This document shows positions 1 to 64,000 of a stretch of DNA of 64,000 nucleotides, piece by piece. The stretch's first letter is position 1, and each line of letters begins with the position of its first letter. Source of the DNA: Anaerolineales bacterium (GTDB lineage Bacteria; Chloroflexota; Anaerolineae; Anaerolineales; Villigracilaceae); contig CP129480.1 of assembly GCA_030583885.1 (NCBI GenBank), positions 1,240,001-1,304,000 on the forward strand. Reading direction: 5' to 3'. Under the pieces are notes generated by a model, which was not told the DNA's origin, ran no database searches, and worked only from the letters and a program-made list of their open reading frames with translations. The translations under genes were made by a program, and so were the position numbers.

Positions 1-489
1 GTGGCGGAAGCGGCGGAATTCCGCACCGGACATGAGACAGCCGTCCACGATGGAGGCGTGGTTGATCTTGTCCGAGAAGATATAATCGCCGCGTCCCATT
101 AAAGTGGAGATCACAGTGAGATTGGTCACATACCCCGATGTATAGGTGATCGCAGTTTCCGTATGCTTGAAATTTGCAATTGTCTCTTCCAGTTCATTGT
201 GCAGGGTCAGCGTTCCGGCCAGGGTGCGGACGCCGTTCGTGCCGGTGCCCCACTGGTCCACGGCTTTTTTGGCAGCTTCGTTAATGCGCGGGTGGCCGAC
301 CAGGCCCAGATAGGAATATGAAGCGTACATTCCCATCACCCGTCCATTGACACGTACCTTCATCCCATCCAAAAGCTCTTCAACGGGCTGGTTGTAAAAA
401 TAATAATCGTGGTCTTTCATGGTGCTTACGCGCGTCTTAAGGGCGGCGATGCGCCGTGTCGCGGCATTGTCCGTGTTATGAATATCCAT
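1..489 (-). CDS. AONS/KBL-type PLP-dependent acyltransferase, N-terminal part
   Basis: The frame is open from an ATG at 489 to the window edge, giving the first 163 residues; the rest lies outside. The visible part has the start of the alpha-oxoamine synthase fold (2-amino-3-ketobutyrate CoA ligase, 8-amino-7-oxononanoate synthase and relatives), which condense an acyl-CoA with an amino acid using pyridoxal phosphate. Landmarks are YSYLGLVGHPRI, the glycine-rich TGTNGVRTLAGTLTLHNELE, and DKINHASIVDG. A strong GGAGG lies 8 bases before the start. The catalytic lysine is outside the window, so the exact substrate (glycine, alanine or serine) cannot be chosen. It is transcribed in the same direction as ligA but upstream/downstream linkage is not evident. 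Confidence 0.88.
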   Translation of the reverse strand, partial: MDIHNTDNAATRRIAALKTRVSTMKDHDYYFYNQPVEELLDGMKVRVNGRVMGMYASYSYLGLVGHPRINEAAKKAVDQWGTGTNGVRTLAGTLTLHNELEETIANFKHTETAITYTSGYVTNLTVISTLMGRGDYIFSDKINHASIVDGCLMSGAEFRRFRH

Positions 490-558
490 TTAAGTCCTCC
501 GAAACAGAATGGCGTAAGTGTAGTCGAGGGGAAAGTTTCTGTCCAGTTGAAGAAAAAA

Positions 559-3038
<2,480 letters not shown>

Positions 3039-3064
3039 GGCGACCTCTTTCAGCCGGAACTGCC

Positions 3065-3820
3065 TTAATCCTTAATCTGGTCAACGAGACTGCGCAAACC
3101 CTTGGTCACAATGTTGTCCGGGAAGCGGATGGAGAAAATGCCGGAGCTGGCAAGTGTCATCATTTCATCGGAATGCGGCAGCACGGCACCGACTTTCGCG
3201 CCATACGTCTGTTCCACGCGGGTGCGCACATCATCAAAATCAAACGTGGTGGGGACTTTGTTGACCAGCATGAGCATGTTCGGCACATCGAGTTTCTTGG
3301 CAACATCCACCGTGACGGCGGTGCCTTGGTAGTCCTGCGAGTCCGGGCGCAGGATGATGACCAGGGCGTTGGAAATGGCGATGGAAAGCAGGGTTTCCTC
3401 GTTAAGACCCGGGTGTGTGTCGATCAGGAGATAGTCGAGCTTAAGTTTTTCAACGACATCACGGAAGCCGTCATTGAGCAGGCCGACATCATATCCTTCC
3501 CGCAGGATGCGCGCGATCTCGCCGGCTTTAATGCTGGATGGGATCAGGAAAATCTGTCCCTTGATCTCGCCGCCGACATGCCCCGTGACATCGTGCGCCG
3601 CATCTTCAATAGTGCATTTTCCCCACAGGTAATCGTTCAGGGAGTGAACCATTTCTGATTCGTCCAGATTGAACAACACGTGAATACCCGGGGATGCAAT
3701 GTCTGTATCCACAACCCCGACGCGTGCCCCATCCATCGCCAGGAGCGCTGCGATATTGGCCGTGGTGTTGGATTTCCCGGTTCCTCCACGAAACGAGTGA
3801 ATCGATATGATTTTGGACAT
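3065..3820 (-). CDS. MinD/ParA-like P-loop ATPase (paralogue 1)
   Basis: A 251-residue SIMIBI-class ATPase of the MinD/ParA type. The start codon at 3820 (MSKIISIHSF) follows a GGAGAGGG site; the open frame extends further but without homology. The nucleotide loop is FRGGTGKSNTT: the glycine pattern of the deviant Walker A is kept but the signature lysine (KGG) is arginine (RGG). Walker A', VGVVDTDIASPG, and the switch II/Walker B region LLIDTHPGLNEETL are intact. Its closest relative in the window is the paralogue at 8849-9634, with the same RGG change. Family role: dimerising molecular switch that positions partners on membrane or DNA; here the target is unknown. The gene has its own sigma70-like promoter. 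Confidence 0.93.
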   Translation of the reverse strand: MSKIISIHSFRGGTGKSNTTANIAALLAMDGARVGVVDTDIASPGIHVLFNLDESEMVHSLNDYLWGKCTIEDAAHDVTGHVGGEIKGQIFLIPSSIKAGEIARILREGYDVGLLNDGFRDVVEKLKLDYLLIDTHPGLNEETLLSIAISNALVIILRPDSQDYQGTAVTVDVAKKLDVPNMLMLVNKVPTTFDFDDVRTRVEQTYGAKVGAVLPHSDEMMTLASSGIFSIRFPDNIVTKGLRSLVDQIKD

Positions 3821-3871
3821 CTTCCCTCTCCAAGTTTGTGATAGGCTTGCCAAAACAGAGATATTGGGGTG

Positions 3872-3899
3872 ATTATAGCCTAACTAACCTGAAAGTCAA
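3872..3899 (-). promoter_or_regulatory. sigma70-like promoter of the MinD-like gene
   Basis: On the minus strand TTGACT (3899-3894) and TATAAT (3877-3872) are separated by 16 bases. The predicted start near 3865 leaves a leader of about 45 bases that contains the ribosome site of the gene starting at 3820. Confidence 0.65.
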
Positions 3900-3996
3900 T
3901 TCCCTACTTTTCCTTCGCCCTTTATGATATATTCATCGGAACCTTTTTAGGAACACCCAGAACAACCCTATTTTATGCCTTTCAACCACTAATTTT

Positions 3997-4551
3997 ATGG
4001 AACACACATCCAGCCCAATACCCCCGGACGCCAGCGATGAAATTCTGATCCAGCACTTCAAGGCTGGCAGAGTGGAAGCCTTCGACCTGCTGTATTACCG
4101 CCATCTTCCGAACGTTTACAAGCGGGTGCGCTATGTGGTCCCTGAAAATGACGTGGAAGATGTGACCCAGGAGATATTCATCGCCGCCTTGAAATCGATC
4201 ACATCGTTCCGCGGAGATTCGAAATTTGGAACGTGGCTTCGCACGCTGACGAACCATAAGGTGGCCGAGTTTTATCGAAAACGCACGCGCAAGCAGGAGC
4301 CGCCGCTGGCCTCGCTCTCTGAAGCATCCGGTGCAACGGCGGGTAACACATCCATGGCAATGGACGAGAGGATCTCCTTTCACCGGGCGCTCCAGGTCCT
4401 GCCTGAGAATTACAGGGAAGTCATCCTCCTTCGCTTTGCGGAAGACATGCAGTTCAATGAAATTGCCGAATTTACAAACCAGAACCTTGAAGCAACCAAA
4501 TCCCTCTTTCGCAGAGCCATTGCCGCGCTTCGCACTCATCTGGAAAAATAA
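3997..4551 (+). CDS. ECF-family RNA polymerase sigma factor
   Basis: A 184-residue extracytoplasmic-function sigma factor. Region 2 is seen as FDLLYYRHLPNVYKRVRYVV...DVEDVTQEIFIAALKSI...FRGDSKFGTWLRTLTNHKV and region 4 as ALQVLPENYREVILLRFAEDMQFNEIAEF...LEATKSLFRRAIAALR. It redirects RNA polymerase to a stress or envelope regulon. The next gene begins one base after its stop and encodes a membrane protein that is the probable regulator. A PrsW-type protease gene follows nearby, the protease type that releases such sigma factors in Bacillus. No clear SD precedes the ATG. Confidence 0.95.
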   Translation: MEHTSSPIPPDASDEILIQHFKAGRVEAFDLLYYRHLPNVYKRVRYVVPENDVEDVTQEIFIAALKSITSFRGDSKFGTWLRTLTNHKVAEFYRKRTRKQEPPLASLSEASGATAGNTSMAMDERISFHRALQVLPENYREVILLRFAEDMQFNEIAEFTNQNLEATKSLFRRAIAALRTHLEK

Positions 4552-4552
4552 T

Positions 4553-5020
4553 ATGCAACAACCTGAAAAACATCCCTATTCGATGCAAGATGAGCGCCTG
4601 GCGGATTTTACCGATCACGTGCTGGCAGGGAACGTGGAGAAAACCGCCTCAAGCCTGGACGATGAACTGTTTCATCTCAAGGAAACGGTCCTCCGTTTGA
4701 GCCGGGCCACCCCCCCTGCCCCGCTGGAGGATGCCTCTGTCAAACAAATGTACGTGCGCCTCAAAGCCCGCGTTCGCCGTGAGGAATTGTTGGAGAAACC
4801 ATCTGTTTGGAAGAAATGGTTTGGCAGGGAATTCCCCCAAAAACTTGGGCTGGCGTTTGCCGTTCTCGTCGTTTTAGTTGTGCTGGTTGTCAGCACCCCG
4901 TCGATCACCCCTTCCGGCTCGTCCACAACAGGGGCGGCATCCAATCCAGTTAATTACTTTATAGCGGTTGGGCTGGCAGGCATGCTTCTCGTCATTTTTT
5001 GGATCATACGCCGCAAATAA
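4553..5020 (+). CDS. putative membrane regulator (anti-sigma-like) of the ECF factor
   Basis: A 155-residue protein whose ATG at 4553 comes one base after the sigma-factor stop, so the two are almost certainly co-translated. Residues 1-100 are a soluble helical region; two hydrophobic segments follow (LGLAFAVLVVLVVLVVS and FIAVGLAGMLLVIFWII), the last ending in RRK. This cytoplasm-in, membrane-C-terminal layout is typical of anti-sigma factors, but the HxxxCxxC zinc motif of the ZAS class is missing. Role inferred from position and topology only. Confidence 0.72.
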   Translation: MQQPEKHPYSMQDERLADFTDHVLAGNVEKTASSLDDELFHLKETVLRLSRATPPAPLEDASVKQMYVRLKARVRREELLEKPSVWKKWFGREFPQKLGLAFAVLVVLVVLVVSTPSITPSGSSTTGAASNPVNYFIAVGLAGMLLVIFWIIRRK

Positions 5021-5121
5021 AGGTATCCCTATTTCACGGCGTTAATCATGTCTGGATTATTCGGATTGAGCTCTGAAAATTTTGAATAACCCGACAATTT
5101 TAATGAATGAAAGGAAAAAAA

Positions 5122-6888
5122 ATGAACATTTCAAAAAAGAAAAAGAATAACAGGATGCGAGGCCTTTTCGTCATTGTTGCGCTGGTGGCTATTTTGTCGC
5201 TTGTGCTTTCTGCCTGTGCGCCTGCGCAGGGTCTTGAAGGCAGTGGTGGTGGCAACCAAGGCGGCGGTGGCAATCAGGGCGGGGGAGGCGGCAACCAAGG
5301 CGGCGGTGGCAATCAGGGCGGGGGAGGCGGCAACCAGGGCGGCGGCGGTGGCGGCAACCAGGGCGGCGGCGGTGGCGGCAACCAGGGCAGTGGCGGCAAC
5401 CAGGGCGGCGGCGGTGGCGGCAACCAGGGCGGCGGCGGTGGCGGCAACCAGGGCGGCGGCGGTGGCGGCAGTCAGGGCAGTGGTGGCGGTGGCAACCAGG
5501 GCGGCGGCGGCGGCAATCAGGGCGGCGGATCCGGACCCAGTCAACCCGGCACCGGTGATCCAAATACCCAAAACCCCGGTGGAGTGGATGTACGCGGCTC
5601 GAAACAAGATCCCTCCGACCCGTGTTTGGATGAAAACCAACTCCCCTGCGGTCAAGGGGATCATGGCAGGGGCAATCCTGTAAAGGGCAGTCTGCATGCC
5701 AATTGTCGGGCCGCCCAAGGTGAAGTAGATCCGGTTTGTACTCCGAAGGATATTCTCCCGCCTCCAAATGACCCGCCGGTCAATCCTCCTCCCGGTGACC
5801 CCCCAGTGGTTGATCCTCCTACAATTGATCCTCCCATTCTGCCTCCTCCTCCGATTGTACAAGTCCCCCCGGCACCCCCGGTGGAGTATGTGAAGAATCA
5901 GCAAGGCGTGGATGTTCCCGCCTGCCCGAACTGGATCGTTTTCCACTCCTTCCGCTCGGGCACTCTGGATGTCTTTCGTCTTGACGGCATCGAAGGATTG
6001 GGAAGTATTGAGGCGATCAACCTGAGCAAAGGCAATTCAATGGACTCGCGTCCCAGCCGTTCACTGAACAATGAATGGGTGGTATTCCAGAGCGACCGTG
6101 ACGGCAATGTTGAGTTGTATCTGACAGACAGCCAGGGCAAATCACAAAATCGCCTGACCCAAACCAATTCGAATAATATCAATGCAATGTTTGGTCCGGA
6201 CAACCAGTCCATAATCTACCAGAGTGACCGCAACGGAAATTGGGACATCTTCCTGTTGAACAAGGATACCGGCCAGGAAGTGCAGTTGACCTCGGATGCG
6301 GCAGATGATGTCAATCCCTTCTGGTCTCCGGACAGGAATTGGATCACATTCCAGTCAAATCGTACAGGCTCCTGGAATGTGTACATATTTAATGTTTCCA
6401 CTGGTACGGAATACCAGGTAACATCCTTCTCGAACGATGTATTGTTCCCAAGCTGGTCGCCGAACGGCAAGCAGCTGGCTTTCTTCGTCAATGTTACCGG
6501 CACTTGGGATCTGTACGTTTCAGACCTGCAGGGCAAAGCCTTCAAACAAATCTCCATTGGCGGAAATGCCGGGAATGCGACATGGTCGCCGGAAGGAAAC
6601 CGCATCGCATATCAGTTGACAATTGGCGGCAACACCGACATATTCACCTACGACTTGAAGACCAACACTGAATATCAATTGACCGATTTCGGTGGCGCGG
6701 ACTCGTCCCCTTCATGGAATTGCGGCGGTACGGATGTCTCTTTCACCTCCACACGCAATGGTGATCCGAACATCTATTCAACCTGGTGGCAGGGCGGCAG
6801 TGATATTTACGAGATCACCAGCCATCCATCCACTGACAAGTGGTCGCAATGGTCGCCGTCTAAGGAGCCAGGCTCTCGCGGTTATTAA
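5122..6888 (+). CDS. lipoprotein with Gly-rich repeat, Pro-rich linker and TolB-like propeller
   Basis: A 588-residue secreted lipoprotein. A Lys-rich N-terminus and hydrophobic stretch end in the lipobox LSAC. Next comes a low-complexity run of NQGGGGG-like units (about 95 residues), a proline/aspartate linker (PPPGDPP...), and a C-terminal beta-propeller made of about seven WD40-like/TolB blades with the recurring WSP.G..I.FQS.R.G..D.. pattern. ATG 5122 is preferred over 5107 because AAAGGA lies at a proper distance from it. Located after the sigma/anti-sigma pair and thus a candidate regulon member. A strong terminator follows. The propeller probably binds a protein or glycan on the cell surface; ligand unknown. 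Confidence 0.9.
   Translation: MNISKKKKNNRMRGLFVIVALVAILSLVLSACAPAQGLEGSGGGNQGGGGNQGGGGGNQGGGGNQGGGGGNQGGGGGGNQGGGGGGNQGSGGNQGGGGGGNQGGGGGGNQGGGGGGSQGSGGGGNQGGGGGNQGGGSGPSQPGTGDPNTQNPGGVDVRGSKQDPSDPCLDENQLPCGQGDHGRGNPVKGSLHANCRAAQGEVDPVCTPKDILPPPNDPPVNPPPGDPPVVDPPTIDPPILPPPPIVQVPPAPPVEYVKNQQGVDVPACPNWIVFHSFRSGTLDVFRLDGIEGLGSIEAINLSKGNSMDSRPSRSLNNEWVVFQSDRDGNVELYLTDSQGKSQNRLTQTNSNNINAMFGPDNQSIIYQSDRNGNWDIFLLNKDTGQEVQLTSDAADDVNPFWSPDRNWITFQSNRTGSWNVYIFNVSTGTEYQVTSFSNDVLFPSWSPNGKQLAFFVNVTGTWDLYVSDLQGKAFKQISIGGNAGNATWSPEGNRIAYQLTIGGNTDIFTYDLKTNTEYQLTDFGGADSSPSWNCGGTDVSFTSTRNGDPNIYSTWWQGGSDIYEITSHPSTDKWSQWSPSKEPGSRGY
5242..5532 (+). repeat. in-frame tandem repeat coding for Gly-rich segment
   Basis: About fifteen imperfect tandem copies of units of 12-21 bases (mostly a 21-base ggc/ggt-rich unit around aaccag) encode NQGGGGG-type heptads. 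All length differences are multiples of three, so the frame is kept. Such an array is prone to slippage and could vary in copy number between strains. Confidence 0.9.
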
Positions 6889-6898
6889 TTTGATGTGA

Positions 6899-6942
6899 TG
6901 GAAGCGGCAACAGCCAGACTTGTTGCCGCTTCCATTTTATTA
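6899..6942 (+). terminator. Rho-independent terminator
   Basis: Perfect 14-base arms (6899-6912 and 6921-6934) with an 8-base loop followed by TTTTATTATTT, directly after the propeller lipoprotein gene. Confidence 0.9.
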
Positions 6943-6975
6943 TTTAGCTTCCTTGCAGGTCATTTATAGATACGG

Positions 6976-6981
6976 TATTAT
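6976..6981 (+). promoter_or_regulatory. -10 box of the PrsW gene (leaderless)
   Basis: TATTAT followed by six bases (TCCCCC) and the ATG at 6988; no ribosome site is present, consistent with a leaderless message. Confidence 0.5.
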
Positions 6982-6987
6982 TCCCCC

Positions 6988-8094
6988 ATGATGATTGCCA
7001 TTTCGCTGGGTATTGCATTTCTTGTCCCCCCCCTTTTTTTGCTGGTCCTGCGCAGGCTGAACCTGTATCGCACGGGCAAATATTACATTAATTTCCTTAC
7101 GTTGATCTGGGGTCTGGTTGCCTATTATTTTGCAGCGCAGATCAACCCTGCCATGGTCAATGCCGGCTGGGTCACCTGGGACCAGGTTGTACGCATCACC
7201 GCGCCCATTGTGGAAGAACTGCTGAAGGCCCTGATCCTGATCTACCTCGTTCAGCGCGCTGACTTTAATTATGTCGTGGATGGCGCACTCTATGGGTTTG
7301 GGGCGGGAATAGGTTTTGCCATTATTGAAAACTACGAATATGTGATGGGAAACCCCGAGATCGCGCTGACGGTTGCTGTGGCGCGTGTATTCTCCACCAA
7401 CCTGGTCCATGCCACGGCAAGCGGGTTGATCGGCACGGCGCTGGCCTACCGGCGGGGTGATTCCGGTTCGCGGGGCTGGCTGGTTGTTCTATTTGGTTAT
7501 ATCTTTTCAATATCCATTCATATGGCATTCAATACAATGGTCAGTGCGGGCACCTTCCTGGTATTTGCGGTCATTTTTGGCGCCGTGGGGTTTGGCTTGA
7601 TCTGGTTTGTGATCAAGCGCGGACTTAACGTTCAGAAGGACTGGATGCAGGAAAAACTGGCCACCGGTGACGACCGCGTTACCCGGCAGGAAGTGAAAGC
7701 CATTCAGAATATCGAGGAGTTGAGGGAATTGCTCATTCCCGTGGGGAAACAGTTTGGTGCGGACAAGGTCCCAATGGTTGAGAAAATCATCCTTAATCAG
7801 GCCGAGATGGGCATAAAGCGAAAATTACTTGAGTCGACACCGAATGAAAGTAAAAGAGCCGAGATCGGGAAGATCATCGATGCCCTCGAAAAGGAAGTGG
7901 ATGTTCTGCGGAACGAGGTCGGTTTTTACTGCATGATGTTTGTGAGAAGCGTGTATCTTTCCGCGGATGTAAAGATTTGGAACGCGATCAATCTCCGGGT
8001 TGCCGAGTCAAGTACAGGTCAAAAAGGTGGCGGATTGTGGGACCGCGCCTCCAGTCGTGTACAATCATCCAGGTCAGAGGAGGATGAAGGTTGA
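6988..8094 (+). CDS. PrsW-family intramembrane metalloprotease
   Basis: A 368-residue polytopic membrane protein. The PrsW core is seen in order: EELLKALILI (EExxK zinc/catalytic motif), the glycine-rich helix FGAGIGFAIIENYEY with the conserved ExxE-like element, NLVHATASGLIG with its histidine, and HMAFNTMVS. Residues about 215-368 are a soluble, helical extension rich in charged residues, not present in the Bacillus enzyme. PrsW cleaves anti-sigma factors in Bacillus subtilis (established there). Here the nearest candidate substrate is the membrane protein at 4553-5020. The stop overlaps the TTG start of the cNMP-binding gene by four bases, so the two are translationally coupled. Confidence 0.88.
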   Translation: MMIAISLGIAFLVPPLFLLVLRRLNLYRTGKYYINFLTLIWGLVAYYFAAQINPAMVNAGWVTWDQVVRITAPIVEELLKALILIYLVQRADFNYVVDGALYGFGAGIGFAIIENYEYVMGNPEIALTVAVARVFSTNLVHATASGLIGTALAYRRGDSGSRGWLVVLFGYIFSISIHMAFNTMVSAGTFLVFAVIFGAVGFGLIWFVIKRGLNVQKDWMQEKLATGDDRVTRQEVKAIQNIEELRELLIPVGKQFGADKVPMVEKIILNQAEMGIKRKLLESTPNESKRAEIGKIIDALEKEVDVLRNEVGFYCMMFVRSVYLSADVKIWNAINLRVAESSTGQKGGGLWDRASSRVQSSRSEEDEG

Positions 8095-8825
8095 GCAAAG
8101 ATATCCTTGAACACTTGAAAAAGACGAGTATATTTAGCGGACTTACGGATGACGTGCTTGCCGATGTCGCCCAAAAGGCATCCACGCGCATGCTGGCGAG
8201 AGGTGATATTCTGATGAAAAAAGGGGATGTGGGTGATTCTCTTTTTCTTATCCAACACGGCTGGGTGAAGATCGTGACCGAGGATTCGAAGGGGGATGAG
8301 TTGATCATCAACAAATGCGGTCCCGGGGAGACGATCGGTGAAATGGCTCTGCTTGACCGCAGTACGCGCTCCGCCACTGTGATCGCCCTGGAAGACGCGC
8401 AAGTTTTGGAATTGAAGCAGGATGTTTTTGAAAGGATACTTAACCAGCGCCCGGATGTTTCCCTTTCGATCATTCGCAGTTATTCGGACCGCCTGCGTTT
8501 TTCCACCACGTATATTGAAAAGGCCATTGACTGGTCGCAAAAGATTGCTGAAGGCGATTACTCCTTCATTGAACAGACGCAGCCGTCGGCGGTGAACACC
8601 AATTCCGATGATGACAAGGCTGCGCAGCTGCTCTCCGCGTTCTTTGCCATGGTGCACAAGGTGAAAGAGCGTGAAGACGGTTTGAAACAACAGCTTGAAA
8701 AGCTTACTTTTGAGATCGACCAGGCACGCCGAAAACAGGAGTTTGAAGAGATTACCGGCACGGAGTTTTATGCGCAGCTAAAGGAACAGGCACAGGCTTT
8801 GCGCAAGAAGCGCGCCCAGCAGTAA
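8091..8825 (+). CDS. cyclic-nucleotide-binding protein with coiled-coil tail
   Basis: A 244-residue protein starting at TTG 8091 (GAGGAGG seven bases ahead), overlapping the protease stop. Residues about 10-125 are a cNMP-binding beta-roll; the phosphate-binding cassette GETIGEMALLDRSTRSATV has the Glu and Arg needed to hold cAMP/cGMP. No CRP-type helix-turn-helix follows. Instead residues 140-244 are helical, ending in a tail (EIDQARRKQEFEEITGTEFY...) that matches the tail of the GAF protein at 14397-15287. So it is a cNMP sensor that probably acts through protein contacts, likely on the MinD-like ATPase encoded next. Confidence 0.93.
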   Translation: MSKDILEHLKKTSIFSGLTDDVLADVAQKASTRMLARGDILMKKGDVGDSLFLIQHGWVKIVTEDSKGDELIINKCGPGETIGEMALLDRSTRSATVIALEDAQVLELKQDVFERILNQRPDVSLSIIRSYSDRLRFSTTYIEKAIDWSQKIAEGDYSFIEQTQPSAVNTNSDDDKAAQLLSAFFAMVHKVKEREDGLKQQLEKLTFEIDQARRKQEFEEITGTEFYAQLKEQAQALRKKRAQQ

Positions 8826-8848
8826 CCACTTATCTATGCGGAGGCATT

Positions 8849-9634
8849 ATGAACAAAGGTAAAATCGTTTCCATCCATTCCTTTCGAGGCGGTACGGGAA
8901 AATCGAATACCACTGCCAACCTGGCGGCGCAGGTTGCCATGGCGGGCAAGCGTGTGGGCGTGGTGGATACGGATATCCAGTCTCCCGGCATTCACGTTCT
9001 ATTTGGCCTGGATGAGAATAAAATGGGAAAGACCATGAATGATTTCCTGCATGGAAAAGCCACCATTCGTGAAATCGGTTTTTCGATCGGGGAAAACACC
9101 GGCGGTGGAGCGGGACGCGATAAATTGGCCGGCAAGAATCTCTGGCTTTTTCCGTCCAGCATTCGCGGCCGTGAGATCAGCCAGATATTGAAGGAGGGGA
9201 TCGATTTCAACCGTCTGAACGAAGGCTTGCAAACTACGATCACGGAATTTGACCTGGATTATCTTTTTATTGATACACATCCCGGTTTGAACGAAGAGAC
9301 CCTGCTTTCCATCGCCACGTCGGATATTTTGATCATCATCCTGCGGCCCGATAACCAGGATTTACAGGGAACCTCCGTGACCGTTGACATTGCCCGCAGC
9401 CTCGATGTGCCGAACCTGATTCTGATGGTCAATAAGGCCCTGCCCAAATATGATTTTGTCGAACTCAAGAATGAGATCCAAAGCAAATTCAATGCGCCGG
9501 TGGCGGGCATTTTGCCGCTCTCCTTTGACCTTGCGGACAATGCCAGTAACGACCTGTTCTCCCTGAGCTTTCCGGAGCATGAATGGTCGAAGGCGTTGCG
9601 TGAAGTGGCGCAGGTAGTTCTCGCTGTGAAATAG
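8849..9634 (+). CDS. MinD/ParA-like P-loop ATPase (paralogue 2)
   Basis: A 261-residue ATPase closely similar throughout to the protein at 3065-3820. Nucleotide loop FRGGTGKSNTTANL (arginine in place of the signature lysine), VGVVDTDIQSPGIHVLFGLDE, and the Walker B/switch II FIDTHPGLNEETLLSIATSD are clear. It sits between the cNMP sensor (23-base gap) and the zinc-finger peptide (10-base gap) in a five-gene string 6988-10249. GGAGG precedes the ATG. Expected activity: ATP-dependent dimerisation and cargo positioning; whether Arg supports in-trans activation of hydrolysis is uncertain. Confidence 0.94.
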   Translation: MNKGKIVSIHSFRGGTGKSNTTANLAAQVAMAGKRVGVVDTDIQSPGIHVLFGLDENKMGKTMNDFLHGKATIREIGFSIGENTGGGAGRDKLAGKNLWLFPSSIRGREISQILKEGIDFNRLNEGLQTTITEFDLDYLFIDTHPGLNEETLLSIATSDILIIILRPDNQDLQGTSVTVDIARSLDVPNLILMVNKALPKYDFVELKNEIQSKFNAPVAGILPLSFDLADNASNDLFSLSFPEHEWSKALREVAQVVLAVK

Positions 9635-9644
9635 GAGCTGAAAC

Positions 9645-9857
9645 ATGAAATGCTGGCATTGTGAGGAAGCCGCCCGCGCCTCCTGTTCCTTTTGTGGACG
9701 GTTTGTGTGCAAAGACCACGCCGCTACCATGTCCACTTTTTTAACCATGTTCGTCGGCGCGAACAATACCCCCAAAGGTTTGGCAGTTGCGAATGTCATC
9801 TGGTGCGGCGAATGTGAACCGCAGCCCGAACCGATCAGCATGCCCGAACTTTATTGA
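9645..9857 (+). CDS. small zinc-finger protein (B-box-like)
   Basis: A 70-residue protein with cysteine/histidine pairs spaced like a B-box or LIM-type finger: CWHC at 3-6, CSFCGRFVCKDH at 14-25, and CGEC near residue 54. It likely binds zinc and serves as an adaptor. It lies between the MinD-like ATPase and the winged-helix-like gene. AGGAGCTGAAAC precedes the ATG. Named function unknown. Confidence 0.82.
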   Translation: MKCWHCEEAARASCSFCGRFVCKDHAATMSTFLTMFVGANNTPKGLAVANVIWCGECEPQPEPISMPELY

Positions 9858-9874
9858 TACTGAAAGAGGTTGCC

Positions 9875-10249
9875 ATGCCCGGAGTCTTTGATCGGTTGAA
9901 TAAAGAGATAGAGGATAAACAGCAGGAGGGAGGCATCACGCCTCTGGACCTGGCTGCACTGCCGCCCGCCCTGCGAAAGATCATGCGTCTGATGCTGCGC
10001 GAACTGCAGATGGATTACCCCAGACTGTGTGAGGCCATGGACGCCATGCCCGAGGCAGAGCGTCTCACCCGTGACGATTTGTCCGCCGCGCTTTCAACAT
10101 TAACCGAGCAGTTCTGGCTGGTTCGGATTGGGGAAGGGCGGAAAGCCATATACAAGGTGAACCTGCGCCGAAAAGAGGGCAGCAAGCTTATTGATGGCAT
10201 ATGGTCTGCGCTGGATGAAAAGTTGAAAGGGAAGCCGAAGGATACCTGA
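9875..10249 (+). CDS. winged-helix-like partner of MinD-type ATPase
   Basis: A 124-residue protein. The N-terminal linker (ITPLDLAALPPALRKIMRLMLREL) is followed by a MarR/winged-helix-like part: a helical pair, LTRDDLSAALSTLTEQFWLVRIGEGRKAIYKVNL (recognition-type helix and a beta-wing). The small gene next to the other MinD paralogue (2706-3038) has the same build. ATG 9875 is chosen because AGAGG lies five bases ahead; the frame reaches back to a TTG overlapping the zinc-finger stop. Last gene of the string, followed by a terminator. Role in DNA binding or as a docking domain is inferred. Confidence 0.82.
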   Translation: MPGVFDRLNKEIEDKQQEGGITPLDLAALPPALRKIMRLMLRELQMDYPRLCEAMDAMPEAERLTRDDLSAALSTLTEQFWLVRIGEGRKAIYKVNLRRKEGSKLIDGIWSALDEKLKGKPKDT

Positions 10250-10254
10250 AAAGA

Positions 10255-10290
10255 AAACGACGGGAGAAAAACCGTCGTTTTTTTATTTTT
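10255..10290 (+). terminator. Rho-independent terminator of the PrsW-MinD operon
   Basis: AAACGACGG / CCGTCGTTT hairpin followed by a run of T; lies between convergent genes and may serve both. Confidence 0.85.
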
Positions 10291-11833
10291 TATCTTCTTC
10301 CTGCATTAGTTCATACAACTGCATGGGCGCATGTTTGCCTTTTAGCGAAACCTCGCCAATGGACATGCACTTGTATTTTGCCTCGATGGCTTTCTTCACA
10401 CGTTCGGAGATGATGATCTGATTCTTTTGCGCGCGGTTCATCAACCGCGCTGCTGTGTTCACTGTGTCTCCCAACACGTTGTATTCACGGCGTCCGCGCG
10501 GTTCGCCAATTTCGGCGACAAAGGCTGGTCCAGCATTAATGCCGATCTGGCAGTATATTTCCGGCTGGATGCCGCCGATGGTGGGCGCCTTAAGGCTGAG
10601 GTTTTTTATGACCTCGCGTATTGCAATCGCCGCGGAAGCGGCGCGTAATTCGTCATTTGTATGTGCGTTCGGCACGCCGAAATAGATGACAATATCCGAC
10701 CCTGCCAGGTGATAGGTGACTTTCTTTAACACGCCGCCGCGCGATTCCACTGCGGCGTTGATCAGTGAAAATGCCCGTGAGAAACTATGGGCTAGTTTGA
10801 TCTCTTCGCCGGGCAATGCCCGGTCCGCAGATTCGGGCAGGCCGATGAAATTTACAAACATAATGGTGGGTTGTGGAAAATCAGGCGGTATTTTTCGGTC
10901 GGCCGCGCTTTCTACGAGCAGGGAAAGGACGGGCGATGGAATATAACTCGCCATCGGCTCGATGCTGTCAAGCAGTTCGATAATCTGGAGCATGACTTCA
11001 TTTTTGTCACGGGTGAGAAGGACATTGCTGGCCATGCGCCGCCCGACCGGTGTGATCTCGTATTCCCCGAGTGCCTTCTCCGAAAGATCGTCCACCACCA
11101 GATAATAATCCGGACTGCCCTCTTCAAAATTGAATTGATCCGCCACCCGCTCGTACGCACTTTTGGAGAGGTTGACCCGCTCGTTTCGGCCCCTGCTTTC
11201 CGTCAGTTTGGCTTGTTGCACATCCCTGCCGAACAATACGTGTTCCATGCGGCGCGGCGTGCCAATCTCTGCTGTGAGAAACCTTCCGCTGTGAATGCCG
11301 ATGCGCATTTGCAGGTTAACGGTGCCGGAGGGCGTTTCGATCTCGGCAAATTCCTTCATCGCTCTTTGCATCCGCAATCCGGCGCGTACCGCGCGCACGC
11401 CGTCGTCATTCTTTTCGCTCTTTGGGAATACGACCAGCATGGCATCGCCTGTAAACTCAACCAGTTCCCCGCCTGATTTGCTGATCACCGAGATCATGGT
11501 CGAAAAATATTTTGTTAATTGCTTCAAAAGGTCTTCCGCACCTTCACGCCCCTTGCTGGAATTTGCCTCCATGAGCTTGGTGAAACCCGCCAGATCGGTG
11601 AACATCATCGTGCCATGCTGCCATTCGGTTTTCACGTCGCCGGGCTTCAGTTTGTTAAGCGCGATCTGCCGCGAGGTGTAGTCATGCAGAGTGCGCTGCA
11701 GCGTCCGCAGGTGTTTGTGGACATTGATCATAATATCCACGGACGGATTGCCCCACATCGAAGCGTACATTTCAGCAGGGAGCAAATAACGCAGACGGCT
11801 TTCGATTGAGGTGAGGGGCGACTCGGGGAGCAT
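10283..11833 (-). CDS. tandem class III adenylate/guanylate cyclase
   Basis: A 516-residue soluble protein with two class III cyclase domains. Domain 1 (about 70-230) has both metal aspartates, D80 in MFTDLAGFT and D130 in FTGDAMLVVF, but Glu126 where the adenine-reading Lys should be and VQQAKL in place of the Asn/Arg motif. Domain 2 (about 320-480) lacks the first Asp (N328 in MFVNFIG) yet has K371 at the adenine position and the catalytic VNTAAR (N459, R463). The two thus complement each other as C1 and C2 do in mammalian enzymes, predicting one working site per chain. Probable source of the cNMP sensed by the product of 8091-8825. A TATAAT box seven bases before the ATG indicates leaderless expression. 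Confidence 0.95.
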   Translation of the reverse strand: MLPESPLTSIESRLRYLLPAEMYASMWGNPSVDIMINVHKHLRTLQRTLHDYTSRQIALNKLKPGDVKTEWQHGTMMFTDLAGFTKLMEANSSKGREGAEDLLKQLTKYFSTMISVISKSGGELVEFTGDAMLVVFPKSEKNDDGVRAVRAGLRMQRAMKEFAEIETPSGTVNLQMRIGIHSGRFLTAEIGTPRRMEHVLFGRDVQQAKLTESRGRNERVNLSKSAYERVADQFNFEEGSPDYYLVVDDLSEKALGEYEITPVGRRMASNVLLTRDKNEVMLQIIELLDSIEPMASYIPSPVLSLLVESAADRKIPPDFPQPTIMFVNFIGLPESADRALPGEEIKLAHSFSRAFSLINAAVESRGGVLKKVTYHLAGSDIVIYFGVPNAHTNDELRAASAAIAIREVIKNLSLKAPTIGGIQPEIYCQIGINAGPAFVAEIGEPRGRREYNVLGDTVNTAARLMNRAQKNQIIISERVKKAIEAKYKCMSIGEVSLKGKHAPMQLYELMQEEDKK

Positions 11834-11840
11834 GAATCAA

Positions 11841-11846
11841 ATTATA
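11841..11846 (-). promoter_or_regulatory. -10 box of the cyclase gene (leaderless)
   Basis: TATAAT on the minus strand, seven bases before the ATG at 11833. Confidence 0.6.
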
Positions 11847-11922
11847 CTGTAAATAAGAGTAAGGTAGACATATTTTCAATCAAACAGATTATCAGGGAAT
11901 TGAATGCTTTGGATATTTCCCT

Positions 11923-13053
11923 TTATTTTCCGGTCCAGACCGGGTTTCCATCAAAGGAGCTGATGGATGTGATCCGTGTGAATTCATTGGTTGGAATGAG
12001 AACAGTATATAGTTCCATGTCGCCGCCCACCTGCGCCTGAAAGACCAGCCGCAATCCGTCCGGTGACCAGGCTGGATTGCCGCGCGGTTCAATTCCGCTG
12101 GAGAACAATTCCAGGACTGTGCCATCGGTTATATTGAAAACATTAATGCCATATCCGCCGCTTTGCCGTGCACTGACTGCCAGCCAGTTTCCGTCCGGAG
12201 ACCAGACCGGTGCACCATATTCGGACGGAGCGGAGGTCAGGCAGCGCTGCCCCAGTCCGTTCTGGTTGATCAGGCAGATGTTCGAGAGCTCGCCGGAAGA
12301 TATTTTGAATGCGATCCAGTTTCCGTCCGGTGACCAGGCCGGGGCGGAGTCTGGAGCCGAGTTCGTCGTTAAAGTGGAGACTGATCCGTTTGGCGTGATC
12401 AGGAGGATATCGGCATTGCCAAAACGGTTGCTGACAAATGCAATCTGGTTGCTGACCGGCGACCAGACGGGGCTGCTGTCGCCGGCGGGGTCGTTGGTGA
12501 GGCGGTATTGGTTCGAGCCGTCTGCATTGGTGATGTATATTTCAAAGTTTCCATCGCGGAAGGATTCGAATGCCAGCTGCACCCCATTGGGAGACCAGGA
12601 TGGAGCGGAATCTTTTTCCGGAGCATCGGTCACTCGTGTGATGTTGCCGGAAAGCAGGTCAAAGATATAAACATCCATGTTGCCGTTGACCGTGGAAACA
12701 AAGGCGACCCGCGTTCCATCCGGTGAAATGCGCGGATTGGCATCCTCCGAACTCGCGTTTGTAAGGCGTATCACTTCGATGCCGTCCGGTGTGGCCATAT
12801 AAAGGTTCATATGTCCATCGCGGTTGGAGACAAAGATGATATGCCCAAAGGCTTCAGGGATGGGTGTGCTGGTGGGGAGTTCTTCAGGAAGGTCGCTGGG
12901 AACGGTGGAGGGGGTTTCTGTTTCCTGACCAGCCACACCAACGAGGAGGTTGTTGCCAGAGCCTGTGCTTGTACATGCACTTAACAGCCAGACGGATATT
13001 GCAAGCAATAAGACTGGGCGCAGCGTTCGGTATATTTTGAAATAAGGGTTCAT
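11923..13053 (-). CDS. TolB-like beta-propeller lipoprotein
   Basis: A 376-residue lipoprotein: signal peptide with lipobox LLSAC, a short Thr/Pro/Glu linker, then six to seven propeller blades, each with SPDG..VAFVS...G..DIY and W(S)PDG..LAF signatures. Related in build to the C-terminal half of the lipoprotein at 5122-6888. Likely an exposed binding or sensor protein; no enzymatic motif is visible. It follows the FAD oxidoreductase gene with a 22-base gap on the same strand and precedes the cyclase gene. Confidence 0.9.
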   Translation of the reverse strand: MNPYFKIYRTLRPVLLLAISVWLLSACTSTGSGNNLLVGVAGQETETPSTVPSDLPEELPTSTPIPEAFGHIIFVSNRDGHMNLYMATPDGIEVIRLTNASSEDANPRISPDGTRVAFVSTVNGNMDVYIFDLLSGNITRVTDAPEKDSAPSWSPNGVQLAFESFRDGNFEIYITNADGSNQYRLTNDPAGDSSPVWSPVSNQIAFVSNRFGNADILLITPNGSVSTLTTNSAPDSAPAWSPDGNWIAFKISSGELSNICLINQNGLGQRCLTSAPSEYGAPVWSPDGNWLAVSARQSGGYGINVFNITDGTVLELFSSGIEPRGNPAWSPDGLRLVFQAQVGGDMELYTVLIPTNEFTRITSISSFDGNPVWTGK

Positions 13054-13075
13054 CTGTTTCGTTTCAATTCAATGA

Positions 13076-14254
13076 TCACGAGGATGTATTGCGCCAGATG
13101 AAGCCGTAATGATGTTCGCCTTTGAGCAATTCACCGCGTTCGAACCGCAAGGGATCGAATCCGCTGATATCAATGCTTTTTGACGTTCCATCCATGATGA
13201 GTTCACTGACACACAAGCCGACGGCGGGGGAGAGTTTGAAGCCGGTGCCGCTAAAGCCGCTGGCAAGGTAATACCCTTCCGGTCCTGCCGCGCCGATAAT
13301 TGCACGCTGGTCCGGAGTTAAGCCGTCCCTGCCAGCATGGGAGGAATGCAGTGAGCCTTCCTCCATGGCGGGGATGCGCATGCAGATGCGGTCTATGGCG
13401 CGTTCCACGAAATCCCTGGCGACATAGCCAGGATCTGCTTCGGGGGATTCTCCAATGCGGCTGTCGTCTTCAAGGGCGATCAAGGTCAGGTCACCAGAAT
13501 CAGGCCGAAAGTACATGTTGAGTGAACTATCGATCACGGTGGGATGTTCTTCAATATGGGAGGGCCGGCGGACGTGGACAACGTCATGTGTCCATGTGTC
13601 AAGCGGGATGTGTACGCCGGCCATTTCACTGACTTTGCCCGCCCATGCACCGGCCGCGTTGATGATGACAGGGGCGGAGAAAGTGCCGCGAGTGGATTTT
13701 ATCCCAGTGACTTTTCCCGCTGCAACATCAATCCCCGTCACTTCACAGTCCTGCGTGTAGACAGCACCCCGCTCTTTTGCGGCTGACAAAAAAGAATTTG
13801 CAGTGAGCGTTGCGTCTGCATATCCTGACTCGGGCTCATACGCCGCGAACTCGATATCGTCTGTTTTAAAGGATGGAGACAGTTTCTTCACATCATCCCC
13901 TGTTATCACTTCGGTGGGAATGCCGATTCTTTTGTGCATCTCCACGTTGGCGCGCAGTTTTTTGATATGGCTGGGCGGCTCGATATGAAGGAAGCCTGTG
14001 CGCCGGAAACCGCATTCGCCGCCAACCCGTTCGCTCCAATTGTGGAAGTATTGAAAACTTTGCCATGCGAGTCTGGATTCCACTTCCAGGTCGTAGTGCA
14101 TTCGCACCAGTCCGCTGGAACTGCCGGTGGCGCCAAACCCCACCTGCCTGCGTTCCAGGATGACGGGTTTTAATCCGCGTTCCGCGAGATGGAAGGCTAT
14201 ACTCGTGCCTATGACACCAGCCCCGATTACGATTGCATCAAAATTTTGTGACAT
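13076..14254 (-). CDS. FAD-dependent amine/amino-acid oxidoreductase (DAO family)
   Basis: A 392-residue flavoprotein of the D-amino-acid oxidase/sarcosine oxidase beta/DadA type. The N-terminal dinucleotide fold AIVIGAGVIGTSIAFHLAERG and glutamate VILERRQVGFGATG bind FAD; INAAGAWAG and the C-terminal GYYLASGFSGTGFKLSP loop complete the site. Substrate is probably a secondary or D-amino acid (sarcosine, glycine, proline type), which cannot be settled from sequence. GAGGAAC precedes the ATG. No partner subunit (sarcosine oxidase alpha/gamma) is nearby. Confidence 0.92.
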   Translation of the reverse strand: MSQNFDAIVIGAGVIGTSIAFHLAERGLKPVILERRQVGFGATGSSSGLVRMHYDLEVESRLAWQSFQYFHNWSERVGGECGFRRTGFLHIEPPSHIKKLRANVEMHKRIGIPTEVITGDDVKKLSPSFKTDDIEFAAYEPESGYADATLTANSFLSAAKERGAVYTQDCEVTGIDVAAGKVTGIKSTRGTFSAPVIINAAGAWAGKVSEMAGVHIPLDTWTHDVVHVRRPSHIEEHPTVIDSSLNMYFRPDSGDLTLIALEDDSRIGESPEADPGYVARDFVERAIDRICMRIPAMEEGSLHSSHAGRDGLTPDQRAIIGAAGPEGYYLASGFSGTGFKLSPAVGLCVSELIMDGTSKSIDISGFDPLRFERGELLKGEHHYGFIWRNTSS

Positions 14255-14396
14255 GTTTGTTCCTCGAATGAATGGGTCCCTGCATGCGGTTTTTTAACCC
14301 AGCCTTCGTGTCATTAGTGGTGCATCCATGATAAAAGGGGTTGTTTGACAGGCCGGGTTTGCAGTTCTGAAAGTTCCGTGGAAATGGACGCCCTAA

Positions 14397-15287
14397 TTAA
14401 TCCCTGGATCTCATTTTTTTTGCCTTGTCCTTCAGTTCCTGAAAGTATTTTGTATCTGTGATCTCCGCCACCTGGCGCGCCCGGCGCGATTCGTCAATTT
14501 CGATTTTCAGTTTGGCAATCTCCTGACGCAGGGAGGCCTCGCGGATATAACCGTCCAGCGCCGCGGTGGCAAGCAGGATCAGGGCTTCCAGCACATCATC
14601 ATCTGAAAACGGAATGATTTCACCGCTCTCAATATCCTTTGCGTTAATCAGTTGCAGGACGCCCATTACCTGTCCACCCTTGTTTTTAAGTGGTACGGTG
14701 AGGAATGATTTGGAGCGATACCTGGTGTTTTCATCGAACGCTTTTGTGCCGGAAAAATCAAACCCATCCGCCCGGTATGCATCCGCAATGCTGACGCGTT
14801 GATGGGTTAATGCGGCATGGGAAGCCACGTTCGAGCGGTTCTCACTGCCGTCATCATTGTGCAGCCGCACCGGTTTAAAAGAGATTGCGTTTCCGCTTGT
14901 CCCGCCCATGGCCAGGTTGAGTGATGTGTTCCGCAAAATCACAAACTTAAGCGCGTCATCCTCCAGCAGATACAATGTGCCTGCGTCGGCATGCGTGACA
15001 GACTGCGCTTCCACAACCAGCGTTTCGAGCAGGCGGTTAAAGTCCTTTTCCGCCGAAAGCGCAACACCGATGGGAATCACCTTTTGCATCAGGCGCAATT
15101 GATTATCGCGAAATGTCACGCCGCGCGCCATTGCATCCAGCATGCGCGCCAGTTGACCCAGGTCGCTGGAATCCCTGACCAGATCGCTTAGGAGATCCGA
15201 CCTGTATTCCCCGGTTTCCACTGCACGGACAGCCTGGATGATCCGTTTAAGTGGAGAAGAGGAGCTAATGACTGTGCGATCTGACAT
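14397..15287 (-). CDS. GAF-domain signalling protein with tail shared with cNMP sensor
   Basis: A 296-residue soluble protein. Residues 10-60 look HAMP-like (RIIQAVRAVETGEY...ELxxLARMLDAMARGV); about 75-245 form a GAF domain (LVVEAQSVTHADAGTLYLLEDDALKFVILRN...FLTVPLKNKGGQVMGVLQLIN) of the type seen in cyclases and kinases. The C-terminal 40 residues (KLKIEIDESRRARQVAEITD... TKYFQELKDKAKKMR) match the tail of the cNMP-binding protein at 8091-8825, so both probably dock on the same partner. No output enzyme domain is present. The start 15287 fits a TATACT box upstream, divergent from nadD. Confidence 0.88.
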   Translation of the reverse strand: MSDRTVISSSSPLKRIIQAVRAVETGEYRSDLLSDLVRDSSDLGQLARMLDAMARGVTFRDNQLRLMQKVIPIGVALSAEKDFNRLLETLVVEAQSVTHADAGTLYLLEDDALKFVILRNTSLNLAMGGTSGNAISFKPVRLHNDDGSENRSNVASHAALTHQRVSIADAYRADGFDFSGTKAFDENTRYRSKSFLTVPLKNKGGQVMGVLQLINAKDIESGEIIPFSDDDVLEALILLATAALDGYIREASLRQEIAKLKIEIDESRRARQVAEITDTKYFQELKDKAKKMRSRD

Positions 15288-15347
15288 TTTTTGCCTGTAA
15301 AAAAGAGTATACCACCAAGGGATGGGGGGGTATGAAAAACTTTGCGA

Positions 15348-15353
15348 TATACT
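15348..15353 (+). promoter_or_regulatory. -10 box of nadD (leaderless)
   Basis: TATACT, six bases before the nadD ATG at 15360; a second TATACT (minus strand, about 15305-15310) serves the divergent GAF-protein gene. Confidence 0.55.
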
Positions 15354-15359
15354 TTGCAC

Positions 15360-15965
15360 ATGTCCAACAACACAATTGGTTTTTTGGGAGGCACATTCGA
15401 CCCGCCCCATATTGGGCACCTCATCCTTGCCGCTGAAGCCGCCCGCCAATTTGAACTCTCACGCCTGCTCTGGGTGCTGACACCGAACCCTCCGCATAAA
15501 CAGGAAAATCCCATCACGCCGCTCGAGCATCGCCTTGCCATGCTGCAGGGCGTGATCGTGGATAACCCAGCCTTTGAATTATCCGGCCTCGAATTCGACC
15601 GCCCCGGTCCGCATTACACGATTGATACCCTCCGACTGCTTGCCAGCCGGGAGCCGAATGCGGACATCCTCCTTTTGATCGGCGGTGACTCGCTTTGGGA
15701 ACTGCCCACCTGGCGCTTCAGCACGGACCTCGTAGCTGTTGTTTCCAAAATCGGCGTGATGCGCCGCCCCGGCGACTTCAGCGACATTTCCGCGCTTGAA
15801 GCGAAACTCCCCGGTGTGACGGAAAAGATCCAGTTCCTAGATGCGCTCCTGCAACCCGTCTCCTCGAGCGAATTACGCCGCCGCATCGCCGCAGGGGAAA
15901 TGTACCGCTATTACGTTCCGCCATCCGTGTACGAATACATCGAAGCAAATCATCTATATCGTTGA
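15360..15965 (+). CDS. nadD: nicotinate-nucleotide adenylyltransferase NadD
   Basis: Joins nicotinate mononucleotide and ATP to deamido-NAD in NAD biosynthesis. The 201-residue product has the nucleotidyltransferase GGTFDPPHIGHL motif (residues 9-20 with the HxGH), the substrate region PHKQ, and the C-terminal SSSELRRRIAAG (ISxTxIR-like) motif. The start at 15360 is supported by a TATACT box six bases upstream and by homology; an upstream in-frame ATG at 15342 would lie within the promoter. Confidence 0.97.
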   Translation: MSNNTIGFLGGTFDPPHIGHLILAAEAARQFELSRLLWVLTPNPPHKQENPITPLEHRLAMLQGVIVDNPAFELSGLEFDRPGPHYTIDTLRLLASREPNADILLLIGGDSLWELPTWRFSTDLVAVVSKIGVMRRPGDFSDISALEAKLPGVTEKIQFLDALLQPVSSSELRRRIAAGEMYRYYVPPSVYEYIEANHLYR

Positions 15966-16005
15966 TACAAGATGCCATTTGCCAGCCTCCATTAACTGTT
16001 ATCCC

Positions 16006-17157
16006 ATGTCCATCTTCCTCGACTCCATTTTTTCATCCATCGCCCTCAGCCACTTCATAGTGGACGTATTTAATGCCAGCCGCCCCGTCCTGTTGACCTA
16101 CCTCGGTTTAAGTGAGTGGGAAATCGCCCTGTTTTCCACCATTTATATCTGGACATCCGCGCTCACACAGCCATTCTTTGGCTGGGTATCAGACCGCATG
16201 GGTCCGCGCTGGCTGGCGGCTGGCGGCGTGCTATGGATGGCTGTTTTCTATTCTGCGGCATTGCTATTCCCCGGCGCACTTGGGCTGGGCGCTCTCATCA
16301 TCGCTGCGCTGGGATCGTCCGCTTTCCATCCGGTCGGCACCGTCCAAGCCACCCTGCGCGGACGCGACCTCCTGAAAGGACGCGAAACCACCGCCGCGTC
16401 GTTGTTTTTTATGGCGGGGCAGCTCGGTCATTTTGTTGGACCGATCATTACAGGATTGATTCTCGCTTCGTACAAAGTTCCCGGTTTGTTCATTGTCCCG
16501 CTGGTTTCCCTGCCAATTGGATTTGCCCTGCTTCATCAACTGCGCGCCAACCATCCGCACCCGAAGCAGGAACAAAGGGCGGGAATGAATCGCACGCGGG
16601 CGGGGATTGCCTTCATCCTTATTCTCGCAATGGTGGCGGCGTTGCAATCCTGGGCGCAGGCAAATATGATCAATCTGCTTCCCAAATATCTGAAGGATTT
16701 GGGGCAGGGCGCGACAGTTTATGGAAGCATGGCTGGTTTGTTCATGGGAGGCTCCGCTCTTGGCAATGTGATGGGCGGCTATTTGGGCGATCGCTACTCC
16801 AAGCGGTTTGTGGCCTCAAGCGTATTATTCCTTGCCGCTTTCCCAATTTACTGGATCAGCATGATCGGATGGTCGGGATGGCTTTATCTTTTGATACCCC
16901 TTGCAGGCACATGTACCGGGGCGGTGCACAGCATCATGGTGGTCTTCGCCCAGCGCATCATCCCCGGCGGGATGGCGCTTGCCTCCGGGCTGATCCTGGG
17001 ATTCATCTTTTCATCGGGTGCGTTAGGATTGCTTTACACCGGTCATCTGGCGGAATTATATGGTTTTCCCTTTGTGTTGACGTTGACAACCGGCATGGCC
17101 CTGCTTGCATCTCCCCTCGCTTTGCTCTTGAAGGAACCTGCAAAACCAGGTATATAA
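16006..17157 (+). CDS. MFS exporter, fosmidomycin-resistance (Fsr)-like
   Basis: A 383-residue major facilitator protein with about twelve membrane segments. Landmarks: SHFIVDVFNASRPVLLTYLGLS at the start, the loop motif GWVSDRMGPRWL between TM2 and TM3, and GGYLGDRYSKR in the second half. The length and N-terminus fit the Fsr family of drug-like exporters. Start 16006 follows nadD by 40 bases; no SD is visible. Substrate unknown. Confidence 0.9.
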   Translation: MSIFLDSIFSSIALSHFIVDVFNASRPVLLTYLGLSEWEIALFSTIYIWTSALTQPFFGWVSDRMGPRWLAAGGVLWMAVFYSAALLFPGALGLGALIIAALGSSAFHPVGTVQATLRGRDLLKGRETTAASLFFMAGQLGHFVGPIITGLILASYKVPGLFIVPLVSLPIGFALLHQLRANHPHPKQEQRAGMNRTRAGIAFILILAMVAALQSWAQANMINLLPKYLKDLGQGATVYGSMAGLFMGGSALGNVMGGYLGDRYSKRFVASSVLFLAAFPIYWISMIGWSGWLYLLIPLAGTCTGAVHSIMVVFAQRIIPGGMALASGLILGFIFSSGALGLLYTGHLAELYGFPFVLTLTTGMALLASPLALLLKEPAKPGI

Positions 17158-17163
17158 AAGGCC

Positions 17164-17201
17164 AGACCCTGGGGGAATTGAAAGTCCTCGGGGTCTTTTT
17201 G
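17164..17201 (+). terminator. Rho-independent terminator
   Basis: AGACCC / GGGTCT hairpin with extra inner pairs, followed by TTTTTG, after the MFS gene and just before the end of the convergent C45-type gene. Confidence 0.75.
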
Positions 17202-17202
17202 T

Positions 17203-18312
17203 TTATGCATTCAAATGATACGTATGATACAGATTCTTACAGGGATTTCCCCATGCAAGATGCATCTCGCGTGATGTCAGGTCCATTACCATGGCGCTGA
17301 TGGTCTTTTCGCGGTCCAGCGGGTCGAGACCCTCGATATTGTGGTTGCAGATCGAATTGGGGATATTGACGTGATCCTTCTGGATGGCTTGCAAACTTTT
17401 TATGGTATGTTTTTCCTTTTGGCGGATCAGGCGCGAGGCGCGGAAGTAGCGTACGCGTGAGGAAAGCAGTTCCTCCGGGTCTTTTTCCATTTGTTTCATG
17501 TGCGGGTCGAGGTAATGATTTGTATGAATCATGTAACCATCATGAGCATACAGGATCTCGAATTTGCGCGCTGATACTTCAATGGAATAAATCTCACCGC
17601 TTTCGTGGATGAGTAAATGGTTATAGCCCGCCGCGCGGTGCGGAACGAGAGTCCGACCGATGGCGCCGGAGATGCGGCGGGAGGCAAGCACGGCGCGGGC
17701 AACCACAAGACGCGGGATTCCGATGCGCGAGTCGCCTGGGTACACGGAGTCAATGAGTTGGGCAATGCCATAGGCGTTGAATCCGACATTGGGCAGGAGC
17801 CCGCCATAGGTCATGGCAAGATACGGGGGTTCCTTGTCGGGTTTGGCGGAGATGATGAGTACATCGCCTTCGTCTTCGGGGATCCAATCCTCGTTATGCG
17901 CAGCAAGGACATGACCATCCGCCGTGCGCTCGTCATTGACGGCCATGCTGGTACAGCGGGTGAGGTGCAGCGCATCCATGGTGACGGCTTCCATCGCGTT
18001 CAGCACGACGATGTCATCGAATGGGACATTTGCGCCTTCGGCAATGCCGCGCAGTTCATCCACATATTGCGGGTAGCGTTCCTCAGCGAACGGCAGGTAT
18101 TTTCGTCCCTGGATTTTTGCGCCGTCCCAGGTGAGTTCGAGGGTGTCGTAGGCGGCGTTGATCAGGATGCGTGCATTTTCGAGACTGTGCTGGATTTGCG
18201 GGCGGGCGGCTTCGCCGATCTGGCGCCCCATCTCGAGGTGTGTGCCGGAGACTTCAATAAGGGGCGGTGGGGTGTTGTGAACGGTGGTGTTTGGGGTTTC
18301 GTGCTTGAACAT
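17203..18312 (-). CDS. C45-family acyltransferase/hydrolase (Ntn-type)
   Basis: A 369-residue protein of the acyl-CoA:6-aminopenicillanate acyltransferase-like (peptidase C45) family. These self-cleave before a nucleophilic Cys, here most likely C120 (LTRCTSMAV), and then hydrolyse or transfer acyl-amide groups. The following segment DGHVLAAHNEDWIPEDEGD and YGGLLPNVGFNAYGIAQ match family landmarks. No signal peptide. GGAGAAAAC precedes the ATG at 18312. Natural substrate unknown; N-acyl amino acid or bile-acid-like amides are known for relatives. Confidence 0.88.
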   Translation of the reverse strand: MFKHETPNTTVHNTPPPLIEVSGTHLEMGRQIGEAARPQIQHSLENARILINAAYDTLELTWDGAKIQGRKYLPFAEERYPQYVDELRGIAEGANVPFDDIVVLNAMEAVTMDALHLTRCTSMAVNDERTADGHVLAAHNEDWIPEDEGDVLIISAKPDKEPPYLAMTYGGLLPNVGFNAYGIAQLIDSVYPGDSRIGIPRLVVARAVLASRRISGAIGRTLVPHRAAGYNHLLIHESGEIYSIEVSARKFEILYAHDGYMIHTNHYLDPHMKQMEKDPEELLSSRVRYFRASRLIRQKEKHTIKSLQAIQKDHVNIPNSICNHNIEGLDPLDREKTISAMVMDLTSREMHLAWGNPCKNLYHTYHLNA

Positions 18313-18320
18313 GTTTTCTC

Positions 18321-18353
18321 CAAAATAAAACCGCCCCGGATTTTCTCCGGGGC
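18321..18353 (-). terminator. Rho-independent terminator of the sigma/bactofilin operon
   Basis: On the minus strand GCCCCGGA / TCCGGGGC with a 5-base loop followed by GGTTTTATTTT, 28 bases after the stop of the gene at 18381-19445. Confidence 0.85.
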
Positions 18354-18380
18354 AGTGGGATTATATCACGGGATGGTGTC

Positions 18381-19445
18381 TTACGAAGTAGGCGGGATTT
18401 CTTCCACCTGCACCGATTGCATATTCCTGCCGGGTACGCCTCGCGTGCCGAACCAGGTCATTGCCACGCCGCCAAGGACAGCCAGTGTCACGAGGAAGGA
18501 TGCCAGCCAGCCCACACAGGGGATCATGCCAACCAATCCGACCACCAACACAAGCATGAACGTGCCAAAACCGATGGAGAGTACCGGCGCCCAGGTCTGG
18601 TTGATGGCTTTGGTGAAGCGGTCGCCGACCTCCTGACCAAGGGCAACCATGCCCAGCAGCCATGCCAGCGGAAGCACCAATGCTGCCAGCAGGGCAATGG
18701 GAATGAGGAGGATGGTGACCGCCATGATGACGACCGCCATCGGTACGATAATGACTGCGAGCAGTCCATAGCCGCCCGCCATCAAAGGCTGACTCACGAT
18801 TGCGCTCCCAACGCGGTCCAATTGGGGCTGCAGGAAGAGTGCCAGTAACATGCCGATGGCTGCAACTGCCAGAGCTCTGCCAAACACACCTGCGATCTCC
18901 CAAAGCGGATTTACGTTCACCCTCACATCAGGTACGCCGGGCACATTGGGCACGTTAGGGACATTCGGCACATTGGGGACATCCGGTACATTGATCACAG
19001 GAGGAGCATTGGTCGTGATATTGCCACTTACTTCCGCACCGGGCTCCCTTTGCACATTTCCGCCGATGGTGGATATGTCGCCTCTAACCACAGCGGTCTC
19101 GGTCAACAAAGCCTGGCCGCCGACGATGACAATATCACCGTCTATCGTACCGCTGATGGTCATATTCCCGCCGACCAAAGCCACATCGCCGTCCACATCT
19201 CCATTGATTGTGAGATTCCCGCCGATCAATGCGATGTCTCCATCCACGGAGGCATCTTCCTCGATCATGGCATTTCCGCCAATGACCGCCAGGCTGCCGG
19301 TGAGCGTGTCACCGCCTGCCAGCGTGTAGTTCTGCCCAAACAGGAATACATCCCCGCCCGGGCCTTGCGCAGACACAGCGCTGGTGGGTACCATCAGCAC
19401 TGTCAGCAGGAGGATGGCGCGAACCAAATATTTTTTTATTTTCAT
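18381..19445 (-). CDS. secreted/membrane protein with bactofilin-like beta-helix
   Basis: A 354-residue protein: signal peptide ending near TSAVSAQ, a right-handed beta-helix with repeats such as DGDVALVGGNMTISGTIDGD (polymer-forming, bactofilin-like, about residues 40-125), a low-complexity VPNVPNVPN linker, and about four to five membrane segments at the C-terminus. So the helix would be outside and anchored. Its ATG overlaps the anti-sigma stop (ATGA). AAGGAG precedes. It is the third gene of a sigma, anti-sigma, effector operon. Assembly into a surface polymer is inference. Confidence 0.88.
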   Translation of the reverse strand: MKIKKYLVRAILLLTVLMVPTSAVSAQGPGGDVFLFGQNYTLAGGDTLTGSLAVIGGNAMIEEDASVDGDIALIGGNLTINGDVDGDVALVGGNMTISGTIDGDIVIVGGQALLTETAVVRGDISTIGGNVQREPGAEVSGNITTNAPPVINVPDVPNVPNVPNVPNVPGVPDVRVNVNPLWEIAGVFGRALAVAAIGMLLALFLQPQLDRVGSAIVSQPLMAGGYGLLAVIIVPMAVVIMAVTILLIPIALLAALVLPLAWLLGMVALGQEVGDRFTKAINQTWAPVLSIGFGTFMLVLVVGLVGMIPCVGWLASFLVTLAVLGGVAMTWFGTRGVPGRNMQSVQVEEIPPTS

Positions 19446-19972
19446 GCAGTTGCTCCTTGCGGTTTGCGTGCAAACCGCCATATTGATATGATCCACAAAA
19501 GCCCCACCCCCGCCATTGCAGAGAACATCACCATCCAAACATACGGCGGGATGAAACTCGGCAGGATTCGTGCCATGACTCTTAGGATTTCGCTAAATGC
19601 CTGCGCCGATGTGAACACGAATAGAAAATAACCGATAGCCGCCGTGAGCCATTCCACAGGTGCGGAGATGAACGCATACACATACGGAGCCGCAAACCAA
19701 CCAAGCAATCCAACCCCGCTGAATATCAGCACGAACAAGCCCCACAATCTGCGGCGGCGTTCGGCGATCTTTTGGACGGCAAGCCGCCCTTGAAAACGAA
19801 TCGCAAACCCGGCTGCAGGGGTCACCAATTTTGCAGAACGCAGGGCAAACCCGGTCTCAGCCAGAGCCGAGCAGGCGCGGCACGTCCGCAGATGCACATC
19901 CAGTTCGCGCTTCTCCGTTTTGCCCAGGTGTTTATCGTCCAACAGCCAGGTTTCAAAAGGCTGGTGATTCAT
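19442..19972 (-). CDS. zinc-finger anti-sigma factor
   Basis: A 176-residue protein: N-terminal cytosolic zf-HC2-type motif HLRTCRAC (HxxxCxxC, the ZAS signature), then three hydrophobic segments (LWGLFVLIFSGVGLLGWFAA, AIGYFLFVFTSAQAF, YVWMVMFSAMAGVGLLWIISIW). It overlaps the sigma-factor gene by 20 bases, and its own stop overlaps the next start. Such proteins hold the sigma factor at the membrane until a signal triggers release. Confidence 0.9.
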   Translation of the reverse strand: MNHQPFETWLLDDKHLGKTEKRELDVHLRTCRACSALAETGFALRSAKLVTPAAGFAIRFQGRLAVQKIAERRRRLWGLFVLIFSGVGLLGWFAAPYVYAFISAPVEWLTAAIGYFLFVFTSAQAFSEILRVMARILPSFIPPYVWMVMFSAMAGVGLLWIISIWRFARKPQGATA

Positions 19973-20561
19973 GATGTCTCCTTTCCATTTCGGCGAGCAG
20001 GTCGTCTTCCTGATCCTGCCATGCCCCTGCCAGTTCCTTGCGGGCGCGATGCAGGCGGCTTTTCACCGCGCTGACCGTCAGCCGCAACGATTCGGCGATT
20101 TCCTTTTCTGAATAGTCGTACCAATATCTCATGATGATTGCGGCGCGGTCGGTGTTATCGAGATCCTGCAGAAGGGCATGGACGCGATCCTGTGTCTGTC
20201 CTTTGATGGATTCTGCTTCGGGGTTGGGGGCATCCACATCGGGGTATTCAAAGGTGTTCCCTTCGTCATCCTCTGCGTCCATCGAAAACATCGAGAATTT
20301 TCTGCGGCGTAGTCGATCAATGCAGTAATGGGCCGCAATCGAAAGCAGCCAGGTTGCGAACCGGCGTTTTTGGTCGTAGCGGTACAGGTGCTGGTAGGCG
20401 CGCAAAAACGTTTCCTGTGCGGCATCCTCCGCCGATTCAGGCTCGCCCAACATGCGGTAACACAGGTTGAAAACGGGGGTCTGGTAGGTCTCGACGAGCC
20501 TGGTAAATGCCTCGTCATCGCCTTGCTGTGCCTGGAGAACCCAGGTCTGTTCTTCGTTCAC
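19953..20561 (-). CDS. ECF-family sigma factor (SigW-like)
   Basis: A 202-residue sigma factor. Region 2: FTRLVETYQTPVFNLCYRMLGEPESAEDAAQETFLRAYQHL...FATWLLSIAAHYCIDRLRRR; region 4: LLQDLDNTDRAAIIMRYWYDYSEKEIAESLRLTVSAVKSRLHRARKEL. An acidic insertion (DAEDDEGNTFEYPDVD) separates them. First gene of the sigma/anti-sigma/bactofilin-like operon. Confidence 0.96.
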   Translation of the reverse strand: MNEEQTWVLQAQQGDDEAFTRLVETYQTPVFNLCYRMLGEPESAEDAAQETFLRAYQHLYRYDQKRRFATWLLSIAAHYCIDRLRRRKFSMFSMDAEDDEGNTFEYPDVDAPNPEAESIKGQTQDRVHALLQDLDNTDRAAIIMRYWYDYSEKEIAESLRLTVSAVKSRLHRARKELAGAWQDQEDDLLAEMERRHHESPAF

Positions 20562-20622
20562 GTTGCTCCTATGATGACTTTCTACCTTTCTTTACGCAGG
20601 AGACGGGGGAAAGGTTGCACGG

Positions 20623-20658
20623 TTTTGGAGTCGACCAGCTTGCTGGTCGACTCCAAAA
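20623..20658. terminator. intergenic hairpin between YibE/F and sigma genes
   Basis: Perfect inverted repeat (TTTTGGAGTCGACCAGC / GCTGGTCGACTCCAAAA) with a 2-base centre, directly after the YibE/F stop codon on the minus strand. It could stop transcription from YibE/F into the sigma operon, although the T-run after it is not good. Confidence 0.55.
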
Positions 20659-20659
20659 A

Positions 20660-21838
20660 TTAATGATGATGCCCCTCCCCGCTTCCCACCGGACCGAGAA
20701 CCTGCTCCCATTTCCCAAGCGACTCAGCCCTTCGGGCGAGGAAAATGGCAATCGTGGTCGTGATCGGCACGGCGGCGACCAGCCCCAGCGACCCGACCAG
20801 CGTCCGCACGATCTCTTCGGCAATGAAGGAAAAATTAACGAGATAGCCGTAATCTCCCTGCCCAAGCGAGAACATCAACATCATCGGCAGGGATGCTCCA
20901 GCGTAGGCTAAAACCAACGTGTTGACCGTGGCAGCCACATGGTCCTGGCCGATGCGCATGGCGGCGTTGTACAGTCCGCGAAAACCGAGGTTCGGATTTG
21001 CATGGTGCAGTTCAAAGACCGCCGAAGCCTGCGTCGTCACGAGGTCATCCAGCACGCCGAGTGCGCCGATGATCATGCCGCCGAGCAAAAGTCCGCGCAG
21101 GTTGATCGGGCTTTCCATTAACTGCATCAGGAACATGACGTTCTCGTCGCCCGAACCGTTGAGTTTTGCAAAGATTACGAACAGACCGGAGAGCGCCCCG
21201 GTAAGCAGCAACACCAACACCATGCTGAGCACCGCCGCATGCGTTTTCAACGTCCAGCCGTAGGTGAGGTACAGCGTGACGCCGAGCAGAAGCACCGAGC
21301 CAATGATGCTCACGCGCAGGGGATCCTGTCCCGTCAGAATCTGCGGGATGATGTGGCTGATGATGATGTACAGACTGAATGCCATGCTGATCAGTGCGCG
21401 GATGCCCTTCCACTGGCTGATGATCACGATGGCGGCCGCAAAAATGAACGCCAGCCACAGGATCGGCGTCGTGCGGACGTAATCCGCAAAGTAGGCGTTG
21501 ACCACATTGTCCGGCGTCTTACTGATGGAGACCAAAATTTTGTCGCCGGGTTCCAGAAGGTAATCATCCGGGCGCACCTGCCGCCTGCCGTAATCGATCT
21601 CCATGGGGATGCCCTCGTACGGTCCCTCCAAAATATTCACGCGTGCGATCTGATAGGTTTGGAAATTCCCGCCCAAATCAATTTGACCTTCTTCGATGAT
21701 CTGCAGCACTTCCGCACGGACGGTGTCAGCACCAAAGGTGGCGAACCCGTCGCCGGGCAGTTGCACCCGCGTGAGCAGAGTATATGCTAGAACCCCGATG
21801 AGCAGTAGAAAAGGAAAGAGCCATGATCTGTTTTTCAT
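20660..21838 (-). CDS. YibE/F family membrane protein
   Basis: A 392-residue protein: one N-terminal TM, an extracytoplasmic OB-like part (VLEIIEEGQIDLGGNFQTYQIARVNILEGPYEGIPMEI...YLLEPGDKILVSISK), then about seven TM segments with family landmarks (GALGVLDDLVTTQASAVFEL, GQDHVAATVNTLVLAYAGASLP). Function of the family is not established; a transport role has been suggested in Gram-positives. A TATAAT box seven bases before the ATG indicates leaderless expression. Confidence 0.92.
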   Translation of the reverse strand: MKNRSWLFPFLLLIGVLAYTLLTRVQLPGDGFATFGADTVRAEVLQIIEEGQIDLGGNFQTYQIARVNILEGPYEGIPMEIDYGRRQVRPDDYLLEPGDKILVSISKTPDNVVNAYFADYVRTTPILWLAFIFAAAIVIISQWKGIRALISMAFSLYIIISHIIPQILTGQDPLRVSIIGSVLLLGVTLYLTYGWTLKTHAAVLSMVLVLLLTGALSGLFVIFAKLNGSGDENVMFLMQLMESPINLRGLLLGGMIIGALGVLDDLVTTQASAVFELHHANPNLGFRGLYNAAMRIGQDHVAATVNTLVLAYAGASLPMMLMFSLGQGDYGYLVNFSFIAEEIVRTLVGSLGLVAAVPITTTIAIFLARRAESLGKWEQVLGPVGSGEGHHH

Positions 21839-21845
21839 GGCTTGG

Positions 21846-21851
21846 ATTATA
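21846..21851 (-). promoter_or_regulatory. -10 box of YibE/F gene (leaderless)
   Basis: TATAAT on the minus strand seven bases before the ATG at 21838. Confidence 0.6.
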
Positions 21852-21860
21852 ACCAGTTCC

Positions 21861-21947
21861 GTAGGTCACGTTTTCAACGTGACGATTTTCGTTAATTTCA
21901 CACATGTCATGCTCAATACCCGTATCTGGGTACGTAGCGTGACCTAC
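21861..21947. repeat. REP-like element, copy 1
   Basis: An 87-base element bounded by the inverted ends GTAGGTCACG and CGTGACCTAC. Inside it are two hairpins, GTCACGTT..AACGTGAC and ACCCgtatctGGGT. A second copy lies at 22431-22514 in the same orientation, with the RAYT transposase between them. Confidence 0.9.
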
Positions 21948-21958
21948 ATTGTGTGCCT

Positions 21959-21964
21959 TATAAT
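21959..21964 (+). promoter_or_regulatory. -10 box of the RAYT gene (leaderless)
   Basis: TATAAT six bases before the ATG at 21971. Confidence 0.5.
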
Positions 21965-21970
21965 TTCCAT

Positions 21971-22369
21971 ATGAACTTTCGAGGATATTACATCCCAGGT
22001 TCGGCGGTGTTCCTTGCACAGGTCGTTGAATCGCGTACGCCTGTATTTCGAGATTGGAAATTACTCGAACTTCTCCTCGCCACTCTGCGAAATGTGAAAC
22101 AACTTCACCCCTTCACCATGTTGGGAAATGTTTTCCTGCCTGATCACTACCATCTGTTGATTCGACTTACAGGCGAGAGCACTTTCATCGTCATCCTGCA
22201 CTCCCTGAAGCCGAATTTCACCAAAGCGTATAAACAAATGCTTGGACTTTCACCGTCTGATTCCATGAAATTCTGGCAAAAGCGTTTTTGGGATCACGTC
22301 ATCCGCGATGACCGCGATTTTGAAAATCACCTGCATTCCATCCATTACAACCCTGTCAAGCATGGTTAA
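21971..22369 (+). pseudogene. REP-associated tyrosine transposase (RAYT), truncated
   Basis: A 132-residue Y1/RAYT-type protein. The HUH motif is DHYHLLIRL; the start (MNFRGYYIPGSAVFLAQVVESR) and FWQKRFWDHVIRDDRDFENHL are typical. The end is unusual: the family motif YIHYNPVKHG, whose first Tyr is taken to be the nucleophile, reads SIHYNPVKHG here, and the frame stops right after it, where relatives go on for 30-50 residues (LV..P..WPWSS). Downstream, another frame can be read as PAFEWDEPKGVDWGE, which looks like a remnant of that end. It is probably decaying. Flanked by two REP-like elements, which such enzymes bind and mobilise. Confidence 0.8.
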
Positions 22370-22430
22370 GTCACTGATTGCATCCGCCCGCTTTTGAGTG
22401 GGATGAGCCGAAAGGCGTTGATTGGGGTGA

Positions 22431-22514
22431 GTAGGTCACGTTTGTAACGTGACATTGTCCATTAATTACACCGTCACGCTGAATACCCGTATCTGGGTAC
22501 GTAGCGTGACCTAC
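22431..22514. repeat. REP-like element, copy 2
   Basis: An 84-base direct repeat of the element at 21861-21947, with the same GTAGGTCACG/CGTGACCTAC ends and the inner ACCCgtatctGGGT hairpin; it differs mainly in the central spacer. Its right end touches the last codons of the aldehyde dehydrogenase gene. Confidence 0.9.
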
Positions 22515-23980
22515 GACTCTCGTCCATACGGATACCAATAATCCTTATCCTCCAGATTGAAATCCCAGTGGACGTGCTTCACCTCGCGGAACTCATCCAG
22601 ACCGACTTCGCCAAGTTCGCGCGCGCCACCCGAATATTTCATCCCGCCGAATGGACCTGCGTAATGGTCGGTCAGCGGGTCATTGATCCAGATCGTGCCT
22701 GCCTTCACGTCATCAAAGAACTGCTTGATCTTCTTCGGGTCGTTCGAGATCAGCACCGCGCCCAAGCCGTATTGACAGTCGTTCGTCAGTTTAATCGCTT
22801 CGTCGAAGGTGGTGTATTCCATCAACGGCACGGCGGGACCGAACGTCTCCTCGCGCATGATGACCATGGAATGGTCCACACCCGTCAGCACGGTCGGTTC
22901 ATGGAAGAAGCCTTTCGAGATATTCTTCGGTCTCCCGCCGCCAACCAAAATCTTCGCGCCGTGTTCCTGCGCATCCGCAATATGACTTTCAAATTTCGCG
23001 CGATAGGTATCGCCGATCATCGGTCCCATGTCTGTCGTTGACTCAAGCCCCGAACCCAGCCGCAGGGATTTGACATGCTCCACGATGGCTTCGGTGAACT
23101 TCGCCGCACCGCGTCCCGGCAGGTACACGCGTTCGGTGCTGGTGCAGACCTGCCCTGCGTTCAGAAGCGCCGCATACGCTACAGCCTTCGCGGCAATTTC
23201 GGGGTCGGCATCCTCTGCAATGACCGTCGCATCCTTGCCGCCGAGCTCGAGATGCAGCTTCTTCATCATCGGTGCGGCGATGGACGCAATTCTTTGCCCC
23301 GTCCCCAAGCTTCCCGTGAACGCGATCACAGGCACATCAGGGTGCTTGACCAGCGGCTCGCCTGTTTCGACACCGTACCCCGTCACCACATTGACGACTC
23401 CAGCGGGCAATCCATCAAAACAATGTTCGGCAAGGTACAGTGCAGACAGTGGTGTCATTTCAGAGGGTTTGATCACCACCGTGTTTCCCGCCGCGAGTGC
23501 AGGCGCGACCTTCCAGGCCAGCAACAGAAGCGGATAATTCCACGGCACAATACAGCCCACCACGCCATATGGTTCCTTGATGATGAAATTGAATTGTGAT
23601 GATGATCCTGCCGCCAGCACGCTTCCGCGATGATGCCGTCCCAACTCGGCATAATAACGAAAGGTATTCAATACCCATTCAACTTCCTCTTCGTTTTCAG
23701 GGAGCGGCTTGCCCTCCTCCAGCGTCAGCAGACGGGCGATCTCTTCACGATGGGCATGGACTTTCTCCGCGACCTCATGCAGGAGACTCGCCCGTTCGTT
23801 CGCGCCCTTCTTCCGCCACGCCTCATACGCGGACTTTGCGGCTTGCACCGCCGCTTCGACATCTTCCGGTGTCCCGCGCGGAACACTGTCCACTACCTCC
23901 TCCGTGGCAGGATTCTGGACCTGAATTTCCTCCCTCGCATTTCCAGTCATGAACGTGCCGTTGATATACATTGGTCGCAT
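22511..23980 (-). CDS. NAD(P)+-dependent aldehyde dehydrogenase
   Basis: A 489-residue aldehyde dehydrogenase of the betaine/aminobutyraldehyde/succinate-semialdehyde group. The cofactor-binding VIAFTGSLGTGQRI, the general-base glutamate in LHLELGGKDA and the catalytic cysteine in NAGQVCTSTERV are all present; MREETFGPAVPLMEY is also typical. AAGGAGAATCTC precedes the ATG. No partner gene is nearby, so the aldehyde is unknown. The last codons overlap the right end of a REP-like element. Confidence 0.95.
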   Translation of the reverse strand: MRPMYINGTFMTGNAREEIQVQNPATEEVVDSVPRGTPEDVEAAVQAAKSAYEAWRKKGANERASLLHEVAEKVHAHREEIARLLTLEEGKPLPENEEEVEWVLNTFRYYAELGRHHRGSVLAAGSSSQFNFIIKEPYGVVGCIVPWNYPLLLLAWKVAPALAAGNTVVIKPSEMTPLSALYLAEHCFDGLPAGVVNVVTGYGVETGEPLVKHPDVPVIAFTGSLGTGQRIASIAAPMMKKLHLELGGKDATVIAEDADPEIAAKAVAYAALLNAGQVCTSTERVYLPGRGAAKFTEAIVEHVKSLRLGSGLESTTDMGPMIGDTYRAKFESHIADAQEHGAKILVGGGRPKNISKGFFHEPTVLTGVDHSMVIMREETFGPAVPLMEYTTFDEAIKLTNDCQYGLGAVLISNDPKKIKQFFDDVKAGTIWINDPLTDHYAGPFGGMKYSGGARELGEVGLDEFREVKHVHWDFNLEDKDYWYPYGRES

Positions 23981-24022
23981 GAGATTCTCCTTCTAAGAAT
24001 TTAATAAAGCCTGCCACTCTGC

Positions 24023-25054
24023 CTACGGACTGCCAAAATCCACCACTATATAATCGCCGTACGAACCGTTTGAAAAAAAGGCATGGCCCATACCCATTTC
24101 GGATGATTTCTGGTTCAGAATTGCATCGCGGTGGATTTTGTCATTCAGCCACCATGTCATCGCCGCCTGCGGACCGCCGCCGGCATAAATGATCTCCTCC
24201 GAATAGGAAGGCGAGTATCCTGATGCAAGGATGCGTGAATATGCGGATGAGCCATTCGAGCCAGTGTGGCTGATCATGCTGTTACAGGCCATGTCCGCGG
24301 CGTGCGCCTGGGCGGCGTTAGCCAACAACGGGTTGATCGTCAACCCGGGCAGGCCTGCCTTCACACGCTCTGCGTTGATCAGGGATGCGACCTGATCAAC
24401 ATAGCCCGCGTTCCGGCTGTAATTACAATTCCCGCCTGTCGAAGCGGACGGTGTGTTGACACTGTTCGCGCTGGCGGCTGGTGTCGAGCCGCTCCCCACG
24501 GTGATCTTCACCCAAAATGTTTTCTCGATCCCGATCGTTACATCTTTTCCGTTCGGGTCGTTCAGGGTGAAATAACCCGTATATGAGCCGTTTGCCACAG
24601 GCGCAGTCAACTCCACCGAGACCTGCACCTTGTCCTTCGCAAGCGTATCCGTTATCGGCGCGGAAAGAGGCGCGCTCATCTGATCGCCTGCAGCATACTT
24701 GAGCGTGTATCCGATCCACGGGCAGGTTCCCGTGTTCATGAATTCCCACGTCTTCGTAAATTTTTCACCTGCGTTCACGCGCGTTCCATCTTGGATGGTC
24801 ACGTCGCGTAAAAGCACCGCACTGTTGGTGCAGTTCGGCGGGATGGTGACCGCGAGTGTGGGTGCCAGCGTGATCTCAGGCGACGGAGTGAGCGTAGGCG
24901 GCACATAGCCTGATTTCGTGGGGGCCAGTGTGGCGGTGACGAAATCGGCTTGTGTGGGGGCTGGAGTCTCACCGACTTCGACAGAAATGCAGGAGGATAG
25001 GAAAAGAACAAGAACGAGTGTAATTGAAATTATATATTTCATTTTAATTGTCAT
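24023..25054 (-). CDS. lipoprotein with NBR1-type (FW) Ig domain and CAP domain
   Basis: A 343-residue secreted protein. Signal and lipobox (LVLFLSSC) are followed by a Thr/Pro linker, an Ig-like domain of the NBR1 central (FW) type (DVTIQDGTRVNAGEKFTKTW...NTGTCPW...VNGSYTGYFTL), a Ser/Thr spacer and a C-terminal CAP/SCP domain (LINAERVKAGLPGLTINPLLANAAQAHAADMA...MISHTG...WWLNDKIHRDAILN). The FW domain resembles that of the protein at 34941-35885. Role on the cell surface unknown; CAP domains bind lipids or act in adhesion. ATG 25054 or 25042 possible. Confidence 0.93.
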   Translation of the reverse strand: MTIKMKYIISITLVLVLFLSSCISVEVGETPAPTQADFVTATLAPTKSGYVPPTLTPSPEITLAPTLAVTIPPNCTNSAVLLRDVTIQDGTRVNAGEKFTKTWEFMNTGTCPWIGYTLKYAAGDQMSAPLSAPITDTLAKDKVQVSVELTAPVANGSYTGYFTLNDPNGKDVTIGIEKTFWVKITVGSGSTPAASANSVNTPSASTGGNCNYSRNAGYVDQVASLINAERVKAGLPGLTINPLLANAAQAHAADMACNSMISHTGSNGSSAYSRILASGYSPSYSEEIIYAGGGPQAAMTWWLNDKIHRDAILNQKSSEMGMGHAFFSNGSYGDYIVVDFGSP

Positions 25055-25084
25055 GCAAGGTATGGATGGTTTTGCTGTAATTGA

Positions 25085-27316
25085 TTAAAACATGATCATC
25101 TGTCCCGTGGACTTTTCCACCGGGTCACCGGCAATTTGCTCATCGAACGTTTCGCGCGTCAATATTGGGACCTCGAACAGGCTGCGCAATAAACGATATT
25201 TCACCAACCGATGCCTTTTCAGCTTTTCCTTCAGAGATGGGTCGCGCTCCTGTTTATAAGCGACCAATGCCGCGCGTCCGCCGGGGATGACGATCACGGT
25301 CTGCTCACCGGCAAGCTCCAATGCGCGATGCACCAGTGCCGAAGCCAGGATGTAAAACTTTTTTTCCGGCTTTCCATGTTCGAGCCATGTCAATACTTTA
25401 TCATCCCTGGATGAAAGGTAGTTAAGCCGTCCGCCGATTTTTTCGAGCAGGGTAAATATATTTTTCATTTCCTCGCGCCGCGCGGCTGCCCCATCCTCTG
25501 TGCGCAGCCTCCAACTGCCGCCATCCTTTTCTGCATACGAATTCAATACGGCGTAGATCAATCCCTTCGACGGCGTCATCAAACCGGTGAACTGCGAATA
25601 TAAATCCTCCTCCACTTCCAGAAAGATTGCATTTGGATTTTTTTGCAAATAGGTTACCACCGCAACTTCCACGCGATCTGAAAAGGACCCGCTTGTGTCG
25701 CCTCCCCGCAGGGCAGAGTCCCAGATCCCCGTATCCACGCCTTCCCCCGTTGAATAATGGATGAAACTTTTATCATCCTTCAATGCGGATTCCAGCAATG
25801 TATTTGTTTTGCGCATGGCTGCATCGTATTCATCCCCGGCTTGTTTCAGCGCATTTGCTTCTGCCAGGACGATCAAGCCTGCCGTATGTAAATGCAGGTA
25901 CCCTGCAGGTTCACCGCGCTCGGATAAAAACTCACGCATTGCGCTTCGCACGGACTTTATATCCGCATTGCTAGAATCCATTTTTTGTGCGCTCTTCCAT
26001 ATGATTTGGATGGCATCATATTCCGTTCGTAATGCCACACTTTCCAGTGAAAAGCCTGCTGTGTGCGCGGCGGTAAATGCCGATGTTAAGAACAGGGGTT
26101 CGGGTTCGGGCAATAATCCAAGCACAGGCACATCGTCCGCCAGGAGTTCGTTCAAGTGGCTGAACATCGCGAACAGTGCCGTCGCATTCCATGCCCAGTC
26201 GTAGCGTCTGCGGCGCAATGCATTTTTGTATGGTTCCACCGCATCTTTTCCCCATAACCAGCCTGCCCATAGTGCAGAAAAAGTCCAGAACGCCTGATTG
26301 GGACGCGGCACCGAGCCGATGACTGCCGCAATGGGAATCTCACGTTTCACTTCATGTGCCAGATCCCTGAGGCGGCCTTCGTAGATGCATATCCCGCCGC
26401 TCTCCGGGATTTTGCGAGGCCACGTCTCATACGGGACGGGAGAGCCTGATCCGGCGAACAGGCTGATGCCATGCTCCAGCAGGGTCCACACATTGTTCTC
26501 GCGAAATTGACTTGGTGTGGATAATTGTTTCGGTCTTGGTCGTTCTGCAGGATGCGCCCAGAGTGTATTGCCCGCGTCACATGCAAGCAGGATGAGGGCG
26601 GTCAATGCACGTCTTCGTTCGGGAGATAAACTCAAGCTGTCGAGACGGTTGATGATGGTCGTCAATACATACAGAGGACGAGGCAGATAATGTTCGATGG
26701 CCTCCTCCGCATAAAAGCGGTCTTCGTCCTTGAGTGAAACCACGCGTTCAAAGGCGCGCGAACGATGCAAGCCGTCTGTGGAGGCGATTTTCCTGGCGCG
26801 TTCCCTGTCTTCCTCGGTGGCAGGTCGTTCGCCGGCGTCTCCGCAGTGCCTGCATTCATAAATCCGCGCGTATGGCACGTCCTCACCTTTGTGCCACAAA
26901 AAAGCGTGTGCCCGGGTATTCTGGCTGCATTTTTCACATGTGGTGGAATATAGGGATTGTAGATGGATTTCGAGCCGCTCGTCCCCCTTTTTGGCCGTGC
27001 CTAAATCCGCGAGCGCGGCGATGAATTCCGATTCAGGCGGCGGGTTCGCAAAAATCTCCAGCAGAAAGCGTGTAATGGGATTGTTCGCCGTCACCAGCAC
27101 GCGATATCCGCTGCGTGCGGCTTCGAGGGCGAGTTGCGGTGAGAATCCGAAGGGGTCCAGCAGCCAGGCGTAGGGTTTGTCCTGAGGCGCGTCGGAGGAT
27201 TTGTCAAGGCGCGCAAGCCAGGCAGAGATGACGCCCTCCTCCAGTGCCGGGAGGAAGCGCGCGAGCGGTCCCGAGTCTGCAGGCTTGAAGCCTGGGATAT
27301 ATGGCTGGTGTTGCAT
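25085..27316 (-). CDS. DNA-methylase-like protein with degenerate catalytic motif
   Basis: A 743-residue protein resembling DUF1156-type/adenine-specific DNA methylases. Residues 52-80 (LLDPFGFSPQLALEAARSGYRVLVTANNP) keep the shape of SAM motif I. Two CxxC pairs (127/130 and 155/158) form a zinc ribbon, and FRENNVWTLLEHG (271-283) matches the family. But where the (N/D)PPY catalytic motif should be, residues 332-345 read VIGSVPRPNQAFWT, so methyl transfer seems lost. The second half (450-743) has no recognised domain; winged-helix-like parts are possible. Next to it, 16 bases downstream of a glycosyltransferase stop... the two share strand and may be co-transcribed. No restriction enzyme is nearby. 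Confidence 0.75.
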   Translation of the reverse strand: MQHQPYIPGFKPADSGPLARFLPALEEGVISAWLARLDKSSDAPQDKPYAWLLDPFGFSPQLALEAARSGYRVLVTANNPITRFLLEIFANPPPESEFIAALADLGTAKKGDERLEIHLQSLYSTTCEKCSQNTRAHAFLWHKGEDVPYARIYECRHCGDAGERPATEEDRERARKIASTDGLHRSRAFERVVSLKDEDRFYAEEAIEHYLPRPLYVLTTIINRLDSLSLSPERRRALTALILLACDAGNTLWAHPAERPRPKQLSTPSQFRENNVWTLLEHGISLFAGSGSPVPYETWPRKIPESGGICIYEGRLRDLAHEVKREIPIAAVIGSVPRPNQAFWTFSALWAGWLWGKDAVEPYKNALRRRRYDWAWNATALFAMFSHLNELLADDVPVLGLLPEPEPLFLTSAFTAAHTAGFSLESVALRTEYDAIQIIWKSAQKMDSSNADIKSVRSAMREFLSERGEPAGYLHLHTAGLIVLAEANALKQAGDEYDAAMRKTNTLLESALKDDKSFIHYSTGEGVDTGIWDSALRGGDTSGSFSDRVEVAVVTYLQKNPNAIFLEVEEDLYSQFTGLMTPSKGLIYAVLNSYAEKDGGSWRLRTEDGAAARREEMKNIFTLLEKIGGRLNYLSSRDDKVLTWLEHGKPEKKFYILASALVHRALELAGEQTVIVIPGGRAALVAYKQERDPSLKEKLKRHRLVKYRLLRSLFEVPILTRETFDEQIAGDPVEKSTGQMIMF

Positions 27317-27332
27317 TTTATCCTAAAGGATT

Positions 27333-28301
27333 TTATCCCAGGGGATGACTGAGCGGCGAGCGGGGGGCGGCGTTTATGTCTATCTCGATTGCGGAGAGCA
27401 TGATCTGTATGCCCAGGATGACGGAAAGTGTGGGCAGCATCACTGTGCCGGTCGGGGCAGGGATGTTGCGGCCTGCATATTCGATCCATTTGATGCTGCC
27501 GAAGATGAGACCGAACAGGAGTAATGGAATACCGGTCACGATATAAAGCGACATCATTGAGAAATCATAAATATAATACTTCAATGCGATTCGCCGTAGA
27601 AAGGTGCCGATCAGTTTTACGGGGAATTCAAACAAGGCGCGGCGGATGGAGAGGTGCGATTTCTCATTTCCATACCGCGCAGGGACGGTTACATCCAGCA
27701 CGAAGGCGTTGAGCATGTATAGGTGCGAAAGCATGGACGTCTCAAAATAATAACGGTGGTCTATTTTTTCAAGCGGAAGCTGTGCGAGAATCTCGGCGCG
27801 GATGGCGAAATATCCGTTGGTAGGGTCGAAGATGTTCCAATACCCGGTGGCGGCTTTGGTGAGGAAACTCAATCCAAGATTTCCAACACGCCGAATAAAG
27901 GGCATTTGTTGAAGTGATTGAAAATCGCGAAAGCGGTTGCCTTTTGCATAATCCGCCCTGCCTTCGATGAGCGGCGTAATGAGAGCCGGGATATGGACTG
28001 GATCCATTTGTCCGTCGCCGTCCAGTTTGATGATGGTTTGCGCGCCAAGTTCCAGTGCCTTCTTGAAGCCGGAGATCATTGCTCCGCCCACGCCCTGGTT
28101 TTTCTCATGGCGGATCAGGGTGATGCGTCTGTCCTTTTTTGCGGCGGCGGAGATCAGGTCTGCGCTCGAATCGGGCGAAGCGTCGTCCACGACGATGATA
28201 TATTTTATGAAGCGCGGCAATCCGCGCAGAACGGATTCAATATCCCGCTCCACGCGATACGCCGGAATTACCGCAGCGATCTTAAACTTTTCAAAACGCA
28301 T
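27333..28301 (-). CDS. family 2 glycosyltransferase (DPM1/GtrB-like)
   Basis: A 322-residue GT-A glycosyltransferase. Motifs: AAVIPAYRVERDIESVL, IIVVDDASPDSS, KLDGDGQMDP (DxD-like) and KGNRF, as in polyprenyl-phosphate sugar transferases. Two membrane segments lie at the C-terminus (MSLYIVTGIPLLLFGLIFG and LPTLSVILGIQIML). It most likely loads a hexose onto undecaprenyl phosphate. The start at 28301 is favoured by homology and a TACAAT box seven bases upstream. Confidence 0.92.
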   Translation of the reverse strand: MRFEKFKIAAVIPAYRVERDIESVLRGLPRFIKYIIVVDDASPDSSADLISAAAKKDRRITLIRHEKNQGVGGAMISGFKKALELGAQTIIKLDGDGQMDPVHIPALITPLIEGRADYAKGNRFRDFQSLQQMPFIRRVGNLGLSFLTKAATGYWNIFDPTNGYFAIRAEILAQLPLEKIDHRYYFETSMLSHLYMLNAFVLDVTVPARYGNEKSHLSIRRALFEFPVKLIGTFLRRIALKYYIYDFSMMSLYIVTGIPLLLFGLIFGSIKWIEYAGRNIPAPTGTVMLPTLSVILGIQIMLSAIEIDINAAPRSPLSHPLG

Positions 28302-28308
28302 GGGTAAA

Positions 28309-28314
28309 ATTGTA
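28309..28314 (-). promoter_or_regulatory. -10 box of the glycosyltransferase gene (leaderless)
   Basis: TACAAT on the minus strand, seven bases before the ATG at 28301. Confidence 0.45.
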
Positions 28315-28356
28315 CTCGAAAAGGTGATAGAATCCTGTTTAGGAAAATCATAAAAC

Positions 28357-29508
28357 ATGGCAACCGGGGTACAAATTCTCATTGTTGAGAGCGATCCAGA
28401 TATTTCTGATTTGATCGGAAGGCAGTCGCTTCAGCCGCTTGGCTATCAGGTGACTGTGGTGGGCGATGCCGCTTCCGCACTTAAACGCGCGGCTCAGACT
28501 CCCCCGGACCTGATCCTCGCCAATTTAAATTTACCCGGCTTAAGCGGAAAAGACCTGCTTGCCGCATTGAATTCGCAAGGCGTGAAATCACCGCTGATCG
28601 TCATCGCCGAAAAGGGGCAGGAAGCGGATGCCATTCAGGCCTTCCGCCTCGGCGCAACGGATGTGCTTTTCTGGCCCCTGCGGGATGCTGAGGTTGTTTC
28701 CATCGTCGAGCGTGCCCTGCGTCAGACGCAGGAGACCCGCGAACGACAAAAATTGGACCGCCAGTTAAAAGCCGCAAATGAAGAACTTCAGCACAGATTG
28801 CGCGACCTGACCACCATCCTTGCCACTGCAAAGGCCGTGGTCTTGATGACAGACCAGCGCATGTTGTTTGACCGCATCCTAGAAAGCGCCATGCAGGTGG
28901 CAGAGGCGGATATGTGCTGGCTGATGTTGCGCGAGGAAAAAAGCAATGTCTATTTGCTCCGTGCCCAGCGCAACCTGCCAGATGCATGGGCAAAGAAGAT
29001 GAACCAGCCGGTGGATGACGGCCTTAGTTCCCTCGTGGCGCTCTCGGGGGAAAGTTTGCTGATGAACGGCGCGCCGTTGCAAAAGTTTAAGCTGGCTGTG
29101 TTGGGGAAAGCGGTGGGCGTGATCCCGATTAAGATCAAAAACGAAGTGATCGGGCTGTTGATTGTCGTGCGCAGGAATGATCGTGAACTTTCCCGCGATG
29201 CACAGACCATGCTTGAAGCAATGGCCGATTTCGCCTCGATTTCACTGGTGAATGCACGTTTATTCCGCGCCCTGGAGCAGACGGCCGAAAATGCGCGAGC
29301 GGGTGAGAAACAGCGTCATGCCGCGCTTGAGATGATCCGCGAAGCCATCCACAGCGAATTGCAAGCCGCGGGTTACCCGCTTAACCTGGTGCTGACAGAG
29401 ATGCCCGGAACACTTAACCCGGATCAAAGGAAGGCGCTTGAATCCGTTCAGGCAGCATTACAGCGCCTGTCGCGTTCCTCTGAAAAGACAGTGGTTACCT
29501 CGGAATAA
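28357..29508 (+). CDS. pseudo-receiver + GAF signalling protein
   Basis: A 383-residue protein. Residues 1-120 fold as a receiver domain, but the phospho-acceptor aspartate is Asn (DLILANLNLPGLSG) and the usual Lys-Pro is Trp-Pro (DVLFWPLRDAE), so phosphorylation is unlikely. A coiled coil (about 125-155), a GAF domain (about 160-310) and a helical C-terminus follow. It precedes the kinase at 29526 by 17 bases, whose N-terminal receiver is degenerate in the same manner. Probably a partner in one sensory complex. Confidence 0.88.
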   Translation: MATGVQILIVESDPDISDLIGRQSLQPLGYQVTVVGDAASALKRAAQTPPDLILANLNLPGLSGKDLLAALNSQGVKSPLIVIAEKGQEADAIQAFRLGATDVLFWPLRDAEVVSIVERALRQTQETRERQKLDRQLKAANEELQHRLRDLTTILATAKAVVLMTDQRMLFDRILESAMQVAEADMCWLMLREEKSNVYLLRAQRNLPDAWAKKMNQPVDDGLSSLVALSGESLLMNGAPLQKFKLAVLGKAVGVIPIKIKNEVIGLLIVVRRNDRELSRDAQTMLEAMADFASISLVNARLFRALEQTAENARAGEKQRHAALEMIREAIHSELQAAGYPLNLVLTEMPGTLNPDQRKALESVQAALQRLSRSSEKTVVTSE

Positions 29509-29525
29509 TGAAATAATTTGATCAC

Positions 29526-30974
29526 ATGGCAAAAAACGACCTTATTTTACTGGCGCTAAACCCATCCCCGATTCTGGATCTAATGGAGCGGGCTTTGCAT
29601 GCGGCGGGTTTTGAGGTGGCGATTGCACACGACCGTCCCGGGGTGGATAAATCGATACAGGAAGCCATCCCGGCCTTGATGATCATTGGCGAGAAGGTTT
29701 CAGATCAGGAGGGTTTGTCGGTCTCAAATGATATGCTTGCACGTTTCCCCACGATGCCGATCATTTATTATGCCGAAAAGGATACCAGCGGGGTCGCCAA
29801 ATCTGTCCTGCGCATGGGGTTAAGCGGGTATCTGTATCCCCCATTAAAAATGGCGGATATTGTTGATGAAGTCCAGCGGAGCCTTGGCCGCGCGCGCAGC
29901 CTGGGAGACTGGCTGAGACGCGAGGTAAAGCGCACGACGGCATCTCTGGAGAAAAAAGCTAAAATTTCAGAAGCCGAACGCATCAAGTTGGAGGCGATCA
30001 TCGGGAACATTCAGGACGGTGTCATCGTGACGGACGAGAAGCAAGCCGTCCTGCTCCTTAATCGGGCCATACGCGATATCTTCAACCTGGGTGATGGGGA
30101 ACTGACGGGCAAGTCCCTCAAGGATATGATTACAAATGCCGATTTGAGAGCCATGTTGATTCGTTCGGGCGAGGGACCGTTGAAATATCACGAGATCAAT
30201 TTTGACGATGGGCGGGTTTTCAATGCACAATATACACCCATTCCAAAAATCGGCGCGGCAATTACCATGCAGGATATTTCCTATCTCAAGGAGCTCGACC
30301 GCCTAAAAAGCGATTTCATCCACACCGTTTCGCATGACCTGCGCTCTCCCCTGACCGCCATCCTTGGGTATACGGAATTGATCGAGCGTACGGGATCGTT
30401 AAACCAAAACCAGCAGGAATTTTTACACCGCCTGCAGGGCAGTGTTCAACATATTACATCCCTGGTCAATGAACTGCTTGATCTGGGGCGCCTTGAAGCC
30501 GGGTTTGATACGCGCCGCGAGGCTGTCCAGCTTGAAGGCGTCCTAAAATATACACTCGACATGTTCGATTCCCAGATGAAGAAAAAGAAGATCACGCTGA
30601 CTGCGGATACTGCGCCAAATTTGCAGCCTTTGCGCGCGAATCCGATCCGCATCCGCCAAATGCTGGATAATCTTGTCGGAAATGCCATTAAATATACACA
30701 GGATGGCGGACAGATTAAGGTCAGTATGTCGATGCAGGAAAACCAGATCGTTCTCAAGATTGAAGATAATGGCCCGGGAATTCCACACGAGGAGCAAAAC
30801 CGCGTCTTCGAGAAATTCTACCGTGCCACAAATGCGACCGAAGGGGTGGAAGGCTCCGGACTGGGCCTGGCCATCGTTAATTCAATTGTGGAAAGCCATC
30901 AGGGACGCATCTGGGTTGAGTCGACGCTGGGGGTGGGTTCGACCTTTTTCGTGCTTCTCCCCGCACAGGAATAG
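29526..30974 (+). CDS. sensor histidine kinase with pseudo-receiver and PAS domains
   Basis: A 482-residue soluble kinase. Domains in order: degenerate receiver (1-120; acceptor region ALMIIGEKVSDQEG lacks Asp and GYLYPPLKM lacks the Lys), coiled coil, PAS (about 155-255; AIIGNIQDGVIVTDEKQAVLLLN), HisKA with FIHTVSHDLRSPLTAILGY, and HATPase_c with N box (NLVGNAIKYT), DNGPGIP and GSGLGLAIV. The kinase core is intact. No response regulator with a functional receiver is adjacent, so its target lies elsewhere. A terminator follows. Confidence 0.94.
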   Translation: MAKNDLILLALNPSPILDLMERALHAAGFEVAIAHDRPGVDKSIQEAIPALMIIGEKVSDQEGLSVSNDMLARFPTMPIIYYAEKDTSGVAKSVLRMGLSGYLYPPLKMADIVDEVQRSLGRARSLGDWLRREVKRTTASLEKKAKISEAERIKLEAIIGNIQDGVIVTDEKQAVLLLNRAIRDIFNLGDGELTGKSLKDMITNADLRAMLIRSGEGPLKYHEINFDDGRVFNAQYTPIPKIGAAITMQDISYLKELDRLKSDFIHTVSHDLRSPLTAILGYTELIERTGSLNQNQQEFLHRLQGSVQHITSLVNELLDLGRLEAGFDTRREAVQLEGVLKYTLDMFDSQMKKKKITLTADTAPNLQPLRANPIRIRQMLDNLVGNAIKYTQDGGQIKVSMSMQENQIVLKIEDNGPGIPHEEQNRVFEKFYRATNATEGVEGSGLGLAIVNSIVESHQGRIWVESTLGVGSTFFVLLPAQE

Positions 30975-30991
30975 ATACTATGACTTAAAAT

Positions 30992-31025
30992 GTTGCCGCC
31001 GGGTTGAACACCCGGCGGCAACTTT
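30992..31025 (+). terminator. Rho-independent terminator
   Basis: GTTGCCGCCGGG / CCCGGCGGCAAC arms (12 bases, perfect) with a 7-base loop and a short T-run, after the kinase gene. Confidence 0.8.
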
Positions 31026-31156
31026 CGCCAAAGGAGGAGACAGAGAGGAGTTTGTTGGAGGTGTCTTGGTTCCGTCTCCGCATTAATATTAATCGATTCC
31101 CCGTTTTCCGCCATAGCCAAATGTCACTGATTGAAAGTGATAATCTTCACAAGGGT

Positions 31157-31573
31157 TTATGGGTTTAAAAGGAAATCCCGTGCCTGTAAAATGGCATCTT
31201 CCACATGAACATACGATTTTATCGTCAGTCCGGGGTCGGAATTCCCGGTGATCATTTTGGATATTGTTCGTTCCCTTTGATGCAGGCATAAAACGGGTTT
31301 GCCGATATTCAAGGCAAATCCAATTTCATACCCCACTCCGTGCGAAGGCACACTGATCTCCGCGATCAGCACATCGCAACCCTTTATCCAGTTCACATCA
31401 CGCGCATAGACATCCTGTGGCGTGAGCATATGCTCATTTTCGATTGCTTCCGATCGGGCTAGGTGGGAGGTCGGAATTTCATGCCCATCCATTGAAAGCG
31501 CGGCGACAAGCTGTTGATACACGTTTTCAAGCCCGCGCCCGCCTGTAATGGAACATGCAAAATAAATGTTCAT
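31157..31573 (-). CDS. nucleoside 2-deoxyribosyltransferase-fold protein, DNPH1 (Rcl)-like
   Basis: A 138-residue protein of the 2'-deoxynucleoside 5'-phosphate N-hydrolase group. IYFACSITGGR at the N-terminus, DVYARDVNWIKGCDVLIAEI, and the catalytic-region GVGYEIGFAL with its Glu match mammalian DNPH1 closely, which splits the N-glycosidic bond of modified dNMPs and so cleans the nucleotide pool. It is the last gene of a minus-strand string that begins with ssb. It lies 3 bases after the PH-like membrane protein gene. Confidence 0.85.
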   Translation of the reverse strand: MNIYFACSITGGRGLENVYQQLVAALSMDGHEIPTSHLARSEAIENEHMLTPQDVYARDVNWIKGCDVLIAEISVPSHGVGYEIGFALNIGKPVLCLHQRERTISKMITGNSDPGLTIKSYVHVEDAILQARDFLLNP

Positions 31574-31576
31574 TTG

Positions 31577-32185
31577 TTATTTACGCGGCAGGCGGGAGAG
31601 GATCGAAGCGTCCCGTTTTTTTTGCACGGTCTCTGTTGTGAGACCCGTCCTCATGCTTTCCAGTTCCGAGCTGAAGCGCATCCAGTCCTCCACAAGGATC
31701 ACAAAATGCGGTGTCTTGTCCTTGAAGAAAAGCGGTGACAGGAACAGCCGCAAGGCGGATTGGGACATCGGAAAGGCATTCAGTTCAAGCACGATCACCG
31801 TCATTTTTGCGATCGGCTGGACGATCTCCGCCTGCCATTTTGAAACGCTGCTGGGCGGGAACAAAACGCCCATGTTTGCAGACGACGTGCGCCTGATCCT
31901 TTTATACGAAATATCGAGACGCAGGAGCGGCGTGGCAAGCCGCAAGTGATCGTTGAAAGCCCGCACATAGGCGCCTTTTCGCAGGAACAGCAAGGCAAGC
32001 CCGATGAAGATGTTCAGCCCGCCAACGCTTGCCATCCCCAGCCAGCGCCATTGTTCGAACCCGAGATTGTAAATTCCCCACGAAACGCCCAGCAATGCGA
32101 ATCCAAGTACAAGGATTGCGGGCCACCAGCGGTTGATCATGTGGGTGTAAATCACCAGGGGGTAACGACGCCCGCCTCTTGCCAT
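31577..32185 (-). CDS. membrane protein with two TM segments and PH-like domain
   Basis: A 202-residue protein I cannot name. Two hydrophobic segments (WWPAILVLGFALLGVSWGIY and MASVGGLNIFIGLALLFL) are followed by a soluble part of about 120 residues with the strand pattern of a bacterial PH-like domain (FNDHLRLATPLLRLDISYKRIRR...). It lies between the translin and DNPH1-like genes with gaps of 3 bases each, so it is in the same operon. Confidence 0.8.
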   Translation of the reverse strand: MARGGRRYPLVIYTHMINRWWPAILVLGFALLGVSWGIYNLGFEQWRWLGMASVGGLNIFIGLALLFLRKGAYVRAFNDHLRLATPLLRLDISYKRIRRTSSANMGVLFPPSSVSKWQAEIVQPIAKMTVIVLELNAFPMSQSALRLFLSPLFFKDKTPHFVILVEDWMRFSSELESMRTGLTTETVQKKRDASILSRLPRK

Positions 32186-32188
32186 ATC

Positions 32189-32872
32189 CTATTTAGCCTC
32201 TTTTGGCTTGACAGCGCTCGGGACTCCGCCCTGAGCCGGTTCGCTGTTCAATTGAACAATTAACTTCCCGATGGCCTGTTCGAGATGCTCACCGCGCAGG
32301 CTGAAGGTGATGTCGCCGCGGGTCTTTTCGATGATGCCGCGCGCGAGGTCGGTCTGTCGGCGCAGTCCGTTGGTGATCGCGTCGGGATAATCCATGGTGA
32401 CCATGACGGAGTAGATCTCGTCCATGTAGCCGAGCAGGCGCTCCACTTCCGTTGAATATCCGTGACGCAGAATATCCAGCGTGCGGCGGCGCAGTTCGCC
32501 GACGACCTCTGCCAGCCCGTTGAGATAGGTTGCGGGTTCAACGACCAGCTCCTCGGGAGTCTGAAGCGGTTCGTTCTTTATCAAGGCGCAGGTGACGTTC
32601 GCCTCCACAAATTCCTTCAAGGCATCCTGTGTGTATCCCGCATAGAACAGGTCGGGGTGGGATGCAAGGGAATTTCGGAGCGTATCCGCCAGCTGACGCG
32701 CCTCCTGTAATTGCGTGTTCATCGCCTGTGTGTCATCGCGATGGACGGCGCGAATGGCGAGGGAACAGGCGCGCGTGAGCTGGCGTGCCTGGGAAAGCGC
32801 CTGGTCACGCGCGGATGTACGCGCATCGAACTTTTTGCGGATCTGTTCGGCAATGTGTTCCAGTTTTTCCAT
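32189..32872 (-). CDS. bacterial translin-family protein
   Basis: A 227-residue all-helical protein. The region ATYLNGLAEVVGELRRRTLDILRHG....ERLLGYMDEIYSVMVTMDYPDAITNGLRRQTDLARGIIEKTRGDITFSLRGEHLEQAI has the helices and spacing of translin (TSN): GDLRR, the EIY..L...DYPD.. and LRRK.D.AR...E.TRGD motifs. Eukaryotic translin binds single-stranded nucleic acids and forms the C3PO RNase with TRAX; the TRAX catalytic Glu-Glu-Asp set is not evident here. Such bacterial proteins are often misnamed haloacid dehalogenase. ssb and DUF3467 genes lie just upstream, suggesting single-strand nucleic-acid work. Confidence 0.82.
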   Translation of the reverse strand: MEKLEHIAEQIRKKFDARTSARDQALSQARQLTRACSLAIRAVHRDDTQAMNTQLQEARQLADTLRNSLASHPDLFYAGYTQDALKEFVEANVTCALIKNEPLQTPEELVVEPATYLNGLAEVVGELRRRTLDILRHGYSTEVERLLGYMDEIYSVMVTMDYPDAITNGLRRQTDLARGIIEKTRGDITFSLRGEHLEQAIGKLIVQLNSEPAQGGVPSAVKPKEAK

Positions 32873-32878
32873 GCGGTT

Positions 32879-33214
32879 TTACTCTTTGGGCGGGTCGGGC
32901 GGTTGTTGGAATGGGCGGAAGAGGTTATCTGCGAGGGTGGTGTTGGTGGGGACGGGGATCTCTCCGAAAGCGGCCTCGTACCGCCCGATATTTTCAGTGA
33001 GTGCCTTGACCAGTAATTTTGCGCTAAGCGGGGTCATGACCACGCGTGAGCGGATTTTTGCCTGCGGTTCACCGGGCAGGAGGTGGGCAAAGTCAATCAC
33101 AATGTCGGCAGGCGAGTGGGCGATGCGCGCAAGGTTGGCGTAGACAAGTTCAAGGTCTGCGGGAAGCACAAGCGTGGGGCTGGCAGGTCTGGGAGGGGTT
33201 TGAGGCGTGGTCAT
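32879..33214 (-). CDS. DUF3467-family protein
   Basis: A 111-residue protein with the DUF3467 pattern: LELVYANLARIAHSPADIVIDFAHLLPGEPQAKIRSRVVMTPLSAKLLVKALTENI. Function unknown. Gap to ssb upstream is 26 bases and to translin downstream 6 bases. The repeated association with nucleic-acid genes here is the only clue to role. Confidence 0.88.
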   Translation of the reverse strand: MTTPQTPPRPASPTLVLPADLELVYANLARIAHSPADIVIDFAHLLPGEPQAKIRSRVVMTPLSAKLLVKALTENIGRYEAAFGEIPVPTNTTLADNLFRPFQQPPDPPKE

Positions 33215-33240
33215 GTATTTGGCCTGTATCCATCGAATGG

Positions 33241-33666
33241 TTAGAACGGGATATCGTCTTCCGGGGGCAGTTCCGCCATTTCCATGCCGCCGCCTGCCGT
33301 GGGACCCGCATCAGTTTCCCCGCGCGAGGAGAGGAAGCGCACGGTGGAAGCTGTCACTTCAAAGGATGTGCCGGCGGTGCCGTCCTGCTTTGTCCAGATG
33401 CGCGGTCCGCCTGTGGCTTTGTCCGGCGTGAGGCGTCCTTCGATCAAAACCTTTGACCCTTTTTTGACATACTGGTTGCATACCTCCGCTGTTTTGCCCC
33501 AGGTGGATATGCGGAACCAGATGGTCTCCTTGACCTGTTCGCCATTGCCGGCCGTGTATTGGCGATTGGTGGCAACCGAAAAAGATGTAACGGCCTGACC
33601 GGATGGTGTGTAGCGCATTTCCGGGTCCTTGCCTACATTGCCGACGATAATAATGGTGTGATACAT
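33241..33666 (-). CDS. ssb: single-stranded DNA-binding protein
   Basis: A 141-residue SSB: OB fold (IIVGNVGKDPEMRYTPSGQAVTSFSVATNRQY...ETIWFRISTWGKTAEVCNQYVKKGSKVLIEGRL) and the acidic C-terminal tip ending DDIPF that recruits partner enzymes. The start at 33666 follows AAGGAG. It heads the minus-strand string ssb, DUF3467, translin, PH-like, DNPH1-like. Could be a second SSB of the organism, as replication-linked ssb usually sits by rpsF/rpsR. Confidence 0.96.
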   Translation of the reverse strand: MYHTIIIVGNVGKDPEMRYTPSGQAVTSFSVATNRQYTAGNGEQVKETIWFRISTWGKTAEVCNQYVKKGSKVLIEGRLTPDKATGGPRIWTKQDGTAGTSFEVTASTVRFLSSRGETDAGPTAGGGMEMAELPPEDDIPF

Positions 33667-33822
33667 GGGGGAAGTCTCCTTAGAGTTGAGGTACCCGTCG
33701 AAAGGCGGCGGGGGAATAGGGCGTTTCAATTTTACACCAATCCCCCCCGTGTTATGTAAGAAAATATATTGCAGGATTGTCTCATTTAAATAGTTCGGAC
33801 CAAATAACCGGAGGAGAAAACC

Positions 33823-34356
33823 ATGTCTGAATCCACACCGAAACGCTACCATCCTGCGCACGCCGCCATTCACTGGCTGATGGCTTTGCTTGTCTTTATG
33901 ATGCTCGGCATAGGCAAGTTTGCGATGCCGGGGATATCCCCTGAAGACCCGCAGAAGGCAATGATGCTGCAAAGCCACACCTATATTGGCGGTGGGATCG
34001 CGCTATTGCTCATCATCCGCTTGATCCTGCGGTTTACGGTCAAGTCCCCTGCGCCGGCCGATGCGGGCAATGCCTTCCTGAATCTCGTTGGGAAGGCGGT
34101 GCATGTCCTGCTTTACCTGCTTGTGATCGGCATGGCGGTCAGCGGATTGGGGATGTATCAACTGGCAAACCTGCCCGCGGTGTTCAGCGGGGCCCAAGCC
34201 TATCCATCGAATTTCTTTGATTACCTGCCGCGCATGGGGCACGGACTTCTCTCCTGGCTGCTGCTTGCGCTGGTTGGGCTTCATGTTGGCGCTGCGCTGT
34301 TTCATCAGTTTATCAGGAAGGATAACCTGCTCGCCCGCATGTGGTTTGGCAAATAA
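33823..34356 (+). CDS. cytochrome b561-type membrane protein
   Basis: A 177-residue, four-helix di-haem b protein of the bacterial cytochrome b561 (YodB/CybB) family, which moves electrons between quinones and periplasmic or membrane acceptors. Haem histidines are in HPAHAAIHWLMA, QSHTYIGGGIALL, VHVLLYLLVIGMAVSG and GHGLLSWLLLALVGLHVGAALFHQF. GGAGGAGAAAACC precedes the ATG. Followed by a terminator, so monocistronic. Confidence 0.94.
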   Translation: MSESTPKRYHPAHAAIHWLMALLVFMMLGIGKFAMPGISPEDPQKAMMLQSHTYIGGGIALLLIIRLILRFTVKSPAPADAGNAFLNLVGKAVHVLLYLLVIGMAVSGLGMYQLANLPAVFSGAQAYPSNFFDYLPRMGHGLLSWLLLALVGLHVGAALFHQFIRKDNLLARMWFGK

Positions 34357-34369
34357 TGTTTGACTCCCG

Positions 34370-34416
34370 GGGCGGATGGGATGATAATCAAAGAAATCCC
34401 ATCCGCCCTTTTTTGT
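34370..34416 (+). terminator. Rho-independent terminator
   Basis: GGGCGGATGGGAT / ATCCCATCCGCCC hairpin (13 bases) followed by TTTTTT. Confidence 0.9.
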
Positions 34417-34426
34417 TTTAATCGCC

Positions 34427-34792
34427 ATGGAATGGACCATCGAATATATAGCCAGTGAACACACTCTTTATGTGAAAACAAGGGGGGTGTTAACCGCGCG
34501 GGACGCGAATACCATGGTCAGGGAGATCGTTGAGGTTGCGGCGGCCCATCGCTGTGACCGGCAGATCGTCGACCACCGCGAAACGACCTTTGCATTGAGC
34601 CTTTTTGAATATTACGAGCGCCCTGAAGTCAACGTCAGGATCGGGATCTCCCGCCGCTGGAGGATCGCCATGGTCTTCAAGGAGTTAACCCAGGATACGC
34701 ATTTCATGGAGACCGTTTTCAGGAATCGAGGATACAACTTTTGCCAGTTTGACGATCTGGAAGAAGCCCGGGCGTGGCTGTTGAGCGGGTAA
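34427..34792 (+). CDS. SpoIIAA/STAS-like protein
   Basis: A 121-residue protein with the beta-alpha pattern of SpoIIAA-like domains (WTIEYIASEHTLYVKTRGVLTARDANTMVREIVEVAAAHRCDRQIVDHRE...). A central IVDHRET corresponds to the strand carrying the phosphorylatable Ser in true anti-anti-sigma factors, but no such Ser is clear. Role unknown. Its ATG lies just after the cytochrome terminator; its own terminator follows directly. Confidence 0.7.
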   Translation: MEWTIEYIASEHTLYVKTRGVLTARDANTMVREIVEVAAAHRCDRQIVDHRETTFALSLFEYYERPEVNVRIGISRRWRIAMVFKELTQDTHFMETVFRNRGYNFCQFDDLEEARAWLLSG

Positions 34793-34824
34793 AAAATGAA
34801 GGCTGAAAGCCTTCATTTTTTTGG
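34791..34824 (+). terminator. Rho-independent terminator
   Basis: AAAATGAAGGC / GCCTTCATTTT with a 5-base loop and T-run, starting in the stop codon region of the SpoIIAA-like gene. Confidence 0.9.
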
Positions 34825-34940
34825 ACCAGTTTTCGGAGAAGCCCCGGGCGGAGCATTTGTCCGCCCGAATAGTACCAAGGTACGGGAACTTTTTTGAAGC
34901 GGTTATCGTTTCATAGGGGCTGAAAGAAACGAGGTACAAC

Positions 34941-35885
34941 ATGAAACTTACAACCAACAGCATTATTATCATATTCGGCATCCTGGCATTATGCGTGCTT
35001 GCCATGTTCCCGATCAGTGTTCTGGCATTTCAATCCGGCCAGCCCAAAGCGGACCCGCAGGCCACGGTGCAGGCGATGGTGACGCAGACGGTGATCGCGC
35101 TGACGCTCAACGCGCCGACGCAGACCCCGCCTCCGCCCACGCCGACGCTTGATCCTGCCACCCAGGCACCGACCGCCACTGTGACATCTCCCGCTCCCAC
35201 CGCAGTGACCTACTGTGACTGGGTTGCCTTCGTCAAGGACGTGACCGTGGCCGACGGCACGACCTTGGCGCCGGGCGAGGTCTTCATCAAGACCTGGCGC
35301 TTGAAGAACCGCGGAACATGCGCATGGACGACGGATTACATGCTGGTCTTCAACAGCGGCTCGCAAATGGGCGGCACCACCGCCGTGCGGCTGCCGGGCC
35401 ATGTGGCGCCCGGCCAGACGGTGGATGTCTCCGTGACGCTGACCGCGCCCTCCACCGCCGGCTCCTACAGCGGCTATTGGATGCTCCGCAACGCCGCCGG
35501 TACATTGTTCGGGACAGGGGACAAGGCGAACGTCCCGTTTTATGTGGATATCAAGGTCAAAAAGCAGGAAACGGTCACGCATGGAACCGTCGGAGGTAAC
35601 CTGTGCTACCCGAGCGAATTCAACCCGCCCATGACGCTCTATTTGGAGAATGCTCACACGGGTCAGCGCATCCAGTTCGCCATCGTGGAGAACCAGATCA
35701 CCTACAGCGTGCTGGTCCCTGCGGGCAGATACTATGCCTATGCCTGGGCGCCCGGTTACAACCTTGAAGGCGCGTACACCCACTCGAGCGGCTTGATGAA
35801 GTCCTTTTTCGTGGAGGGCGGCTCGACCACCCCCTTCATCAACCTGTGCGACTGGAGCCCAAATCCGCACGCGCGCGGCGAGTAG
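34941..35885 (+). CDS. secreted protein with NBR1-type (FW) Ig domain
   Basis: A 314-residue protein: N-terminal hydrophobic signal/anchor (SIIIIFGILALCVLAMF), a Pro/Thr-rich linker (PTQTPPPPTPTLDPATQAP), an FW domain (about 90-205) with the typical Trp residues in CDWVAF, FIKTWRLKN, TCAWTT and YSGYWML, and a C-terminal carboxypeptidase-regulatory-like beta domain of about 100 residues (TLYLENAHTGQRIQFAIVENQITYSVLVPAG). The FW part is similar to that of the CAP lipoprotein at 24023-25054. GAGG precedes the ATG. Likely a surface adhesion or sensing protein. Confidence 0.9.
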   Translation: MKLTTNSIIIIFGILALCVLAMFPISVLAFQSGQPKADPQATVQAMVTQTVIALTLNAPTQTPPPPTPTLDPATQAPTATVTSPAPTAVTYCDWVAFVKDVTVADGTTLAPGEVFIKTWRLKNRGTCAWTTDYMLVFNSGSQMGGTTAVRLPGHVAPGQTVDVSVTLTAPSTAGSYSGYWMLRNAAGTLFGTGDKANVPFYVDIKVKKQETVTHGTVGGNLCYPSEFNPPMTLYLENAHTGQRIQFAIVENQITYSVLVPAGRYYAYAWAPGYNLEGAYTHSSGLMKSFFVEGGSTTPFINLCDWSPNPHARGE

Positions 35886-35896
35886 TTGAAAGAAAC

Positions 35897-35935
35897 AACG
35901 TCCCCCGAATCGCCAATTCGGGGGACGTTGCTGTT
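35897..35935 (+). terminator. hairpin terminator
   Basis: AACGTCCCCCGAAT / ATTCGGGGGACGTT, 14 perfect pairs, loop of 5, short imperfect T-run (GCTGTTTG), 11 bases after the stop. Confidence 0.75.
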
Positions 35936-35966
35936 TGTGCGCGGGTGCTATAATCCGCCAAGTCAT

Positions 35967-36032
35967 TTACCGCGAAGAGACGAAGAGCGCGAAGGGTAAA
36001 AAATCTTTGCGTCCATCGCGCCTTCGCGGTGA
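35967..36032. repeat. imperfect palindromic intergenic repeat
   Basis: TTACCGCGAAG at the left pairs with CTTCGCGGTGAA at the right, with further weaker inner pairing (gcgcgaagg / ctttgcgt.catcgcgcc). It lies between a TATAAT box (35949-35954) and the GNAT gene and would be in its leader. The similar build of other palindromes in the window suggests a dispersed family. Confidence 0.65.
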
Positions 36033-36069
36033 AAAAACGAGTATTCGATAGTTCAAAAGGAATCATCCA

Positions 36070-36969
36070 GTGACCATCACCTACCGCGAAGCCACCATCG
36101 AAGACTCATTTCCGGTCTTCAAAGTCTTTCTCAAATCCATCATGGACTACAGCGAGCGCATGAACGTGCAAGCCATCACGGGCGGGAACGACCCCGCCAA
36201 ACTCGCGTCCATTTGGGAGAGACGCAAGCCGTTGTTCGAGTTCCTCGCCAGGGACGCGTCCCAGTTCTGGGTGGCGGAACGGGACGGCGAAGTCCTCGGC
36301 TATGCCCGCACGATCGAGCACGACGGGCTTCAGGAGTTGACCGAGTTCTTCGTCTCACCGAACCAGCAGTCGGCGGGAGTCGGAAGCGGATTGTTATCCC
36401 GCGCCTTTGCAAATAACGGCGCAAGGTATCGCACCATCATCGCCACGCTGGACGAACGCGCGCTGCATCGCTATATGACGATGGGCGTGTACGGACGTTT
36501 CATACTCAAGTATTTTTCCCGCCAAGCCGAAACAGTGACCATGGACACCGACCTGCGCGCCGAGCCGCTGGATTTGACCCTGCATCTCGAAGCGCTGAAC
36601 CGCATCGATAGGGAGATCATCGGTCACGCGCGCGGAAGCATCCACGAGTGGCTGGCGGGCGCGCGCGATGGATTCGTGTACACGCGGGATGGGGACGTGG
36701 CGGGATACGGCTACCTCGGCGATGGGAACGGACCGTTCGCCGTGCTGGACGATGACGATTTCCCCGCTGCCCTGGCGCACGCCGAAAGCCTGATGGCGGA
36801 GAAGGGCGCAGAGTTCGGCGTTTCCGTCCCGCTGGTCAATAAGAAGGCGGTTGACCATCTCGTCGCGCGGAAATACAAGATCGACTCGTTCTCCGCGATC
36901 CTGATGAGCAACGTCCCGTTCGGGAAGTTCGAGAATTATTTGAACTTTGCGCCGGAGTTCTTTTTATAA
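36070..36969 (+). CDS. GNAT-family N-acetyltransferase, two-domain
   Basis: A 299-residue protein starting at GTG with AAAAGGA upstream. The first GNAT domain (about 1-150) has the acetyl-CoA loop QQSAGVGSGLL. The second half (about 155-299; RIDREIIGHARGSIHEWLAGARDGFVYTRDGDVAGYGYLG) is GNAT-like but lacks a clear Q/RxxGxG/A loop, so it may only help in substrate binding. Acceptor unknown. Confidence 0.88.
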   Translation: MTITYREATIEDSFPVFKVFLKSIMDYSERMNVQAITGGNDPAKLASIWERRKPLFEFLARDASQFWVAERDGEVLGYARTIEHDGLQELTEFFVSPNQQSAGVGSGLLSRAFANNGARYRTIIATLDERALHRYMTMGVYGRFILKYFSRQAETVTMDTDLRAEPLDLTLHLEALNRIDREIIGHARGSIHEWLAGARDGFVYTRDGDVAGYGYLGDGNGPFAVLDDDDFPAALAHAESLMAEKGAEFGVSVPLVNKKAVDHLVARKYKIDSFSAILMSNVPFGKFENYLNFAPEFFL

Positions 36970-36983
36970 ACTCTTTCAACTTG

Positions 36984-37025
36984 CGTAAAAAAAGAAGGCG
37001 GCAATTTGCCGCCTTCTTTTTTTAC
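36984..37025. terminator. bidirectional terminator
   Basis: AAAAGAAGGCGGCAA / TTGCCGCCTTCTTTT flanked by A-run and T-run between convergent genes (GNAT and DUF5131). Confidence 0.9.
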
Positions 37026-37747
37026 GCTCTTGCCAAGCTCATCTTCTTTGGCATTTGATCCCACGTTTTGCCATCCAACAGTCTGCCCGCTTTCTTCTTT
37101 TGAACGCCGCCCCATTGCTTGAAGAAAAATGGGACTTTTGCTCTTACACATTGATTCTTTATATCCACCACCCATTCCCTTTCGAGCGGACGCGCCCCAG
37201 GACCCGATTCGCCGCCGACAATGACCCAGTTGATTCCCTTCAAATTCATTTTTGGAATGGGACCCAAAAGCGGCTCGACCGATAAAAACTTGATTTTCGC
37301 GCCCGTTTTTCGCAGATGGTCAATTCGGAATGTGTAATCGGCGTTTTCAACGCTGACACCCATCCAGATATTTTCCGTCCACTCCAGTTGCGGACTGAGT
37401 TCCAGCAACCGCTCGGAACGTTTGGTTAAGACCTGAAATTGATGCCAGTGTGCGCGTTTCATCACATCGAACACGCTCTGGACGAATTCCAGCGGCACAT
37501 CCTTGTGGAACAAGTCGCTCATGGAATTGACAAAGATAACCTGCGGAGTTTTCCATTCCAAAGGCTTTTCGAGCGCCTGCGGATGCATGGTTAATTTGAA
37601 GCCGTTTGCATAATTCGGCTGCCCCATGGCGTGCAGACGTTTTGCCATGCGTTCTGCATAACAATGCTTGCAACCAGGGCTGATCTTCGTACAGCCCGTG
37701 AGCGGATTCCACGTCGATTCGGTCCACTCGATTTTAGATTGAGCCAT
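37022..37747 (-). CDS. DUF5131 (phage Gp37/Gp68-like) three-Cys-motif protein
   Basis: A 241-residue protein of the Gp37/Gp68 (DUF5131) family. The N-terminal three-cysteine cluster [22 protein letters not shown] resembles a radical SAM iron-sulfur site; [17 protein letters not shown] and [14 protein letters not shown] are family landmarks. Start 37747 follows GAGGAG. Reaction unknown. The gene upstream encodes TcmP, the named partner of this family, 61 bases away on the same strand. The string sits between unrelated housekeeping genes, and the gene is somewhat poorer in GC than its neighbours. Confidence 0.93.
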
Positions 37748-37808
37748 TTTCTCCTCCGAGAAATAAAGACAATTCGATTTTATCACCAAAATAGAACTTT
37801 TGTTTTAT

Positions 37809-38690
37809 TTATTTTTCGTCGTCCATATTGGGAAACTTGAACTGAAGCATATCTTGCCTTTGCTTTGTACTGAGTTCTAGTTTTGGAAAAAACTTTTGCG
37901 CATCGACAGAGTCGAGCCGCAAGAAATCTATTTTTCTGTAGTCTTTGAAAATATCTGAATTGCTACCAAGCAAGAAGGTCCACTGAAACTTGTCACCCTT
38001 AATAGGTTTCTTTATTAACCAGTATTCTTTTCCGATTTCTCTCATGTAATCTGAAAGATATTTCTTTGTATATCCAAATTCTCGCTTAACATTCGTAGCT
38101 GAAATATATAATAACAGCTCCATTTTTGGCCTTGCTTTTGTTATGAACTTAAGAGCATCTAAGTCTGGTTTGTTTCCAGAAGGATCGATAAAAAATAAAC
38201 CAAACTCTTTTTCATTACGTGAAGAGAACAATTCAGGAATAGCTTGTTCATAATTTTTATTGTGCAAAAAGACCTTGCGATTGACGTCTGTCCACTTATT
38301 TAGGTCAAAATGAATGTTTACAGCATTCTGTAACTCTTGAAAGTTATCAAAATTGGTCTCTATAAAATCAGCATGATAAGGAATTTGCGCCTTTTCCGAT
38401 TCTGCCACTGTTAGAAAAACCAATGGGCTACCTAACAACTTCCCTTCGTACACTAGACTTTTCCCAGACCATTCTAATGTATGAATTTTGTTCACCTTTG
38501 AAACTGTATCAGAATATGGCACATGCCCCTTTCCAGAAGTCAAATCAACATATCGATATTTTTGCCTAAATGATGGGTATTTCTTTATGACAGCTTGAGT
38601 AATCATAAAGTGCATGTCAAAAATACTTGATAAAACCTCTATTTTTGGTACTGTCGAATCACTATGACCAACATCATCAACTTTTGGCAT
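37809..38690 (-). CDS. tcmP: three-Cys-motif partner protein TcmP
   Basis: A 293-residue protein of the TcmP family, known for standing next to DUF5131 genes. [31 protein letters not shown] (methyltransferase-like glycine loop), [25 protein letters not shown], and [21 protein letters not shown] (a DPxG strand end) suggest a Rossmann/methyltransferase-like core. The coding sequence is clearly AT-rich compared with the rest of the window, which points to horizontal transfer. AAAGGAGGAAAAT precedes the ATG. Function not established. Confidence 0.88.
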
Positions 38691-38789
38691 ATTTTCCTCC
38701 TTTGGGAAATTCGTATCAGCGGTTTTCTAATTTTGCACAATTTTTCTACCCCATCAACCTCGCCGCGCGTCTCCCGACTCTCCAGCGCG

Positions 38790-40262
38790 TTAATACTTGA
38801 TATTGTCCGGCACGGTCATTTCAGCGTTCCTGCATGAATCCGCTTGGCAGGCTTTCAACTCCTCCAGCCACGAATGCAGGATCGCAAGCGTTTCCGCATC
38901 GAGATCGTTGGCACTATTCTCCAGTTGGTGCGGATCGGCGATAAGGTCGTAAAATTCGATCTCGCCATTTTCATATTCCAAATAGATGAAATTTTCAGCC
39001 CGGATCCCCCGATAGGCGACCACCGGGGATTCCCTGTCCAGGTCACCGGTTTCGATCAGCAGAGCGCTGCGCCATTGCAGGTCATCGGCTGGCTGGCCGT
39101 TCAAAAAGTGGACAAAGGAACGCCCGTCCACGAAGTCAGCGGACTGTGCGCCGGCCAGTTCGGCGATCGTCGGCGCGATATCAATGTTCGCGGTCATCTG
39201 TGTGATGGTGGTATTCGAAGGGATGCCCGGTCCGCGGACCAGAAACGGGACGAGAATATCCTCCTCGTAGGGCAGCATCTTTCCGGATGGCAGGCTGTGC
39301 TCGCCCATGTGATATCCATTGTCTGAAGTAAAGAAAATATACGTATTGTCCAATTGCCCGTTGTCATCCAGTAGTTGAACCAGCTCCGCCACCATTTCAT
39401 CCACTGCCAGCATGGTTTGCACCCGTTTGATAAAAAACTCGTCCGCCTCCTTGACCTCAAACAACCCGCCCGTTCGTCTTATATCCTGGATGATCTGCGG
39501 TTTGTCGGAAATGTCCTCTTCATGGAATGATGCGCTTTGAGGGTATTTCAGGTCAAGGTAAAGGTTCGCGTGGCGGGCCGCCGGGGTGCTCGGTCCGTGC
39601 GGCGCATAGGGGGCAATGAATAGAAAAAACGGCGCGTGCGCCTCTACGCTTTTGTTGATGAACTCGACGGCTCTGTTCTTTAGTACATCCGTACTGTAAT
39701 CATCCTCATCCTCGTTATAATCGACCAGTTTTCCATTCTCGCTCAAGATGTAACTTGTGTAAAAATCAGCGGCTTTCCTTTCACTGGTCACAAAGGCATG
39801 CCAGTCGGTCCAGCCGGGCGGGACGTAGGTCCGCTTGACCCCGGCAGGGTACAGGTTCATGAATTTCCCCATGAACGATGTGCGGTATCCCGCACTTTTC
39901 AGCCAGGTTGCGATGGTGCTTTTATTGTTTCCGTTTTCATGGAACTGTTCGAACCCGGGGGAATTCTCAAGCACACCCGTGTTGTGGGGATACTGTCCGC
40001 GGAACGTGGACGCGCGTGAAGGACAGCATGCAGATGATGTCACAAAATAATTTGTAAAGGCGGCCCCTTCCTGTGCGATCAAGCGGTTCGTTTGTTCCAT
40101 ATACGGCAGCAGGGGATAATCCATGTCATCGGTCAGGATGAAAATGATATTGGGCGGCGGGTTATCCGGGTCGATCTGCTGCCCACTGCAGGAAAATCCA
40201 CCCAAGACAATGAGAAGTGGAATAATAACGACACCGAGAAACCGCATAGTATTATTTTTCAT
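38790..40262 (-). CDS. sulfatase (arylsulfatase type), lipoprotein
   Basis: A 490-residue alkaline-phosphatase-superfamily sulfatase. The N-terminus is a signal with possible lipobox GGFSC. The formylglycine motif is C79-C-P-S-R in SSACCPSRASTFRGQ; metal residues are DDMD near 45 and SDNGYHMGEH. It would release sulfate from sulfated glycans or similar substrates outside the membrane. The maturase (formylglycine-generating enzyme) is not in the window. It is last in a three-gene minus-strand operon after the FAD oxidase (3-base gap) and the flippase-like gene. Confidence 0.94.
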   Translation of the reverse strand: MKNNTMRFLGVVIIPLLIVLGGFSCSGQQIDPDNPPPNIIFILTDDMDYPLLPYMEQTNRLIAQEGAAFTNYFVTSSACCPSRASTFRGQYPHNTGVLENSPGFEQFHENGNNKSTIATWLKSAGYRTSFMGKFMNLYPAGVKRTYVPPGWTDWHAFVTSERKAADFYTSYILSENGKLVDYNEDEDDYSTDVLKNRAVEFINKSVEAHAPFFLFIAPYAPHGPSTPAARHANLYLDLKYPQSASFHEEDISDKPQIIQDIRRTGGLFEVKEADEFFIKRVQTMLAVDEMVAELVQLLDDNGQLDNTYIFFTSDNGYHMGEHSLPSGKMLPYEEDILVPFLVRGPGIPSNTTITQMTANIDIAPTIAELAGAQSADFVDGRSFVHFLNGQPADDLQWRSALLIETGDLDRESPVVAYRGIRAENFIYLEYENGEIEFYDLIADPHQLENSANDLDAETLAILHSWLEELKACQADSCRNAEMTVPDNIKY

Positions 40263-40265
40263 AAT

Positions 40266-41543
40266 TCATCCTTGTATTAATCGTGCCGCACGTCTCCCGA
40301 TCTCCACCGCGAAATTCGTCCCGCGGTCCCACGGGTAGACCTGGCTCATCGAAGCGAAGTACAACCCCTCGATCGGCGTCTGGATGGCGGGGATGTTCTT
40401 CGAATGTCCCACCAGCGGCACGGGCTGGGCGTAATTGGTCCTATGCACCCACACCTTTTTTATCCACTCGCGCTTGAACTCGGGGTTGAACTTTTGAAAG
40501 GCGGGGATGAAGCGTTCGAGCAGTTCCTCGTCGCTCATCGAAAAATACTCGTGCCCCAATTCCAGATAATCGCCCGCGTACACGATATGGTCGCCGCCGA
40601 AATGTTCGCTCGACACAAAATTCGTATGCTCCACCAGCGCCAAAAACGGGTAGCCCTGCTCCTTCGGCACGTTGAACCAGTAATACTTCTCCTTCGAAAG
40701 TTGATGCTTGAGCGAAAGCGTCATCACCACCGCACCCATCGACTTCAACTCGAGCAGTCCCTTCAAATAGGATTCGGGCAGACTCGGACATAACTTCGCC
40801 AGCAGATTCGGCGACGTGGTGACCAGAACCTTGTCGAAGGATTCTCCGTCCACACTCAGACTTCGGGACGCCTGATCCTGCTTAATGGACTTGATCCCCG
40901 CCCCCAGCCGAATCTCGGCACCCTGCCCGCGCAGTTTCTCCGCGAACAGATCCGCGAACTTTTGGAAGCCGCCCTCGAACGTACCGAGACGCGTCGTCCG
41001 CGCGTGCATCCGCGCCCACAACCACGCCATGTTGACGTCCTTATAATACGAAGCGAACTTCCCGATCAACAGCGGCTGCCACATCTGCTCGTAGACCTGC
41101 CTGCCCGCATATTTCATCATCCACTCGTGGGCGGTGACCTTTTCCAGTGCGCGCCAGTTCTTCGTCAGGCGCAGAAACAACCCGACGAATCCAAACCTGA
41201 TCTTGTTCAGACCAAATCCAAGTCCGGGAAAGAGAAGCGCGTGCAATATCGAATCGAACGGATGCCACCTCCCTTTGTACAGCATCACCGTGTACGGGCG
41301 CGGAAAGATGACCTTGTCCTCCAAGCCCAACTCGCGGATCAACCCAAGCATTTCGCTGTCCGACTGGAACCAGTGATGATAGAACTTCTCCACCGACCAG
41401 TCCCAATGCGGTTCTTTGAATCCGCTCGCCAGCCCGCCCGCATAATTCGCGGACTCGAAAATGGTCACGTCATGTCCCGCCTTTTTCAAATCCCACGCGG
41501 CTGCCATGCCGCCATATCCTGCTCCAATGATTGCGATTTTCAT
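40266..41543 (-). CDS. FAD-dependent amine-oxidase-like (protoporphyrinogen oxidase/UDP-galactopyranose mutase-like) protein
   Basis: A 425-residue flavoprotein. N-terminal IAIIGAGYGGMAAAWDLKKAGHDVTIFE binds FAD; the GGLASGF loop and the C-terminal GLYFASMSQVYPWDRGTNFAVEIGRRAA are typical of the NAD(P)/FAD-dependent amine oxidase superfamily members found in polysaccharide clusters. AAGGAAGATGAA precedes the ATG. The neighbours (flippase-like, sulfatase) suggest a glycan or lipid pathway rather than haem synthesis. Confidence 0.88.
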   Translation of the reverse strand: MKIAIIGAGYGGMAAAWDLKKAGHDVTIFESANYAGGLASGFKEPHWDWSVEKFYHHWFQSDSEMLGLIRELGLEDKVIFPRPYTVMLYKGRWHPFDSILHALLFPGLGFGLNKIRFGFVGLFLRLTKNWRALEKVTAHEWMMKYAGRQVYEQMWQPLLIGKFASYYKDVNMAWLWARMHARTTRLGTFEGGFQKFADLFAEKLRGQGAEIRLGAGIKSIKQDQASRSLSVDGESFDKVLVTTSPNLLAKLCPSLPESYLKGLLELKSMGAVVMTLSLKHQLSKEKYYWFNVPKEQGYPFLALVEHTNFVSSEHFGGDHIVYAGDYLELGHEYFSMSDEELLERFIPAFQKFNPEFKREWIKKVWVHRTNYAQPVPLVGHSKNIPAIQTPIEGLYFASMSQVYPWDRGTNFAVEIGRRAARLIQG

Positions 41544-41553
41544 TTCATCTTCC

Positions 41554-41586
41554 TTGTAGGGGCACAGCGTCGCTGTGCCCCTACAA
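41554..41586. repeat. perfect palindrome, GTAGGGGC type
   Basis: Arms TTGTAGGGGCACAGCG and CGCTGTGCCCCTACAA (16 bases each) around a single central base, between flippase-like and FAD-oxidase genes. The GTAGGGGC end recurs at 63052-63111, suggesting a dispersed miniature palindrome family. Confidence 0.8.
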
Positions 41587-41590
41587 CCAT

Positions 41591-42595
41591 TTATTTCTCC
41601 ATTTCCGTTCTGAGTGTATCACTCCACTTGATGCCCTCGCGCGCCAGATAATACCCTCCCAAACCGGTGACCGGCAGCCAGAGCGCCACGTGCAACACCA
41701 CTGCATAGGCAAGCGCAACATCCGGTTGGACCAGATAGGCAACCAGAACCGCTTTTGTCACGGCTTCCCATGTGCCGATGTAGCCCGGCGCGGATGGGAT
41801 GGTGGTGGCGAGGTTGACGATGCCGTTCAGAAGCATTAATGCGAAAAACGATACCTCGAAATCAAAGGCATGCATCACGAACCAGTATTTGACCGTCTCC
41901 AACAGCCAGATGATGACCGATGTGAAAAAGACCATCAACACGTTGAAGGGGGAGCGCAGCGAGGCGAGTCCGTCCAGAAATTTGTGCATGATGCCCGTTA
42001 TCTTTTCATGCAGGCGTTTTGGAGTAAGCCGCTCGATCATCCCCAAGCCGAATTTTGCAGTCACTTGCGGGAACATCGCCGCCAGCAAAAAGACAGCCAG
42101 CGCGCCGATGAAAATCCCTGTGCCGTAGAGCGCCACTTCCTGGATGTTGCCCACGAAGCCGGATGCGCCCGTGAGTTTTGCCAGCTCGGTCAGGTTGACG
42201 AAGATGAACGCCAGCATGACCACGCCATCGAAGATGCGTTCGACGATGATGGTTGCCAGCGAAGCGGACACGGGCACGCCCTCCCTGCGCTTCAGGATGA
42301 CGGCCCGCAGCACCTCCCCCGCGCGGGCGGGATAAATATTGTTGCCCATGTAGCCGATGACAGTGACAGGAAACATGGTCTTCGTGGGGATTTTCTTGAT
42401 CGGTCCCAGCAGGTAATGCCAGCGCCACGCCCGGATCCACACGCCGATGAAATACACAAAAATACCTGGCAGGAGCCAGATATAATCTGCCTGACGAACC
42501 GCCTTCCAGAAATCTTCAAGATGAAGCCCGCGCAGGGCGACCCACAGGAAAACGATGCTGATGAACACCCCAAGCCATAAATGCCATTTTTTCAT
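41591..42595 (-). CDS. lysylphosphatidylglycerol-synthase TM-region / flippase-like protein (UPF0104)
   Basis: A 334-residue protein with about eight membrane segments of the LPG_synthase_TM (AglD/MprF flippase-like) family: WLGVFISIVFLWVALRG, RAWRWHYLLGPIKKIPTKTMFPVTVIGYMGNNIYPARAGEVLRA and PGYIGTWEAVTKAVLVAYLV. It probably helps move lipid-linked sugars or charged lipids. A TAAAAT box eight bases before the ATG suggests leaderless expression; it heads the three-gene operon. Confidence 0.9.
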   Translation of the reverse strand: MKKWHLWLGVFISIVFLWVALRGLHLEDFWKAVRQADYIWLLPGIFVYFIGVWIRAWRWHYLLGPIKKIPTKTMFPVTVIGYMGNNIYPARAGEVLRAVILKRREGVPVSASLATIIVERIFDGVVMLAFIFVNLTELAKLTGASGFVGNIQEVALYGTGIFIGALAVFLLAAMFPQVTAKFGLGMIERLTPKRLHEKITGIMHKFLDGLASLRSPFNVLMVFFTSVIIWLLETVKYWFVMHAFDFEVSFFALMLLNGIVNLATTIPSAPGYIGTWEAVTKAVLVAYLVQPDVALAYAVVLHVALWLPVTGLGGYYLAREGIKWSDTLRTEMEK

Positions 42596-42603
42596 AGGCA
42601 ATG

Positions 42604-42609
42604 ATTTTA
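42604..42609 (-). promoter_or_regulatory. -10 box of the flippase-like gene (leaderless)
   Basis: TAAAAT on the minus strand eight bases before the ATG at 42595; divergent from the YitT promoter 10 bases away. Confidence 0.45.
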
Positions 42610-42619
42610 CACCATCGGC

Positions 42620-42625
42620 TATAAT
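42620..42625 (+). promoter_or_regulatory. -10 box of the YitT gene
   Basis: TATAAT on the plus strand; expected start of transcription near 42632, giving a leader of about 35 bases with the AAAGG site before the ATG at 42667. Confidence 0.5.
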
Positions 42626-42666
42626 TCCGCGTTCGTTTGAACCCATGTCATGGAAAGGTAACAAAA

Positions 42667-43557
42667 ATGAAACAATACTGGAAAGCCAGCCGGGATTTTA
42701 TTCTGATTGCCATCGCGGCGTTGATACAGGCGACCAGCCTGCGGATCTTCTACGTCCCTGCCAACCTGGCGTCGGGAGGCGTGAGCGGCATCGCGCAGTT
42801 GATCAACCACTTTACGGGCTGGCCCATCGGCTTGATGGTCTTGATCGGCAACGTGCCGCTCTTCCTGCTCGGCTGGCGTTTCCTCGGCGGACGCCGTTTT
42901 ATCCTGCGGACTGCGTTCGCGATCCTTGCCTATTCCCTGCTTACGGACCTGATCCTGCGCACGCCCTTGTTCGCCCCCGACGGCGCGGCGACCGCATTGA
43001 TCGACGACTTGAAGGGCGATATTTTCCTTAACTCCTTGTATGGTGCCATTGTCAGCGGCATCGGGTATGGACTGGTCTATCGTGCGCGCGGCACGAGCGG
43101 CGGTTCGGATATCCTGGCGCGCATCCTCAATCACTGGCGCGGCGTATCGATGACGCAGAGTTATCTCATGGTGGATACGCTCGTCATCCTTTCGGCGGGA
43201 TTTATCTTTGGCTGGAAACAGGCCCTGTATGCCATGATCACGCTTTACGTCAGTGGGCTGGTGGCGGAGACGGTTCTCGAAGGCGGGACGACCAGCCGCA
43301 CAGTGATGATCGTGACCAATCAGGCAAGGGAAATCTCAATGCGCGTGTTGGAAGATATGCAGCGCGGCGTGACCTTTCTACAGGGCACAGGCGCCTACAC
43401 CGGCACCCCGCGCCCCGTGCTATATTGCGTGATCTCGCGCTCCGAGGTTGTAACATTGAAAACCATCGTTAATGAGATCGACCCCGAAGCCTTTATGGTC
43501 ATCGGGGTTGCACATGAAGCCCTGGGGGAGGGGTTCATGCCGTTGAAGGGAAGATGA
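42667..43557 (+). CDS. YitT-family membrane protein
   Basis: A 296-residue protein of the YitT family (DUF161 plus C-terminal DUF2179). Five or six TM segments (FILIAIAALIQATSLRIFYVPANLASGGVSGIAQLI is typical) are followed by a soluble end (VMIVTNQAREISMRVLEDMQRGVTFLQGTGAY..). Function not known. Start 42667 is preferred because AAAGGTAAC precedes it; the frame continues 10 codons upstream. Confidence 0.93.
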   Translation: MKQYWKASRDFILIAIAALIQATSLRIFYVPANLASGGVSGIAQLINHFTGWPIGLMVLIGNVPLFLLGWRFLGGRRFILRTAFAILAYSLLTDLILRTPLFAPDGAATALIDDLKGDIFLNSLYGAIVSGIGYGLVYRARGTSGGSDILARILNHWRGVSMTQSYLMVDTLVILSAGFIFGWKQALYAMITLYVSGLVAETVLEGGTTSRTVMIVTNQAREISMRVLEDMQRGVTFLQGTGAYTGTPRPVLYCVISRSEVVTLKTIVNEIDPEAFMVIGVAHEALGEGFMPLKGR

Positions 43558-43632
43558 TTATGCTGGTCGAATAGGTGGCGGGTTTCGACTGCTTGCGTCT
43601 CAACCCGCGCCGCCGTATCGAGACAAATCACA

Positions 43633-44532
43633 TTATTTCTTCCTCCCGTACCCAAGCAGCCTCAACGCATTTGGGTCGTTGCGCCAATCCTTTGATGCCT
43701 TTACGCGCAGTTCCAAAAAGGCCCTGCGCCCGCCCATCGCTTCGATCTCTTTGCGCGCCGCGGAACCAATGGATTTCAACATCTTCCCGCTTTCGCCGAT
43801 CACGATTCCCTTTTGCGATTCACGCTCCACAAAAACCGTCGCGGCGATGTACACCATGCCGTTCTCACGCTCCTTGAACTCGTCGATGCGGACTGCCATG
43901 CCATGCGGCACTTCATCGCGCAACTGGATGAGACAGGCTTCGCGGATCAAATCCCCTGCGATCTCGCGTTCATATAGATCGGTGATCTGCTCCCCGGGAT
44001 AATCCGCCTCTCTCTCAGGGACGGCTTGAATCAACGTTTCGAGCAGTTCGCCAATTCCCAGGCGTTTTGCCGCGGAGATCTTCAGTACGATTGCATCTCC
44101 AGCCAGTTGGGCATATGCCTCCACCCGCGCGGATTCGTCGTCGGGTTTGAGCATGTCCATTTTGTTCAGAACCAGCATGAGCGGGGTCCGACGCGAAACG
44201 CCTTTGAGCAGGGAGGAGATGTTCGTGTCCTCCTCGGTGGGCTGAGTCGAAGCGTCCACCAGCCAGAGGATCAGATCCACGCCGTCCAGGGCCTCCTGCG
44301 CCTCCTGATTCAGAAATTCGCCGAGTTTGTGTTTGGCGTTGTGCAGGCCGGGCGTATCCACAAAAATGAGCTGTGCGTTTTCGAGTGTGAGAATGCCCAG
44401 CTGTTTTTTGCGCGTGGTCTGTGGACGGGGAGAGACCGCCGCGATCTTTTGACCCAGCAATGCATTCAATAAAGTGGACTTGCCGACGTTGGGGCGTCCG
44501 ATGATGGCGATGAAGCCTGAACGATGGGTCAT
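43633..44532 (-). CDS. era: GTPase Era
   Basis: A 299-residue Era: GTPase domain with G1 GRPNVGKSTLL, G3 DTPGLH and G4 NKMD, then a C-terminal KH domain (RDEVPHGMAVRIDEF...GKMLKSIGSAARKEIE) that binds the 3' end of 16S rRNA in 30S maturation. The long open frame extends upstream but the ATG at 44532 fits homology and overlaps the stop of the EamA transporter gene by four bases (ATGA). Confidence 0.97.
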   Translation of the reverse strand: MTHRSGFIAIIGRPNVGKSTLLNALLGQKIAAVSPRPQTTRKKQLGILTLENAQLIFVDTPGLHNAKHKLGEFLNQEAQEALDGVDLILWLVDASTQPTEEDTNISSLLKGVSRRTPLMLVLNKMDMLKPDDESARVEAYAQLAGDAIVLKISAAKRLGIGELLETLIQAVPEREADYPGEQITDLYEREIAGDLIREACLIQLRDEVPHGMAVRIDEFKERENGMVYIAATVFVERESQKGIVIGESGKMLKSIGSAARKEIEAMGGRRAFLELRVKASKDWRNDPNALRLLGYGRKK

Positions 44533-45407
44533 GCGGTTTTCTTCTTGTAGTTGACGACGGCAAGGCTGGCAATGATGAGGACTGTCCCTGCAATCAGTTG
44601 CCAGGATAATTGTTCCTTGAGGAAGAGCACGCCGAGGATGACACCGCCGACCGGGAACAGATAGGTAACCAATGTTGTGCGGGTGGGACCGATCTCGTGG
44701 ATCAAATAGTAAAGCATGATCATCGCCAGCCCGGAACCGAAAATGCCCAGCCAAAGTATGGCGATCCATGTGATGGGCAGCGCTGGGATTTCAAACGGAC
44801 GTTCGGCGATGGGTCCGACGACCCACATCAGGATTGTGGATGTCATCAGCAGGCCGACGCCGCGCATGGTATTGTTTATGTTCTGGGTGTACTTTCGTAT
44901 GGCGACGGCGCTGCCTGCATAAAAGAGCGATGCAAGGATGACGGCGGATTGCCCAACGACCGAGACATGTTCGCTGGCCAGCAGGTCTTTGCTCATCAAG
45001 ACCATCACACCTGTAAAACCGATAAGCAAACCAAGCGTTTTTTGGAATGTGATTTTGTCATCCTGAATCCAGAAGTGTGCCATGAGCAGGGTGAACAACG
45101 GGACGGTGGCGTTGAGGATGGATGCGACAGCCGAGTCGATGGTCTGCTCGCCCCACGAGATGAGGAAGATGGGAATGGCAAGGCTGGCAGGACCAAGGAT
45201 GGCGAAGATGCCCCAGGTTTTCAGGTCACGGGGGATGGACAGGCGTTGATGGACTGAGATGGCGATCGCGGTCAGCACGCCGAATAGCATGCGAAAGGCG
45301 GTCAGCGCCATCGGTCCGATCTCCTGCACGCCGATCTTGATCCACAGGAAGGATGAACTCCAGATGATTCCTAAAGTAATGAAGACGACCCAGTGTTTTG
45401 GTTTCAT
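44529..45407 (-). CDS. EamA/DMT-family transporter
   Basis: A 292-residue protein with ten predicted membrane segments and two EamA repeats (WVVFITLGIIWSSSFLWIKIGVQEIGPMALTAFRMLF; second repeat starting SAVILASLFYAGSAVAIRKY). Likely exports a metabolite or amino acid. GGAGAAC precedes the ATG at 45407. It is coupled to era by stop/start overlap. Confidence 0.93.
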   Translation of the reverse strand: MKPKHWVVFITLGIIWSSSFLWIKIGVQEIGPMALTAFRMLFGVLTAIAISVHQRLSIPRDLKTWGIFAILGPASLAIPIFLISWGEQTIDSAVASILNATVPLFTLLMAHFWIQDDKITFQKTLGLLIGFTGVMVLMSKDLLASEHVSVVGQSAVILASLFYAGSAVAIRKYTQNINNTMRGVGLLMTSTILMWVVGPIAERPFEIPALPITWIAILWLGIFGSGLAMIMLYYLIHEIGPTRTTLVTYLFPVGGVILGVLFLKEQLSWQLIAGTVLIIASLAVVNYKKKTA

Positions 45408-45419
45408 GTTCTCCTTTTT

Positions 45420-45512
45420 AAAACCACAAAGGGTCACACGTGTGCTTGCGCACAGTGCAAGCACACGTACACGAAGGAAAACCCTCGTGACCCTTCGTGA
45501 TGCTTGGTGGTC
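45420..45512. repeat. intergenic palindromic repeat
   Basis: Inner perfect hairpin ACGTGTGCTTGC / GCAAGCACACGT (45437-45448, 45456-45467), bordered by partly inverted outer parts ACCACAAAGGGTCAC and GTGACCCTTCGTG...TTGGTGGT. It fills the gap between EamA and Elp3 genes. Confidence 0.7.
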
Positions 45513-47157
45513 AAATGTTTTTCACCAGATAATATTCCCCGCGTTCGAAGCCGCGGTCGATATAGTATTGACGCGTTCCTACAGCGGATATTACGGCCAG
45601 TTTCCCAAATCCTTTTTGCTTTGCGATCCGTTCCGCTTCTTCGAGCAGGCGCGTGCCCAGGCCAGCATGCTGTGCCGCGCCTGTTTTTTCCGCGCCGACA
45701 GCGAGTGACTGCCCATAGACATGCACTTCACGGATGAGCGCAACGCCATCGAGGTCGGAAATGCCCGTGGCAGGGGATTCTGCCGAAGGGAGCGAGAGGC
45801 GGATGAAGCCCGCCAGTTTGTCATCCGTTGTGTCGAAGGAAATGAAATGCTCCTCCGCTTTGCCAGCCTGATAGATTTGGTCATTCAGTTTTAGGGACGA
45901 TAGGTCAACGGTCTTCCCTTTCACTTCACGACAGCGCACACATTGACAACGTGTGCCGCGCCGCTTCATCTCTTCATGGACATCCTGCCGCAGGCTGGTG
46001 CGGCGGTTGCCCTCCACGACGTTGTTCGAGGGAATGTCACGGATGACGCGGTTGACGCGGCAGTAGCGCGGGATGGTGGGTTTGATGGCGACGAGCAGTT
46101 CCATCAATGCCTCGGTGGTATAAGGCTGGAATTCGCCGCGCTGCCAGTATTCGTACAACTCCGCATTGGCCAGCAATTGATTTGGATAGATTTTGATTTC
46201 ATCAGGACAGAAACCCTCCCACATGCGCGCGAAATCTTCGCGGTCTGATTCGGGCGTTGCGCCGAGCAGGTTGGGCATCCAATGCAGCACGATCTTGAAT
46301 CCCGCCGCGCGGAGCAGTGCTGCCGCGTTTCGCGTGCATTCCACATCATGGCCGCGTTTGTTGATTTCGAGAATGTGGTCGTTGAAACTCTGCGCGCCCA
46401 TCTGCACTTTTGTCACGCCGAGGTGGCGCAGCCAGCGCAATTCATCAGGATTGATCTCGTCGGGGCGCGTTTCGATCACCAGCCCCACGTTGCGGTGGGA
46501 GGCTGTTTCGTTAATCGTCTGCGCATTTGCGAGTTCGCCCTCGCCGATTTTCCCTTCCGCAGCTTCGAGGTGGGGGATGCCGTTCATTGCGTCGAAATTG
46601 CGCTTGATAAACCACTCCTGATAATCACGACGGTAGGACGACCATGTCCCGCCAAGGATGAGCAACTCAATCTTGTCGGTGGGGTGGCCCAAATTCTTCA
46701 GCGCGCGGATGCGCGCCTCCACCTGTGTGAACGGGTTGAATTCATGCTCCAGCGCGCGCATCGCACCGGGCTCATCAGGCAGATAGCTCTTGGGCATGCG
46801 TACATCGGTTGGACAAAAAATACATTTGCCCGGGCAGGGATACGGCTTGGTCAGAACCGTGACCGTTGTCACGCCGGAGAGGGTCCTCATGGGCTTCATG
46901 CGGATGCGTTCCAACAAAACCCTGTCAGGTTCGATGGTGCCGGCCTCCACCATCTGGTTATAGGCGGCCACCAGTGCAGCTTTGGTGAGATACCCGCCCT
47001 CGTCCAGTGGGTGGCTGCGAAGCGCGCGCATCACATCATTGCCTTCACGGATCTCGTCCAACACGTGATGTGCCAGCGCAAGTTTCTGCGGTGTCAGAGC
47101 GTTGATCTTCCTCCAGCGTTGCCGTTTTTCTGAAATTTCCATAAACAGCTTATCCAT
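45511..47157 (-). CDS. elp3: Elp3-like tRNA uridine(34) acetyltransferase
   Basis: A 548-residue fusion of radical SAM and GNAT domains, as in Elp3, which makes the cm5U34 modification of tRNA. The iron-sulfur cysteines are C108, C112 and C115 (CPGKCIFCP); LLILGGTWSSYRRDYQEWF and the C-terminal acetyl-CoA site QHAGLGTRLLEEAERIA are intact. The start is uncertain: 47157 (MDKLF) fits family length, with AAGGA immediately before it. A 9-codon leaderless mini-ORF overlaps this start. Bacterial and archaeal Elp3 works without the other Elongator subunits. Confidence 0.95.
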   Translation of the reverse strand: MDKLFMEISEKRQRWRKINALTPQKLALAHHVLDEIREGNDVMRALRSHPLDEGGYLTKAALVAAYNQMVEAGTIEPDRVLLERIRMKPMRTLSGVTTVTVLTKPYPCPGKCIFCPTDVRMPKSYLPDEPGAMRALEHEFNPFTQVEARIRALKNLGHPTDKIELLILGGTWSSYRRDYQEWFIKRNFDAMNGIPHLEAAEGKIGEGELANAQTINETASHRNVGLVIETRPDEINPDELRWLRHLGVTKVQMGAQSFNDHILEINKRGHDVECTRNAAALLRAAGFKIVLHWMPNLLGATPESDREDFARMWEGFCPDEIKIYPNQLLANAELYEYWQRGEFQPYTTEALMELLVAIKPTIPRYCRVNRVIRDIPSNNVVEGNRRTSLRQDVHEEMKRRGTRCQCVRCREVKGKTVDLSSLKLNDQIYQAGKAEEHFISFDTTDDKLAGFIRLSLPSAESPATGISDLDGVALIREVHVYGQSLAVGAEKTGAAQHAGLGTRLLEEAERIAKQKGFGKLAVISAVGTRQYYIDRGFERGEYYLVKNI

Positions 47158-47179
47158 TCCTTGCTTCTGCCGATACCAT
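47150..47179 (-). other. leaderless mini-ORF overlapping the elp3 start
   Basis: ATG at 47179 stands six bases after the minus-strand TATAAT (47191-47186) and opens a 9-codon frame (MVSAEARNG) that is out of frame with elp3 and stops at 47150, overlapping the elp3 ATG by eight bases. Ribosomes ending there could restart on elp3. Inference from layout only. Confidence 0.4.
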
Positions 47180-47228
47180 GACGGGATTATACCGTCATGG
47201 TATGCCCGAATGGGTATAATCCCGTCAT
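47178..47228. promoter_or_regulatory. palindromic divergent promoter of elp3 and methyltransferase genes
   Basis: Perfect 16-base inverted arms (ATGACGGGATTATACC at 47178-47193; GGTATAATCCCGTCAT at 47213-47228), each with a TATAAT and an ATG six bases further out. A smaller nested palindrome CCATGACGG/CCGTCATGG spans 47176-47200. Both genes are read outward. Confidence 0.75.
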
Positions 47229-47943
47229 GAATCCAGATATAACCGACCGCCTCCTTGCGATAAACCGTGAATTTTACAACCGCTTCGGCGATTCCTTTTC
47301 CGCCACGCGCCGGCGTCTGCAGCCCGGTGTAAAGAAAATGCTTGCCTCCATTCAGGATGCTGAATCCGTTTTGGATCTGGGATGTGGGAACGGGCATTTC
47401 CTGCGCGAGTTGGGCAGGCGTGGTCATAAGGCGGCGCTTCTCGGCGTGGACTTCAGCCTGCCCCTGCTGCGAGACGCAGAATCCAGTCCCGGGGTTGAGT
47501 TCCGCGAGCTTGATCTGACGAAACTTTCAGCATTACTGCATCACATTTCAACAGATGGCGGATGGTCGGTCATAACGATGTTCGCCGTCCTTCATCATAT
47601 TCCTGCGCATGAAATCCGCCTGGATATTTTGCGGTGTGTGAGATCATGCTTGAGACCGGATGGAAGATTTATCCTGTCCAACTGGCAGTTCATGAACAGC
47701 GATAAATTGAAATCCAGAATCCAACCCTGGGGCAGGGTCGGGCTTTCGGATGACGATGTGGACGAAGGGGATTATTTGCTGGACTGGCGAAGCGGGGGTG
47801 AGGGACTGCGGTACACGCACCATTTTTCAGCGGAGGAACTGCTTGGGCTGGCTGAACAGGCTGGGATGCGCGTGAGCGCGTCCTTTTTATCTGACGGGGA
47901 AAACGGCCGGCTTGGGCTTTATCAGGTCTGGTCAAATCTTTAA
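47227..47943 (+). CDS. class I SAM-dependent methyltransferase
   Basis: A 238-residue Rossmann methyltransferase: motif I SVLDLGCGNGHFLRELG, acidic GVDFSLPLLRDAE, and ITMFAVLHHIPAHE as motif IV-like. The N-terminal LLAINREFYNRFGDSFSATRRRLQPGVKKML is seen in tRNA-type Trm9-like methyltransferases, which act on the uridine made by Elp3; the divergent elp3 gene makes that link attractive. Start 47227 is leaderless (TATAAT six bases ahead). It overlaps the convergent GGDEF gene stop-to-stop. Confidence 0.88.
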   Translation: MNPDITDRLLAINREFYNRFGDSFSATRRRLQPGVKKMLASIQDAESVLDLGCGNGHFLRELGRRGHKAALLGVDFSLPLLRDAESSPGVEFRELDLTKLSALLHHISTDGGWSVITMFAVLHHIPAHEIRLDILRCVRSCLRPDGRFILSNWQFMNSDKLKSRIQPWGRVGLSDDDVDEGDYLLDWRSGGEGLRYTHHFSAEELLGLAEQAGMRVSASFLSDGENGRLGLYQVWSNL

Positions 47944-50900
47944 ACCGTTTCGTTCACCATGACGCAATTGCGTCCCGCATGTTTTGCGTTGTAGAGCGCG
48001 CCATCCGCCCGCTCGATCAGCGTTTGCAGTGTCTCCGCGGCGTTTGCCTCGGTAACCCCGATGCTGACGGTGATGGACAGCGGCCCTGCATCGGTGGTGA
48101 AAGATCCGTTCATAATGGACAGGCGCAGGCGTTCCGCAAAACGCCTTGCGGATTCAAGATTTGTTTCAGGCAGAATGATCACAAACTCCTCGCCGCCATA
48201 TCTGCCGATCAGGTCGATGGCGCGTGAGTTGTTCCTGCAGCGGTCTGCAAGTTTATGCAGGATCTGATCCCCTATTGTGTGACTAAATTGGTCGTTGACC
48301 GTTTTGAAGTGGTCAATGTCGAAGATGACCGCGCAGAGAGGCCGTTGGATGCGGTGTGCGCGCTGCAATTCGAATTCGCCGAATTGGAACAACCCGCGGC
48401 GGTTGAGCAGACCGGTCAATGCGTCGGTGACCGCCTGGCTTTGCGCCTCTTCAAAGATGCGTGCATTTTCCAGTGCAATGGCAACCTGGTTTGAAAATTC
48501 AGATGCGCTTTTGATGTCTTCTTCCTTGAAATGGTTCGATTTGGTGCTGTCAATGGTAAGCAAGCCAATTATTTTCCCCTGAAAGATAAGCGGCACCCCC
48601 AGCCACGAGCGGATGTGGAGGTTGCCAATTTCGTTGAAATTGGGATATTGATCATCTGTTTCGGGAATATAATGCGGCTTTCCAGTTCCCATCACAATGC
48701 TGTTGGGTTCACCCGTAATTGGGAAGCGTATGCCCAGTATGGATTTTGGATCCGCAAAGCCCCGCCCGCCGACGATCACCAGTTCATTCCCATCCAGCAG
48801 TTGCACCGATGCACTATCGCACGGGATGACCTGGTTGAGCTGCTCGAGGATGCGATTCACCGTCTCATTGGTGGCAAGCGTTTCGGCGACCGTTGCGCTG
48901 GCCTTTCGCAAGGTTTCGGATGCATCAGCGCGGCGCTGGGCTTTTTCCACCGCCTGGTATTTTTCCATCGCAAGGGCGATCAAACCTGCTGCCTGTTCAC
49001 TGATGGCGATCTCCTCGGGTTGGAAATTATGCGGCTGTTCAAAGGTAAGCATGATCGCGCCCATCCTTTTCCCGCCGGAGACCAGGGGCAGGACAAGGAT
49101 GGACTGGAACGGGAAGACCTTTTTCAGCCGGTATTGGTTATATGGCGGGATGTTTGCATCTTCAATCACGAGGGTGTGATTTTCCCTGAAAGCCAGTTCG
49201 GTAAACGTGCCCTCACCGGGAGTGGCGCGAAGCGAAAGGTACGTATCACGGTATGGACCATACGCTGACAGCGGCACGGGTTGTTCCTGTTCTTCATCCC
49301 AGCGGGAGAGGAAACATCCATCCGCTTTTATCAATTCCCCCAGACGGTCCACGACGATTTGCGCCATGGAGTCAAGGTCGTCGGATTGCAGGGCTGCAAG
49401 TACGATCTCGTGCAGAAGGTTTAATGTGTGCTGGCGGCGCACCAGCTTCTGTTCGGTACGGGCGCGCGTCTCCGCCGAGCCGAAAATATTGGCGGCAATA
49501 TGGAGCGCCTCCAGCTCCGTGGTTGTCCAGCGCCGTTCATGACGGCATTCATCGAACATGATGAACCCCCACCACTGGTTGTCGACGAAGATCGGCATCA
49601 CCGCGATGGAAATGCTCCCCTGTCTTTGCAGGAAATTTTTTTCATCCTCGGGAAAATCACGTACCATGCCATAAATGGGATGCCCCTGCGAAAGGGTGTT
49701 TTCCCATCTGCCGAATCCGGATCTGTGGAGCGACACATGCTGTAAGGCCGGGTTATTGATCTGTGAAGAGACGCCGGGTGCCGCCCATTCATAACACAGG
49801 CTCGAATGTGCCCCGCCGTTTTTATCGATGTAATTCATTACCACGTGGATGCGACTCACGTCCGCGGCCCGCCCGATCTTTTCCAAAACCGCGGGGATAT
49901 TATGTTCCCATGCGGATTCTTTCAGGAATTGTTCGGCGGCAAGGTTGATGGAAGACATGATCGATTCACGGCGGCTGATTGCCATTTCCGTGTTTTTGCG
50001 TTCCGTGATATCGTGCAGGATAATCATGCTGTCGGATGGGGCTCGATCTTGAAAGATGTTTAACTGGTGCAGGGGAGAGACGGTCACATCATACACCCTG
50101 GCCTGGCTGCCCTGCCCGATCACGATCTCGGCCCGATGTTCACCGCCTGTCAGGTAGTGTGCCAGTTTTGCCCCAAAGGTTTCCGAAACATCGCCAAGCG
50201 GCTGGCCGACCGCTTCATTTTCCATGCAATTGAACAGGCCCTCCGTAACCGGGTTGATGTATACGATGCGTTGATGCGGGTTCAGCACGATCACCCCATC
50301 CCTCATGTTTTTCAACACGGTTAAATGCTCAAGCGGCAGCACGTCAAATAGATGGTATCTCGCAATCGCCCACGCAAGCCCCAGTGCCATCGGCAAAAAG
50401 AACAGGGGCGCAAGGTCCAGGTTTTTGACGGGGCCGGTTCCGCTGACGAAGACCAGACTGCCGCCCAGCGGGATGAGGATGCTCAGCACCACGAGACTGA
50501 TTTGGATGCGGTAGATGCCCGGTCTCTGAAGCAGTTCGATAATAAGCAGGGTGCTTGCAAGGATCAGCAATCCATAGGAGAAAACGGCATGGATCCAAAA
50601 GAAAACCCCAAAGCGGACATTCAGCAATGTGATCCCCGCGAACTCGGTAATGGTTTCCATGTCCCACATCAGGTGGTGGAATGGATTTGTCCACACGAGA
50701 AGCAGGATCAGAGTTGGAATGACCCAGATCAAAAGCCTTGTGCGCGGCGTGAGCAGGCTTCGTTTGCCAATGAATTCAACGGCAAAGAACAGCATGAAAA
50801 CAGGGATGGACACGATGCCAATGTATTCAACACTGGTAAAGAACAATTTTAAATGCAGCTGCGGAAAGTATATCTCCAGGCTGTATGCAAAGGCCCAGAT

Positions 50901-51041
50901 GGAAAGCCCCAGCATTGTCCATGCAAACGGCGTGACGGCCACGGCCGGGCGTTTGCGCCATGCGAATAATCCCAGCCACGCATAGGGGACTGCGGCAAGG
51001 AGAAATACCAATGGAACATTCAGATCAAGATTAGTTAACAT
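47940..51041 (-). CDS. 7TM-PAS-GAF-GAF-GAF-GGDEF diguanylate cyclase
   Basis: A 1033-residue membrane protein. The first about 230 residues form seven or eight TM segments of the 7TM histidine-kinase N-terminal type. A PAS domain (about 235-350), three GAF domains (about 370-520, 540-690, 710-865) and a C-terminal GGDEF domain follow. The active motif is YGGEEFVIIL, and an RxxD inhibitory site (RAID) lies five residues before it, so c-di-GMP synthesis with product inhibition is expected. Last codon overlaps the methyltransferase stop by four bases tail to tail. TATAGT lies five bases before the ATG. Confidence 0.95.
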   Translation of the reverse strand: MLTNLDLNVPLVFLLAAVPYAWLGLFAWRKRPAVAVTPFAWTMLGLSIWAFAYSLEIYFPQLHLKLFFTSVEYIGIVSIPVFMLFFAVEFIGKRSLLTPRTRLLIWVIPTLILLLVWTNPFHHLMWDMETITEFAGITLLNVRFGVFFWIHAVFSYGLLILASTLLIIELLQRPGIYRIQISLVVLSILIPLGGSLVFVSGTGPVKNLDLAPLFFLPMALGLAWAIARYHLFDVLPLEHLTVLKNMRDGVIVLNPHQRIVYINPVTEGLFNCMENEAVGQPLGDVSETFGAKLAHYLTGGEHRAEIVIGQGSQARVYDVTVSPLHQLNIFQDRAPSDSMIILHDITERKNTEMAISRRESIMSSINLAAEQFLKESAWEHNIPAVLEKIGRAADVSRIHVVMNYIDKNGGAHSSLCYEWAAPGVSSQINNPALQHVSLHRSGFGRWENTLSQGHPIYGMVRDFPEDEKNFLQRQGSISIAVMPIFVDNQWWGFIMFDECRHERRWTTTELEALHIAANIFGSAETRARTEQKLVRRQHTLNLLHEIVLAALQSDDLDSMAQIVVDRLGELIKADGCFLSRWDEEQEQPVPLSAYGPYRDTYLSLRATPGEGTFTELAFRENHTLVIEDANIPPYNQYRLKKVFPFQSILVLPLVSGGKRMGAIMLTFEQPHNFQPEEIAISEQAAGLIALAMEKYQAVEKAQRRADASETLRKASATVAETLATNETVNRILEQLNQVIPCDSASVQLLDGNELVIVGGRGFADPKSILGIRFPITGEPNSIVMGTGKPHYIPETDDQYPNFNEIGNLHIRSWLGVPLIFQGKIIGLLTIDSTKSNHFKEEDIKSASEFSNQVAIALENARIFEEAQSQAVTDALTGLLNRRGLFQFGEFELQRAHRIQRPLCAVIFDIDHFKTVNDQFSHTIGDQILHKLADRCRNNSRAIDLIGRYGGEEFVIILPETNLESARRFAERLRLSIMNGSFTTDAGPLSITVSIGVTEANAAETLQTLIERADGALYNAKHAGRNCVMVNETV

Positions 51042-51046
51042 GACGC

Positions 51047-51052
51047 ACTATA
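51047..51052 (-). promoter_or_regulatory. -10 box of the GGDEF gene (leaderless)
   Basis: TATAGT on the minus strand, five bases before the ATG at 51041. Confidence 0.4.
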
Positions 51053-51095
51053 AAAAATACTTCGCGCCTTATTCAGGAGCGAAGTAAAAACCCTT

Positions 51096-52085
51096 TTATA
51101 CAATTAGCAGTTGAGGAGCAACAACGTATTGCCACCAGTTGTTGTGGATCCCATTTCTGCGTCCCGCCACGCGGGGAAAGTGGTTGAACCACCATTTATG
51201 ATGCGCTCGTCCGTCACCCCTGCCCCATGCAGATGAATTGACAATGCGTACGTTCCCTTTGAAATTCGGGAAGTTCAAAAACCAGTCGTCGCACTCGCTT
51301 TTGACCGGGGTGGGGTTGTTCCAGTCATAGTCGCTCTGGCTGTTGGGCGCAAAGTGGATGTTTCCGCAGGCCGCCCTGCCTGGTGCGATCTTTTCATACA
51401 GTGTGAAGCGCCTCCACAAATTCGCTTCGCCCGCCAGTTTGCTGAAGGTCTTTTCCATGATGGATTCGGCGCGGTGACCGTAGGCCTCCAGCATTTCACC
51501 GATTTGCCTTTCGTAGGAAAATCCCATCACAACAAAACGGCGTTTACTGGCGGAGGTGTTTGCCAGCGGGGGGGAATTGCACCAGAATGCGCCCGGCCCG
51601 CCCATGCTGGATTCGTAAAAACCTGCATGGGGGTAGCCAAAGATCCACACTTCGTCTATTTCGTTCCTCGCCACGCGCTGCAGGATGTTGTATTTTTTAA
51701 GGATGGCGTTATAGTCCGCTTGCTGCGGAGTGTGCGGCGGGGCTGTACGGTTCAGGATATCCAGATACGTTTGCGGGGTATATCGAAAGCCGTCGGTCTT
51801 GGCGGGAAATTCATCCACATCCACACGCTGGACGATCTCATACCGCGCCATTCCGCCGCTGACCTCGAGCAGGTCTGCCATGAAACCGGTGACCAGGTCT
51901 GAAACGTTGAACCACTTTTGCTGTTGTGAAAGCGTCATTCCCGTGGACCTGTCCATGACGGGGTCATATACGATCAGGAACACCTTGCTGCGTGTGATCT
52001 GCGCCGGCTCGGTTGCGCTATCCGCGGGAAATTTTTGGCGGGCAGGTTTGAAAAGATTGGAGAAAAAATCAAAAGTTCTTAACAT
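51096..52085 (-). CDS. protein of unknown function, Trp/His-rich C-terminus
   Basis: A 329-residue protein I do not recognise. No signal peptide or TM segment is clear. Conserved-looking parts: VFLIVYDPVMDRSTGMTL, NEIDEVWIFGYPHAGFYESSMGGPGAFWCNSPP, and the end GDGRAHHKWWFNHFPRVAGRRNGIHNNWWQYVV. The many His/Trp/Asn near the C-terminus suggest a metal or carbohydrate site. AAGGAGAACC precedes the ATG. It follows the PP2C-like/propeller gene by 15 bases, same strand, so it is probably co-transcribed. Confidence 0.85.
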   Translation of the reverse strand: MLRTFDFFSNLFKPARQKFPADSATEPAQITRSKVFLIVYDPVMDRSTGMTLSQQQKWFNVSDLVTGFMADLLEVSGGMARYEIVQRVDVDEFPAKTDGFRYTPQTYLDILNRTAPPHTPQQADYNAILKKYNILQRVARNEIDEVWIFGYPHAGFYESSMGGPGAFWCNSPPLANTSASKRRFVVMGFSYERQIGEMLEAYGHRAESIMEKTFSKLAGEANLWRRFTLYEKIAPGRAACGNIHFAPNSQSDYDWNNPTPVKSECDDWFLNFPNFKGNVRIVNSSAWGRGDGRAHHKWWFNHFPRVAGRRNGIHNNWWQYVVAPQLLIV

Positions 52086-52100
52086 CGGTTCTCCTTGAAG

Positions 52101-54500
52101 TCAAGGCATGTTTAATGCAAAATAAACCTGACCATCCACTGCAAGATATAACACATGATTGGGGCTGACCGCCACCGCACTGGCGGGTCTCAAAGGGATT
52201 GGATTGTTCTCTCCCAATGTCGGCTGGATCAGGTTTTGCAGTTCCAGCAGTCGGGGCGAAAACCGCATCACACTTTGCGAATCCGCATCCAACAGCAGGA
52301 TGGATTGATCCGGTAATACCGCGCGCATTACTTTTATGAAGTGCGCATTTCCAAACAGGTCGATCCCTTCATAGGCTTTGAACGGATTGACCATCGGCAG
52401 TGGGTCCTGGCATTGGGACGAATTTGTGTCGACACGGCTGTAGGTGCAATTGGAGACGCGCCCGTCGGCATGCAGCATGTAGAGTTCATCCCCGGCGATG
52501 ACGAAATCAATCACATCCTGGGTTGGGGTCTGTTTGCTGAAGAAGAAGGTGGGACGGTCAACGTAGCTGCCGTCTTTCCCGTTATAGACCCATACCGCGC
52601 GTGACGGCGCATCCAGTACATAGAGATTTCCGTTTTCCATTCGAAAGGCTGTGACGCGCCCCCAGTTTGTGTCCGGTGTCGGCAGGCGAACGGCTTGTGC
52701 CACCTCGCCCGGCGTGCAATAGAGCAGGTTGCCGCTTGCGTCGATGCCCAGCACGACGGCTCTATTGGATGTTAAGCCCGGCAATGCAAGGATGTCCACA
52801 AGTGGGCCGACAGTGATGTTGCCATACGCACCGGGCCTGCAATTGAAGGTTGCATCCAGTTGGAAACCGCGCCCGCCGGAGGCGGGGAAGGCGCGCAGCA
52901 CTTCCCCGTTGGCCGGGTTGAGCAGGAACAGGTCCGTTTCACCCGCCGCCATGCGGCTCGCGTTAATATTGAGTTTGGTGCTGAACGCAGGGTTGAATTG
53001 GATGCGTACGATGCCCAGCAGTGTATCGCGATTCTCGTTCGCTTCCTTGCGGAGGTTGATCGTATCTGAAGTCTGACGGTGTGCCTCGGCACGATCCACG
53101 TTTTGCAGGACATTTTCCCATGCAATCCGCTGTTCAACAGGGTTGCCGAGCAGGACAGCCTGGTCGCGTGTCTGTTGTGCCTGCCGCAGATAGGTATCGT
53201 ATTGCTCGCTGCGTCCGTAGCGCAGATAGACCACGCTCGCGATCGTGACCACGACCAACGGGATCAGGATCGCCAGGAACATCATCAGTGCTGAGGATGG
53301 CATGGAGGACGTCCCGCCCTCATTTGTATTTGGCAGGAGACGCGGAAGGAAGTTGCGGAGTCTTTCGCCGGCCGTGTCGCCCAGACGACGGCTAGCCTGG
53401 ATTCCACCCGCGATCATTTTGGCAGTCTGACGAGTCCGTGCGGAGGGTTCCCGCGGCGCTTCGGGCTCTTCCATCTTTTCCGCGTCAACATTCTCTGCGC
53501 CGTTGGATTCAGGCGATTCATTCTGAGCAGGGTCATCGCTGATTGTCTGTGGCTTTGGTGCCGCCCTCGGAATGGATGCGGGAAATTCGCGCGGTACCGT
53601 GTTGCCCGGGAGATGCCTCATGGATGTTGGCTGTCCCGGTGGGAGTGGCTCCTCCTGCTGCGGCGGGATGGCATATGCAGAGGGTTGCAGGACATGTGCC
53701 GGCGAGGTGACAGGCGACTCAGGCGTGGGTTCTGTTCCTGCGCGGCGAGGCAGGCTCGAGGTCGGATCAAGATGCGGTGTTTCGTCTTCTTTTTTTCCTT
53801 CCTGGATTTCGGCAGACCCCTTTAATAGATTCAAGCCTCCTGTGCCGTCCGTCGCTTGCAGGAGAACGGCATTCAAGTCATCATGGGTGAGCGTGGACAG
53901 CCGGCGGCGCATGGCCTCCAGCGAGGAGGGACGCGGGTCGTTCAGTGTGCCGTCCCACGCGCTGGGCGCCCTCCCAAAAAAGAGCATGCGGTCTCCCGCG
54001 CTCAACTTGGCCTGCGCGTAATACATGGTTGTGTTTTGGCTGATGCCAAGCCCCTTGCCCGATGAACTGGGTTCATGGATGTGACGGGTTTCATTTTTTC
54101 CAAACCAATACACATGCATGAGACCGCTCATGGAAAGGGTTAATTGCGCCTCGCGCAGTGCCGCGAGCGTGAGCCAGCCGTTTACATATTGTCCGATCCC
54201 GCTGGTGGTCATGTTTCTTTCGAGCAGGTTTTTATTGACAGTTTCCGTTGCGGCGCGCAGTGCGCTGGTCAGCGACCCGGATGTCTGGTAAAAAACATCA
54301 GCCGCACCCTGCGCCACCTGCAAATATTCAGACGTTGAAAAGACGGCATTGCCCGCCAGCAGCAAATACACCACCAGGCGTTCCTGGGATCGAACACGCG
54401 TCGCATTGGCCGGCGGTGTTAATGCGAGCAAACCGGGCAGGCTGGTGATTTCCCGTCCATTATTGCGATAGAGCGGTGTGAGAGTAAGATCAATGCCCAT
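52101..54500 (-). CDS. PP2C-like domain – TM – beta-propeller fusion
   Basis: A 799-residue membrane protein. Residues 1-240 resemble a PP2C-fold phosphatase (YVNGWLTLAALREAQLTLSMSGLMHVYWF...LSAGDRMLFFGRAPSAWDGTL) but the acidic metal-binding DG...DGMGG motifs are missing, so it is likely inactive. A Pro/Ser-rich linker leads to one TM segment (MFLAILIPLVVVTIASVVYL, about 410-430), a coiled region (QAQQTRDQAVLLGNPVEQRIAWENVLQNV), and a C-terminal beta-propeller of about six blades outside. Propeller outside and phosphatase-like part inside suggest a transmembrane sensor. Start has no clear SD. Confidence 0.8.
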   Translation of the reverse strand: MGIDLTLTPLYRNNGREITSLPGLLALTPPANATRVRSQERLVVYLLLAGNAVFSTSEYLQVAQGAADVFYQTSGSLTSALRAATETVNKNLLERNMTTSGIGQYVNGWLTLAALREAQLTLSMSGLMHVYWFGKNETRHIHEPSSSGKGLGISQNTTMYYAQAKLSAGDRMLFFGRAPSAWDGTLNDPRPSSLEAMRRRLSTLTHDDLNAVLLQATDGTGGLNLLKGSAEIQEGKKEDETPHLDPTSSLPRRAGTEPTPESPVTSPAHVLQPSAYAIPPQQEEPLPPGQPTSMRHLPGNTVPREFPASIPRAAPKPQTISDDPAQNESPESNGAENVDAEKMEEPEAPREPSARTRQTAKMIAGGIQASRRLGDTAGERLRNFLPRLLPNTNEGGTSSMPSSALMMFLAILIPLVVVTIASVVYLRYGRSEQYDTYLRQAQQTRDQAVLLGNPVEQRIAWENVLQNVDRAEAHRQTSDTINLRKEANENRDTLLGIVRIQFNPAFSTKLNINASRMAAGETDLFLLNPANGEVLRAFPASGGRGFQLDATFNCRPGAYGNITVGPLVDILALPGLTSNRAVVLGIDASGNLLYCTPGEVAQAVRLPTPDTNWGRVTAFRMENGNLYVLDAPSRAVWVYNGKDGSYVDRPTFFFSKQTPTQDVIDFVIAGDELYMLHADGRVSNCTYSRVDTNSSQCQDPLPMVNPFKAYEGIDLFGNAHFIKVMRAVLPDQSILLLDADSQSVMRFSPRLLELQNLIQPTLGENNPIPLRPASAVAVSPNHVLYLAVDGQVYFALNMP

Positions 54501-54566
54501 GTAAGAATAAGTCCTTATTGCCTGTCAAAGGTTACGCTTTGATTATACTGGTAAAATTTGGCGGCC

Positions 54567-55577
54567 ATGAACTATACACTCCATAAGGATTTTTCCCAAC
54601 TCGACGCGCAAGAATGGAACGCACTGTTAAAGGAAGCGGCAGGCGATTTTCCATTTTTGCGTTATGAATACCAACATGCCTGGTGGGAGCATCGTGGCGG
54701 CGGCGAATGGCCGGTTGCTGAACTTCTGCTCATCACTGCCCGTGAAGGTGACAAACTCATCGGCATTGCGCCGCTTTTCATGGCGGAATACGACGGCCGG
54801 CAAGCCCTGCTTTTGAACGGAAGCATTGAAATTTCCGATTATCTGGACGTGATCGTGCGGACGGATGACCATGCGCGATTCGTCACCGGGGTATTGGATT
54901 TCCTCGCTTCCAGCGCAGTCGACAACTGGTCTGCCCTCGATTGGTACAACCTGCCCGATGACTCTCCCACGCTTGCCGTGCTCCAGGCGGAATCCACTGC
55001 GCGCGGCTGGGAGCATCATGAAGAGGTCTATCGTCCCACTCCGCGCATCGTGTTAAACGGTTCTTTTGAAGACTATCTTGCAAGCATTGACAAGAAACAA
55101 CGCCATGAGATCAAACGCAAGATGCGCCGTGCCGCTGAGTCCGGGCGGGTGCGTTTTTCTGTGGTGGGCAAGGATGCCGACATCGAACCCGAGTTGGAAT
55201 CCTTTTTCCACTTGATGGTCCAGGATCCCAACAAGGCCCTTTTTCTCAAGGATGTGATGCGCCACCAGATGTCCGAGGTCATTCGCGGCGCGCACAAAAG
55301 CGGCTATCTCTGGCTTGCCTTCCTGGACGTGGACGGCGTGAAAGCCGCGGCAGCGCTTAATTTTGATTACAACAATAAACTCTGGGGGTATAACTCCGGT
55401 GTCAGCCGCGACCACATGGAACTCTCCCCCGGCTGGGTTCTGCTTGGGAACGTTATTCAGTGGTGCTGCGAAAACGGACGCCGCGAATTCGATTTCATGC
55501 GCGGCGATGAGGAATATAAATACCGCTTTGGAGCGGTGAAAAGGCACGTGATGCGGGCGAGGGTCACAAAAAAATAA
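54567..55577 (+). CDS. FemAB/CelD-like GNAT acyltransferase
   Basis: A 336-residue protein of the BioF2-like/CelD (FemAB-related) acetyltransferase group. Landmarks: FPFLRYEYQHAWWEHRGGG, PLFMAEYDGRQAL, YLASIDKKQRHEIKRKMRRAAESGRVRF, and near the end FDFMRGDEEYKYRFGA. Such enzymes acylate envelope glycans or amino sugars. TAAAAT (54552-54557) lies nine bases before the ATG. A terminator follows. Confidence 0.9.
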   Translation: MNYTLHKDFSQLDAQEWNALLKEAAGDFPFLRYEYQHAWWEHRGGGEWPVAELLLITAREGDKLIGIAPLFMAEYDGRQALLLNGSIEISDYLDVIVRTDDHARFVTGVLDFLASSAVDNWSALDWYNLPDDSPTLAVLQAESTARGWEHHEEVYRPTPRIVLNGSFEDYLASIDKKQRHEIKRKMRRAAESGRVRFSVVGKDADIEPELESFFHLMVQDPNKALFLKDVMRHQMSEVIRGAHKSGYLWLAFLDVDGVKAAAALNFDYNNKLWGYNSGVSRDHMELSPGWVLLGNVIQWCCENGRREFDFMRGDEEYKYRFGAVKRHVMRARVTKK

Positions 55578-55614
55578 AAACAGGGACTCGGCAGCGCCGA
55601 GTCCTGTTTTTATT
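55575..55614. terminator. bidirectional terminator
   Basis: ACAGGGACTCGGC / GCCGAGTCCTGT hairpin bordered by A-run and TTTTTATTT between convergent genes. Confidence 0.9.
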
Positions 55615-55623
55615 TATCCAGAC

Positions 55624-57108
55624 CTAGCCGCCGCCGGCTCCGCCGACAATCCCGCCTTCCGTCAACTTGTGCAGGTCACCCAGCGCGGATTCAATCTCTT
55701 CCACTGACACGGGCCGGTCTTCATCGCGGTGTTTTAGCTTGCCGGACTTCGCCTTTTCCATCGCCAGCTCTTTGATGGAGGCATTGGATGCCAGTGCCTC
55801 TTTTACCAGTGCGGCTCCCTGTGAATATCCGATTACGGGATTCAGGGCCGTCACAATGATCGCGTTCTTCCCCAGCCAGCCCTCCGCTTTTTCGCGGTTG
55901 GCGGTCACACCTTTTACGGCGCGTTCGGTAAATGCATTGACCGAGCCGATCATCACCTGCATCATCTCGAACAGGTTGTGCGCGATGATCGGCATCATCA
56001 CGTTCAATTCCAGCTGCCCTGCCTGTGCCGCAAGCGCCACCGTTGTGTCACACCCGATGACGTGGAACATGGCCTGGTTAAGCATCTCCGCCAGCACGGG
56101 ATTCACCTTGCCCGGCATGATGGACGAACCCGGCTGAACGGCGGGTAATCTGATTTCGTCGAGACCAGTCGATGGTCCGGATGAAAGGAGGCGGAAGTCG
56201 TTTGCAATGCGGATGAGAGTCAATGCCAGTGTGCGCAGCGAGGCGGAAAAGTCCACTGCATCCGCCATGGATTGCATGGACTCGAACAGGTTGTCGGATG
56301 TGCGCAGTTCCAGTCCGCTGATCTCGGACAGTTTCTTCACCATGCGCGCATGATATTCGGGATGCGCGTTCAAGCCGGAGCCGACGGCTGTCCCGCCGAT
56401 ACCAAGCCGACGCAAACCCTTGGCAGAGCGTTCGATGCGTTCGATGTCGCGTTCGACCGCTTTGGCATACGCGCCGAACTCCTGACCGAGCCGCACGGGG
56501 ACGGCATCCTGCAAATGTGTGCGCCCCGATTTGACGATGTCATCGAATTCACCCGCCTTCGCTTCGAGCGTGGATTGCAGATTTTTGAGCGAAGTCAGCA
56601 GTTCCTCCAGCCGCCACAACGCGCCAAGACGAATGCAGGTGGGAATCACGTCATTGGTGGATTGCGCCATGTTGATATGGTCGTTCGGGTGGGCGTAGTA
56701 CTTGCCGATCTCCCCGCCGAGTATCAATGTAGCGCGGTTGGCGATCACCTCATTCGAGTTCATGTTGTGACTCGTCCCCGCGCCAGCCTGAAAGGGATCG
56801 ACGACGAACTGGTCGTTCCACTGTCCGTCCATCACTTCGGCGGCGGCTTGGGCAATGGTTTCCGCCAGTTGTTTGGCAGTGAAGTGTTTTCCGTCCACTT
56901 CGCGGTCGTTGAACAAGCCGAGATCATGGTTAACCAGCGCCGCGGCGCGTTTCACCGCCGCAATCGACCAAACGAACGCGCGCCAGGGTTTCAAGCCGCT
57001 GATGGGGAAGTTGTCCACTGCGCGCTGGGTCTGCACGCCGTATAGGGCTGTTGCCGGCACCTGCAATTCCCCCAGAGAATCCTTTTCCTTGCGAAAATCC
57101 TGAGCCAT
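55624..57108 (-). CDS. fumC: class II fumarate hydratase
   Basis: A 494-residue fumarase/aspartase-superfamily enzyme; interconverts fumarate and malate. GRTHLQDAVPVRLGQEFGAY, the central THE-like region, and the superfamily signature GSSIMPGKVNPVL are intact. GTAVGSGLNAHPEY is typical. Aspartase is close in sequence, so aspartate ammonia-lyase cannot be fully ruled out. A C-terminal extension ends in a Gly-rich GGIVGGAGGG. GGGAGG precedes the ATG at 57108. Confidence 0.9.
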   Translation of the reverse strand: MAQDFRKEKDSLGELQVPATALYGVQTQRAVDNFPISGLKPWRAFVWSIAAVKRAAALVNHDLGLFNDREVDGKHFTAKQLAETIAQAAAEVMDGQWNDQFVVDPFQAGAGTSHNMNSNEVIANRATLILGGEIGKYYAHPNDHINMAQSTNDVIPTCIRLGALWRLEELLTSLKNLQSTLEAKAGEFDDIVKSGRTHLQDAVPVRLGQEFGAYAKAVERDIERIERSAKGLRRLGIGGTAVGSGLNAHPEYHARMVKKLSEISGLELRTSDNLFESMQSMADAVDFSASLRTLALTLIRIANDFRLLSSGPSTGLDEIRLPAVQPGSSIMPGKVNPVLAEMLNQAMFHVIGCDTTVALAAQAGQLELNVMMPIIAHNLFEMMQVMIGSVNAFTERAVKGVTANREKAEGWLGKNAIIVTALNPVIGYSQGAALVKEALASNASIKELAMEKAKSGKLKHRDEDRPVSVEEIESALGDLHKLTEGGIVGGAGGG

Positions 57109-57263
57109 GCTGCCTCCCGAAACAATCGTTTTTTTATTATTTTACACCTTTCCAAATGAAGGAACACAAACCAGTTTCAGGGAAGCAACAGGAGCGGGGT
57201 TTTCCCGAAACACCGGGCGGAAAATAGGACACATCACACTCGGTTTCCGTCATGGACATGTTA

Positions 57264-57269
57264 TATAAT
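57264..57269 (+). promoter_or_regulatory. -10 box of the large sensor kinase gene (leaderless)
   Basis: TATAAT six bases before ATG 57276, which makes this ATG a better start than the in-frame ATG at 57252 that lies upstream of the box. Confidence 0.6.
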
Positions 57270-57275
57270 GATTGC

Positions 57276-60248
57276 ATGTTTGAGCGCTTCCGCCGCCTGT
57301 TTAACGCTCCCATTTTCTCCGATGAGGAGAAAACGCACAATTCGCAAATTATTAATGCTTTTGGATGGGTGGTCATCACCGTCCTGCTCATCCTTTATAT
57401 TTGGCGCTGGGTGAGCGGGGAATGGCTGAGTTATTCCTCCCGTTATGTTTTTCCGATCCTCATTCTGATCGTACTCGTGTCGCTGTTCATGCTCCACCGC
57501 GGGTATGTGCGCGGTGCGGGCGTTTTTTTGGTGGCGTTCACCTGGTTGGGACTCACCTATCAAGCCTCGCAATCGACTGGGCTTCGCGATGTCGCGACCA
57601 TGTCCTATCTCGCCATCATCCTGCTGGCGGGTCTCCTGCTTGGCTGGCGGGAAGGTTTGTTAACGGGCATGGTCAGCCTGGCAATGATATGGTATTTCGC
57701 TATTCAAGAACAGCACGGAATTTACCAGTTTCGGGCAGACCCTCCCCTCAGCTTTGCGCGCGACCTGACCGCCGTTTTCATCGCCACCGGAGTTCTTGTT
57801 TATCTCCTGATTCATAAACTGAATCGTTCGCTCACGGACGCGCGCCTGGAATTGAAAGAACGCCTGCGGGCGGATGAAAAATTGCAGGTCCAGGCGAGAT
57901 ATCTGACCGCGCTTCACGAGACCGCCCTTGGCCTGGTCAACCGCCTTGAACTTAATCCTCTCCTTGAGTCTGTCCTCACCTATGCGAGCGACTTGTTAAA
58001 CACCCCCCATGTCGGGATAGACCTGCTCCTGCCGGACGAGTCCGCATTAAGGCAGGAACTGGGATACGGCATTTTTACAGACTACAACGGTGCGCTCACT
58101 CAAAAGGGTCTTGGCTTGAACGGTAAAGTTTGGGAGCAGGGAAAAACCATCCTTACCCAAAACTACGAAGCATGGCACGGAAAAAACCCCGAAGCGCTGA
58201 GTCTTGGGTTTGCTGCCGTGATCGGGGTGCCGCTGAAATCCGGCCCAAAAGTTGTCGGTACACTGCTCGTTGCATCCACGGATAAAAAAAAGAAATTCAC
58301 GTCCGAACAGATCATCCTGCTGGAACGGCTTGCCGCGCTGGCGTCGCTTGCCATTGATAATGCCCGCCTTTATGAAAAGGCGCAAAAAGAGATCAATGAG
58401 CGAAAGATAATCGAGCAGGACCTGCGTTCCAGCGAGGAGCGTTTCCGCAAGGTTTTTAATAATAACAATATCGCCATTTCGATCGTCACCCTTGAAGAGG
58501 GCATATTCCTGGAGGCAAACGAAGCCTTCTGGCAATTGACCGGGCTTTCCCCGGGGCAGGCGCTTGGGCGTTCCTCATTGGCATTCAATCTATGGAAAAC
58601 CCCTGCAGACCGCGCCAGGTTTGTGCGGGACCTGCTCGAAAAAGGCTCCTTGCAAAACGTTGAAGTTGAATTTCCAGGCAAGGGACACAACCAAAAACCG
58701 TCCATTGCCTATTATGAATTGATAAACATCAAGGATCAGCGTTGCATCCTTTGTATGTTCTATGACATCTCGGAACAGCGCCAGGCGGAACGCGCACTCA
58801 AGGAAAGCGAGGAACGCTTCCGCAAGGTATTCCACACCAGCCCGGTGGCGATCTGCCTCACCACCCTCGAAGAAGGACGCCTGCTCGACGCGAACGCTGC
58901 ATACTGGAAGCTTACCGGCTACAACCCGCAGGCATCCATTGGCAGGACAATGATGGAATTGGAGGCGTGGTCCTCCGAGGAGGAACGGAAAGCCTTTACA
59001 AACGAGCTCATGGAAAAACGCTCCATTCTAAATCCGAATTATGAATTCGAGGACTACATAACCAGGGCGCCCCGTTATGCCATCGCCATATATGAATTAA
59101 TGGATATCCGGGAACAGACCTGTCTTCTATCCATGTTCTATGATGTCACGGAACAAAAGCTGGCGCAGGACGCCCTGCAAAGCACAGAGGCACGAACGCG
59201 CGCCATCCTCGAGTCCATTCCAGATATGATCTTTGAGATATCGAAGGAGGGGGTGTTTTTGGATTTCATGGCGTCGGCTGAAATTTCACCTCTGATGCCG
59301 CCCGATGAATTTATCGGCAGGAACATCAGGGAATTATTCCCGCCGGCGATTGCCGGGCAAACCATGTTTGCGCTTGAGCGTGTACTTGCCACAAGCCAGC
59401 TGCATGCGTTTGAATATGGGGTGCCGCCCGGGGATGAGACCCAGTTCTTTGAAGCGCGGGTTACCGCGGTCACCTCCGAATCCGCCATCATTATGGTGCG
59501 CGATATCAGCCAGCGGAAATGGGTGGAGACCGAGCGCGAGAAATTGATCCAGGAACTGGAAGGCAAGAATAGTGAACTGGAACGCTTCACCTACACCGTC
59601 TCGCACGATCTAAAATCCCCGCTGATCACCATCAAGGGCTTTCTCGGATTTCTGGAACAGGACGCAGCCAGCGGGAACATCGCCCGCCTGAAAGCCGATA
59701 CAAAACGGATTGCAGACGCCACCGATAATATGCAGGCCCTGCTCAATGAACTGCTTGAACTTTCACGCGTTGGGCGTTTGGTGAACCCGCACCAGGAGGT
59801 CCCCTTCGAGGAGATCGTCCGTGAGGCGCTGGAGCTTGTGCATGGCAGAGTGCATGCAAACTCCGTTCAGGTGTGTGTACAGGAAAACCTGCCGACCGTC
59901 CATGGAGACCGTCGGCGGCTGATCGAGATCCTGCAAAATTTAATTGATAACGCCGCAAAATTTGCCGGCTCCCACCCGAATCCTCTGATTGAGATCGGGC
60001 AGGATGGACATGAAGACGGCAGGCCGATCTTCTTTATCAGGGATAATGGCGTGGGCATTGACCCTGCTCACCATGAGAGGATCTTCGGGCTGTTCAACAA
60101 ACTGGATGCGAACTCCGAAGGGACGGGCGTTGGCCTCGCCCTCGTGAAGAGAATTGTCGAGATTCACGGAGGCAGGATCTGGGTCCGCAGCGAAGCGGGA
60201 AAAGGAGCGACTTTTTTCTTCACGCTTCAGACCAAATCCGATTCCTGA
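57276..60248 (+). CDS. multi-domain sensor histidine kinase (TM-GAF-PAS-PAS-PAS-HK)
   Basis: A 990-residue membrane kinase. Five or six TM segments (about 25-185), a GAF domain (about 210-360), two PAS domains that are clear duplicates (SEERFRKVFNNNNIAISIVTLEEG and SEERFRKVFHTSPVAICLTTLEEG), a third PAS (about 640-750), coiled coil, HisKA (FTYTVSHDLKSPLITIKGF) and HATPase_c (NLIDNAAKFAG, DNGVGID, EGTGVGLALV). Phytochrome/CikA-like kinase core, intact. No partner response regulator adjacent. Signal unknown. Confidence 0.95.
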   Translation: MFERFRRLFNAPIFSDEEKTHNSQIINAFGWVVITVLLILYIWRWVSGEWLSYSSRYVFPILILIVLVSLFMLHRGYVRGAGVFLVAFTWLGLTYQASQSTGLRDVATMSYLAIILLAGLLLGWREGLLTGMVSLAMIWYFAIQEQHGIYQFRADPPLSFARDLTAVFIATGVLVYLLIHKLNRSLTDARLELKERLRADEKLQVQARYLTALHETALGLVNRLELNPLLESVLTYASDLLNTPHVGIDLLLPDESALRQELGYGIFTDYNGALTQKGLGLNGKVWEQGKTILTQNYEAWHGKNPEALSLGFAAVIGVPLKSGPKVVGTLLVASTDKKKKFTSEQIILLERLAALASLAIDNARLYEKAQKEINERKIIEQDLRSSEERFRKVFNNNNIAISIVTLEEGIFLEANEAFWQLTGLSPGQALGRSSLAFNLWKTPADRARFVRDLLEKGSLQNVEVEFPGKGHNQKPSIAYYELINIKDQRCILCMFYDISEQRQAERALKESEERFRKVFHTSPVAICLTTLEEGRLLDANAAYWKLTGYNPQASIGRTMMELEAWSSEEERKAFTNELMEKRSILNPNYEFEDYITRAPRYAIAIYELMDIREQTCLLSMFYDVTEQKLAQDALQSTEARTRAILESIPDMIFEISKEGVFLDFMASAEISPLMPPDEFIGRNIRELFPPAIAGQTMFALERVLATSQLHAFEYGVPPGDETQFFEARVTAVTSESAIIMVRDISQRKWVETEREKLIQELEGKNSELERFTYTVSHDLKSPLITIKGFLGFLEQDAASGNIARLKADTKRIADATDNMQALLNELLELSRVGRLVNPHQEVPFEEIVREALELVHGRVHANSVQVCVQENLPTVHGDRRRLIEILQNLIDNAAKFAGSHPNPLIEIGQDGHEDGRPIFFIRDNGVGIDPAHHERIFGLFNKLDANSEGTGVGLALVKRIVEIHGGRIWVRSEAGKGATFFFTLQTKSDS

Positions 60249-60294
60249 TTTATGATATAACTGGCTTCATCTCACCTGTGGAGGATTCACTTAT

Positions 60295-61200
60295 ATGAAA
60301 CGTGCAGTCAGCATCAGTATTGGTTCATCCAAACGTAACAAGGCTGTGGAAGTGACTTTGCTTGGCGAAAAGGTCCGCATCGAACGAATCGGCACCGACG
60401 GTGATATGGAATCCGCCGCGAAAAAGTTTCAGGAATTGGACGGGACAGTGGACGCCTTCGGCGTTGGCGGCGCGGATTTGGGGGCGATTGTCGATGGAAA
60501 ATGGTACACCCTGCATTCCGTGACCCCCATGGTGCGGTTTGTCAAAAAAACCCCTCTGGTGGATGGCGGCGGGTTAAAGAACACCCTTGAAAACAAAGCC
60601 CCTGCATTTTTAGATCAAAAAATCGGCGATTATATAAACTCCCGCGGACGCAAAGTGCTGGTCACGTTGGGGATCGACCGCTGGGGACTCTCCCGGGCCT
60701 TTGCGGAGGCTGGTTATGAAACCATCTATGGCGACCTGATGTTTGGGTTGGATATTCCGATTGCCATCCACAAGGTCAAACATCTTAAGACCGCGGCGGC
60801 ACTGCTGATGCCCATTGCAAGCCGCCTGCCCTTCGAGTGGATCTATCCCACGGGCGAAAAACAGGAGAAACGCACCCCCAAGTGGGGAAAATATTATGCA
60901 TGGGCAACTGTGATCGCAGGCGACTGTCATTACATCAAACGTTTTATGCCTGATGATCTGACTGGCAAAGTCATTGTCACGAACACCACCACAGCGGAAG
61001 ATGTGGAAACCTTCCGCAAGGCGGGCGTAAAATATCTTGTCACGACCACCCCCGTGCTTGAAGGCCGCTCCTTCGGCACGAACATGATGGAAGCCGCACT
61101 GGTGGCTGTTTCGGGAAAAAACCGCCCTTTGACCTGGCCTGAACTGGATGAAATGCTCAACAAACTCGGCTTCGAGCCGCAATTGCAGGAGTTGAACTAA
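60295..61200 (+). CDS. conserved protein, putative quinate/shikimate-dehydrogenase-like
   Basis: A 301-residue protein. The family is sometimes labelled quinate 5-dehydrogenase, but I see only moderate support: VTLGIDRWGLSRAFAEAGYETIYGDLMFGLDIPI and GKVIVTNTTTAEDVETFRKAGVKYLVTTTPVLEG look like Rossmann-type elements. The start (RAVSISIGSSKRNKAVEVTLLGEKVRIERIGTDGD) is typical for the group. GGAGGA lies upstream. First gene of a four-gene plus-strand operon (2-base gap to the next). Confidence 0.7.
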   Translation: MKRAVSISIGSSKRNKAVEVTLLGEKVRIERIGTDGDMESAAKKFQELDGTVDAFGVGGADLGAIVDGKWYTLHSVTPMVRFVKKTPLVDGGGLKNTLENKAPAFLDQKIGDYINSRGRKVLVTLGIDRWGLSRAFAEAGYETIYGDLMFGLDIPIAIHKVKHLKTAAALLMPIASRLPFEWIYPTGEKQEKRTPKWGKYYAWATVIAGDCHYIKRFMPDDLTGKVIVTNTTTAEDVETFRKAGVKYLVTTTPVLEGRSFGTNMMEAALVAVSGKNRPLTWPELDEMLNKLGFEPQLQELN

Positions 61201-61202
61201 CC

Positions 61203-62093
61203 ATGAAGATGAACGCAATCGTCACCGCCGGGGGGATTCCCCAGCCCGGCGACCCGTTGTATGCCTATTCCAATGGTGATTCCAAGGCGCTGATCGATGT
61301 CGCTGGCAAGCCCATGGTGCAATGGATCCTGGATGCGCTCGGCGATGCAAACCTGGTGGACCAGGTCATTGTGATTGGGCTTACGCCAAAAAGCGGGCTG
61401 ACCTGCAAAAAGCCGCTTCATTACATCTCCAATCAGGGACGCATGCTGGCGAACATCGTTGCGGGTGTGAATAAATCGCTGGAGTTGAAGCCGAAAGGTG
61501 AATATGTCCTGGTCGCATCCTCCGACACCCCCGCGCTCAAAAGTGACATGGTGGACTGGCTGGTGAAGACCACCATGCAAACAAAGGACGACCTGTACTA
61601 CGGCGTCTGTCCGCGTGAGGTGATGGAGGCGCGCTTCCCGACCTCCAACCGCACCTACACCAGATTGAAGGACATGGAACTTTGCGGCGCGGATATCAAT
61701 GTGACCCATGTGCGCATGGTGACAGACCATCTCGATACCTGGGAACAGTTGATCGGCAACCGCAAGAGTCCGCTGCGGCAGGCCATGGTGGTTGGTCTGG
61801 ATACCTTTTTTCAATTGGCAACACGCCAGTTCACCCTGCAGGGCCTGGTGGAGCGTGCCTCAGAGAGGATCGGCATCAAGGCGCGCGCCATCATCTGGGA
61901 GCGTGCCGAACCGTGCATGGATGTGGACAAACCGCACCAGCTGGAATTGATGCGCGAGGACCTCGCGCGTCAGCAGCGCAAGGCGGCGGCCGTCAAAAAA
62001 CCGGCATTCAAAAAGAAAATCCAGAAGGCGAAACCCGTCCGAAAAGCGGTTTCTTCAAAAACAAAAGGGAAGGTCAAAGCAAGCAAGAAATGA
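61203..62093 (+). CDS. NTP-transferase (MobA/GT-A-like nucleotidyltransferase)
   Basis: A 296-residue protein. The N-terminus NAIVTAGGIPQPGDPLYAYSNGDSKALIDVAGKPMVQWILDAL is the loop of sugar-nucleotide or molybdopterin nucleotidyltransferases; YVLVASSDTPALKSDMVDWL carries the metal Asp. A Lys/Ala-rich tail (about 260-296) follows, perhaps for nucleic acid or membrane contact. The stop overlaps the PAP2 start. Substrate unknown; a sugar- or polyol-phosphate is likely. Confidence 0.85.
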   Translation: MKMNAIVTAGGIPQPGDPLYAYSNGDSKALIDVAGKPMVQWILDALGDANLVDQVIVIGLTPKSGLTCKKPLHYISNQGRMLANIVAGVNKSLELKPKGEYVLVASSDTPALKSDMVDWLVKTTMQTKDDLYYGVCPREVMEARFPTSNRTYTRLKDMELCGADINVTHVRMVTDHLDTWEQLIGNRKSPLRQAMVVGLDTFFQLATRQFTLQGLVERASERIGIKARAIIWERAEPCMDVDKPHQLELMREDLARQQRKAAAVKKPAFKKKIQKAKPVRKAVSSKTKGKVKASKK

Positions 62094-62650
62094 ACCTGCA
62101 CTCCATCCTTGAGCTCGATGCCCGACTCTCCAGCCGCTTCCGTGTGGCTGAAAAGCCGGGTTTTTTACGCAATCTTGCCATTTTCTTCGCTCATTCCGGC
62201 GACTCCTGGTTTTGGGCGCTGGCGCTCATCCTCGCCTGGTTCTTTAGCGATTCCACATGGCGGAAATGGGAGACTGTTGAATTCTTCGGAATGGCAGGTC
62301 TGGCCGGCGTTGTGCTTGCCGTCAAATTTCTCGTCAAACGCAAGAGACCTGAAGGTGAATGGGGACGGATCTATCGCAACACGGACCCGCACTCCTTCCC
62401 GTCCGGGCATGCCGCCCGCGCCTTTCTGATTGCCGTAATCGGAACGGCTCTTGCCCCGCCCTGGCTTGCCTCCCTACTTTGGCTTTGGGCGCCGCTGGTG
62501 GCGCTTGCCCGGGTTGCCATGGGTGTGCATTATCTTTCTGATATTGTTGCAGGTGCAGTGCTGGGGGTTATTGTCGCACTGCTCGGCTTGCAGTTCTACC
62601 AGCCAATGATTGACTGGTTCACATCCCTAACGGGTTTTATGTTCTGGTAG
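62090..62650 (+). CDS. PAP2-family membrane phosphatase
   Basis: A 186-residue PAP2 protein with four to five TM segments and the three acid-phosphatase motifs: KFLVKRKRPEGE (KxxxxxxRP), SFPSGHAARA (PSGH) and ARVAMGVHYLSDIVAG (SRxxxGxHxxxD-like, first Ser is Ala). Dephosphorylates lipid or isoprenyl phosphates. ATG 62090 overlaps the NTP-transferase stop (ATGA). Confidence 0.92.
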   Translation: MNLHSILELDARLSSRFRVAEKPGFLRNLAIFFAHSGDSWFWALALILAWFFSDSTWRKWETVEFFGMAGLAGVVLAVKFLVKRKRPEGEWGRIYRNTDPHSFPSGHAARAFLIAVIGTALAPPWLASLLWLWAPLVALARVAMGVHYLSDIVAGAVLGVIVALLGLQFYQPMIDWFTSLTGFMFW

Positions 62651-63055
62651 ATGGCGATGAAAACCCACACCTTCCGCCTCAAACCCCAGCAAGACCTGTT
62701 CGACTCCATCGCAGGGTATGCCAGACAGAATAACATCGAAGCAGGCTGCGTCCTTTCCAGCGTGGGAAGCCTGACGCACGCCACTTTGCGGTTTGCCAAC
62801 CGTGATTCTTACAACGAATATGAAGGATATTTCGAGATCGTTTCCATGACGGGGACGGTCTCGATTCATGGTTCGCACCTGCATGTCGCCATCTCGGACG
62901 GCGATGGCATGACCATCGGCGGGCATCTTGTCAGCGGGTGCAAAATCTATACCACGGCCGAGATTGTCATTGCCGAGCTTGATGATGTAATTTACAAACG
63001 TGAATTATATGAAAACGATTCGGGGCATGAGGAATTGACGGTTTACAAACGGTAG
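62651..63055 (+). CDS. PPC-domain (DUF296) protein
   Basis: A 134-residue protein of the PPC/DUF296 fold: THTFRLKPQQDLFDSIAGYARQNNIEAGCVLSSVGSLTHATLRFAN...GSHLHVAISDGDGMTIGGHLVSGCKIYTTAEIVI. In bacteria it forms trimers, likely binding metal at the conserved histidines; no AT-hook is present. Starts directly after the PAP2 stop. Function unknown. Confidence 0.92.
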   Translation: MAMKTHTFRLKPQQDLFDSIAGYARQNNIEAGCVLSSVGSLTHATLRFANRDSYNEYEGYFEIVSMTGTVSIHGSHLHVAISDGDGMTIGGHLVSGCKIYTTAEIVIAELDDVIYKRELYENDSGHEELTVYKR

Positions 63056-63111
63056 GGGCGACCCGCCCTTACAATACGATTGTTCAATTGTCATTGAAGG
63101 GTCGCCCTTAC
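63052..63111. repeat. palindromic repeat, GTAGGGGC type
   Basis: GTAGGGGCGACCC (63052-63064) pairs with GGGTCGCCCTTAC (63099-63111), one mismatch, with a 34-base loop. It links the stops of two convergent genes and covers the ecfA stop codon. Shares its GTAGGGGC end with 41554-41586. Confidence 0.75.
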
Positions 63112-63902
63112 TTTAATGCGTTCAAAAATTCTTCCTGATTTATCACCGTATCTTTTAACCCAAGCATTTTGCCCAGCCTCGTCAACTGCGGGGGATCGAC
63201 GTAGGTGAGCGCCAAAATCTCTTCTTCGCCCAACACTTCGCGGGCGTGACCATCCAGCAAAACCTGCCCGTTTGATAACGCGATAACGCGCTCGAAATTT
63301 TCCGCGCAGAAATCGATATCATGTGTGATGGTAATGACCGTCTTGCCTTCCTTTCGCAGCTCGGCAATGACATTGGCGATGCGCGCAACATTGACCGCAT
63401 CCTGTCCTGTGGTCGGTTCGTCGAAGATGACGATGGGTGTGTCCATGGCGATGATGGATGCCAGTGCCACCATTTTTCTCCATGTAGGGGACAGGTCATA
63501 GGGATTCGTCTCGGTCTGGTCGTTCAATTCGGTCAGTGCCAATGCGCGTTGGACCAGCTCGTCAATCTTTTCCTTTGCATACCTCAAATTGCGCGGACCA
63601 AATGTAACCTCGGTTAAAACATCCCTTGAAAACAATTGTTCATCAGGGTTTTGAAAGACATAGCCAACCCGCGAAGCGAGTTTCGCCACTGAATATTTTT
63701 TTGTATCCCAATCCCCGATCAAAATGGAGCCCGAGGTTGGTTGTAACAACCCGTTGAAGTGCCTCACCAGGGTCGTTTTCCCTGCACCGTTCTGCCCCAC
63801 AATGGCAACCTGCTCGCCGGGGTTGATCGAGAGTGAGATTCCGCGCAGGGCTTCCACACCAGCGGGGTAGGTGAAACGGAGGTCGTTGATGGATAGTTTC
63901 AT
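63108..63902 (-). CDS. energy-coupling factor transporter ATPase (EcfA/CbiO-like)
   Basis: A 264-residue ABC ATPase of the ECF type, which powers uptake of vitamins or metal ions through an EcfT/S complex. Walker A GQNGAGKTTL, Q-loop YVFQNPDEQLFSRDVLTEVTFGP (typical of ECF ATPases) and Walker B PIVIFDEPTTGQD are intact. The signature motif is unusual: YDLSPTWRKMVALA in place of LSGGQ. The ATG overlaps the upstream gene's stop by four bases. Confidence 0.93.
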   Translation of the reverse strand: MKLSINDLRFTYPAGVEALRGISLSINPGEQVAIVGQNGAGKTTLVRHFNGLLQPTSGSILIGDWDTKKYSVAKLASRVGYVFQNPDEQLFSRDVLTEVTFGPRNLRYAKEKIDELVQRALALTELNDQTETNPYDLSPTWRKMVALASIIAMDTPIVIFDEPTTGQDAVNVARIANVIAELRKEGKTVITITHDIDFCAENFERVIALSNGQVLLDGHAREVLGEEEILALTYVDPPQLTRLGKMLGLKDTVINQEEFLNALK

Positions 63903-64000
63903 GATGGGCTGCTCAAGCCGCCTTCCTCGGCGGCGGGGACGCCGCCGGGAGAAGATTTAAACCCTTCCGCCGCCTCATCCAGAGTGACGGGTAATGTTTC
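63899..64000 (-). CDS. C-terminus of a second ECF-type ATPase (partial)
   Basis: Open from the window edge to a TGA at 63899 that overlaps the next ATG. The 33 visible residues (ETLPVTLDEAAEGFKSS...) include LPVTLDEAAEGF, as seen near the end of EcfA1/CbiO ATPases. Most of the gene lies beyond the edge, so the assignment rests on that motif and on the pairing with ecfA. Confidence 0.6.
   Translation of the reverse strand, partial: ETLPVTLDEAAEGFKSSPGGVPAAEEGGLSSPS

Follow-up and report, generated by a model that had tools for sequence, protein, structure and literature searches.

Human soluble adenylyl cyclase (sAC; ADCY10), represented structurally by sACt (PDB 4clf, 4cll and 4clk), carries two class III domains on one soluble chain. 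Its C1 domain has both metal-binding aspartates and no Asn/Arg pair, and its C2 domain has an asparagine in place of the first aspartate together with the base-site lysine and the Asn/Arg pair. The second site binds bicarbonate through Lys95 and Arg176 (PMC12867704; PMC12250328); without bicarbonate, Arg176 pairs with the metal-binding Asp99 and blocks the enzyme (PMC12250328; PMC12867704). This bicarbonate site is also altered in many animal sACs (PMC12867704). In the mammalian membrane cyclases (AC9, AC5 and AC8), C1 and C2 divide the catalytic work in the same way, but these enzymes have two six-helix membrane anchors. A 2022 review regarded fused dimeric class III cyclases as unknown in bacteria (PMC9552081). 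The tandem Pycsar cyclase PaPycC of Pseudomonas aeruginosa (PDB 6YII), which belongs to the pyrimidine cyclase family of phage defence, is a bacterial protein with two cyclase domains in one chain (PMC11224242).

Here, we describe a tandem cyclase of 516 residues encoded in a stretch of 64 000 nucleotides of Anaerolineales DNA (the window). It is a real, conserved, single-chain cyclase of the sAC type, and in this respect of a known kind; what is new is the short stand-alone clade to which it belongs, the exchange of K95/R176 for E126/K209 and a strong coupling to other genes. We put at roughly 70% the probability that the protein is a soluble adenylyl cyclase in a single chain, built like the catalytic core of human sAC and using the switch and signal path proposed below. 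The sequence, its conservation, the predicted pairing of the domains, the synteny and the co-occurrence are observations; we infer the activity, the cAMP product, the role of E126 and the path itself.

Cyclase gene and overall structure

The plus-strand reading of positions 10283–11833 is full of stops, and the long open reading frame lies on the minus strand. Pfam Guanylate_cyc (PF00211) matches the encoded protein twice (E = 2.4e-39; 135 bits versus a cut-off of 21.9). The features of the gene are as follows.

10283..11833, minus strand: stand-alone tandem class III cyclase, 516 residues (open reading frame, two Guanylate_cyc matches, AlphaFold2 model, Foldseek matches to human sAC)
11639..11833, minus strand: conserved N-terminal helical extension, residues 1–65, without a known domain (helices in the model, invariant residues)
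11120..11620, minus strand: cyclase domain 1, residues 72–238 (metal-binding D80 and D130, phosphate-binding R177)
10301..10876, minus strand: cyclase domain 2, residues 320–511 (K371, N452, N459, R463 and K500)

The AlphaFold2 model of the whole chain (pLDDT 89.1, pTM 0.89) shows the two domains paired. The N-terminal extension is modelled as four helices (residues 6–14, 20–28, 32–52 and 55–60) and contains many residues that are invariant in the ortholog alignments (e.g. R15, H41, L42 and R43). No hydrophobic segment of the cyclase reaches transmembrane strength (maximum 19-residue Kyte–Doolittle mean of 1.09); the model contains no membrane segment, and the two six-helix membrane domains are absent.

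Comparison with human sAC and the membrane cyclases

The family profile aligns with human ADCY10 across the two domains without a break (E = 7e-27), whereas its match to the membrane cyclases is weaker and runs mainly through C1. The 24 best PDB matches of the model in Foldseek are all human sAC (E = 1e-27 to 8e-25 over about 490 columns), with TM scores of 0.68–0.71 normalized by query and 0.76–0.79 by target; the soluble core of AC9 follows next in the list (E = 1e-23). The predicted overall fold is that of sAC, at a sequence identity of 18–20%. The end-to-end matches to sAC and to the AC9 core, together with the pTM of the model, bear out the original prediction that the domains are able to pair. 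That prediction had likened the protein to the mammalian membrane adenylyl cyclases: the residue split that it described is right, but the closest comparison is sAC, and we rejected a membrane cyclase as the nearest relative since sAC is better by both profile and fold. The further contrast that it drew with the mammalian enzymes, of a soluble protein made as one chain, falls away, as human ADCY10 is soluble, single-chain and split in the same way.

By our own reading of the alignment to ADCY10, D80 and D130 correspond to D47 and D99, K209 to R176, N328 to the asparagine of the sAC C2 strand VNLM, K371 to K334, and N459 and R463 to N412 and R416. R177 corresponds to K144. The position of K95, which sAC C1 keeps as a lysine, is occupied by E126, and that of T405 by N452; the differences at the functional positions are therefore K95/R176 versus E126/K209, T405 versus N452, and K144 versus R177. 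We take R177 to be the counterpart of AC5 R484. The loop near the second metal position of domain 2 has the same length as that of sAC C2 (KVTYHLAG versus KVFMFDKG). The roles of the sAC residues are taken from PMC12867704 (Table 1) and that of T405 from PMC12250328.

Outside the catalytic domains the two proteins differ at both ends. The cyclase has an N-terminal helical extension of its own, and the AAA and TPR part of full-length sAC is absent, the chain ending after C2. Mammalian sACt also lacks the AAA/TPR region, but as a splice form.

Active site, pseudo-site and conservation

Conservation was assessed in two sets of sequences. The close set holds 34 stand-alone copies, made up of the query plus orthologues found in genomes belonging to its own family and order; D80, E126, D130, K209, N328, K370, K371, D380, N452, N459 and R463 are invariant in all of them. 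The diverse set comprises 39 copies with identities down to 54%, drawn from named Chloroflexota, for the most part Anaerolineales, and from cyanobacteria such as Microcoleus, Tychonema and Kamptonema. D80, D130, E126, R177, K209, N328, N452, N459, R463 and K500 are present in every one of these 39 copies. K371 is kept in 36 and replaced by Asn in the other three, K370 is found in 30, and D380, an Asp near the second metal position of domain 2, in 38 (Ser in one). The earlier reading of the residues stands exactly as numbered: domain 1 has D80 and D130, E126 at the Lys position and no Asn/Arg pair, and domain 2 has N328 for the first Asp as well as K371, N459 and R463. The conservation of this split across the diverse copies reflects purifying selection on it rather than chance decay.

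The predicted complementary decay with one complete composite site is supported by these alignments, in which the two metal aspartates, the Asn and the Arg of one site (D80, D130, N459 and R463) occur together in 39 of 39 copies. Domain 1 would supply the metal aspartates and the phosphate-binding R177, and domain 2 the base-site residues K371 and N452, the transition-state residues N459 and R463 and the phosphate lysine K500, so that residues from both domains would form a single active site. The second interface site is predicted to be noncatalytic: one metal Asp is missing (N328; D380 is retained), E126 stands in place of the Lys, and Q206 and L210 replace the Asn/Arg pair. On the domain 1 side, this pseudo-site is lined by E126, H198, Q206 and K209.

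Of the base-recognition pair of sAC (K334/T405), the Lys is thus largely kept and the Thr is replaced by Asn throughout. Adenylyl cyclases typically pair the Lys with Asp or Thr at these positions, and guanylyl cyclases have Glu/Cys. K371/N452 is of neither type, and the nucleotide specificity is therefore not fixed by the base site; the assignment of cAMP as the product derives mainly from the family and from the cNMP-binding neighbour described below.

That the pseudo-site could bind a regulator, as originally proposed, is plausible by analogy with sAC, where bicarbonate acts at this site. The sAC bicarbonate pair is absent, however, and E126 and K209 stand in its place in all copies, so that any regulator is unlikely to be bicarbonate in the binding mode of sAC. 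We propose that E126 replaces the anion and would hold K209 off D130, as bicarbonate holds R176 in sAC; the enzyme would then be independent of bicarbonate and regulated by other means. E126 is also the type of residue that guanylyl cyclases have at this position, which counts against the adenylyl cyclase reading. Through the conserved charge exchange, the anion-switch model of sAC can be tested directly.

Genomic setting

The genomic setting of the cyclase is more surprising than the enzyme itself. The cyclase is faced by a convergent row of four genes, and two further genes of the window encode proteins that share features with those of the row.

6988..8094, plus strand: PrsW-type intramembrane protease homologue (Pfam, 4e-22)
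8091..8825, plus strand: cNMP-binding (CNB) protein, likely a cAMP receptor (Pfam cNMP_binding, 5.7e-25), with a C-terminal tail at 8673–8819
8849..9634, plus strand: MinD/ParA-type ATPase, related to the NCBIfam KGGVGR-variant ATPases but below the family cut-off
9875..10249, plus strand: small predicted winged-helix protein, H, convergent with the cyclase (start in the open reading frame list, TTG at 9854)
3065..3853, minus strand: second MinD-type ATPase of the same subtype (profile co-occurrence with the tail)
14397..15449, minus strand: GAF-domain protein ending in the shared tail (tail at 14400–14540; start codon uncertain)

The stop codons of the cyclase and H are 33 bp apart. In Anaerolineales loci with enough flanking sequence the neighbours are often kept (H in 28 of 40, the MinD-type ATPase in 28 of 39, the cNMP-binding protein in 29 of 39 and the PrsW homologue in 26 of 37); in more distant loci they mostly are not, and in some lineages the cyclase and ATPase genes are unlinked. 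The model of H has a winged-helix topology at moderate confidence (pLDDT 68 overall, about 80 in the core), with no hit below E = 0.03.

The phosphate-binding cassette of the CNB protein is intact, with G83, E84, R93, S94 and A95 invariant in 30 of 30 sequences, and Ser/Thr occupies positions 138/139, which by our own superposition on CRP are those used there to read adenine. The protein is likely to be a cAMP receptor, as judged from these residues. The product of the cyclase, most likely cAMP, would be read by this neighbouring protein and passed on to the MinD-type ATPase. In four relatives, the PrsW homologue and the cNMP-binding tail protein form a single open reading frame of 615–621 residues (L066:9067-10911, L068:4880-6724, L075:9000-10856 and L122:6056-7918), and these fusions suggest that the two proteins act together.

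Alternative interpretations

Three other readings were considered. The first is a bicarbonate- or pH-sensing enzyme like sAC itself, for which the common fold and the common second site speak. In insects both positions are Lys (K/K), and pH activates some sACs of animals in which one of the residues is absent (PMC12867704). The sAC site nevertheless requires two positive charges, and neutralizing either of them strongly lowers the bicarbonate response (PMC12867704), whereas residue 126 is acidic in every copy; we consider this reading unlikely. Another view, that the protein is catalytically dead and serves as a scaffold in the form of an ATP- or metabolite-binding pseudo-cyclase, can appeal to the unusual N452, to the copies with K371N and to the deposition of 6YII as an adenylyl cyclase-like ATP-binding protein. 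Dead enzymes normally lose part of their catalytic set, but here one site keeps all of it (two Asp, Arg, Asn, Arg and Lys) unchanged in 39 diverse copies; we regard inactivity as the least probable of the three.

Between these in probability, and also improbable, is a cyclase that uses a different nucleotide, GTP or (as in Pycsar phage defence) a pyrimidine, and whose effector would be the cNMP-binding protein. The base site is not the standard adenylyl cyclase pair, PADLOC PycC profiles match the cyclase (best 1.4e-29), the cNMP-binding protein matches PycTIR profiles and PaPycC, a known tandem Pycsar cyclase, aligns along the cyclase chain. The PycC matches, however, are two partial single-domain alignments for which the shared class III fold suffices, and the fit to 6YII (E = 1.8e-14, TM scores of 0.54–0.58) is much worse than that to sAC (1e-27 and 0.70–0.78). 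PaPycC also has other neighbours. Within the family, the present genes are widespread and vertically inherited, and they occur with PrsW and MinD genes, not defence genes. The Ser/Thr of the CNB neighbour at the adenine-reading position likewise argues against this reading. This neighbour has no TIR, membrane-effector or other toxic effector domain and consists, beyond its CNB domain, only of a coiled coil and the tail, and the PrsW homologue, which forms one frame with it in four relatives, is of no type known as a Pycsar effector. Membership of Pycsar was rejected, as the PADLOC matches are partial class III and CNB matches and no effector domain is present. An adenylyl cyclase of the sAC type remains our preferred reading.

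A shared C-terminal tail and a MinD subtype

The CNB and GAF proteins of the window end in a common tail of 45 residues (EIDxxRRxxxVxEITxTxYFxxLKxKAxxLR), for which there is no Pfam family; our literature search on the tail and on a MinD–cyclase system found nothing. Two further proteins with the tail in the same genome (L154 and L155) are transmembrane sensors, one with a recognized HAMP domain, and in a cyanobacterium the tail ends a CHASE2 protein (L101:9559-11238) beside a MinD-type gene and the short cyclase. The tail-bearing sensors are therefore of CNB, GAF, HAMP and CHASE2 types, all without an output domain.

Co-occurrence was counted in the same 301 Chloroflexota genomes for all components, with the MinD subtype defined as that of the ATPase at 3065–3853 and with kinship ignored. 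On this count, the tail is present in 39 genomes, the MinD subtype in 40 and both in 38. The short cyclase occurs in 20 of the 301, all 20 of which have both the tail and the MinD subtype; H is found in 21, including 19 of the 20 short-cyclase genomes. The pattern persists outside the query's own family (tail 27, MinD subtype 28, both 26; eight of eight short-cyclase genomes with both). Within the family, 28 of the 29 genomes that have the short cyclase carry the tail, compared with 21 of the 71 that lack it. Gene adjacencies in several lineages agree with the co-occurrence of tail and MinD subtype.

Taken together, the co-occurrence and the adjacencies indicate that the most likely partner addressed by the tail is the MinD-type ATPase; the cyclase would probably be one of several inputs to this set. 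The tail had also been considered as a docking piece for the cyclase, since it lies beside tandem cyclases of both the short and the long kind, but this was demoted to second choice: the match to the MinD subtype is far tighter (38 shared genomes versus 20), and the tail adjoins MinD in genomes that lack the cyclase. With 38 shared genomes against 39 and 40 carriers among the 301, the co-occurrence points to a bacterial signalling set that is undescribed and may connect cAMP to a MinD/ParA-type ATPase. The fuller proposal, in which E126, paired with K209, serves as a built-in anion in place of the bicarbonate of human sAC and the cyclase is the cAMP source of a signalling system whose varied sensors (CNB, GAF, Cache-HAMP and CHASE2) address a MinD-type ATPase through one common tail, is tentative and, in our judgement, rather doubtful in its entirety.

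The tail is also found in other contexts. A cNMP-binding tail protein of 238–276 residues lies directly behind long AAA/TPR tandem cyclases (L167:7678-8403, L168:3584-4303, L169:8544-9257 and L170:8462-9289), which are preceded by a second CNB-type protein. In two open reading frames of 862–871 residues (L165:1389-4001 and L166:1839-4424), the tail is located in mid-frame between a GAF region and a C-terminal stretch that looks by eye like an α/β-hydrolase.

Bacterial relatives

The query genome encodes a second tandem cyclase of 1374 residues (G000:C1:3553711-3557835), and many Chloroflexota have proteins of 1360–1500 residues with two cyclase domains followed by AAA_16 and TPR regions, which is the layout of full-length sAC. 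These long proteins share the metal aspartates of domain 1 and the N328 and N459/R463 residues of domain 2 with the short cyclase; the sampled members differ in having Lys at position 126, in most cases Arg at 371 and Thr at 452, and a variable residue at 209. The short family is monophyletic (branch support 100/100) and is adjoined on the tree by the long bacterial tandem copies, whose ATPase part is missing from the stand-alone clade, either through loss or because it was never there. Human ADCY10 joins the long copy of the query genome (L002) on the tree; both are long branches and the join is not interpreted.

As judged from alignments and models, many Chloroflexota and cyanobacteria carry a fused tandem class III cyclase with the residue split of human sAC. 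In sequence and fold, the short and long tandem families and the tandem Pycsar cyclase 6YII (PMC11224242) speak against the view that such fusions are unknown in bacteria (PMC9552081). Small soluble proteins of this kind make it possible to test how pseudo-heterodimeric cyclases arose.

Elsewhere in the window, a glycine-rich repeat array of GGCGGCGGC AACCAGGGC units at 5260–5529 sits inside a PD40 β-propeller protein of 593 residues (5107–6888).
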